The notes below the pieces were generated by a model. The model did no database searches. It saw nothing but the letters and a program-made list of their open reading frames with translations, and was not told the origin of the DNA. A DNA stretch of 32,057 bases from a virus. The translations under genes were made by a program, and so were the position numbers. The first letter of the stretch is position 1; every line of letters begins with the position of its first letter. Shown here in pieces: positions 1 to 32,057 of this stretch. Location of the stretch: positions 1 through 32,057 of IMG/VR virus record IMGVR_UViG_3300042691_019791, one strand, 5' to 3'.

Positions 1-176
1 TTAAGTGAGTCAGAGTCTAAGAAGACGTTACCTTGTCTATATGATTCAAAATGTTGCTCCTTCTCCATTTGCTTGGCTTGTTGAATAGCATTATAAGTTA
101 TAGCATCATAGGTAAGCATAGCCTTTGGCACTAATTGTTCAGCTAACCATTCAACCGCAGTTTGTTTCTTTTCCAT
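1..176 (-). CDS. Small conserved phage protein, 3' end cut by window edge
   Basis: The reading frame starts at the ATG complementary to 174-176 and stays open to the left edge, so the C terminus is missing. The visible 58 residues begin MEKKQTAVEWLAEQL and continue with a helical, Glu/Gln/Lys-rich segment (QAKQMEKEQ). The KKQT-[AS]V-[ED] start resembles that of the gene at 431-649, so the two may be distant paralogues. Short proteins of this kind recur in phages of Bacteroidota (recalled, not searched). Function is unknown. It is probably co-transcribed leftward with the two genes behind it. Confidence 0.7.
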   Translation of the reverse strand, partial: MEKKQTAVEWLAEQLVPKAMLTYDAITYNAIQQAKQMEKEQHFESYRQGNVFLDSDSL

Positions 177-188
177 AGTTATTTAGTT

Positions 189-428
189 TTAAAGGTTTTC
201 TATTTCTTGTTTTACTTGCTCCCAAAATCTAAATTCAGAATCCATGTTTTGAAGTTGAAGCGAATCCCCTCTACCATAATCCACAAGTGCTTCTTCTATT
301 TCAGCCACTGCCATAGATGCGCATATCTTTGCTACTCTATCTTTATCCTCACCAAGTGGATTATTAGGAAATGATATAGCAAATCTGAATGTAGAAAATA
401 AGTCTAATGCTTTTTCTTTTGGTGTCAT
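189..428 (-). CDS. Small conserved phage protein of unknown function
   Basis: 79 residues, starting MTPKEKALDLFSTF and ending in an acidic helix (FWEQVKQEIENL). The middle, AKICASMAVAEIEEALVDYG, looks like an amphipathic helix pair. The layout MTPKEKA...A..CA..AV.EI...FW..VK.EIE is one I associate with a recurrent small protein of Bacteroidota phages; this is recalled, not searched. It has no signal peptide or membrane segment. It lies 2 nt from the stop-side end of the next upstream gene (431-649), consistent with one leftward transcript. Function is unknown. Confidence 0.65.
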   Translation of the reverse strand: MTPKEKALDLFSTFRFAISFPNNPLGEDKDRVAKICASMAVAEIEEALVDYGRGDSLQLQNMDSEFRFWEQVKQEIENL

Positions 429-430
429 GA

Positions 431-649
431 TTACTCAAATGTATTCGTGTAGTATTCCTCAAATTGCTTCTCGAAGATTTCTCTCAAACGAGGAGCTTTG
501 GTCACATGAGCAAGATACAAATCTTTCATCTCCTGCTTATGCATCTCTCTTACCTCCTTGAGTACAGCGTTCCATTCCCACTTGTCTTTTGGGGTGTCCC
601 ATAGTCTTTCAAAGAGGGTGTCTACCGATGTTTGCTTCTTGCTACTCAT
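431..649 (-). CDS. Small conserved phage protein of unknown function
   Basis: 72 residues, beginning MSSKKQTSVDTLFERLW, with a helical EVREMHKQEMKDLYLAH core and a C terminus FEKQFEEYYTNTFE. The N terminus resembles that of the truncated gene at 1-176 (KKQT..V), and both have an EM/KQE-rich helix, which suggests a paralogous pair. It is the first coding gene downstream (leftward) of the tRNA-like region at 665-781. No catalytic motif is visible. Confidence 0.65.
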   Translation of the reverse strand: MSSKKQTSVDTLFERLWDTPKDKWEWNAVLKEVREMHKQEMKDLYLAHVTKAPRLREIFEKQFEEYYTNTFE

Positions 650-664
650 ATCTGCTCAATCTAG

Positions 665-781
665 AAAAGGAGAAGGGATTCGAACCCTTGTGTAGCAGTC
701 ATTATAGTGACCACATCTTGTTTATGTGTTTTTTGCTATCGGTGCTATAACCATCCGATGTACCAATACACTACTCCTTTT
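665..781 (-). tRNA. tRNA-like gene, oversized, amino acid uncertain
   Basis: On the minus strand the RNA would open with AAAGGAG (780-774) and close with CTCCTTT (672-666), a perfect 7-bp acceptor stem that can extend to 8 bp. It has U8 and a D-arm-like segment with GG in the loop (GTGT-ATTGGT-ACAT, 771-758). Its T arm is canonical: AAGGG TTCGAAT CCCTT (689-673). Between D and T arms it is about 40 nt too long. One arm (757-740) has a 7-nt loop GTTATAG with T at position 33 and UAU as possible anticodon (Ile), but the stem has a bulged A. A second hairpin (GTCA-CTATAA-TGAC) follows. It could be a tRNA with a huge variable arm, a decayed tRNA or a tRNA-like RNA. No encoded CCA is seen. Confidence 0.5.
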
Positions 782-785
782 ATGT

Positions 786-857
786 TGAGGATGAGAAGTC
801 CTCTGTGTTGTGAGAGCGTTCTTGCAGTATTAACTCCTTTTACTCTGCAAATCCTCA
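786..857 (-). ncRNA. 72-nt structured element next to the tRNA-like gene
   Basis: On the minus strand the ends TGAGGAT (857-851) and ATCCTCA (792-786) pair perfectly over 7 bp and enclose exactly tRNA-like length. Inside, GCAG (848-845) pairs with CTGC (827-824) where a D stem would be, with GG in the loop. No TTCGANT T-loop is present and the enclosed loop is too long for a normal D loop, so this is not a recognisable tRNA. Competing hairpins exist (GAGGA-N7-TCCTC at 787-803). It may be a degenerate tRNA or another small RNA. Confidence 0.3.
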
Positions 858-998
858 CATTTCTTTCTCAAGGAAACAACACTTGCCTTTTTAAATGACA
901 TCGAGAAGGCTAACTCTATCTCCTATACGATGAGAACAGATAGTGTGCATTGTTAAGAGGCAGTCTGTGTTTTACGATCTCCTGGCCAACGGAGCTAA
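858..998. other. Non-coding stretch, weak hairpins only
   Basis: No convincing coding frame. Two hairpins are visible: CTATCT (916-921) with AGATAG (938-943), and GGAG/CTCC arms around GGCCAAC (979-994). The second resembles an isolated tRNA D arm on the minus strand, but no acceptor or T arm accompanies it. Together with 650-857 this makes about 350 nt without a protein gene, probably an RNA or leader region. Confidence 0.35.
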
Positions 999-1241
999 TT
1001 AATTTCTATCCTGTAACTCTTTGTGAAATTCTTCAACAGACTTTATAAAATCATCAGACTTTCTTATGTCATCAAAATCTCCTGCAATAGCATCAACAAC
1101 CCCATTCAATACTTCTTTTAAAGCAGAAGATATCTCCTCATTTTTTCGAGAGGAGTTCATAATTAAAAGTTCAAGCATTGTGTTGAAAAGAACATTGTTT
1201 ATCTGGTTAATGCCCTCTTGTGTGAAATTGAATTTTTCCAT
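999..1241 (-). CDS. Hypothetical small helical protein
   Basis: 80 residues, starting MEKFNFTQEGINQINNVLF. It is predicted mostly helical, with an acidic C-terminal half (GDFDDIRKSDDFIKSVEEF) and no Cys motif, signal peptide or membrane segment. A promoter-like TACATTTG lies about 20 nt upstream of the ATG (plus-strand CAAATGTA at 1262-1269), so it may have its own start. It reads towards the structured RNA region. I do not recognise a family. Confidence 0.65.
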   Translation of the reverse strand: MEKFNFTQEGINQINNVLFNTMLELLIMNSSRKNEEISSALKEVLNGVVDAIAGDFDDIRKSDDFIKSVEEFHKELQDRN

Positions 1242-1261
1242 TTGTGTTTGTAATTATTTCA

Positions 1262-1269
1262 CAAATGTA
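1262..1269 (-). promoter_or_regulatory. Bacteroidota-type -7 box TACATTTG
   Basis: The minus strand reads TACATTTG, an exact match to TAnnTTTG, about 20 nt before the start of the gene at 999-1241. No clear TTTG -33 box is present at the usual spacing, so this is a moderate call. Confidence 0.4.
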
Positions 1270-1325
1270 ACAAATGTTTTTAAAATAAAAAATATTTTTT
1301 GGAATGAGTTGTTAACAATTGAATG

Positions 1326-1466
1326 TTATGATCCGCAGTAGAGACATCCGTCATCCTCATCCTCTCCGTTCATAATCTTCTCAATCTCGGCATTAATTTG
1401 TTCTTCACTCCAGTTAGGGTGAAAAGCTTTTACTTGTGATCTTAGAAATGCGTAGTTGTTATCCAT
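1326..1466 (-). CDS. Hypothetical 46-aa acidic protein with a CxxC tail
   Basis: I start this gene at the ATG complementary to 1464-1466 (MDNNYAFLRSQ). The longer frame to 1517 runs through a strong promoter, so it cannot be fully translated from that transcript. The core VKAFHPNWSEEQINAEIEKI resembles short helix-turn-helix segments with a PNWSEEQI motif. The C terminus is very acidic and ends DDGCLYCGS, a single CxxC. It could bind metal with a partner or be redox-active; nothing decides this. It is transcribed divergently from the basic-protein operon. Confidence 0.6.
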   Translation of the reverse strand: MDNNYAFLRSQVKAFHPNWSEEQINAEIEKIMNGEDEDDGCLYCGS

Positions 1467-1490
1467 GTTTTTATTGATTAAATGAGAAGG

Positions 1491-1522
1491 CAAATATAAT
1501 GAGCTGAAACTTATCAAACAAA
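1491..1522 (-). promoter_or_regulatory. Bacteroidota promoter for the 46-aa gene
   Basis: The minus strand carries TTTG (1522-1519), a 20-nt spacer, then TATATTTG (1498-1491), fitting TTTG-N19-21-TAnnTTTG exactly. It lies about 25 nt upstream of the chosen start at 1466 and back to back with the plus-strand promoter at 1544-1574. Confidence 0.7.
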
Positions 1523-1543
1523 GGAGATGAAAAAAATATTTTT

Positions 1544-1574
1544 TTTGCTTGTATTGCTTACTTTGTTATCTTTG
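1544..1574 (+). promoter_or_regulatory. Bacteroidota promoter of the basic-protein operon
   Basis: TTTG (1544-1547), exactly 19 nt, then TATCTTTG (1567-1574): a full match to the Bacteroidota housekeeping consensus. The expected transcription start falls a few nt after the box, leaving a very short leader before the ATG at 1593. The promoter lies inside the longer open frame that begins at 1527, which fixes the real start of the first gene. Confidence 0.75.
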
Positions 1575-1592
1575 TTATCAAATATTGATTTT

Positions 1593-2096
1593 ATGAAAAA
1601 AATTAAAATTGGTTCATATAGTAGAACCGTAACTAAAGATGGAAACAGAAAAAAAGTTGAAGTAAAACGTAAAGCTGTTGGAGGAACAATCATTAAAACG
1701 AAGACTAAGTCTTTTCAACCTGCTGTAGGAGAATCTGCCTCTAGGTATACTGTTGATAAAGTGAAAAAATTTATTCCGTCTAATGGTGGAGAGGTTACTG
1801 TTAAGAGAAAAGTTGCTTCAAATATTGGCTCTGGAGATGCACAATACTTTAAAAATACAAAAAGAGCTAGATCTGGCCGCTTAAAATTAGATACAAATTA
1901 TTATGAGGATTTTAAAAATGGTCAGGGAAGCCTGTTGATTTCTAAATACAACAGAAAAGGCAAACTTGTTCAACAAGCTGATCTTTATGAAGATCCTAGT
2001 CTTGGTATAAAGGAAACTTATTTGAATAGACGTGGTGTTAAGAAAATTATTTCTGACGGAAAAGTCACGAAAATTCGTAGAGCAAATAAAAAATAA
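1593..2096 (+). CDS. Basic protein, first gene of the lysine-rich operon
   Basis: 167 residues from ATG 1593 (MKKIKIGSYSRTVTKDGNRK). The frame could open at 1527, but that 22-residue hydrophobic extension, which imitates a signal peptide, is the T-rich promoter read as codons, so I reject it. The protein is very rich in Lys/Arg and predicted beta-rich, with repeated short hairpin-like units such as NRKGKLVQQADLYEDP and a basic tail TKIRRANKK. The G-K-[IL]-V...Y.DP segment recurs in the gene at 2514-2999. There is no enzyme motif. A nucleic-acid-binding or virion role is inferred from charge and context only. Confidence 0.7.
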   Translation: MKKIKIGSYSRTVTKDGNRKKVEVKRKAVGGTIIKTKTKSFQPAVGESASRYTVDKVKKFIPSNGGEVTVKRKVASNIGSGDAQYFKNTKRARSGRLKLDTNYYEDFKNGQGSLLISKYNRKGKLVQQADLYEDPSLGIKETYLNRRGVKKIISDGKVTKIRRANKK

Positions 2097-2101
2097 AAGT
2101 C

Positions 2102-2380
2102 ATGTTTGGTAGAAAAAAAAATACAGTAGTTAGTGATAATTCGAAAACAAAATATATCACCAAGTCAACTGGAGCAACAAAAATAAAAAAGGTTGAATTT
2201 ACGCCAGAAGGTAAAAAAACAACTGTTCAAAAACAAAGTGGACCAAACTCTTTTATTAAATCTAGTAAGATGAAAGTAAGGGTAAATGAAAAAGGTTTTA
2301 AGCCCTACACACAGATTAAAGAAAAACATGTTTCTTTAGGGAATCTTCCATTAATTAATTCCTTTAAAAAACTTAAATAA
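2102..2380 (+). CDS. Small basic protein
   Basis: 92 residues, starting MFGRKKNTVVSDNSKTKY. It contains GATKIKKVEFTPEGKKTTV, a charged beta-hairpin-like unit similar to ITKIKNISKDGKIVKSV in the gene at 2514-2999. Lys is spread along the whole length and acidic residues are few. It starts 5 nt after the previous stop, and its stop overlaps the next start in a TAATG, so translation is probably coupled. No known family is recognised. Confidence 0.65.
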   Translation: MFGRKKNTVVSDNSKTKYITKSTGATKIKKVEFTPEGKKTTVQKQSGPNSFIKSSKMKVRVNEKGFKPYTQIKEKHVSLGNLPLINSFKKLK

Positions 2381-2517
2381 TGGCTAAGGTTCAGACAGAT
2401 AATAAATTCAAAAAGAAGGCTAAAGTATCAAGACCTGGCATTCATTCGAAAACAAAAACATCAAGAACAAAAACATCTAAGAATTATAAAAAACAGTATA
2501 AAGGCCAAGGTAAATGA
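2380..2517 (+). CDS. 45-aa highly basic protein
   Basis: The ATG overlaps the previous stop (TAATG) and the TGA overlaps the next start (AAATGA). Of 45 residues, 14 are Lys and 2 Arg against a single Asp. The sequence includes KVSRPGIHSKTKTSRTKTSK and ends KNYKKQYKGQGK. I associate a RPG[IV]H[AS]KTKTS...NYKK.Y.GQG pattern with a recurrent tiny protein of Bacteroidota phages, from memory only. With no hydrophobic core it is probably disordered unless bound to nucleic acid. Confidence 0.65.
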   Translation: MAKVQTDNKFKKKAKVSRPGIHSKTKTSRTKTSKNYKKQYKGQGK

Positions 2518-2999
2518 AAAAGCGAAAAAAAGTAATTGATTATTCTGTTTCAGACAATGGAGGTATTACTAAAATAAAGAATATTTCTAAAGATGGAAAG
2601 ATTGTTAAATCTGTTTCTAAATATTATGATCCTAACACAAAAGGAAGAAATGTTGAAAGATCTAGAGTAATTGGAGATAAGGCTATATCCTTTGGAAGGA
2701 GGAATACAAAATCAGACAGTGGGGAGAGGTTGAAAGCTACTACTTTATCAGTATTATCACCAGAAAAATCTAAAATGATTGCCATTAAAAATGAAGGTGG
2801 TAAAAAATCTTTATTTATAACAAAAAGAAATACTGGTAATAAAACATCTTTGACCATGGAGAAGTCTAGAGGTTCAAAGCCTTTGTATTCAGTAAAAGGA
2901 GTTTCTGATAAAACTTCTGTAAAAAATACTAGCAATAGAAAATACGCCAAAGAACTTTATAGAGCAAATAAAGGTTTAAAGAAATCTTCGAAATCATGA
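2514..2999 (+). CDS. Basic beta-hairpin-repeat protein
   Basis: 161 residues, starting MKKRKKVIDYSVSDNGG. The N-terminal unit GITKIKNISKDGKIVKSVSK followed by YYDP resembles a segment in the 167-aa gene at 1593 (NRKGKLVQQADLYEDP), suggesting duplication within the operon. The rest alternates beta-type strands and Lys/Ser/Thr-rich turns, ending KGLKKSSKS. Its start overlaps the preceding stop and its own stop overlaps the next ATG (ATGA). No catalytic motif is present and function is unknown. Confidence 0.65.
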   Translation: MKKRKKVIDYSVSDNGGITKIKNISKDGKIVKSVSKYYDPNTKGRNVERSRVIGDKAISFGRRNTKSDSGERLKATTLSVLSPEKSKMIAIKNEGGKKSLFITKRNTGNKTSLTMEKSRGSKPLYSVKGVSDKTSVKNTSNRKYAKELYRANKGLKKSSKS

Positions 3000-3307
3000 T
3001 CAAAAGAGATTCTCGTTTAGCTCGTGCTGGAGTATCTGGTTTTAATAAGCCAAAGAGAACTCCAGGCCACCCAACAAAGAGTCATATTGTTGTGGCAAAG
3101 GAGGGTGAACAAGTTAAAACCATTCGCTTTGGTCAACAGGGTGTAAAGACAAATCAAACAGCAGGACAACGTGAGGCTTTTAAGTCTCGTCATGCTAAGA
3201 ATATATCTAAAGGCAAAATGAGTGCCGCCTATTGGGCCGATAAAGTTAAATGGAGTCCAAGCAAGACATCTCAACCTAAAAATAAAAAGTGGGTTAAAGG
3301 TAGCTAA
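2996..3307 (+). CDS. Conserved virus-associated basic protein (DUF6321-like)
   Basis: 103 residues, with segments SRLARAGVSGFNKPKRTPGH, KTIRFGQQGV, FKSRHAKNISKGKMSAAYWA and DKVKWSP. I recognise this pattern (RTP.HP.KSH.V..K.G..VKT.RFGQQGV ... FK.RH.KNI.KGKMSAAYWA..VKW) as a family seen in phages and algal viruses, which I believe Pfam calls DUF6321; this needs an HMM check. It is more conserved-looking than its neighbours, with well-placed Trp and Tyr, so it is probably folded. Its function is undescribed to my knowledge. Confidence 0.75.
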   Translation: MIKRDSRLARAGVSGFNKPKRTPGHPTKSHIVVAKEGEQVKTIRFGQQGVKTNQTAGQREAFKSRHAKNISKGKMSAAYWADKVKWSPSKTSQPKNKKWVKGS

Positions 3308-3322
3308 ACACATAAAATTTAT

Positions 3323-3330
3323 TATTTTTG
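3323..3330 (+). promoter_or_regulatory. Possible -7 box TATTTTTG
   Basis: TATTTTTG matches TAnnTTTG and sits 16 nt before the ATG at 3347, in the only sizeable gap (about 40 nt) inside the basic-protein operon. There is no TTTG at the -33 position, so it is a secondary promoter at best. Confidence 0.35.
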
Positions 3331-3346
3331 AAAAAAATAAAATGTC

Positions 3347-3967
3347 ATGAGAGGTTTACAAATAAAAAGAGGAAAAAAAGGTACTTCAGCAGCAGAGCAA
3401 GCAGGTCCTTCAGCCGCAGAGCAAGTAGGTTCTGGTGGTGTTAATTACGCAACAAAAAAAAGCACTGCTTTAAAAGGCAAAAAAAGACAGACATCTTACA
3501 CCAGATTAAATCCAGCGGATGCTTCTAAAATGGCTAAATCATTAGGAGAAGGGAATAAAAAATTCTCTTACTCATATACTGATAAAATGGGTAACGTAAA
3601 TAAATCAGTTAAATTTAACGATAAGAAAAATTCACTTGATATAAATTTTCCAAAAGTAAATTTCCCTGGTATAACTCGAACTCCTAAAGATACGCCACCT
3701 AAAGACACTCCTCCTAAAAATGATGGCGGTAGCACTTTTAAAGATAAACTGAAGAAAAAAGCTAGCAGCATAAAAGAAAATATTCAGTCTAGCAAACAAA
3801 AAAGAAAAGATTTAAAAGAGCAAAATAAGAATTGCAAGAGTAAAAAAGGTATTATCCAAAAATGTGAGGATTTTGGAAAGGATCTATTTAGTACAAAAAG
3901 AAAAAATAAATCTTTAAAACGTAAATCCGCTAGAAGAGATAGACAAGTAAGGAGAATGAAACGCTAA
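3347..3967 (+). CDS. Basic protein with short internal repeats
   Basis: 206 residues, starting MRGLQIKRGKKG. Residues 14-28 are a tandem repeat (SAAEQAG P SAAEQVG). Near residue 115 there is KDTPPKDTPP, a second tandem repeat making a Pro-rich hinge. Between them is a beta-type unit (FSYSYTDKMGNVNKSVKFND) like the hairpins in neighbouring genes. The C-terminal third is an extremely basic helix-rich tail (KRKNKSLKRKSARRDRQ) with two Cys. A modular folded-linker-polycation design fits a DNA- or RNA-binding tail, but that is inference. Confidence 0.65.
   Translation: MRGLQIKRGKKGTSAAEQAGPSAAEQVGSGGVNYATKKSTALKGKKRQTSYTRLNPADASKMAKSLGEGNKKFSYSYTDKMGNVNKSVKFNDKKNSLDINFPKVNFPGITRTPKDTPPKDTPPKNDGGSTFKDKLKKKASSIKENIQSSKQKRKDLKEQNKNCKSKKGIIQKCEDFGKDLFSTKRKNKSLKRKSARRDRQVRRMKR
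3386..3430 (+). repeat. Imperfect tandem repeat encoding SAAEQ[AV]G
   Basis: Two 21-nt units (3386-3406 and 3410-3430) differ at a few bases and are joined by a Pro codon. They lie inside the gene at 3347-3967 and keep its frame, so this is a length-variable linker rather than a regulatory repeat. Confidence 0.6.
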
Positions 3968-3982
3968 ATAAATTATACTAAT

Positions 3983-4369
3983 ATGAAACCAAAAAATCCA
4001 ATTGACGGAATTAAAGCTAGAATTGCTCAAAGAAAAGATTATAAATCTAAAATGGAGCAATATAAAAAAGATTTGGCAGAAGCAAATAGACAGGCTAACC
4101 CTCGTGATTTAGGTGGAACACCTCCTAGAATGCCTTTATCTCCTAGACAACAAAAACAAGTTGCAAAAGGTAAGGATATAAATAAGCCTGCTAGTAAAAA
4201 GAAAGAATCATCTCTTAATTACACTGTTAACTTTAACAATACTAACAATAAAAGAGGTAAAAAAGCTAATTATGATATGGGAGCTTCCGAATTAGCAAGA
4301 AAAAGAAATAAAAAGGGAGGTATGTCTACTAGCTGTAAAAAAGTTGTAAGATTTGGCCGTAATAAATAA
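3983..4369 (+). CDS. Basic protein of unknown function
   Basis: 128 residues, starting MKPKNPIDGIKARIAQRK. It has an N-terminal basic helix (YKSKMEQYKKDLAEANRQAN), a Pro-rich linker (GGTPPRMPLSPRQQKQ), a beta-type unit SLNYTVNFNNTNNKRGKK and a basic tail with one Cys (KKGGMSTSCKKVVRFG). The phrase VVRFG and the linker-hairpin layout echo other genes of the island. Its stop overlaps the next start (TAATG). No family is recognised. Confidence 0.65.
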   Translation: MKPKNPIDGIKARIAQRKDYKSKMEQYKKDLAEANRQANPRDLGGTPPRMPLSPRQQKQVAKGKDINKPASKKKESSLNYTVNFNNTNNKRGKKANYDMGASELARKRNKKGGMSTSCKKVVRFGRNK

Positions 4370-4557
4370 TGAAGTTAAATAAAAAAACCACAAGCAAAGT
4401 AAATCAAGCTGGTAATTATACTAAGCCAGGTATGAGAAAGTCTTTGTTTAATAAGATTAAAGCTGGAACCAAAGGTGGTGATCCTGGAGAGTGGAGTGCT
4501 AGAAAAGCACAAATGCTTGCTCGTGAATATAAAGCTAAAGGTGGAGGATATAAGTAA
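4369..4557 (+). CDS. Conserved 62-aa virus-associated basic protein
   Basis: The core GNYTKPGMRKSLFNKIKAGT is followed by KGGDPGEWSARKAQMLAREY and KAKGGGYK. I recognise GNYTKP.MR..LF..IK.G.KGG.PG.WSARKAQ.LA..YK..GGGY as a motif of unknown function found in diverse phages and in large algal viruses, often near DUF5872-type sequences (from memory). The next gene is DUF5872-like, so the pairing is kept here. It starts and ends in TAATG overlaps. It is predicted helical, with a conserved Trp. Confidence 0.75.
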   Translation: MKLNKKTTSKVNQAGNYTKPGMRKSLFNKIKAGTKGGDPGEWSARKAQMLAREYKAKGGGYK

Positions 4558-4826
4558 TGGCATTAGCTAAGTCACAACAAAGTCTAAAGAATTGGACTAA
4601 GCAAGAGTGGATGACATCTGGAACACACTCAAATAAAAGCAAAGGTTTATCGAAAGAAGTTAAGTCTGAGGGTAAGAAAAGGTATCTACCTAAAGCTGCT
4701 TGGGATTCTTTAACTTCTGGAGAGAAGAAGGCTACTAATAAAGCTAAGTCAGAAGGAAATAAAAGAGGCAAACAATTTATAAGTCAGCCTTTAAAAATAA
4801 AGAATAAGGTAAAGGTTTTCAGATAA
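4557..4826 (+). CDS. DUF5872-like basic protein
   Basis: 89 residues: 20 Lys and 3 Arg against 6 acidic residues. Recognisable segments are SLKNWTKQEWMTSGTHSNKS, GKKRYLPKAAWDSLTSGEKK and KRGKQFISQPLKI. They fit the layout I know as DUF5872 (NWT.Q.W.T.SG ... RYLP..A...L...E..AT..AK..G...GKQF..QP..I). The domain is found in viruses and its function is not established. This is the last gene of the basic operon; its stop lies 3 nt from the convergent stop of the minus-strand gene, with no obvious terminator. Confidence 0.75.
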   Translation: MALAKSQQSLKNWTKQEWMTSGTHSNKSKGLSKEVKSEGKKRYLPKAAWDSLTSGEKKATNKAKSEGNKRGKQFISQPLKIKNKVKVFR

Positions 4827-4829
4827 AAT

Positions 4830-5030
4830 CTACTCAACATTTTTAAGAATATGCTTTGTAAGCTTCTTAAGTATGTGTAGTTCTCTATAAGATAAAGGAT
4901 ATGTAGTTCTATGTCCTTTATATTCTATTGTAAAGTCTACACCTGCCCCATTGGACCATTCGGTTACTTCTAAATTTTTGTCAAACTCATCCTCCGAGAA
5001 TGTAATTGACAGTCTATTTTTTCTTTCCAT
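4830..5030 (-). CDS. Hypothetical 66-aa protein
   Basis: 66 residues, starting MERKNRLSITFSEDEF, with beta-type strands and a C-terminal helix (SYRELHILKKLTKHILKNVE). It overlaps the end of the nuclease-like gene by 17 nt, so the two are co-transcribed and probably translationally coupled. It could be a partner of the nuclease, but nothing in the sequence shows that. Confidence 0.6.
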   Translation of the reverse strand: MERKNRLSITFSEDEFDKNLEVTEWSNGAGVDFTIEYKGHRTTYPLSYRELHILKKLTKHILKNVE

Positions 5031-5490
5031 TTTCCTTAAACCTTAATAATTGATCTTGATCTAAGACATACGAGTCTCCAGTTCCTAAGTTACGGATATT
5101 TTCTTGCTTTTTTATATCTTCAGAGCGAATATACCCAGGAAAAAAAATTGTGTAGTCATTTTGTACAATTGCAAGTACATACATATCAACAGGTATTGCA
5201 TTTAATTTGACCATGAGCCTTCCATTTTTTAGTCGAGTGCTTTTAATGTCAATGGTTAAATTTTTATAAACACAGTCAGGCTGTCCTGGAGTATCTGCTA
5301 GGCTAAATGTAATGTTATGCCATTTGCAGAATGCGTACTCAGATAGACATCCATCAAAGTCGATTTCATACCCTGATTTTTCAGAGGCAAACTTTTGGTC
5401 TACCACATTATTATTCCTGTTAAAGTAGGACCTTGTTGAGGCAATAGTTCTAAGAAAGTGTACCTCCGACTCCGTTAAATTTATTGTCAT
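5014..5490 (-). CDS. PD-(D/E)XK superfamily nuclease candidate
   Basis: 158 residues. The restriction-endonuclease-like core is visible: Glu51 in GCLSEYAFCKW, then Pro71-Asp72, and Asp81-Ile82-Lys83 in LTIDIKSTR, an exact PD-x(8)-DxK arrangement. A beta strand and helix follow (VDMYVLAIVQND), with FFPGYIRSEDI after it, as in phage resolvase or endonuclease relatives. Substrate is unknown: Holliday junctions, host DNA or phage replication intermediates are all possible. It has its own promoter with a long (about 170-nt) leader, setting it apart from the main replication operon. Confidence 0.6.
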   Translation of the reverse strand: MTINLTESEVHFLRTIASTRSYFNRNNNVVDQKFASEKSGYEIDFDGCLSEYAFCKWHNITFSLADTPGQPDCVYKNLTIDIKSTRLKNGRLMVKLNAIPVDMYVLAIVQNDYTIFFPGYIRSEDIKKQENIRNLGTGDSYVLDQDQLLRFKENGKKK

Positions 5491-5662
5491 TATTTGGTGT
5501 GTTATGAAAAAACACGTTCTTATGGCATAGATCCATTACTCCACTATTTGCATTTACTAATTCCTCCGTTGAGGCTTCAATGGCTTCGTTATCCAGACGA
5601 CTATTTATAGCTTGTAATAGACTCTATTGCCAAAAGAACTATTGTGTGTTTTATATGCGTTA
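5491..5662 (-). other. Long leader between promoter and nuclease gene
   Basis: About 170 nt of transcribed leader. On the minus strand one frame is open without a stop for about 58 codons (LLQAINSRLDNEAIEASTEE ... GVMDLCHKNVF) and runs into the nuclease start. Its only ATG lies two-fifths of the way in. The composition looks coding, so it may be a remnant gene, a non-AUG leader peptide or chance. No terminator or riboswitch fold is recognised. Confidence 0.3.
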
Positions 5663-5693
5663 CAAATATAATCTTTTTTAAAAGAAAATCAAG
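5663..5693 (-). promoter_or_regulatory. Bacteroidota promoter of the nuclease gene
   Basis: The minus strand reads CTTG (5693-5690), 19 nt, TATATTTG (5670-5663): a perfect -7 box and a 3-of-4 -33 box at correct spacing. It sits between the replication operon and the nuclease pair. Confidence 0.6.
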
Positions 5694-5716
5694 TGAAAAT
5701 TATTAACAAAAGATTT

Positions 5717-5881
5717 TTAATTTTCTTCTGGATTTATTTGTAAACATTTTGGAATACCTCCATTCATAAGATATACTCCGCAGGTTTTACATCTGACTAA
5801 ATACTCATTGTTTCCTTTTATTACCAGCCAATTACTCTTGCAGAATTTGCTTTTTCTTAGGTATTTGGATTCTGGTTTCAT
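5717..5881 (-). CDS. 54-aa Cys-containing (zinc-ribbon-like) protein
   Basis: The frame opens at the ATG complementary to 5879-5881 and ends in TAA at 5717. It contains KFCKSNWLV and RCKTCGVYLMNGGIPKC, giving Cys single, CxxC and a final Cys, as in a degenerate treble-clef or zinc-ribbon fold. It lies 9 nt downstream of the gene at 5891-6130 and is the last gene of the leftward replication operon. Function is unknown; a small DNA- or protein-binding zinc domain is the natural guess. Confidence 0.55.
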   Translation of the reverse strand: MKPESKYLRKSKFCKSNWLVIKGNNEYLVRCKTCGVYLMNGGIPKCLQINPEEN

Positions 5882-5890
5882 TACGCTAAT

Positions 5891-6130
5891 TTAGCGTTTT
5901 TTCTTCAAGTTCTCAATGGCACTTTTTAAATATATCGCCTGGTCCAAACATTCTTCATACGCTTCTTGCAACCACATTTTTAGATCGTAATCTGTTCGAT
6001 CCACTGTTGTTCCGTATTGCATAAACCCTTTTTTTTCTCTGGATTTAATATCATCCATAACTTTGGTTACAATGCTAGACTGTTTGTATTCGTATGATAC
6101 ATTTTCTTCTGTTGTTTTACTCTGCTCCAT
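5891..6130 (-). CDS. Small protein, possible MazG-like all-alpha NTP pyrophosphatase relative
   Basis: 79 residues. The core DIKSREKKGFMQYGTTVDR and MWLQEAYEECLDQAIYLKSA match a common phage pattern (I..R...G...YGT.LDR.D...WL..AYEE.LDA.IYL..AI). The E-x-x-(E/D)-x-x-D-type helix resembles the metal-binding helix of all-alpha NTP-PPases such as MazG and dUTPases, but the protein is short and the second metal-binding helix is not obvious. It overlaps its upstream neighbour by 14 nt. A nucleotide-pool role is plausible, not shown. Confidence 0.55.
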   Translation of the reverse strand: MEQSKTTEENVSYEYKQSSIVTKVMDDIKSREKKGFMQYGTTVDRTDYDLKMWLQEAYEECLDQAIYLKSAIENLKKKR

Positions 6131-6353
6131 TTTGTTCGAAGTGTTTTTTTATTATGTTTTCAATCACATTCTGCTTCACATTGTTCCAGTCTTCCCAATT
6201 GCTCTCAGAGGAGTGAGGATGGGCTGATACAAAATAATGTGTGCCTGATTCGTCTACTACTTTTGTAAGAGTGAATGAATACTTCATATCTAAGAAACAT
6301 TCTCCTTCAAACTCAAATGTTGTGCTGTGGGGCTTATTGATTGATATTTCCAT
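6117..6353 (-). CDS. Hypothetical 78-aa protein
   Basis: 78 residues, starting MEISINKPHSTTFEFEGE, beta-rich in the first two thirds (MKYSFTLTKVVDESGTHYF) and helical at the C terminus (NVIENIIKKHFEQNGAE). It overlaps the DnaA-like gene by 20 nt and the next gene by 14 nt, so it belongs firmly to the replication operon. No family is recognised. Confidence 0.6.
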   Translation of the reverse strand: MEISINKPHSTTFEFEGECFLDMKYSFTLTKVVDESGTHYFVSAHPHSSESNWEDWNNVKQNVIENIIKKHFEQNGAE

Positions 6354-6843
6354 AAACTTCGATTCTACTCATTAATAAATCATATGCTCTTCTTGGTTGT
6401 CTGTAACCATTTTCTTCCATTTTTGTTACAAAGAACTCAACCATTAATCTTGTTCTAGAGGAGGTTTCCATGTCAGATGTAAATCTTTTAATGCCGTGTA
6501 TAACAGTAGAGTGATCTTTGTCAAAATAACCTCCTACATCCATGTATGATAATGGAAGAGTGTTGTATAAGAAATAGTAAAGCATTTGACGAGATTGAAC
6601 ATTTCTTAAATCTCTTCTTGTACTATCGTCACTATTCCAAATCGAATTGCTAACTTTACGCATAGTGCTGATATATTCTCTGCGTTCTTTGCCAAAGTTT
6701 ACGTCATGTACAATGTTTTTATACTTCTCAGCCTCTGCTTGGATGTGAGGTACATAAATAATCAAGTCAGAGATGAATTGATTTTTCTTTGCATCTGGCA
6801 CATATTCCAATATGTCCAGAAAGTGGATTGATTTTGTTTTCAT
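6334..6843 (-). CDS. Stand-alone DnaA domain IV-like DNA-binding protein
   Basis: 169 residues. Residues about 83-120 match the C-terminal DNA-binding domain of the initiator DnaA: SRQMLYYFLYNTLPLSYMDV followed by GGYFDKDHSTVIHGIKRF. The KDHSTV-H signature (residues 109-116) is the DnaA-box-reading helix-turn-helix. No AAA+ ATPase domain, Walker A or Walker B is present; the N-terminal 80 residues are helical and unrelated. It could recognise a phage origin or host DnaA boxes, either to recruit the helicase or to block host initiation. It overlaps its neighbours by 4 and 20 nt in the replication operon. Confidence 0.8.
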   Translation of the reverse strand: MKTKSIHFLDILEYVPDAKKNQFISDLIIYVPHIQAEAEKYKNIVHDVNFGKERREYISTMRKVSNSIWNSDDSTRRDLRNVQSRQMLYYFLYNTLPLSYMDVGGYFDKDHSTVIHGIKRFTSDMETSSRTRLMVEFFVTKMEENGYRQPRRAYDLLMSRIEVYGNINQ

Positions 6844-7250
6844 ATTTCGTTGAATTTAATTTTTACTTGTTCTAACGTGTGTGATTTAATAAACTCCCAG
6901 TAGACAAATTTGTAAAGGTTCTGAAGGTATTTCTTTTTGTATTTTTCACTTGATTCTGGTTTTGATACACCTAGTTCATTACAAGTCTTTTTCTTCGCCC
7001 TTTCCTTTATCTCTTCGCTTACTGTTTGAGTTATTAAATTATTCTTTCGCAAATATCTAACATTTTTCTCACAAAATGCAAATAAAACTTCTAAAATTTT
7101 ATCATATTTTTTTTCCAAACAAATGTAAACAGACTCTATATTCTCGTAATAATCTTGTTTTGAACCAATTAGCTCTCCATCTTTATACTTTGTTATTGCG
7201 AGTTGTCTTAGTCCAAATTGCAGTGATGGATCAGAATGGTATATCTTCAT
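6840..7250 (-). CDS. Hypothetical protein between helicase and DnaA-like genes
   Basis: 136 residues, starting MKIYHSDPSLQFGLRQLAIT. It is helical, Lys-rich in the middle (KERAKKKTCNELGV), and ends HTLEQVKIKFNEI. Its start lies inside the end of the primase-helicase gene (20-nt overlap) and its stop overlaps the DnaA-like start (ATGA). That position suggests a replisome accessory role such as helicase loading, but no motif supports a specific call. Confidence 0.6.
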   Translation of the reverse strand: MKIYHSDPSLQFGLRQLAITKYKDGELIGSKQDYYENIESVYICLEKKYDKILEVLFAFCEKNVRYLRKNNLITQTVSEEIKERAKKKTCNELGVSKPESSEKYKKKYLQNLYKFVYWEFIKSHTLEQVKIKFNEI

Positions 7251-8985
7251 TGCCTAAATATGGGTTATTTTGTAATTCATAATCTCCTATTGGATTGAAC
7301 GAGGTGATGTCTTCACTTCCAACTTCTGAGAATCTTTTATTTATCGGGCTATATATAAACGGAACGTCTCCGACTTTACCTATAAACTGCCATCTAATTT
7401 TTTGTATGTATACACGAGTTTGACCAGATAGATAATCTCTGTACACTACAAATCCATTATCGCATTTGTTAAAGAAATGTGCGGATCCTGCGATATCATA
7501 TAATGTTGGAACAATGTATACCCCATTCTCCTTTCTAATTTTTGTAGGGTGTGCTACAACGAATACATGTACATCATAACGATCCTTGAATCTTTTTATT
7601 TTTGTTAATGCTTCAGATATGTACTGAGTCTCGCTCATTCCGTGTGGTATCTTATGTTCAACATAATTCCAAGGGTCAATTACAAGGCAGTTAACACCGT
7701 TTCTTTTAACTAACTCTTCAGCTTTGGATAGTATACCATCTATGGTTACTTCCATCTCATCTATCTTCATAAAGAAGAATGTGTCATCTACAAATCTTGT
7801 TGCAAGTTCCACCTCTGATTCAGTCATTTTTGTTACTGGGTTGAATGATGTAAATGACTTTCCTATAAATAATTCAGCTAATTCTGAGAATAGAATTTCG
7901 GTAGGCTGTTTTTCGGGGGAGAACATGGCAATTTTCCAACCATGCTTTGAGGCTAATCTGACAAGTATATTGCTCAGAAAAGTTGACTTACCTGCGTTGG
8001 GTGTTCCTGTTATAATCGTAAATTCCGAACCTCTGAATGATATATGTTCATCAAACATATTGTATCCACATTTTAATCCGTGCGGAAATCCATTTCTGTA
8101 TATATCATAGATCTTTTCCTTTACATGACTTGCCTTTTCAATACCCTCAATTGGAATCTGATATGCCTCTGCTATAATTTGTCTTAATACATCGACTCCA
8201 TAATTTACAATTACTTCATTGGCATCCTTACTTCCATCAGGACAATTTACAAACCATATCCTTTCCTTACCTAATCGTCTGGCCAACTCATCTCTCAAAG
8301 ACATTCCAGATGAATCGTTATCTGTAAATATGATTATTTTTTCTTTGTCAATAAAGTGGTCAATACAGTTATCAAGATACTTAAGGTTTTGATTACCTTT
8401 TGTAGCCCCATTAGGAACGCTTACGACAGGGTAAATTTGAGCTTCATGCATTGATAAGGCATCCATCTCCCCCTCGACAATTACACACCAATTATAGCCC
8501 TCTATTGAGTTCAAATTGTACATGATAAGTTCAGCGTCCTTAACCATCTTAAAATTTTTGGCCGCATCTCTGTATTTAATGTTAATTAAATCGCTCCCTC
8601 TGTAATAATTAAAGCAAATCGCCTTACGGTTTTCAGACGCTTGTGGGAAGTAGGTCTCTTCCTCTGTTACCTTAAATTGGAGTAGTGTGTGGTTGGATAT
8701 ACCTCTCGATTCAAACCATGATAAAACTTTGTCGCTTACCTTTTGAAGTTTAGATACAGGGATTACATATTCTGGTTTACGATCATAAGACTTTACAGTC
8801 TTTCCTATGAACGCCTCGCAGTTTGGATAGTGGCATTTATAGACACCTAGCTCAACATTTACAGATAGACTTTTGTCACTTTTGTTTGTTCGAATGTCTT
8901 TGCAAAATGGGCAATTAACCTTTTGCTGACCTTGTCTATCCTTACATTGAATACCTAGGTCTGTTAGTTTTTGATAGTTACTCAT
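7231..8985 (-). CDS. T7 gp4/Twinkle-like DNA primase-helicase
   Basis: 584 residues with all expected parts in order. A zinc-binding domain lies at Cys25-x2-Cys28 and Cys51-x4-Cys56. TOPRIM primase motifs are VEGEMDAL (170-177) and TDNDSSG (221-227). The RecA-like helicase domain has Walker A GTPNAGKST (327-335), Walker B CLVIDPWN (433-440), VFVVAHPT near 474-481 and an arginine-finger region near 502-517. The protein unwinds the phage fork as a ring and primes lagging-strand synthesis. It ends NEDIPF, an acidic tail like the SSB C-terminal peptide. It follows the HTH replication protein by one base and overlaps the next gene. Confidence 0.92.
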   Translation of the reverse strand: MSNYQKLTDLGIQCKDRQGQQKVNCPFCKDIRTNKSDKSLSVNVELGVYKCHYPNCEAFIGKTVKSYDRKPEYVIPVSKLQKVSDKVLSWFESRGISNHTLLQFKVTEEETYFPQASENRKAICFNYYRGSDLINIKYRDAAKNFKMVKDAELIMYNLNSIEGYNWCVIVEGEMDALSMHEAQIYPVVSVPNGATKGNQNLKYLDNCIDHFIDKEKIIIFTDNDSSGMSLRDELARRLGKERIWFVNCPDGSKDANEVIVNYGVDVLRQIIAEAYQIPIEGIEKASHVKEKIYDIYRNGFPHGLKCGYNMFDEHISFRGSEFTIITGTPNAGKSTFLSNILVRLASKHGWKIAMFSPEKQPTEILFSELAELFIGKSFTSFNPVTKMTESEVELATRFVDDTFFFMKIDEMEVTIDGILSKAEELVKRNGVNCLVIDPWNYVEHKIPHGMSETQYISEALTKIKRFKDRYDVHVFVVAHPTKIRKENGVYIVPTLYDIAGSAHFFNKCDNGFVVYRDYLSGQTRVYIQKIRWQFIGKVGDVPFIYSPINKRFSEVGSEDITSFNPIGDYELQNNPYLGNEDIPF

Positions 8986-8986
8986 A

Positions 8987-9712
8987 TTATTGGTTTATTA
9001 GTTTTAATGTTCCTGGGACTGCTGAATCATATTGTTGTTTAGTTACTTCAACAATATCTCCGAATGCAGTTCTTACTTTTAGCCTAACTTCTTGTATCTT
9101 GTTTTCATCTCTAAACCAGATGTGCATTTTCAGCCTCCAATTTTTCACAGGCTTATTGTTCTTATCACACCAATTACCATCGCTGTAGTAGTTGTATGCT
9201 TTTATAGCCACATCCTCACGATACCCCTTTTCTCTGAAGAATGCCTTTACCTCATCTAAACTTGGAGGAGAAAAACGTGCTTTCCCTATATTAGTATTTG
9301 TATTATTATTATTCTTTGTATTAGTATTTAGTATTTGTATAGGCATACTTTCACCGAGGTCGGTAAAAGCCGATGTCGGTGTTTCCCGAATGTCGGTTTT
9401 CTCCGATGTCGGTACTTCATATACAATGTGATTCCAACCTTTAAACAATTTTGTTTCGTTGTCAATTACCTTCACAGACAAAATGTAATTCTTCTCCTGT
9501 AGCTGTTTAAATACACGATCTATAGTCCCCTTAGACTCTCCTGTCTTTTCTGGGAGATTTTTTTTGTAAAGAACCCAATCACATGGCAAACTCAATAGAT
9601 ATACCAGAAGACCCTTTTCTTCAATTGTCAATGTGCAGTCTTGGAGTAATTTATTACTCAACATAGTAAAGTCCTTTTCAGACTTTGCCTTTATAATTTG
9701 TCCTGTATTCAT
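8987..9712 (-). CDS. Winged-helix replication protein (replisome organiser/DnaD-like)
   Basis: 241 residues. The N-terminal 90 residues form a winged helix typical of phage replication initiators of Bacteroidota: MNTGQIIKAKSEKDFTML, TIEEKGLLVYLLSLPCDWVL, then GTIDRVFKQLQEKNYI. A linker of Asn/Thr repeats (NTNTKNNNNTNTN, about 128-140) leads to a C-terminal segment PSLDEVKAFFREKGY with AYNYYSDGNW and VKNWRLKMHIWF, similar to DnaD/DnaT-type loader domains. It probably binds the origin or loads the adjacent helicase. The poly-Asn linker is encoded by an AT-rich triplet run and may vary in length. Confidence 0.75.
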   Translation of the reverse strand: MNTGQIIKAKSEKDFTMLSNKLLQDCTLTIEEKGLLVYLLSLPCDWVLYKKNLPEKTGESKGTIDRVFKQLQEKNYILSVKVIDNETKLFKGWNHIVYEVPTSEKTDIRETPTSAFTDLGESMPIQILNTNTKNNNNTNTNIGKARFSPPSLDEVKAFFREKGYREDVAIKAYNYYSDGNWCDKNNKPVKNWRLKMHIWFRDENKIQEVRLKVRTAFGDIVEVTKQQYDSAVPGTLKLINQ

Positions 9713-9719
9713 ATGTGCG

Positions 9720-9743
9720 AAAAAAATGCCCCGAAGAATGGGG
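9720..9743 (-). terminator. Short hairpin plus U-run before the HTH gene
   Basis: The minus strand reads CCCC-ATTCTTC-GGGG then CA and seven T. The stem is only 4 GC pairs, but the U-run is good. It lies just 7 nt before the ATG at 9712, so it would either end the transcript of the gene at 9831-10076 or act as an attenuator in front of the replication genes. Confidence 0.45.
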
Positions 9744-9745
9744 AG

Positions 9746-9804
9746 GTCGCAGTCTCACACCATTCAACAGGGCTAGTGTTTTTATGTTTTTAGTTTGCTG
9801 CGAC
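9746..9804 (-). other. Structured intergenic RNA element
   Basis: GTCGCAG (9746-9752) pairs perfectly with CTGCGAC (9798-9804) around a 45-nt AU-rich loop, in the 118-nt gap between two minus-strand genes and directly ahead of the terminator-like hairpin. It may be part of a leader that controls the hairpin at 9720-9743. No known riboswitch is recognised. Confidence 0.35.
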
Positions 9805-9830
9805 TCAAACTTAAAACGAAAACTAATACT

Positions 9831-10076
9831 TTATTTTACTCTCCAGATTCGAACTCCTCCATCCATAGTTCTAGCTGTCAATTTATACTTCTTCTTTTTC
9901 TTTTGATAAAATAAACGAGCTAAATATTTAGATGTCTCTCCTTCAATAAAGAATGAGTCTCCAATTTCCATATCTGGCAACTCGTAAGATGCCTTACGTC
10001 CTCTCCCACTATTTGGTACTGGAACGTCTTTTTCAACCTTGAACATATTTCTTAAAAAATTTTGTATGATTTTCAT
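9831..10076 (-). CDS. Small conserved phage protein (GRGRKASY...GGVRIWRV)
   Basis: 81 residues. Key segments are SGRGRKASYELPDMEIGDSF, a Lys-rich middle, and KLTARTMDGGVRIWRVK at the C terminus. The pattern GRGR..YP...MEVGDSFF ... TR.V.GGVR.WR is one I recall from a widespread phage family of unknown function. The C-terminal strand pair with basic residues could contact DNA. It is the first gene leftward from the divergent promoter region, so it is likely an early gene. A terminator-like hairpin separates it from the replication genes. Confidence 0.65.
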   Translation of the reverse strand: MKIIQNFLRNMFKVEKDVPVPNSGRGRKASYELPDMEIGDSFFIEGETSKYLARLFYQKKKKKYKLTARTMDGGVRIWRVK

Positions 10077-10086
10077 TTGTGCTTTG

Positions 10087-10119
10087 CAAAGGTAAACACA
10101 TATAAGTTTTTAAAGCAAG
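10087..10119 (-). promoter_or_regulatory. Leftward promoter of the replication side
   Basis: The minus strand reads CTTG (10119-10116), 21 nt, TACCTTTG (10094-10087). The -7 box is exact, the -33 box is 3 of 4, and spacing is within range. It is about 10 nt from the start of the gene at 9831-10076. Confidence 0.55.
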
Positions 10120-10170
10120 AAAAAAATAGCAACATTTTAACACCTTATTGTTTAAAACTTCAAAATATAG

Positions 10171-10204
10171 ATTGTTTTTTTAAAATAAAGTATATGTATC
10201 TTTG
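10171..10204 (+). promoter_or_regulatory. Rightward promoter of the SSB gene
   Basis: TATCTTTG (10197-10204) is an exact TAnnTTTG box 15 nt before the ATG at 10220, with ATTG at 10171-10174 as a weak -33 box (22-nt spacer). The leader is very short, as for the promoter at 1544-1574, which uses the same TATCTTTG box. Confidence 0.6.
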
Positions 10205-10219
10205 TAAAAATTAAACACA

Positions 10220-10549
10220 ATGGAATTTAAAGGAAAACTTAAATCGGTTGGGAGTATCGAACAAAAAACTCCAAAATTTACAATTCGCAAATTTGTCGTA
10301 GAGACAGAAGGCAAGTATCCAACAATTGTTGAATTTCAGTTAATAAATGACAAGGTTAGCTTAATTGAGCCTTACGTTCCAGGAGATAGCCTTACAATTA
10401 GTTTTAACATTGAAGGACGTGAATATAACGGAAATGTTTACAACTCCTTAAAAGCTTGGAATATTAGCGGTGACATACCAATGCCCTCTAAAAATGAGCC
10501 TGTACAGGAGCCTTTAGAGGCTAAAGGTGATGATGATCTACCGTTCTAA
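10220..10549 (+). CDS. Single-stranded DNA-binding protein, DUF3127-like
   Basis: 109 residues. The beta-barrel pattern MEFKGKLKSVGSIEQKTPKF ... FVVETEGKYPTIVEFQLIND ... GDSLTISFNIEGREYNGNVY ... LKAWNISG is the DUF3127 family, an OB-fold SSB of Bacteroidota and their phages. The last residues GDDDLPF form the acidic SSB C-terminal tip used to recruit replication partners. It has its own promoter and a strong terminator directly after it, so it can be expressed alone and strongly. It lies divergent to the replication operon. Confidence 0.85.
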   Translation: MEFKGKLKSVGSIEQKTPKFTIRKFVVETEGKYPTIVEFQLINDKVSLIEPYVPGDSLTISFNIEGREYNGNVYNSLKAWNISGDIPMPSKNEPVQEPLEAKGDDDLPF

Positions 10550-10552
10550 GAC

Positions 10553-10583
10553 AAAAGCCTCTTCAAAGCGAAGGGGCTTTTTT
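10553..10583 (+). terminator. Strong intrinsic terminator after the SSB gene
   Basis: AAAAGCCTCTTC (10553-10564), loop AAAGC, GAAGGGGCTTTT (10570-10581): a 12-bp stem with one wobble, followed by T. The A-rich left arm means it could also work on the opposite strand. Confidence 0.8.
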
Positions 10584-10607
10584 GTATTTTTACGAAAAAT
10601 ACGGTTT

Positions 10608-10943
10608 ATGTTCTGGAGAAAACGAAAAAAAGAGGACACTCCTCTGCCTACATTATGCAGTACAATATGCGTTGTGTGGAATAATGAAGAAGATATTTCT
10701 GGCTCGGCTCAACTTTATTGTGATGCTGTTCCTATAATTTTTGATATAACAAAAATAGCTGCTATACAAGCTGATGTAGAATTTAAAGATAATGGATCTA
10801 TATCAGTAGGTAATAGAACTCTTCTTTATATAGTTGGTTCAGATGACCCACTAATTATAGATCAGCCCTTCAAAACATTCTCTGAATATTTTAACCTATT
10901 AAAAAGTAACGAGGTATACAATGCTTACAACCAAGATAAATAA
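10608..10943 (+). CDS. Hypothetical 111-aa protein
   Basis: I start at ATG 10608 (MFWRKRKKEDTPLPTLCS). The frame is open back to 10527, but that part crosses the SSB terminator and reads the hairpin as codons. It has a basic N terminus, then a compact alpha/beta-looking body (ISGSAQLYCDAVPIIFDITK, GNRTLLYIVGSDDPLII) and a helical end. Its 3' end overlaps the phosphoesterase start by 23 nt. No family is recognised. A TATTTTTA box at 10585 could drive it. Confidence 0.6.
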   Translation: MFWRKRKKEDTPLPTLCSTICVVWNNEEDISGSAQLYCDAVPIIFDITKIAAIQADVEFKDNGSISVGNRTLLYIVGSDDPLIIDQPFKTFSEYFNLLKSNEVYNAYNQDK

Positions 10944-11799
10944 AAACATTCTAATTACAGAATGTTCTTCCGATAAGAAATGGCTTATGATATCCGATGT
11001 CCACTGGGATAATCCAAAGTGCAAAAGAGATATATTAAAAAGGCATTTAGACATGGCCCTTGCCGAAGATATGGGAATCGTTATTAATGGCGATTTTTTC
11101 TGTTTAATGCAAGGTAAGTGGGATCCTCGTAGAAATAAAAAGGATATTAGACCTGAGCATAATGTACATAATTATTTGGACGCTGTTATTGAAACGGCAG
11201 TTGATTGGTGGAGTCCTTACGCTCAAAATATTGCTTGGATTGGTTATGGAAACCACGAGACGGCAATTATTAAAAATACAGAGACTGACCCTCTTCAGAG
11301 ATTTGTTGATCTTATGAATTATAAGAACAAGACATCTATTTATACTGGAGGTTATGGGGGTTGGTGGAAACTTCAAATGAAATATAAGAGTCACTCGAAC
11401 CATGCGTTCAACGTGAAATATTACCACGGCTCAGGAGGCGGTGGGGTCATCACCAAGGGCGTTATCCAAAACAATCGTATGGGCGTAATGATATCTGGAG
11501 CTGATTGTATTTGGCAGGGTCACGTTCACGAACTATATCATGTTATTGATTCTCAAGAATCTTTAGATCATAATCCAAGATCAGGATATTCCATTAAGCA
11601 CAGATACGTTCATCACATCAGAACGGCCGCCTACAAAGAGGAATATGGAGATGGTGACTTTGGGTATCATATTGAGAAGGGAAGACCTCCTAAACCAATT
11701 GGAGGTTACATTTTGTCTTTTGATTATGTCAATGAGTCAGAAAATGGTTCATCGGCAAATTTATTGTTACCAACCTTTACACAGGTTCGTGATCATTAA
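10921..11799 (+). CDS. Calcineurin-like metallophosphoesterase
   Basis: 292 residues with the full set of metal-binding motifs: SDVH (Asp26, His28), GD (57-58), GNHE (110-113), a His in KYYHGSGGG (His169) and GHVH (200-203). This is the two-metal calcineurin-like phosphoesterase fold, with an aromatic insertion (GGYGGWWKLQMKY). The substrate is not evident; phage relatives act on DNA ends, cyclic nucleotides or RNA phosphates. The ATG at 10921 has a GAGG element upstream. A hairpin terminator follows. It sits between SSB and the packaging genes, so DNA processing is the simplest guess. Confidence 0.85.
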   Translation: MLTTKINKNILITECSSDKKWLMISDVHWDNPKCKRDILKRHLDMALAEDMGIVINGDFFCLMQGKWDPRRNKKDIRPEHNVHNYLDAVIETAVDWWSPYAQNIAWIGYGNHETAIIKNTETDPLQRFVDLMNYKNKTSIYTGGYGGWWKLQMKYKSHSNHAFNVKYYHGSGGGGVITKGVIQNNRMGVMISGADCIWQGHVHELYHVIDSQESLDHNPRSGYSIKHRYVHHIRTAAYKEEYGDGDFGYHIEKGRPPKPIGGYILSFDYVNESENGSSANLLLPTFTQVRDH

Positions 11800-11815
11800 G
11801 TAAAAAAACAAAAAA

Positions 11816-11833
11816 TGGGGACCGTTGTCCCCA
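11816..11833 (+). terminator. Hairpin after the phosphoesterase gene
   Basis: TGGGGAC-CGTT-GTCCCCA is a perfect 7-bp GC-rich hairpin preceded by an A-run and followed by CTTTCTG, a weak U-tract. It probably separates the SSB/phosphoesterase unit from the virion operon. Confidence 0.55.
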
Positions 11834-11861
11834 CTTTCTGCACACAAATAAAACACACATT

Positions 11862-11930
11862 ATGAAAACAGCTCAGAACGAGCGACACAAATGTACGGAC
11901 TTTAAGCACATAAAATATGAAATTTCTTAA
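11862..11930 (+). CDS. Possible 22-aa leader peptide
   Basis: A short frame MKTAQNERHKCTDFKHIKYE-IS starts 55 nt before the next gene and ends 14 nt inside it in another frame. Stop-start overlap could couple translation of the GroES-like gene. It may equally be chance; there is no composition evidence at this length. Confidence 0.25.
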   Translation: MKTAQNERHKCTDFKHIKYEIS

Positions 11931-12552
11931 TTATTTACCTGTAATTCTAAACAATAATAGTTCTTTGAAAGAAGAGTTTACCGTTGGAGATCAGTCATTT
12001 AAGATGGTTGTGAGGATGAACGGTCAAGATGCTGAGTATTTTACAAATGTAGATTGTATTGTCCACTCCGATTTTAAAAATTGGAAGAAGGGTGACAAAG
12101 TATTTGTCAAGTATAACGAGATGAGAGAAGTTATAGGTGCATATAGCGAGGGGAAAAACACTCGTGTTATTTATCATGATGGGCAAGAGATTTTAATGAT
12201 AAATCCTTTATTGGTATATTTAACAATAAGAGATGGTGAGCTTATTCCAAACGATGGCTTTTCTTTAGTTCTTCCTGTTAAGGAGGAAAAATTAAGAAGT
12301 GATTTTGTTATATTATTGGAAGGTGAAGAAGATAAATACAGGTATGATACCTGGGAAGTTGTTGCAGTTGGTGGTCCTAGTCATATATCAGAAAAGGCAT
12401 TTGGTACAGATGCAATACCTAAAGTAGGGGATATTGTTTATTCAAAATTAAAAAGAGGTGTGCCTTTAGAAGCTGCTTTAAACAAGAAGTTAGATAAAAA
12501 TTATTATACATTAAGACATAACGAGGTTTTAGGATATGAAGTTCGAAAATAA
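11917..12552 (+). CDS. Probable tandem GroES-like co-chaperonin
   Basis: 211 residues. The second half (about 107-211) reads like GroES/Cpn10: an N-terminal strand pair around GFSLVLPVKEEKLRSDFVIL, then WEVVAVGGPSH, IPKVGDIVYSK and the closing YTLRHNEVLGYEV, which parallels GroES VGDIV....Y...DI.AV. The first half repeats the end of that fold: FKNWKKGDKVFVKYNEM followed by DGQEILMINPLLVYLTI. I infer two GroES-type barrels in one chain. The mobile loop is not certain. Such a protein could cap host GroEL to fold the capsid protein, as T4 gp31 does. The alternative is an unrelated beta-barrel virion protein. Confidence 0.55.
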   Translation: MKFLNYLPVILNNNSSLKEEFTVGDQSFKMVVRMNGQDAEYFTNVDCIVHSDFKNWKKGDKVFVKYNEMREVIGAYSEGKNTRVIYHDGQEILMINPLLVYLTIRDGELIPNDGFSLVLPVKEEKLRSDFVILLEGEEDKYRYDTWEVVAVGGPSHISEKAFGTDAIPKVGDIVYSKLKRGVPLEAALNKKLDKNYYTLRHNEVLGYEVRK

Positions 12553-13201
12553 AGAGTTTGATAAACTAAAATATCCGATCCATAAAATACCTATGGATCA
12601 ACCTGTATTGTTTGAATTTTCTGATCTATCTAAGTTTTCAGTTATATTTTCTGCAAGAGATCTTCCTCATGGACTAGATCCAGATCTTGTTTTAAGATAC
12701 TTAATTTACATGTACGATCTTGGTTCTCCAGGTCAAGGCATACCCGATTTAAAAAGAAGAAAGACATGGGCTATGCAATGTTTAAACATTGAGCCTCCAT
12801 ATCCTAAGTATATTACCGATATGCTTTCTTGGAAAATAAAAGGCGTTAACAGAAGGGCAATATATTTTTTGCTTTTAATGGGCGGTGAACAATACATGGT
12901 TTGGAAATCAGCCGAAGAAGCTCTCCTAAGATATACTGAAATGGAGATAAAATTAGAGGCTGAGGATGAGGCTGCTCAAGCAAAAATTGTTCAAGCTGAA
13001 AAAACACGAAGAGAAATTATTAACATGACCATGTCTCAAATTGCCTCGTCAAAAAATGATTTCTTGCAAGGAGAGAAGAGTAAGGATTTAGAAGATGAAT
13101 TGACTGAGTTTACACTTATGGACTCACTTGGAATAAGACCAGAAGAGTATATTAGAGAGTTTGAAGATAAAGGAGATGTTTTTCCAGAAGTAGATGCGTA
13201 A
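12536..13201 (+). CDS. Protein in small-terminase position
   Basis: 221 residues, starting MKFENKEFDKLKYPIHKIPM. Residues about 55-125 are helical with aromatic-rich turns (LRYLIYMYDLGSPGQGIPDL, YFLLLMGGEQYMVW). Residues 126-165 form a charged coiled-coil-like helix (ALLRYTEMEIKLEAEDEAAQ), and the C terminus is acidic. It overlaps the upstream gene by 17 nt and TerL by 8 nt. Small terminase subunits have this size, helical oligomerisation core and position, but I see no HTH I can defend. The assignment is by context. Confidence 0.45.
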   Translation: MKFENKEFDKLKYPIHKIPMDQPVLFEFSDLSKFSVIFSARDLPHGLDPDLVLRYLIYMYDLGSPGQGIPDLKRRKTWAMQCLNIEPPYPKYITDMLSWKIKGVNRRAIYFLLLMGGEQYMVWKSAEEALLRYTEMEIKLEAEDEAAQAKIVQAEKTRREIINMTMSQIASSKNDFLQGEKSKDLEDELTEFTLMDSLGIRPEEYIREFEDKGDVFPEVDA

Positions 13202-15605
13202 TACGTCATATAAATACAATCAAGCGATTGATCATATATTGCTTAATTCTGAGGATGAAGATTTATACCCAGTTTCAATCCCTGTGCCTGCTCCAGAGGA
13301 GTATTACAATTTACCTTATGAGGAGGCTATAAAAAAGATTGATGGTTACGGAATATCTCCAGAAAAACAAAGATTTCAATACCAAGAAACTCCATCCAAA
13401 CTTACAGAATTAGAGGCAGTAATTAGAAGAAAAAAACAGCTTAAACCAAAAGATGTTGTTAAGCTTGAGGATATTGATGAAGAGTTGTTTAATAATGCTT
13501 CTTATTACTCTAAGGAAATACAATGGATTAAGCGTCAAATAAGAAGGCACTATAAAGGCTATTTCTTTTTTAATAATGGAACTCCAACATACATTCCAGG
13601 ATGTATGTATACTTATTTGAATTTTTGGCCTATAGGTAATCCTAAAAACAAAGCAGGATTACCCGAATATAGAGATAGAGATCGCAGATGGTTTTTAGGA
13701 GTTATGTATGCCTTTAAAACTAAAGATGGTTTTTTTAGATATAAAGTTGTTTATTCGGATGGGGAGGAAAATTTTGTTCGATATTTTAACATGAAAAAAA
13801 GTGTCGATGAATTTATAGAAAGATACAAGAACAGTTATATTGAGGAGGGTGAATTTATTGTTGATACTGGTGAAAGAACTATGTATGGAGTTGTTTATCC
13901 AAAACACAGACGTGAGGGAGCTACATCTCGTGCAGGTTTTATGAATTGGTACATAACGGCAACAATGGGTATTCAGCGTTTTGGTGGTATTCAGTCAATG
14001 TCTGATTATCACTCTACCCAAGTGTTTGTCGACCATATAGCGAAACGTCTCCGAAGAATGCCATTCTTCTTTAAGCTGATGACAGAAGGGTCAAGCGTTC
14101 CAAAGGAGGCGATTTCTTTTACTGCCCCTGCAAGTCGTGCAGCAGGTAGTGTAGGAACAACATCTCTCCCTCCACACGAAGGATGGATAAATCACCGACC
14201 ATCTGGAGAGAGAGCGTATGACATGGAGAAACTTCACTTCATACATCACGATGAGGTCGGTAAGGTAGATCCAAAGGCAGGTATTAATATTAATATTATT
14301 GAGCGTTGGAGAGTTGTCATGAAGTGTTTGGCACAAGGTCCGTATATACATGGTCTTGGGTTGTTAACTTCAACTCTTGGAGAAATGGAAAGAGGTGGTG
14401 GTGAGCAAATGAAGAGGTTAATATTAGCTTCAAAATTTAATGAGAGAAACGACAACGGACAAACAGCATCTGGATTATTTACTATTTTCTTTCCTGCATA
14501 TGATGGTTTAGATGGATTCATAGATGAATATGGGAACTCTATTATTGACGATCCTAATAGACCAATAAAAAATAGTGACGGAAGAGTTGTTATGATTGGT
14601 GCTAGAACTTATCTTTCCAATAAAAGAAAAACATTTGAGGCAAATGGGGATCAAACAGGATTGATAGAAGAAATGCAAAACTTCCCTTGGACATTGAAAG
14701 AATGTTTCATGTCGGCATCAAAAGACTCTTCATTCCCTGTTTTAAAAATAAAAAAGAGAATAACTGAGTTAACATTCCAACAAAGTGTTACAAGAAGATA
14801 CAATTTTGAATGGACTGAAGGTAGAGGAAGTAACGTGAGGTTAGTGCCAGATGATGAAGGGAAGTTTATTATAAGCCACATGCCTCCTCCAGGGCAAAGA
14901 AATCAAAAGGAGTGGGATCCAGACTTAGAATCATGGAAACCTTCATGGCAAGTAATGAATAAATACGTTATGGGAGCTGACCCTGCAAAATATGAATCGG
15001 AAGAAATTAGTGGTAAAAAGAAGTCATATCACGCAGGTGCTATGTTCTATAAAAAAGATAGTTCTATAGATGGCGATAATAATAATGAAATAAAGTTGCG
15101 AAGTCAATGGATTTCAGATAAATTTGTACTCACTTACAAACAAAGGGATGTAAGCAGGGAGGAATATGCCGATGATATGGCAAAGGCTTGTGTGTTTTAT
15201 GGAGCTATGTTGTATCCTGAGATGAACATCACTCATTTATATGAGAGATTTTTAGATTGGGGGTTAAGGGGTTATCTCTTATACGACATGGATGAGAATG
15301 GTATTAGAAAGCCTTTACCAGGAAGGGTTACTACCGATGGTCAAAATAATTCTACTAAACAAGAAATTTTTGATTCTTGGGAGCAATACTTAAAAGTTGG
15401 CTGTGAAACAGAAAATCACATTGAATTATTAGAAGAATGTGGTAATATTGATGGGAGAAAGGAAATGACTAAATATGACTTATTTACCTCTGGTGGTTAC
15501 GCACTTTTGGGAAGTAAGTCAATTTACCCTAAATTTGTAGAAATGAATGAACAATCTTCTAAAATTGATGGATTATTGTTTGATACTTTTGATTACGATA
15601 TATGA
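13194..15605 (+). CDS. terL: Terminase large subunit (packaging ATPase-nuclease)
   Basis: 803 residues. The ATPase half has a deviant Walker A, KHRREGATSR (237-246), without a GK[ST]. Walker B LHFIHHDE (347-354) carries the catalytic DE, and a coupling motif TSTLGE follows (392-397). The RNase H-like nuclease half has GADPAKY (Asp596), MLYPEMN (Glu676) and KYDLF (Asp762), spaced as in other TerL proteins. The enzyme pumps DNA through the portal and cuts concatemers. It overlaps the portal gene by 4 nt (ATGA). Its length, about 800 residues, is on the long side, as in crAss-like phages. Confidence 0.9.
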   Translation: MRNTSYKYNQAIDHILLNSEDEDLYPVSIPVPAPEEYYNLPYEEAIKKIDGYGISPEKQRFQYQETPSKLTELEAVIRRKKQLKPKDVVKLEDIDEELFNNASYYSKEIQWIKRQIRRHYKGYFFFNNGTPTYIPGCMYTYLNFWPIGNPKNKAGLPEYRDRDRRWFLGVMYAFKTKDGFFRYKVVYSDGEENFVRYFNMKKSVDEFIERYKNSYIEEGEFIVDTGERTMYGVVYPKHRREGATSRAGFMNWYITATMGIQRFGGIQSMSDYHSTQVFVDHIAKRLRRMPFFFKLMTEGSSVPKEAISFTAPASRAAGSVGTTSLPPHEGWINHRPSGERAYDMEKLHFIHHDEVGKVDPKAGININIIERWRVVMKCLAQGPYIHGLGLLTSTLGEMERGGGEQMKRLILASKFNERNDNGQTASGLFTIFFPAYDGLDGFIDEYGNSIIDDPNRPIKNSDGRVVMIGARTYLSNKRKTFEANGDQTGLIEEMQNFPWTLKECFMSASKDSSFPVLKIKKRITELTFQQSVTRRYNFEWTEGRGSNVRLVPDDEGKFIISHMPPPGQRNQKEWDPDLESWKPSWQVMNKYVMGADPAKYESEEISGKKKSYHAGAMFYKKDSSIDGDNNNEIKLRSQWISDKFVLTYKQRDVSREEYADDMAKACVFYGAMLYPEMNITHLYERFLDWGLRGYLLYDMDENGIRKPLPGRVTTDGQNNSTKQEIFDSWEQYLKVGCETENHIELLEECGNIDGRKEMTKYDLFTSGGYALLGSKSIYPKFVEMNEQSSKIDGLLFDTFDYDI

Positions 15606-17932
15606 GCGAAATTACTGTACTTTGGCCAAAGGATGATATAGATCCTAAAAAGAAAGATGGCAAATGGTTATCTCAAGTGGGCCATGCTATTTTTTATCGT
15701 TATGAAAATAATAAAACTTATTTTAGTAGGGCTGATATAGCTCGACTTTTTGAGATCAGAAACTATAGTGAGGGTAGACAGAGTCCGCAGAAGTATATTG
15801 ACATGTGGGCAAGTAGAGGTGACGAAAAAACAAAAGGACCAAAGGCAGGTGGATCAACTGTAAATAGAGGTAGAAGAAAAGGTTATTCTAATATTGATTT
15901 CCAAATATTCTCAATGGCTCCTGAGCTAAAGAGAATTATACATTCGATTATTTCTACTGATGGACAAAGGATTCAAGCGGATTCAATTAACCCAGACATT
16001 AGAAATCAAAAATCATTAAACAAGTATAAGCTATATGTAAAGTCAAAAATGGAGCCTCTTATGAAAGAGTTAGGTACTCCTCAAATGTCTGAAGAACAGT
16101 TTGTTCCGCAGAATATGACAGAGCTAGAGCTTTATGAAATTATGGGAGGTTTTAAAATGTCATTTGAAGTTGGCATTGAGAAACTTGCCGAGTTTGGTTT
16201 CCAGGGAAGTGATTGGACTAAAATAGAAAAACAATTAAAAGATGATTGTTTAAATTTTGGTTTTTGTGTGGTTAAAGACTATACGGATCCAGATACTGGA
16301 GCTGCAAAAGTTAAATATGTAGATGCTACAAAATTTGTTTGTGCATGGACAGATGAATATCAAGGTGATAATTCTCCGTTTGGTGGACACTTTGAAAAAT
16401 ATAGTATACCTCAAGTAAGAAAGCTTCTTTTACAAAATGGATATAGTGAAGAAGAAACTGAGTCTTTTGTAAATAAAGTAGCTCGTTTTGCCTATGATTC
16501 TATTGTGGCAAACGATAAATATGGATGGTCGTGGTATTCTCAAAGAGATACTATTACAGATAGAATGAGATACGATGCTCTTTTCATTGATGTTTTAGAG
16601 TTTGAGTATATATCAAAGGACTCTAATTACTTTAAGAAGAAAAATAGAGATGGTAATGTTCAATTTTACCCAGATAAATTCGGAGAATTTGTAAATACTG
16701 AAAAGAAAAAAACCGTTGTTATTGATGGGCATAATATTTACGAAGGAGTTTTTATACCTGGTGCTAATTTGACATTAGGAGGAAAGCAAAAGAATATGAA
16801 ACGAATTAATAAACAACAACCGTTGTTGTCTTATCGTTTTGTAAAAATACCAGGAAAATCTATTACTGAAACCGCTATTCCTATTTATGATTCCATGCAA
16901 ATCAATCACTTAAAGTTGCAGGCTGCTAAATTAGCTGCTGCTCCTAAAGGTATTGCTATTGATATTGGAGCTTTGAATGTAAATAGTATTGGTGGCACTT
17001 TATATACTCCATTTGATTTAGTTCAAGTTTATTCTCATACAGGTAATTTCTTTTACAAATCTTCTCTACTAGGTGGAAAGGTTACGATGAATAAATCATT
17101 TGAGGAGCTTGAGGGAGGGGTTGGTAAGCAATTGTCAGAATGGATTGCTGCTTATCAGCATGACGTTGAAAAACTTTTACAGATTACAGGTATAACTCCT
17201 ACAATTGCTGCATCTCCTGCAAAAGGTGAGAAGTTAGTAGGTGTTGCTGAATTAGAAGTTGAGGCTACAAACAATGCATTGTGGCCATTACAACAGGCAC
17301 TAGAGCAGATTAAAATAAAGGCTGCTCAAAACATGATACTCCGTGCTATTACCACAATGAAATACGATGCCGCTACTAAAGATTATTATTCTGGAGTATT
17401 TGGTCAATCTACCATTGGTGCTATCATGACAGGTTCTGATTTGACACTTGATGAGATGGGTATTAATTTATCTAATAAAATATCTCCAACTCAAAAATTC
17501 AAAATATTAGAAGCTGCTGAGACTGCGTTGAAAGTAGGTCGTAATGGTATGCCAGAGATTGAATTAGCCGACTATACCCTTATAGTGGACATGGTGGAGA
17601 AGGGAAGATTAAAAGAGGCCACATGGTATCTTAATTATAAGTCTGCTAAAAAGAGACAGTATAATGATCAAATGGCTGCTCAGAATCAACAGGCACAATC
17701 TCAATCTTTAATTGATCTTGAAAATCAGAAGATGATGAACAAGATTGAAATTATTAAAGCAGAGACACAGGCTGAAATTGAAAAACAAGCTGCTTTAGCT
17801 GAAATTAGAATGAAAGAAAAGCAAATGGAGATACAGGCTAAAACAGAAGGTAATATTGAAGAGATTAAGACTGAGGCTTATTTGCAACAAGAAACAGGAA
17901 CAGAGATTACTGGTTCAATTAGAAAAAGATAA
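15602..17932 (+). CDS. Portal protein
   Basis: 776 residues, immediately after TerL and ahead of the scaffold and capsid genes. The body has the wing/stem character of large podovirus portals (FGFCVVKDYTDPDTGAAKVK; repeated Gly/aromatic turns; IAAYQHDVEKLLQITGITPT). From about residue 680 it becomes a long charged coiled coil (LIDLENQKMMNKIEIIKAET ... MKEKQMEIQAKTEG), the typical C-terminal barrel or crown helix. Identification rests on position, length and this layout; no short signature exists. It forms the ring that anchors TerL and the connectors. Confidence 0.8.
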   Translation: MSEITVLWPKDDIDPKKKDGKWLSQVGHAIFYRYENNKTYFSRADIARLFEIRNYSEGRQSPQKYIDMWASRGDEKTKGPKAGGSTVNRGRRKGYSNIDFQIFSMAPELKRIIHSIISTDGQRIQADSINPDIRNQKSLNKYKLYVKSKMEPLMKELGTPQMSEEQFVPQNMTELELYEIMGGFKMSFEVGIEKLAEFGFQGSDWTKIEKQLKDDCLNFGFCVVKDYTDPDTGAAKVKYVDATKFVCAWTDEYQGDNSPFGGHFEKYSIPQVRKLLLQNGYSEEETESFVNKVARFAYDSIVANDKYGWSWYSQRDTITDRMRYDALFIDVLEFEYISKDSNYFKKKNRDGNVQFYPDKFGEFVNTEKKKTVVIDGHNIYEGVFIPGANLTLGGKQKNMKRINKQQPLLSYRFVKIPGKSITETAIPIYDSMQINHLKLQAAKLAAAPKGIAIDIGALNVNSIGGTLYTPFDLVQVYSHTGNFFYKSSLLGGKVTMNKSFEELEGGVGKQLSEWIAAYQHDVEKLLQITGITPTIAASPAKGEKLVGVAELEVEATNNALWPLQQALEQIKIKAAQNMILRAITTMKYDAATKDYYSGVFGQSTIGAIMTGSDLTLDEMGINLSNKISPTQKFKILEAAETALKVGRNGMPEIELADYTLIVDMVEKGRLKEATWYLNYKSAKKRQYNDQMAAQNQQAQSQSLIDLENQKMMNKIEIIKAETQAEIEKQAALAEIRMKEKQMEIQAKTEGNIEEIKTEAYLQQETGTEITGSIRKR

Positions 17933-17952
17933 AACAACACAAATAAATACAT

Positions 17953-19041
17953 ATGGAAAATAACACTGTTAATTTTTTTGATTATATCGGTGCGGCTAAT
18001 GCAAAGCCATCCGATGCTACACCTGCTGAGAATGTAGCTACACAACAACAAGCTGAAGACACTTCTTCACAACAAGGAGAGAGTGATAGTAACTCTTCTG
18101 CACCAGAAGAGGCAACATTTAAGGCTTCTGATCTAAAAGCTATTTTTGGAGATTTTGAAAATGTTGATTCTATTAAAGAAAAGTATTCTATGCTTTCTGA
18201 AAAAGCATTAAAGTATGATGAGTTCGAGCCTTTTATAAAGGATCAGGAAACTCTTATGCAGCAATTAGAATCTCCTTTTGCTGATGATAGCTTGGCTAAT
18301 TTAAATTCATTTATGAAGTCAACAGGTATCAAGGACATGGAAATTGCTAGAAAATTCATTGGTAAAAATGAAGATGATTTAAGAAATAGTCCTGTCCAAG
18401 TTATGGCATTATCTGAAGTTATTAAAGACCCAGACATGCTAAAAACAATGTCTTTTGAAGAAGTTTGTGAGGCTATTGCTGATGAGTATAACTGCGATGT
18501 TGATGTAGAGGGTCAGTATGCTCCTCGTACAATGAAGATGAAGTTAGGTAAACATTTAGATGTTGTATCAGAAAAATTAAAAAATATTGGTGAGAATAAA
18601 GATTTTGTTGCATCTTTGCGTGGCAAGTTTGATGAGTTTAAACAAAACACTGAAAAACTTGTAAGTGATTGGAAGCCTATAGTTGAGCAAACAGCTAAGA
18701 TTAACGATCTAGAGATTGAGGTTGAAGGTATTAAAGTTAAGACTGCGGTGTCGCAAGCCACTTTAGACCAATTGAACCAAGAACTCATGGGGATTATATC
18801 GGCCAACCCTTCACTACCAGACGAAAATAATGTTAATGCCATTAAGAATTATGCACGGATGCGTGCAGAAGCTTTAGAGGCAAAGAACATTTATAAGGCA
18901 CTCGTTCAAGCGGTTAGAGGGGAGTCCCAAGAAAAGGCCATGAAAGAGTTCCACAACGGAGCTGAAGTAGTGAAACAGGAGAGACCAAGTGGATCTAGCG
19001 AAAAATCTCAACTACAAAGGTATTTTGAATCACAGTATTAA
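17953..19041 (+). CDS. Scaffolding protein candidate
   Basis: 362 residues between portal and major capsid protein, the usual scaffold position. Residues 1-60 are low-complexity (Gln/Ser/Glu/Ala, e.g. QQQAEDTSSQQGESDSNSS). The rest is acidic and helical, with coiled-coil-like stretches (FDEFKQNTEKLVSDWKPIVE) and a basic C-terminal tip ending SQLQRYFESQY. Acidic, helical, low-complexity proteins with a capsid-binding tail fit scaffolds. No protease domain is visible. It could also be an internal head protein. Confidence 0.65.
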   Translation: MENNTVNFFDYIGAANAKPSDATPAENVATQQQAEDTSSQQGESDSNSSAPEEATFKASDLKAIFGDFENVDSIKEKYSMLSEKALKYDEFEPFIKDQETLMQQLESPFADDSLANLNSFMKSTGIKDMEIARKFIGKNEDDLRNSPVQVMALSEVIKDPDMLKTMSFEEVCEAIADEYNCDVDVEGQYAPRTMKMKLGKHLDVVSEKLKNIGENKDFVASLRGKFDEFKQNTEKLVSDWKPIVEQTAKINDLEIEVEGIKVKTAVSQATLDQLNQELMGIISANPSLPDENNVNAIKNYARMRAEALEAKNIYKALVQAVRGESQEKAMKEFHNGAEVVKQERPSGSSEKSQLQRYFESQY

Positions 19042-19072
19042 TTTGATTTACAAACCTTAATTTTTTACGAAA

Positions 19073-20500
19073 ATGTCTAATTTTTTTAACCCTGTATCTG
19101 GCGAAGGATTAAGCGGTGGCTTATTGTCACTTTTTGACGCTAGTTACACTAGTGGACTTTTGGTTCCACATTACTTGCGTACTTTGAAAAATAAGTATGG
19201 AGATAACGGTCTTTCTGACTTCCAACTTTTGATGGGTCTTGGAATGAAGCGTGGTGTTCAGAATACTACTGGATGGCACTGGGAAAAAGGTTTCTACGAT
19301 ACCGCTATTGCAGGTGTAGTAGCTACTACAGGTGCTAGCCAAGTTGTAATTACTGTTACATCTCAAACTGTAAACTCTACTTATATTGATGAGATTTACG
19401 CTAAAATTGGTCAAGTTGTGATGTTTGCATCTGAAGCCACTTTACCATTAGGTCGTATTTCTAACGTAGTTAAGACTACAGTTCCTGGAGGTCCCGATAC
19501 ATTTGCTGTTACTGTTGACGCTGTTACTACTGGTACTTTATCAGTTCTTTCGGCTGCTGAGGCTGTAACCATGATTGTTGTTGGTTCTGCTTGGGCTGAA
19601 GGTACTGATCAACCAACTTCATCTCAGTCTTTCTGGCAGAAGTATGAGTGGACAACTCAGATTTTCAAAGAAACTTATGAATTGACTGGTACTCAAAAAA
19701 CCAACGCTCCTCAGTGGATGGAGATTGAATATGGTGATATGGGAACTAAGAAGATGAACGGTTTCTTCTACGAAGGACAAGATGAGGCTGAATACCGTTT
19801 GATTAAACAAATCGCTCTTTCTTTGATTTGGGGTAAGCAGACTAACAATAGTGCTGTTCCTCAAACAAGTACAGGTTTGGATTATGAAATCAGTCAGCGT
19901 GGTTATAACCACACAATCACAGGTGGTGCATTAGGTGTTGATGACCTTCGTGCTATTGCTACTGAGATGTCTAAGCGTTACTCTTCTAACTTGTTCTTAA
20001 CTTGGTTGACTCAAGAATTATATTCTGAATTAAATCAAGATGCGAATTCTACTAACTATTTTGGTAATGCTAACGTAAATGCATTAAATCAATCTTTGGC
20101 TGATGTTTTCTTCGGAGGTCAAATGAACGATGTTGAAGCGTTAACTGGTAGCCTTTCTTACCAAGGTTTAATCGTTGACGGTTATAACTTCTTAGTTAAG
20201 CAGGCTCGTTTCATGCAAGATCCTACCACTATGGGTGCTGTATCAACTAGCACTCTTCGTGATCGTGGATGGGTTATTCCATTGAACAAGATGGCTGATG
20301 CTGAAGGTGTATTGCGTAACCGTATCGAATTGATCTACAAAGAAATGAACGGATATAGCCGCTTCATGGAAATCACTGACGATGGTCGTGCCTCTGCTCG
20401 TAAGATTGGATCTACAGACGTTGCTCGTTTGTATCTATCTTCTGACTTAGGATTTGACTTCTTCACTCTAGAGCAATTCACTAGAATTATCCCTGCATAA
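19073..20500 (+). CDS. Major capsid protein
   Basis: 475 residues, downstream of portal and scaffold and followed by a strong terminator. Codon use differs from the neighbours: more CGT, GGT, GTT and TTC and fewer AT-only codons, as expected for the most highly expressed virion gene. The sequence has a Gly/Ser N-arm (NPVSGEGLSGGLLSLFDASY), a beta-rich insertion with Val/Thr runs (about 75-170), and a helix-rich centre with QSFWQKYEWTTQIFKETYEL. HK97 fold is expected but not provable by eye. Length matches capsid proteins of crAss-like phages. Confidence 0.8.
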   Translation: MSNFFNPVSGEGLSGGLLSLFDASYTSGLLVPHYLRTLKNKYGDNGLSDFQLLMGLGMKRGVQNTTGWHWEKGFYDTAIAGVVATTGASQVVITVTSQTVNSTYIDEIYAKIGQVVMFASEATLPLGRISNVVKTTVPGGPDTFAVTVDAVTTGTLSVLSAAEAVTMIVVGSAWAEGTDQPTSSQSFWQKYEWTTQIFKETYELTGTQKTNAPQWMEIEYGDMGTKKMNGFFYEGQDEAEYRLIKQIALSLIWGKQTNNSAVPQTSTGLDYEISQRGYNHTITGGALGVDDLRAIATEMSKRYSSNLFLTWLTQELYSELNQDANSTNYFGNANVNALNQSLADVFFGGQMNDVEALTGSLSYQGLIVDGYNFLVKQARFMQDPTTMGAVSTSTLRDRGWVIPLNKMADAEGVLRNRIELIYKEMNGYSRFMEITDDGRASARKIGSTDVARLYLSSDLGFDFFTLEQFTRIIPA

Positions 20501-20516
20501 TTTTAGGAAAAACAAT

Positions 20517-20550
20517 AAAAAAGGTGGGGGCTTAAAACCCCTGCCTTTTT
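20517..20550 (+). terminator. Intrinsic terminator after the major capsid gene
   Basis: AAAAAAGG-T-GGGG, loop GCTTAAAA, CCCC-TG-CC followed by TTTTT. The long stem has one asymmetric internal loop and a U-run. It closes the packaging/capsid unit. Confidence 0.8.
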
Positions 20551-20579
20551 AAAATTTAACACACAAAAAAATAAAACAT

Positions 20580-21443
20580 ATGTTATTCGTAGACAATGAA
20601 AAATTTGCATTGGGAGAAGATGAGATTAACCAATTAAAATCCGTATTCCCTAATTTCATTAAAAAAAATGAGCCTGTAAGAGTTACTTATAACGAAAGCT
20701 CAGTAAAAAAAATAGCAACTAATAATCCTAATCAACCTTGGGTTTTTTCTAAACCAACTCATGGGCTACCATTATCTTATAATTGGGTTGACGATGAGAC
20801 TGGAGAACAAAGAGAGATTAGATATTCTGATGGACCTCCGACATATATGTCTGATGGAAGAAAAATATTTGCTAAGAAAACAAAGGTTATAAACAACTCT
20901 CTTGTTTTCACATCTAAGGATAAAGAGCTATTGTGGTTTTGCTATAACTTTTCTAAAATGTTTTCAAATGGCAAGAATGGTAATACAGCATCTCCATATA
21001 AATTCTTAATGCCAGACAAGGAAATTACTCAGAAGGCATTTGATATATTGAAAGACGCTAGAGCTAAGGCTGCTGTAGGTTCTTTGAATACAGAGCAATT
21101 ACATAAGCTTGCCGTTGCTTCTTCAATAGTATTTAACGAAGATGATTCAAATGAGATTATCATAGGTCATATCTTCTCAAGAATGGAGAAAAATGTGCAA
21201 TATAGAGAGTACATTTACGATCAATTTACTCCTGTAAAGAGCAATGATGTTTCGGAAATGGTTGAAAAGGCAATTAATGCTGAGTTAATGTTCCCAAGTA
21301 TTGACGGAGAGCGTACTGTTGTCGTATCAAACGGAAAAGAGGTTGTTATTGCCGAAATTCCAATCGAAAACAAAGAGGCTTTAATTGAATTTATAACTAA
21401 GGACAAGAAGGCACAAAAGCTGTTAGAAAGAACCCTTAACTAA
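20580..21443 (+). CDS. Virion-associated protein of unknown function
   Basis: 287 residues between the capsid gene and the connector genes. The N-terminal half is mixed alpha/beta with aromatic turns (HGLPLSYNWVDDETGEQREI, DGPPTYMSDGRKIFAKKTKV). The C-terminal half is helical (ILKDARAKAAVGSLNTEQLH; KDKKAQKLLERTLN). Ser/Lys content is normal, with no signal peptide. It is flanked by terminators on both sides (20517-20550 and 21468-21496), so it may form its own transcript. A minor head or decoration role is inferred from position only. Confidence 0.6.
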   Translation: MLFVDNEKFALGEDEINQLKSVFPNFIKKNEPVRVTYNESSVKKIATNNPNQPWVFSKPTHGLPLSYNWVDDETGEQREIRYSDGPPTYMSDGRKIFAKKTKVINNSLVFTSKDKELLWFCYNFSKMFSNGKNGNTASPYKFLMPDKEITQKAFDILKDARAKAAVGSLNTEQLHKLAVASSIVFNEDDSNEIIIGHIFSRMEKNVQYREYIYDQFTPVKSNDVSEMVEKAINAELMFPSIDGERTVVVSNGKEVVIAEIPIENKEALIEFITKDKKAQKLLERTLN

Positions 21444-21467
21444 AATTCTATATATAATTTCTTAAAT

Positions 21468-21496
21468 GGGGTACATTTTGTACCCTATTTTTTTTT
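21468..21496 (+). terminator. Strong intrinsic terminator
   Basis: GGGTACA-TTT-TGTACCC is a perfect 7-bp stem (21469-21485), followed by TA and a run of nine T. It ends the 287-aa gene transcript and directly abuts the next promoter box. Confidence 0.85.
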
Positions 21497-21503
21497 ATCT
21501 TCG
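21496..21503 (+). promoter_or_regulatory. Near-consensus -7 box TATCTTCG
   Basis: TATCTTCG differs from TAnnTTTG at one base and lies 22 nt before the ATG at 21526, starting in the terminator U-run. No TTTG -33 box; the terminator stem occupies that place. It probably starts the tail/connector transcript. Confidence 0.45.
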
Positions 21504-21525
21504 TATCATAAAATAATTAGGTCTA

Positions 21526-22170
21526 ATGGCTACACTCAATAATATTGGAGATATATATGATCAGCTTTTAAATAAGTTAGGTAAAGATGCTTTTGGTAAC
21601 TTGGTTACTCCAGAAGCTTTTAACCAAGCTGCTGCATATGTTAATATGGAGAAGCTAAATGACTTCTTAGAAGTTTCTTCTCAAGATAGAGAAATTGTTG
21701 ATGACCTTAGACCATTTGCTAAGACAACTACTCTTTCAGTTAACCCTTCAACAAATGAAGTTTTAACTCCTGGAGATTATATAGCCTATATACAATTAGT
21801 TGTGCAAGGCACTTTGAGACAAATAGAGATGTTGACTTGGGAGGATTATGCATATAGACTTTCTACTTCGTTGTACTACCCTACAACTGATAGACCTATT
21901 GCGACCATACAAGATGATGGTATATTTGTAGCCCCTAACTTAACTAATGTTATTTTAACCTATGTAAGAGAGCCTCAAACTCCAGAATATGGTTACACAA
22001 TTGACCCATTAACAGGTCTTCCTGTTTATGATCCATTAACAAGCACTCAGTTTGAATATCCTGTCGATGTTTATCCTGATCTTGTAAATATGTTATATAA
22101 ATATTTTGCTATTAACATCAAAGATTTTAATAGCCTTCAAACAGTAGAAATAGAAAAAGGTAGACCATAA
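21526..22170 (+). CDS. Connector/ring protein 1 candidate
   Basis: 214 residues, starting MATLNNIGDIYDQLLNKLGK. Helical N terminus (EAFNQAAAYVNMEKLNDFLE), beta-type centre (DDGIFVAPNLTNVILTYVRE) and C-terminal helices (VDVYPDLVNMLYKYFAINIK). This helix-sheet-helix plan, its size and its place after the capsid genes fit a head-to-tail connector, like the ring proteins of crAss-like phages. Its stop overlaps the next start (TAATG). Confidence 0.6.
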   Translation: MATLNNIGDIYDQLLNKLGKDAFGNLVTPEAFNQAAAYVNMEKLNDFLEVSSQDREIVDDLRPFAKTTTLSVNPSTNEVLTPGDYIAYIQLVVQGTLRQIEMLTWEDYAYRLSTSLYYPTTDRPIATIQDDGIFVAPNLTNVILTYVREPQTPEYGYTIDPLTGLPVYDPLTSTQFEYPVDVYPDLVNMLYKYFAINIKDFNSLQTVEIEKGRP

Positions 22171-22772
22171 TGACTAAAAGACAACTAGTTGAATTGATAC
22201 AGGAACGTCTCGCAAGCGGTGACGTACCTAACGATATTATGGGTAGATATAAATATCAAACCGTTGTTGCTTTGTTAGACATCGTTTATCAAGAGACGGC
22301 AAGTGTTGATATAAATGCCTTAGGAACTATGGTTGAGCCATATGCTTTGCCAGTTCTTGTTACAGGAACTCAATACTATAGTGATTTAAATGTCTCCCCT
22401 GCTTATGGACCAATGAGCGTTAAGTATGCTATTGATTATGGAGAGGAGGGTGACACTATATTCTATTCTCGTCAGAGCGATGATCAGAACTTGTTTTTGA
22501 ATAGAATTAAGAACATGTCAAAGCCAGAGTTTTATGTTCGTGATAAACGAGTTTTGTGGACAAGCGATCCAGGATCTGTAAACGTAACATATTTTATAAT
22601 ACCTGCATTCTTGTCAATGAGCGATACTCAAGAGATTGTTGTTCCTACTACTATTGGAGCTTTAGCTACTCGTGTTATAGAATTGATTAGATCTACAGAT
22701 ACTCGTGCTGAGGAAGTAATTGCTGATTTGGCAGAAGATAACAACCCAAAACCTACTAAATATTCTGAATAA
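22170..22772 (+). CDS. Connector/ring protein 2 candidate
   Basis: 200 residues, starting MTKRQLVELIQERLASGDVP. It has the same plan as its two neighbours: N-terminal helices (GRYKYQTVVALLDIVYQETA), a beta core ending RVLWTSDPGSVNVTYFIIP, then a C-terminal helix bundle (IGALATRVIELIRSTDTRAE). One-base overlaps join it to both flanking genes, so the three are made in step. It probably forms one ring of the tail. Confidence 0.6.
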   Translation: MTKRQLVELIQERLASGDVPNDIMGRYKYQTVVALLDIVYQETASVDINALGTMVEPYALPVLVTGTQYYSDLNVSPAYGPMSVKYAIDYGEEGDTIFYSRQSDDQNLFLNRIKNMSKPEFYVRDKRVLWTSDPGSVNVTYFIIPAFLSMSDTQEIVVPTTIGALATRVIELIRSTDTRAEEVIADLAEDNNPKPTKYSE

Positions 22773-23491
22773 TGCCTCCAGTTAAAAATATAGAATACGT
22801 TATACAAACAGCTTTAAACCGTGTTAAAGGTCAAGCTACAGATATTCCTCGTTTAGAGCAGATAGCTATAGAGTGGATGAGCGAGGTTATTCGTGGAACT
22901 ACAGCTTTTCCTTGCTTGAAAGTTACGCATATAACTCTTAATGCTAATGCACAGGCAACCATACCCTCTGACTGTATGAGGGTCACAAAGATTGCCTTGA
23001 ATAAAGGCGGTAGATTGTATTCTTTAGGACTAGATCCGCTTCTAACATTAATTGATGAGGGTGGTACTCCTGGAGGGCCAGAAGATGGAAACGGATTTTA
23101 TTTCATAGACCACTCGTGGAATGGGGTTTATTATCCTGCCCTTTTTGCTTCTGGAGGGGGATTTGCAGAGGCGTATTATAGAATATACCCTGACAATCAG
23201 ACCATTCAGTTGAGTAATAATGTGTTTGGTGGAGAAATTGTTTTAGAGTATTTAAGTACAGGTAACGATATAACGAGTGCTACATTAGTGCCTCATTATT
23301 ATATTGAGCCTATGCGTAATTACATTATTTGGCAATTAGCTGAGTTTGAGCCTCAGAAATATCCATTTAATGCAAAAGATAGAGAAAGAATTTACACTGA
23401 ATCAATGGCTGATGCTGCTATGTCTACAGGTAATACAATTGATGAATTGCTTGACGCTTACTACTCAGCTCCTGGTTTGAAATTAAGATAA
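22772..23491 (+). CDS. P22 gp4-like adaptor/connector candidate
   Basis: 239 residues. Near the N terminus is DIPRLEQIAIEWMSEVIRGT, then FPCLKVTHITLNANAQATIP, SDCMRVTKIALNKGGRLYSL, a Gly-rich loop, FGGEIVLEYLSTGNDI and the helical HYYIEPMRNYIIWQLAEFEP. The combination of P-x-DC-x-R-V-x-K-I and a later E-Y-L strand is what I associate with gp4-type adaptors of podoviruses, including the second ring protein of crAss-like phages (recalled). It starts in an overlap with the preceding gene. Confidence 0.65.
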   Translation: MPPVKNIEYVIQTALNRVKGQATDIPRLEQIAIEWMSEVIRGTTAFPCLKVTHITLNANAQATIPSDCMRVTKIALNKGGRLYSLGLDPLLTLIDEGGTPGGPEDGNGFYFIDHSWNGVYYPALFASGGGFAEAYYRIYPDNQTIQLSNNVFGGEIVLEYLSTGNDITSATLVPHYYIEPMRNYIIWQLAEFEPQKYPFNAKDRERIYTESMADAAMSTGNTIDELLDAYYSAPGLKLR

Positions 23492-23497
23492 TAAATT

Positions 23498-26400
23498 ATG
23501 TATTCATTGTCCAATTTTTTTAACGGTGGGATGAACACCGATGATGAAGATCGTCTAGTACCTATTGGAGATTATAGATCAGCTGCTTATTCAAGGAGCT
23601 ACTCCGTTGGTACAAGTGATAATGGAGCTTTACAGTCAATGACTGGTAATTTATTAATAGAAAATCCAGATTTACCTAGGGGTAAGAATGTAATTATAGG
23701 CAGCTGCGAAGATATTGAAGGGAAGGGGTATAAGGCAGGTAATTTAATATTATTTTCATGGAACTCTGAAGGTAATCATTCAATATGGAGATATAATGTT
23801 GTTGGTCAAGAATATCAGCTTATACTTCAAGATAGTATATTAAATTTTAAACTGCAAAATAGAATATATCATGCGGCAGTAGTTGATGGTTTACTTTATT
23901 GGACAGACAATTATTTTAATTCTTATGAATTAGATCCTACTGGATTGCCAGATTTTAATCCTCCACGCAAGATCAATATACAAAAGGCAATATTATATAC
24001 AGAAAGCGGAGGAATTGATCCAGAGGGTTATTCTGAAATTACATTTGATAATTTAGATTGGATTAAACATCCACCATTGTTTTCTCCAACAGGTCAATAC
24101 ATAACAGATACTACAGAATCAGCTAACAACTTAAAGAATAAATTATTCCAATTTAGATATCAATATATTTATGATGACAAAGAAGAATCTGCATGGTCTC
24201 CTATATCGGATTTATTTCTCCCTAATGAAAGTGAGTATATATCTGGGACAACTAATATAGATCCATATATTGATAACACGATTCGCTTAAATATAAGCAC
24301 AGGATCTTCAATAGCCAAAATAATCAGGGTTGCGTATAGAATTGGCAACAACTCAGAGTTTTTCTTGTACAAAGAGTTTATAAAATCAGAGCAAGGTTGG
24401 GCTGATTATTCTAATGTAACTGTAGACTTTAAAAATGAGACTGCTGGGGTCCCAATTAGCAACTCAGAACGGAATTATGACTTAGTGCCTCAGATTGCAA
24501 AATGCGTTGAGTATTTGCCGTCTAATGAGTTTGCGATGGGTAATATAATAGAGGGTTATGATAAGCCAGATTTAACAGATGTTAATTTTGACTTTGATAT
24601 AAATATTAATACTATAGATAACACGGCTTTTACCGCTCCACTAGCTGACTTTATTAATATACCTTACCTAGGAACGAGACGTAATATTATTAGTTTAAGT
24701 AATGTTAAAGGACAATTTTTTTTAAAATATAGATTTGAACCTGGTGATATATTGATACTGCAATTAAAGCAATCATCGGCAACAGCAGGTGCTAATAATA
24801 ATTTATTGACTCCAGACCCTGTTTTGTATTACACAATTCCAGCTGTAGATGGAACAGTTTATAATACAGATTTATTAAAAATTCTATATGTAACTCAGGA
24901 TTTATTAAGTTTTCTTAATTCAAATGGTATTGCAGCGACTATTGGATCGCCATTTACATATGATGGTAATTTAGTTAACTGGCCTACTATTGATTTGATT
25001 TATAATACTTGGTATAATCAAACTGATTGGCAATTAGAGCCATCAAATACAGAGTCATATAGTTTAAATATAAATGTGTTGAGGATTAATAATGCTAAAA
25101 GAACCTTTAAAACAGGGGCTACGCATGAGTTTGCAATTCAGTATTATGACAGGGCTAATCGTGATGGAACTGTATTAACTATACCTACAGGAAGTGTTTA
25201 CAATCCTTTTTATTACGATTATCAAGATAGTTACTTAAATAACATATGTTCGTTGAGAAGAAAACCCTTCTATACAACTATGCAAATGACTATTCCAGAT
25301 GATTTTCAACCACCTGTTTGGGCTACAAATTACCAAATACTGTATAAGCCTTCTACTAATATTGCTAATTTCCAACAAAGATCAGTAATTAAGGCAACTT
25401 ACAACCCAGATACTACGGTTAAATTATTTCTAGATAATTATTACAAGCCTAATTACGAGGGAGCTTCAATTAATCAAACTCCTTCGAAAGGGGACTTTGT
25501 TCGTTTTGTAAGAAAGAGAGCCTTGTTTACTAAGGAAAATGCTCTTCTAATATCTAATGGACTTAATTTAGGATCTATAACTAGACCTTTAAATCCTACA
25601 TTATTAGACACATATTATTTCTTGTTTGAGTCCAATCCTCCGACAAATGACCATTTAACTGTAATATGTGACCCTACAGGAGCTTTCTCACCACCTGGTG
25701 CATTTACAACTGTCGGTGTAACTAATTATAGGTTTGAATTTAATTCACAGTTTACTTTAAGTTGGGATTTAGGATATGCAACTCCAACATCTGCAACTGT
25801 TCAATTTGTTTTATACAATACTTCTACAGGGGCATTTATTGGAACTTTAAGTTCTAATGTTTATACTACCCTTACAAATGGAATGACCATTAATATAAAT
25901 GGTGTAACGCCATTTCTATCTTTAGCCGCAGGGATAAATGTTTCGTATGGAGTAGCTGTTGAATTTGCAGGAGGTGTGGGTGCTTATGCCCCAAATGCTA
26001 CATTGAACTTTTCTAGTTACACAATGAGTGTGTATAAAAACAATGTGGACTACGATGATTATAATTATTATCCAAGTTATGTAACAAATACAGACGAGAT
26101 AAATTATGAGTTGAATGTTTTATCATATAATCCAGGTGATGAAAACGAAGGTGAGTCAATTACAGTAAATTATTTTGATATTTCTTTACTTGGGGATTAT
26201 TTATTTTATACAGGTAATAATAGCCGTAGAGGATTTGCATCTGGAGGGTTTCAGATAGAAATATACACGCCTAAAAAAGAAAGTGAAAATGATCCTTGGT
26301 ATGAGACAGGAATTGAATGGGATATTATAGATCCTCATACACAAAATAGAAGACATGATGGAGATACAGCACAGGTATTAAATACAACTAATGCTGTTGT

Positions 26401-27961
26401 TGATTTAGATTGTGGAGACGTGTATATTAGGCAGAGAATTATGGCAACTGGCTATGATTATGATGGTGCTTATGAGGATGTTAATGATGCCAATGATATT
26501 AGAGGGGCTTGGTTCTGCGAAGACCCTCATTATTCAGATTATTACATATCTAATTGGAACAATAAGGGAAGGTTAGGTTTATTCTCTCCATTTGCAAAAA
26601 GACAGGAGTTAAAAACAACTGTTTATCATACTAATTCTTTAATTGATAATAGTCAAATAAACGGACTTAGTCAAGTTGAATTTCAAAATCAAGTATCATT
26701 AAAAGATGAATTTGGTCCTATAAATAGATTGATGCATATTGGGGATACTTTAAAGGCATTCCAAGATAGAAAGATAAGCTCGATATATGTACAAAAGGCA
26801 TTCGGTCTTAATGGAGATGGTACTAACAATGTTGTTATATCTGATCAGACATTTGCATCTATAAGACCTCACGATGACGATTATGGATGTGTTCATCCTG
26901 GAGGTATTGTAAAATCAGAGGGTAATATATACGCTTACGATTATTATAACTCAACATTTATTGCTATAACCTCTGGAGGAATATATAATATCTGCAATGG
27001 AGATAGAAAATTCATGAATGGGGCGTTTACATTTACTCAAAATGTTAATGAAAATAGTGGGGTTCTATCAAATATTCAATCTCATATAAATAGATCAACA
27101 GGTGAATATATTATATATACCACTCGAAATTCTAGTAATTCATATGTAGAGCTTGAGGTTGCTTCGTTTAAAGCTCCAAACACTATTGTTTTAGTAGGCG
27201 ATGTTACTAGCCTATTATATGTGGATCAAACTATAGGAATATATGGTGCTGAGAACTCGGAAAATAATTTAACGGCAACCATACTTACCATAGTGTATGA
27301 CCCTGTTAAGAATGTCACAAATATAACTATATCTGGAACCGTTGTAAATGAAATTCCTGCTGGGAAATATGATGTATTCTTATATTATAATACTTATTCA
27401 ATTAGAGATAATGGAGTTGGATTAGTATACTCTTATATCTTACAAAGATGGGTTTCTCACATTGAACACGGTGTTCTTCATGCCACATATTTAGGTAATA
27501 AGTTTTTTACTGTAGGTGATAAAGCTGGAGATTTTGGTAGTTTATATGAAGAAAATTCTGGCGATGAATTAACATTTTTTGGAAACGGTGTAGAGCAAAA
27601 TATCCAATTTATTTTTAATGAATCTCCTAGCGTTGTTAAGAGATTCTACACGCACTTACAACAGGCAAATTATCCATTTCGAGTAGAAGTATCAGTACCT
27701 TCTAATCAAACTTACCCTAATGGAATGGCAAGCGACATACCTGTTGCAGCATTAAAAAACCAAGAAGGTTATTATGTATCAAGATATTTTAGAGACGCTA
27801 CAGATCCTAGATATCCATCATCAGCAATAGCTAAATTAAACGGAAGAGAATTAAGAGGCTATGTATTAAACCATTCTTTATTTAATGATGATACAACACG
27901 GAAAAAAATATTGATGAGCGTTGGTGTAAACTTTACCCCAAGCGAACCTTTTTTTCAATAA
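23498..27961 (+). CDS. Tail stabilisation/muzzle protein
   Basis: 1487 residues, the largest complete gene. The N terminus SNFFNGGMNTDDEDRLVPIG followed by DYRSAAYSRSYSVGTSDNGA is characteristic of the P22 gp10-like stabilisation proteins that form the muzzle of crAss-like tails (GG.N.D......G.Y.DA). The rest is beta-rich, with many Asn/Tyr/Gly turns typical of propeller or beta-helix tail tips. About residues 715-855 form a Thr/Gly/Val-rich beta sandwich-like insert (nt about 25640-26060). The C-terminal end has VNFTPSEPFFQ. It closes the tail channel and probably contacts receptor-binding proteins. Confidence 0.8.
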   Translation: MYSLSNFFNGGMNTDDEDRLVPIGDYRSAAYSRSYSVGTSDNGALQSMTGNLLIENPDLPRGKNVIIGSCEDIEGKGYKAGNLILFSWNSEGNHSIWRYNVVGQEYQLILQDSILNFKLQNRIYHAAVVDGLLYWTDNYFNSYELDPTGLPDFNPPRKINIQKAILYTESGGIDPEGYSEITFDNLDWIKHPPLFSPTGQYITDTTESANNLKNKLFQFRYQYIYDDKEESAWSPISDLFLPNESEYISGTTNIDPYIDNTIRLNISTGSSIAKIIRVAYRIGNNSEFFLYKEFIKSEQGWADYSNVTVDFKNETAGVPISNSERNYDLVPQIAKCVEYLPSNEFAMGNIIEGYDKPDLTDVNFDFDININTIDNTAFTAPLADFINIPYLGTRRNIISLSNVKGQFFLKYRFEPGDILILQLKQSSATAGANNNLLTPDPVLYYTIPAVDGTVYNTDLLKILYVTQDLLSFLNSNGIAATIGSPFTYDGNLVNWPTIDLIYNTWYNQTDWQLEPSNTESYSLNINVLRINNAKRTFKTGATHEFAIQYYDRANRDGTVLTIPTGSVYNPFYYDYQDSYLNNICSLRRKPFYTTMQMTIPDDFQPPVWATNYQILYKPSTNIANFQQRSVIKATYNPDTTVKLFLDNYYKPNYEGASINQTPSKGDFVRFVRKRALFTKENALLISNGLNLGSITRPLNPTLLDTYYFLFESNPPTNDHLTVICDPTGAFSPPGAFTTVGVTNYRFEFNSQFTLSWDLGYATPTSATVQFVLYNTSTGAFIGTLSSNVYTTLTNGMTININGVTPFLSLAAGINVSYGVAVEFAGGVGAYAPNATLNFSSYTMSVYKNNVDYDDYNYYPSYVTNTDEINYELNVLSYNPGDENEGESITVNYFDISLLGDYLFYTGNNSRRGFASGGFQIEIYTPKKESENDPWYETGIEWDIIDPHTQNRRHDGDTAQVLNTTNAVVDLDCGDVYIRQRIMATGYDYDGAYEDVNDANDIRGAWFCEDPHYSDYYISNWNNKGRLGLFSPFAKRQELKTTVYHTNSLIDNSQINGLSQVEFQNQVSLKDEFGPINRLMHIGDTLKAFQDRKISSIYVQKAFGLNGDGTNNVVISDQTFASIRPHDDDYGCVHPGGIVKSEGNIYAYDYYNSTFIAITSGGIYNICNGDRKFMNGAFTFTQNVNENSGVLSNIQSHINRSTGEYIIYTTRNSSNSYVELEVASFKAPNTIVLVGDVTSLLYVDQTIGIYGAENSENNLTATILTIVYDPVKNVTNITISGTVVNEIPAGKYDVFLYYNTYSIRDNGVGLVYSYILQRWVSHIEHGVLHATYLGNKFFTVGDKAGDFGSLYEENSGDELTFFGNGVEQNIQFIFNESPSVVKRFYTHLQQANYPFRVEVSVPSNQTYPNGMASDIPVAALKNQEGYYVSRYFRDATDPRYPSSAIAKLNGRELRGYVLNHSLFNDDTTRKKILMSVGVNFTPSEPFFQ

Positions 27962-27970
27962 AAAAAATCG

Positions 27971-27978
27971 TATATTTG
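27971..27978 (+). promoter_or_regulatory. -7 box TATATTTG before the internal-protein genes
   Basis: Exact TAnnTTTG match 20 nt before the ATG at 27999. A second match, TAAATTTG (27984-27991), follows but is too close to the ATG. No TTTG -33 box is present. Confidence 0.5.
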
Positions 27979-27998
27979 AACAATAAATTTGAATAGTT

Positions 27999-28724
27999 AT
28001 GGTTGGAATGACAACAATGGCCGTTGCAGGAGGCTTACAAGCTTTGGGTCAATTAGGATATGGGCTTTATCAGCAAAGGCAAGCTAAAAAATTAGCTGAA
28101 AAATTGGGCAAGCAGCCTCAATATCAGTATGATTTAGCTAAAAATGCCGTTGCTGGTCAACTTGCTTTAGCTCAAGGTGAGGCTCCTGGACTTACTCAGC
28201 AGATGCAGGGTATTAATCAGAACCTAGCAAATGTTAACCAAAATATTGCAAAAATGGCTCCCTCTGGTGCGGCAGGTTTAGGTGCTTTAGTTCAAGCTGG
28301 AGCCTCCGCTATGGATACTACCAACCAGGCTTTAGGTAATGCGGCTATTCAAAAATTAGGTCTTCAGCAGGAGTATTTAAGCTCTTTAGGAAATCTACAG
28401 GGGTATGAAGATAAAGCTTTTGAGATAAATAAATATTTACCTTATCAGCAAAAATTAGAGCAGATACAAGCCCTCCGTGCAAGTGGAACTGAAAATGTTG
28501 GTACAGCGTTTCAATCAGCAGGAGATACTTTGATGGGTATTGGACAAGCCCAATCCGCAGCAGAAATAAACAATTCTTTAATAGACGCTTTGCCTAATTC
28601 TGTTTTGACAGGAAACACAAGCGAAGCAGAGGTTAAAAGTTTATATGAAAACGCTACGCCTGCCATTAAAGCAAGGCTTAAAGAACTATACGGAAATATA
28701 TACACAAATATACAATGGCTATAG
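27999..28724 (+). CDS. Internal virion/ejection protein candidate
   Basis: 241 residues. The N terminus MVGMTTMAVAGGLQALGQLG is a Gly/Ala-rich hydrophobic helix that could enter a membrane. Then come a basic patch (QQRQAKKLAEKLGK) and long Gln/Ala/Asn-rich helices (NQNLANVNQNIAKM). This Gly/Ala/Gln-rich helical make-up is typical of podovirus ejection proteins such as T7 gp14 and P22 gp7, which leave the virion with the DNA. It has its own promoter and a 10-nt overlap with the next gene. Confidence 0.65.
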   Translation: MVGMTTMAVAGGLQALGQLGYGLYQQRQAKKLAEKLGKQPQYQYDLAKNAVAGQLALAQGEAPGLTQQMQGINQNLANVNQNIAKMAPSGAAGLGALVQAGASAMDTTNQALGNAAIQKLGLQQEYLSSLGNLQGYEDKAFEINKYLPYQQKLEQIQALRASGTENVGTAFQSAGDTLMGIGQAQSAAEINNSLIDALPNSVLTGNTSEAEVKSLYENATPAIKARLKELYGNIYTNIQWL

Positions 28725-30121
28725 AAACAAATGAATTGATTCCACCAGCTTATGTGTATAAACCCATAAGCTTTGGTAGTGCTATACAAAATATTGGTCA
28801 GTCTCAATTAGAGGCACAGAAGTATAAATCAGAACAGGCTAAGAGAAAAGACCAAGAGAATAAAAGAATGTTAAATGTTGATATTTATGCGACAGCTAAT
28901 AAGACATTTAATGATAATCTCTCAGAAATGAGAAAAAAAATCATAGATCAATATTCTCAATTAGCTGCTCAAGGTCACAACTTAAGCGATCCAAGCGATG
29001 ACGCTTATAATTTATTTCAATCGGACCTAAATCAATATAAAACAACAGCAGAGCAATTTAAAGGTGCTGCAAGTGAATTGAAAAATCTAGAAATCACCTT
29101 GAGGACTGCTGACCCACAGATAGCTGATTTTCTTGTTAAGAAAATAGACGCCTCAAAAGATGCAGATGAGTTACAGAGTAATATACAAGAAGCGTATACT
29201 GCATATAGTATAATTGCTAAAAAACCAAATATCTCTCCAATTATTGCTAAGGCAGTTAACTCAGCTGGAATGGACGCTGTAATAAAAAGTATAAAAGATG
29301 AAAAAGACAAGGGCAAAAAGATTACTATTGTAAAAGAAATAAATGAAACAAAGCTTCCAGAAATTTTAAATCTGGTAAGATTAGACCCAGCTTATACTAC
29401 TGAAAAGAGTTTATTTGAGTATAAAAAGGAAAAAGAATTATTAGAAGATTCTGAATATAAAGATGCTAATGGAATTGTATATAAAGAATACGATGATTAT
29501 TTAAAAGCTAAAATATCTGATGCTATTGCATTAAAAGACGCTTCTATGCAACAATATAGAGATAAGTCTACATTTAATTTTAATGCAAGCTTTGGTGGTG
29601 GTACAACAACTCCAGCAAATGTTAATATTCCAGCCCCTACAAAAGAAACTGCTATGGCAGATATCAATGGTTCTAATCCAACATGGGATGCTGGAAGCGG
29701 TAAGATTAAAATAGCGACAGGTAAAAATGATAGAGCTTCCGCTTGGGGATGGAATGGGAATAAATTTGGTGCTGTAGATTTTGATTCAGCTACAGGAATT
29801 CTTTCAGTAACACCGCAGCAATTAGCTAAGACAAATGCTCCAGGTAATAACTATTGGAATTTAATGACAACTGGTTCTGCTAGTACATTTGGTAGCTCAA
29901 AATCTGACTTTGTATTACCAGATGGAAGTAGTAAAAATGGATATATAACCTCTGTTAAATATGATCAATTTGGTAATTTATGGGGTCTCTTAGATAATAA
30001 TACAGACCGTGTTATATTGTATTCAACTATAGCTGGATTAGAACCCCAAGGTAATGATACAGATTTATTAAGACAGTTAGGTATGAGTGGACAAATAACT
30101 GACTTATTTAAGCTACAGTAA
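28715..30121 (+). CDS. Second internal virion protein candidate
   Basis: 468 residues. The N-terminal two thirds is charged and helical (EAQKYKSEQAKRKDQENKRM; KKIIDQYSQLAAQGHNLSDP) and resembles a coiled-coil internal core protein. The C-terminal part is beta-rich with Gly/Asn/Asp turns (GKNDRASAWGWNGNKFGAVD). It is translationally coupled to the preceding ejection-type gene and followed by another promoter and a large gene, as in T7 gp14-gp15-gp16. No enzyme motif is seen. Confidence 0.6.
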   Translation: MAIETNELIPPAYVYKPISFGSAIQNIGQSQLEAQKYKSEQAKRKDQENKRMLNVDIYATANKTFNDNLSEMRKKIIDQYSQLAAQGHNLSDPSDDAYNLFQSDLNQYKTTAEQFKGAASELKNLEITLRTADPQIADFLVKKIDASKDADELQSNIQEAYTAYSIIAKKPNISPIIAKAVNSAGMDAVIKSIKDEKDKGKKITIVKEINETKLPEILNLVRLDPAYTTEKSLFEYKKEKELLEDSEYKDANGIVYKEYDDYLKAKISDAIALKDASMQQYRDKSTFNFNASFGGGTTTPANVNIPAPTKETAMADINGSNPTWDAGSGKIKIATGKNDRASAWGWNGNKFGAVDFDSATGILSVTPQQLAKTNAPGNNYWNLMTTGSASTFGSSKSDFVLPDGSSKNGYITSVKYDQFGNLWGLLDNNTDRVILYSTIAGLEPQGNDTDLLRQLGMSGQITDLFKLQ

Positions 30122-30140
30122 AAGATACGTTATTTATTCT

Positions 30141-30148
30141 TATATTTG
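30141..30148 (+). promoter_or_regulatory. -7 box TATATTTG before the large terminal gene
   Basis: Exact TAnnTTTG match 19 nt before the ATG at 30168, in a 46-nt gap, with spacing and sequence almost the same as at 27971. No TTTG -33 box. Confidence 0.5.
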
Positions 30149-30167
30149 AAAACTAAAATAATATTCA

Positions 30168-32057
30168 ATGGCAAATTTACAAGATCTCTACCTTTTATTA
30201 TCTCAAGAACCTCGTATTTCTGAACCAGCAACATACGAAGAGTTTGAAGAAAGAATGCAGGATCCAGAATATAATGAACATATTTCAAAATTAGCTAATT
30301 GGGCTGGATATGATGTTTCTACATATGAAGGCGTAAAAAAAAAAGAGGATTTTATGGAAGAATCTGCTCAGCAATTAGGGCAGGTTTCAGAGCCGCAAAA
30401 TCCGATTACAGGAGAAACCCAAGAGGTCTCTACTGAAGATCAAGTTCAATCTGACTTACCAGATTTTTTAGCAGTTCCAAAAGCAATGGAGATGCCATCT
30501 GCCCCTACGTCTGTTTTTGGGGCGGCTCCTAAACAAGATGTAGTTGAAGAAGAGGTGGATTTAAATCAAAATCCAGACCCTAACAATCCAAATAACCCAT
30601 ATGATTTAGGCACTTTTTTTCATCCTGCTGCTAGTGCTATTCAGACAGGGAATAAGGTAAGAAAAAACTTTAGAGATAAATATTCCTTGAATATTAATTC
30701 GTCTATTGATGGTGCAAAAGATTTCATTAAAGAAGAAAATACAATGGCTAAAGACATGGGCTTGCCAGAGGATGAGGTTTCTGAAGATAGTATGAATGTT
30801 GATGCATCTGAAGATGTAAATATGATTGATGATGGTGGTAAGAGAAAAAGAAAAAAGAAGAAAGAGGAGAATGTAGATGGGCAAGAATTGCCTACTGAAG
30901 GTGGAGTTAAAGAATTTGAAAATCCACTTCCTGGTGTAGAAATTATTGGTGTATATACTACCGATCAAAAAGATAAAAGAGGAAGAAAGAAATATCAATA
31001 CATAATTCAAGATAAAACTACAGGTGCTAAGGGCGTTGGTTCTAAGCCAAAATTGATGGAGGGTGTTGAAAATGATGCCGTTTGGAAATATGTAATTAAT
31101 GAAAAGCCAGATACAAAGTTCTACAATGATGATAGTATGTGGCAAGATTTAAACCAGGCTGTGATCACGGTTGCTGACTACAATGGAAAGTTAGATTCAG
31201 ATTATAGCGAGAATTTAAAGCAGCACAGAATAAAATATGCTGACAAATTAGGATTTAAATACAATGAGGAAACAGGTGATTTAGAAACCGATCCAACATT
31301 TCAGTACGAGTCTGGGGCCAATAAAGGTACAAATATTATTGAGATCAAAGGCACAAAGAAGGAAGATAAGGGTAAGAAATCAATCTTTGGAAAAGCATTA
31401 GATTGGGCAAAGGAAGCAGTAGGGGATGTTAAAGAATATTTTGGCGAGAAGAAAGCCATCAATAAGATTGAGAAAAACTTATCTGGTGCAAATAGAAGAA
31501 TGCAAGATAATAAGTTGATAGAGGATGCTGCAAATCTTTTAGATGAGACTAAATACATAAATAATTTAGATGAGGATTTCTCAAGAAATTTGAATATCTC
31601 TCAAGACTCAAAAAACTTTATTACACATTCAAAAATATCTACAAAAGATATTCTTCTATCTACAGAGACAGACTTAATTAATAAGGTTAAAAACAGTGGG
31701 TATTTAAATACATATTTTAAGCCTCAAGTAACTGAGGTTATTGAAGGTGGAGTTGCTAATGCGGCTGTAGCTGGCCAAGAGCAAATAATAGATCCTTTAA
31801 CAGATCCAGAAAGATATCAAGAAAGACTTAATCAACTCTTTGATCAGGAGGCAAAGCGTGTTGCCAGAGAATTAAAAAGAGATGCTAGATATGTATTGGC
31901 AGATAAATACATACAGGCTCAAATAGAAAAGGGGGTTCCAGAATATAAGACGGAACAAAGAGATAGATTGAGACAAATTTATCAATCTAGATTAGATGAG
32001 GCAAATCCTTTTGAATATGAAGATATCGTTTCAAATGATAAAAGGGAAGAGATTGGA
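30168..32057 (+). CDS. Large internal/cargo protein, 3' end beyond window
   Basis: The frame starts at ATG 30168 (MANLQDLYLLLSQEPRIS) and stays open for 630 codons to the window edge. The first 200 residues are acidic and low-complexity with a Pro/Asn linker (NQNPDPNNPNNPYD). A sharp basic patch, KRKRKKKKEE, lies near residue 225. The rest is charged, helical and Lys/Glu-rich (EEAKRVARELKRDARYVLAD by pattern). No lysozyme, polymerase or protease motif is visible so far. Large proteins at this place in podoviruses are ejected cargo, sometimes with enzymatic domains further on. Identity is therefore open. Confidence 0.7.
   Translation, partial: MANLQDLYLLLSQEPRISEPATYEEFEERMQDPEYNEHISKLANWAGYDVSTYEGVKKKEDFMEESAQQLGQVSEPQNPITGETQEVSTEDQVQSDLPDFLAVPKAMEMPSAPTSVFGAAPKQDVVEEEVDLNQNPDPNNPNNPYDLGTFFHPAASAIQTGNKVRKNFRDKYSLNINSSIDGAKDFIKEENTMAKDMGLPEDEVSEDSMNVDASEDVNMIDDGGKRKRKKKKEENVDGQELPTEGGVKEFENPLPGVEIIGVYTTDQKDKRGRKKYQYIIQDKTTGAKGVGSKPKLMEGVENDAVWKYVINEKPDTKFYNDDSMWQDLNQAVITVADYNGKLDSDYSENLKQHRIKYADKLGFKYNEETGDLETDPTFQYESGANKGTNIIEIKGTKKEDKGKKSIFGKALDWAKEAVGDVKEYFGEKKAINKIEKNLSGANRRMQDNKLIEDAANLLDETKYINNLDEDFSRNLNISQDSKNFITHSKISTKDILLSTETDLINKVKNSGYLNTYFKPQVTEVIEGGVANAAVAGQEQIIDPLTDPERYQERLNQLFDQEAKRVARELKRDARYVLADKYIQAQIEKGVPEYKTEQRDRLRQIYQSRLDEANPFEYEDIVSNDKREEIG

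Follow-up and report, generated by a model that had tools for sequence, protein, structure and literature searches.

The common view of tailed phages, T4 and some giant phages excepted, is that their DNA is packed nearly bare and that small cations neutralise its charge. The internal proteins IPI, IPII and IPIII of T4 are basic, present in about 300 copies each, individually non-essential and largely ejected; they bind DNA at low salt, IPI counters a host restriction system, and in T4 relatives they are replaced by other basic proteins (PMC9026906). Among eukaryotic DNA viruses, the 64 kDa ascovirus protein P64 condenses DNA, and protamine-like virion proteins are likewise cationic and associated with viral DNA (PMC6163548), a likeness that the locus described here shares only in its proposed role; P64 is also large, and no sequence relation to our locus came up.

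Here we describe a cassette of nine genes for small cationic proteins in an aquatic phage represented by a 32,057-base IMG/VR virus record (IMGVR_UViG_3300042691_019791), which was analysed over its whole length and is referred to as the window. Like T4, its phage carries several small basic proteins (here with pI 10.4-11.2 and 45-206 aa) that vary strongly between relatives and seem to give way there to other basic proteins. Unlike those of T4, the nine genes form one operon, and a core of three (ORF5, ORF8 and ORF9) recurs in unrelated phages; for T4, packaging and DNA binding have been shown, while here they are proposed. None of the nine ORFs matched the PHROG or Pfam families of the T4 internal proteins, and a shared N-terminal capsid targeting peptide was not found, as the nine N-termini differ when inspected by eye. 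Given this lack of homology and of a common targeting peptide, the comparison indicates that the cassette is not a member of the T4 internal proteins. In the literature on small basic virion proteins these families were not described, although its subscription part was thinly covered and a prior description is possible.

The record is probably a fragment of a larger genome, as contigs whose primase-helicase is 75-80% identical extend to 61-68 kb. Its terminase and portal have their nearest relatives, at 21-26% identity, in elemo phages of Flavobacterium, in Cellulophaga phages such as phi13:2 and in a phage from spring water; from this, together with Bacteroidota-type promoters, we infer a host among the Bacteroidota. 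DNA nearly identical to the window was not found in the phage collection.

Organization of the cassette

The initial annotation described nine consecutive plus-strand genes, mostly overlapping, that encode almost only cationic proteins and start from a near-perfect promoter, and this description holds. All nine ORFs are present at 1593-4826, with TAATG or ATGA overlaps at five of the eight junctions (ORF2/3, 3/4, 4/5, 7/8 and 8/9). The cassette is flanked by minus-strand genes and ends three bases before a convergent gene. The promoter on the same strand (1544-1574) is of the near-consensus Bacteroidota type TTTG-N19-TATCTTTG, with TTTG at 1544-1547, a 19 bp spacer and TATCTTTG at 1567-1574, and relatives retain TATCTTTG some tens of bp upstream of the first cassette ATG; the octamer class TANNTTTG by itself occurs in the window at chance frequency. 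Since the promoter falls inside the longer reading of ORF1 from 1527, the start of this gene was corrected to 1593. The promoter was also considered as a clue to timing and rejected, because the same TAnnTTTG class precedes SSB-like and replication-side genes and is therefore uninformative on early versus late expression.

The first two genes, ORF1 (1593-2096, 167 aa, net charge +29) and ORF2 (2102-2380, 92 aa, +18), belong to no known family; the former is 66% identical in the related contig L086, with a dN/dS of 0.26, and the latter has a dN/dS of 0.06 against the same contig. They are followed by ORF3 (2380-2517, 45 aa, +15), ORF4 (2514-2999, 161 aa, +30, dN/dS 0.10-0.40) and ORF5 (2996-3307, 103 aa, +20, dN/dS 0.04-0.13). 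ORF6 (3347-3967, 206 aa, +39) is identical in L086 and has no relatives outside it, while ORF7 (3983-4369, 128 aa, +25) is fast-evolving, with 62% and 43% identity in contigs L087 and L152 and a dN/dS of 0.32-0.52. The operon closes with ORF8 (4369-4557, 62 aa, +13, dN/dS 0.03-0.14) and ORF9 (4557-4826, 89 aa, +17, dN/dS 0.09-0.15).

Charge and selection

The nine proteins carry a net charge of +17 to +33 per 100 aa, summing to +206 for one set. As a matter of arithmetic only, 300 copies of the set would supply about 62,000 positive charges, set against about 120,000 phosphates in a 60 kb genome. Among the 44 genes called in the window, only one besides the nine reaches +12 per 100 aa, and the contiguity of nine out of these ten has a probability of about 5e-7 under random gene order. 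Runs of at least three such genes were not found in T7, P-SSP7, elemoE and the examined stretches of phi13:2 and phi17:2, a small control set of five phages or parts of phages, and the genes with a structural annotation in phi13:2, phi17:2 and elemoE, the nearest cultured phages, likewise showed no polycation runs.

Base composition by itself is no proof of selection on charge, since the block is A-rich and dinucleotide-preserving shuffles, made gene by gene, are about equally cationic (z from -0.3 to 1.7), so that charge and A-richness are not separated in this way. Selection on the protein is instead indicated by three other observations. The excess of A in the cassette genes is greatest at codon position 1 (0.47 vs 0.34, compared with 0.41 vs 0.38 at position 2 and 0.41 vs 0.33 at position 3), the charge is retained by homologues in phages of 43-52% GC, and dN/dS is low. 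The ratios, quoted for pairs with unsaturated synonymous sites, range from 0.03 to 0.5 overall, with ORF3 at about 0.03 or lower in the two closest such pairs. Selection is purifying on ORF1-5 and ORF7-9, those for which the ratio could be measured, and the value near 1 that the initial annotation had named as the mark of junk frames was not found; in ORF3, ORF5, ORF8 and ORF9 the protein is conserved although synonymous change is high or has reached saturation.

Turnover at a fixed site in related phages

In related phages, the interval between the genes on the w1326 side and w4830/w5014 is filled with polycations encoded on the plus strand, with ORF3 at their head or as their anchor. This small protein is present in about 30 related contigs, with 87-100% identity in L086, L087 and L152 and 62-69% in more distant relatives, and had no match in the phage collection. 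With near-duplicates counted, 30 contigs have a cassette containing ORF3; of these, 22 also carry the domain DUF6321 (Pfam PF19846), six carry ORF5, two carry neither and none carries both. ORF4 is 96% identical in L086 and 40-41% identical at the same site in L112 and L114. The replacement proteins of the relatives comprise a 51-58 aa RGLWDNI family, RKNLLGRD proteins of 134-148 aa and basic proteins of 112-335 aa. Lack of the block in close relatives was the other mark of junk frames named in the initial annotation, and it was not found either: a cassette is retained at the site, although not with its full gene content.

Identical and diverged ORFs are mixed within single cassettes. In L086, ORF5-9 are identical to those of the window while ORF1-3 show about 0.5 synonymous differences per site, and in L085 the ORF9 protein is identical while ORF8 has diverged, and this reflects recombination inside the cassette. 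The locus is a polycation island with turnover of content: its protein families differ from relative to relative, and its charge does not. ORF5, ORF8 and ORF9 are its widely conserved core and ORF3 is a local anchor, whereas ORF1, 2, 4, 6 and 7 are additions exchanged in relatives for other polycations.

The conserved families and their link to head genes

The three core proteins belong, by HMM score, to PHROG families that have no functional assignment attached, while the grouping of these families into islands beside head genes was made here. ORF5 matches phrog_7595 over its full length (profile 4-96 of 96, E 5.7e-33), ORF8 matches phrog_17747 (residues 4-62, profile 5-63 of 63, E 4.3e-36), also over its full length, and so does ORF9 with phrog_14910 (profile 1-79 of 80, E 6.6e-26). 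Matches to ORF5 were found by tblastn in 127 phage records (E<=0.01), and to ORF8 in at least 599 stretches of IMG/VR. The latter is the most conserved member, with 27 of 62 residues invariant in an alignment of 50 sequences, and its carriers have terminases that are unrelated or less than 30% identical. In most island contigs ORF9 adjoins ORF8 or lies near it; the two occur together in pelagiphages, roseophages and methylophages, and all three core members in Puniceispirillum phage HMO-2011. The AF2 models of ORF5 (pLDDT 82) and ORF9 (pLDDT 88, predicted as mostly helical), together with conserved tryptophans and tyrosines, such as the invariant W13, W18 and Y43 of ORF9, suggest a role beyond charge neutralisation.

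ORF8 by far exceeds terminase and portal in conservation. Between contig L002 and the window, identity is 29% for terminase and 22% for portal, compared with 88% for the adjacent ORF8 and 73% for ORF9. Recent transfer is unlikely, because the synonymous sites of ORF9 are saturated in this pair. The conservation of ORF8 fits a universal target, for example DNA, and could equally reflect a host component, which weighs against reading it as a sign of a role in the head.

The surroundings of ORF8 in 68 contigs form islands of up to nine genes, in which the neighbours at positions -1, +1 and +2 have a median net charge of +16, +21 and +16 per 100 aa, and genes further away of about 0. In L002, the terminase and portal are followed without gaps by ORF8, a 48 aa gene, ORF9 and ORF5. 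In L004, L005 and L013, the order is portal, a 402-417 aa gene, capsid protein, a 337-338 aa gene, the island and finally a gene of 196-234 aa. Genes of L004 were assigned as portal, major head and virion structural protein. In L060, the island lies immediately upstream of the terminase and a head-tail adaptor. Among 96 large flanking genes, the commonest assignments are to terminase, major head, portal, head-tail adaptor, virion structural and head closure families, and some others have metabolic or replication functions, for example ribonucleotide reductase and primase-helicase. All three homologues of HMO-2011 are on the virion strand near the terminase, and in P12053L and CRP-4 the ORF5 homologue ends a gene run containing large late genes. 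Homologues in cultured carriers are gp59, gp63 and gp69 of HMO-2011, gp31 of CRP-4, gp37 of P12053L, and gp51 and gp52 of Lederberg EXVC029P. The initial annotation had set the block apart from the virion module; this is right for the present genome, with its virion genes at least 5 kb from the cassette, and does not extend to L002, L004, L005 and L013, where the same families lie inside the head operon.

Domain fusions provide a second link. By hhalign, ORF5 matches the PF14550 prohead proteases ICP1 gp125 (probability 97.2%) and 2L372D gp102 (98.5%), in which its domain is C-terminal in ICP1 and N-terminal in the Aeromonas phage 2L372D. The Peptidase_S78_2 protease domain is absent from ORF5 itself, which corresponds to the accessory domain only. 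The fold search also matched an XkdF protein, a ChaB-annotated phage protein and, weakly (E 0.03), a 95 aa Tunisvirus protein.

DUF6321, which in most close relatives stands in the cassette instead of ORF5, is likewise a small basic domain, found either alone or fused to virion proteins. One protein of the relative L102 matches it with E 9.5e-25, while none of the nine window ORFs reaches its Pfam gathering score. It forms the C-terminal domain of S-SCSM1_29, labelled a virion protein in its record, and of Bellamy gp123, and the C-terminus of cyanophage S-CREM2 gp137. The last of these, a 490 aa protein, yielded four peptides (4.1% coverage) when purified virions were analysed by mass spectrometry, in a study whose authors caution that some detected proteins may be carry-over (PMC10665884, Table 3). 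In the T7-like S-TIP37, the domain is encoded between the genes for scaffold and capsid, next to a GLYANIHAKR 50-mer, whose family resembles, by eye, the RGLWDNI proteins. Homology of DUF6321 to ORF9, suggested by weak Foldseek rows, was rejected (hhalign probability 0.7%), as was homology to ORF5 (3.6%). No credible solved structure was found for DUF6321, and it was not found mentioned by name in the literature searched, which was mostly non-subscription. In the PDB, neither a sequence nor a fold relative was found for ORF5 or ORF9, and no sequence relative for ORF8.

Possible roles of the cassette proteins

The initial annotation had left four roles side by side: condensing or coating the genome, packaging in the head, replacing host nucleoid proteins, and binding RNA or ribosomes. 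The comparative evidence favours the head, because of the homologous islands beside terminase, portal and capsid genes, the fusions of the ORF5 domain to proteases and the presence of DUF6321 on a virion protein. With moderate confidence, we therefore consider the nine proteins to be a head-packaged DNA-binding set that would work like the T4 internal proteins while being unrelated to them. The cassette would be co-transcribed and yield small cationic proteins, in part clearly folded and destined for the phage head. Most likely these would attach to DNA without sequence specificity, reach the head by way of the procapsid or together with the genome as it is packaged, and there neutralise the DNA and give it order, perhaps to be injected along with it; late expression, virion presence, DNA binding and ejection are what we infer for them. 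Several observations weigh against a role in the head, namely the host-type promoter and the distance of the cassette from the virion genes, the metabolic or replicative neighbours of some islands, the thin S-CREM2 detection with its possible carry-over, the absence of DUF6321 itself from the window and the lack of a PDB relative that would lend structural support to nucleic-acid binding.

The same promoter, of the class found at SSB-like and replication-side genes, and the same neighbours are compatible with proteins acting in the infected cell, as early or middle binders of host or phage nucleic acid or as RNA or ribosome binders, and the extreme conservation of ORF8 across hosts would suit a conserved cellular target. 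We regard this as rather unlikely, as the islands prefer the vicinity of terminase, portal and capsid genes, prohead proteases carry the ORF5 domain as a fusion, DUF6321 is found on a virion-detected protein, and none of the nine ORFs matched an HU, H-NS or ribosomal family in Pfam.

A role mainly as packaged cargo, with the proteins serving as injected effectors or counter-defence in the manner of T4 IPI, would account for the content turnover at a fixed site and the recombination breakpoints within the cassette as driven by host defences, and it has a precedent in the basic, non-essential and largely ejected proteins of T4 (PMC9026906). It is nevertheless improbable in our view: ORF5, ORF8 and ORF9 are conserved over unrelated hosts, unlike arms-race effectors, the set lacks a common N-terminal targeting peptide, and the cationic bias extends to all nine proteins, which specific effectors would not need. 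Finally, that the frames are junk, a by-product of A-rich sequence, is extremely improbable, since the similar charge of shuffled genes is outweighed by the low dN/dS, the protein conservation over synonymous change, the charge kept in GC-richer phages, the bias at codon position 1 and the confident models of two proteins, and for ORF2, ORF3, ORF5, ORF8 and ORF9 it is already refuted.

Implications for phage genome packaging

What appears to be new here is that the island is recognised as such, together with its turnover and the link to head genes, and the cassette represents a clear case of gene replacement that keeps charge and not sequence. Returning to the head-packaged set that we prefer, a broader proposal can be made tentatively: ORF5, ORF8, ORF9, DUF6321 and the RGLWDNI/GLYANIHAKR proteins could form a toolkit of exchangeable, conserved and folded polycations in unrelated tailed phages, and possibly in giant viruses, serving as a protein component of the packaged genome and thus as a virion counterpart of chromatin. 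If the islands are packaged, phrog_7595, phrog_17747, phrog_14910 and DUF6321 would gain a testable role, and protein-assisted packing or delivery of DNA would be widespread in aquatic phages.

Amid the polycations of the related cassettes on the viral contigs L102, L116 and L138, there is one acidic protein of 111-127 aa, which occupies a near-identical position in these cassettes (in L102, 18573-18956 on the minus strand). The cassette of L138 is furthermore interrupted by the insertion of a gene for a 222 aa protein (reverse-complement coordinates 5062-5730) that, judged by eye, looks like a GIY-YIG homing endonuclease. In another contig, L153, an ORF8-like segment lies within a 130 aa protein (reverse-complement coordinates 1937-2329) with a net charge of +32 per 100 aa, and the contig also has matches resembling the cassette members ORF9 and ORF5.

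Near the start of the window, the stretch GGGATTCGAACCC, located between minus-strand genes (near 672-686), represents a tRNA T-arm motif in reverse complement. ARAGORN found no tRNA, and this region (660-780) could possibly be a degraded or unusual minus-strand tRNA.

Conservation and folding were also inspected for the minus-strand leader (9713-9830) of the replication gene (8987-9712). This leader is strongly conserved across about 20 relatives and folds much better than shuffled sequences (z -4.0), forming a stem GAAUGG/CCAUUC, in place of which relatives have GAAUAG/CUGUUC. A run of U follows, ahead of the start codon of the replication gene. An Rfam search with the leader gave no match; it is a candidate attenuator or regulatory RNA.
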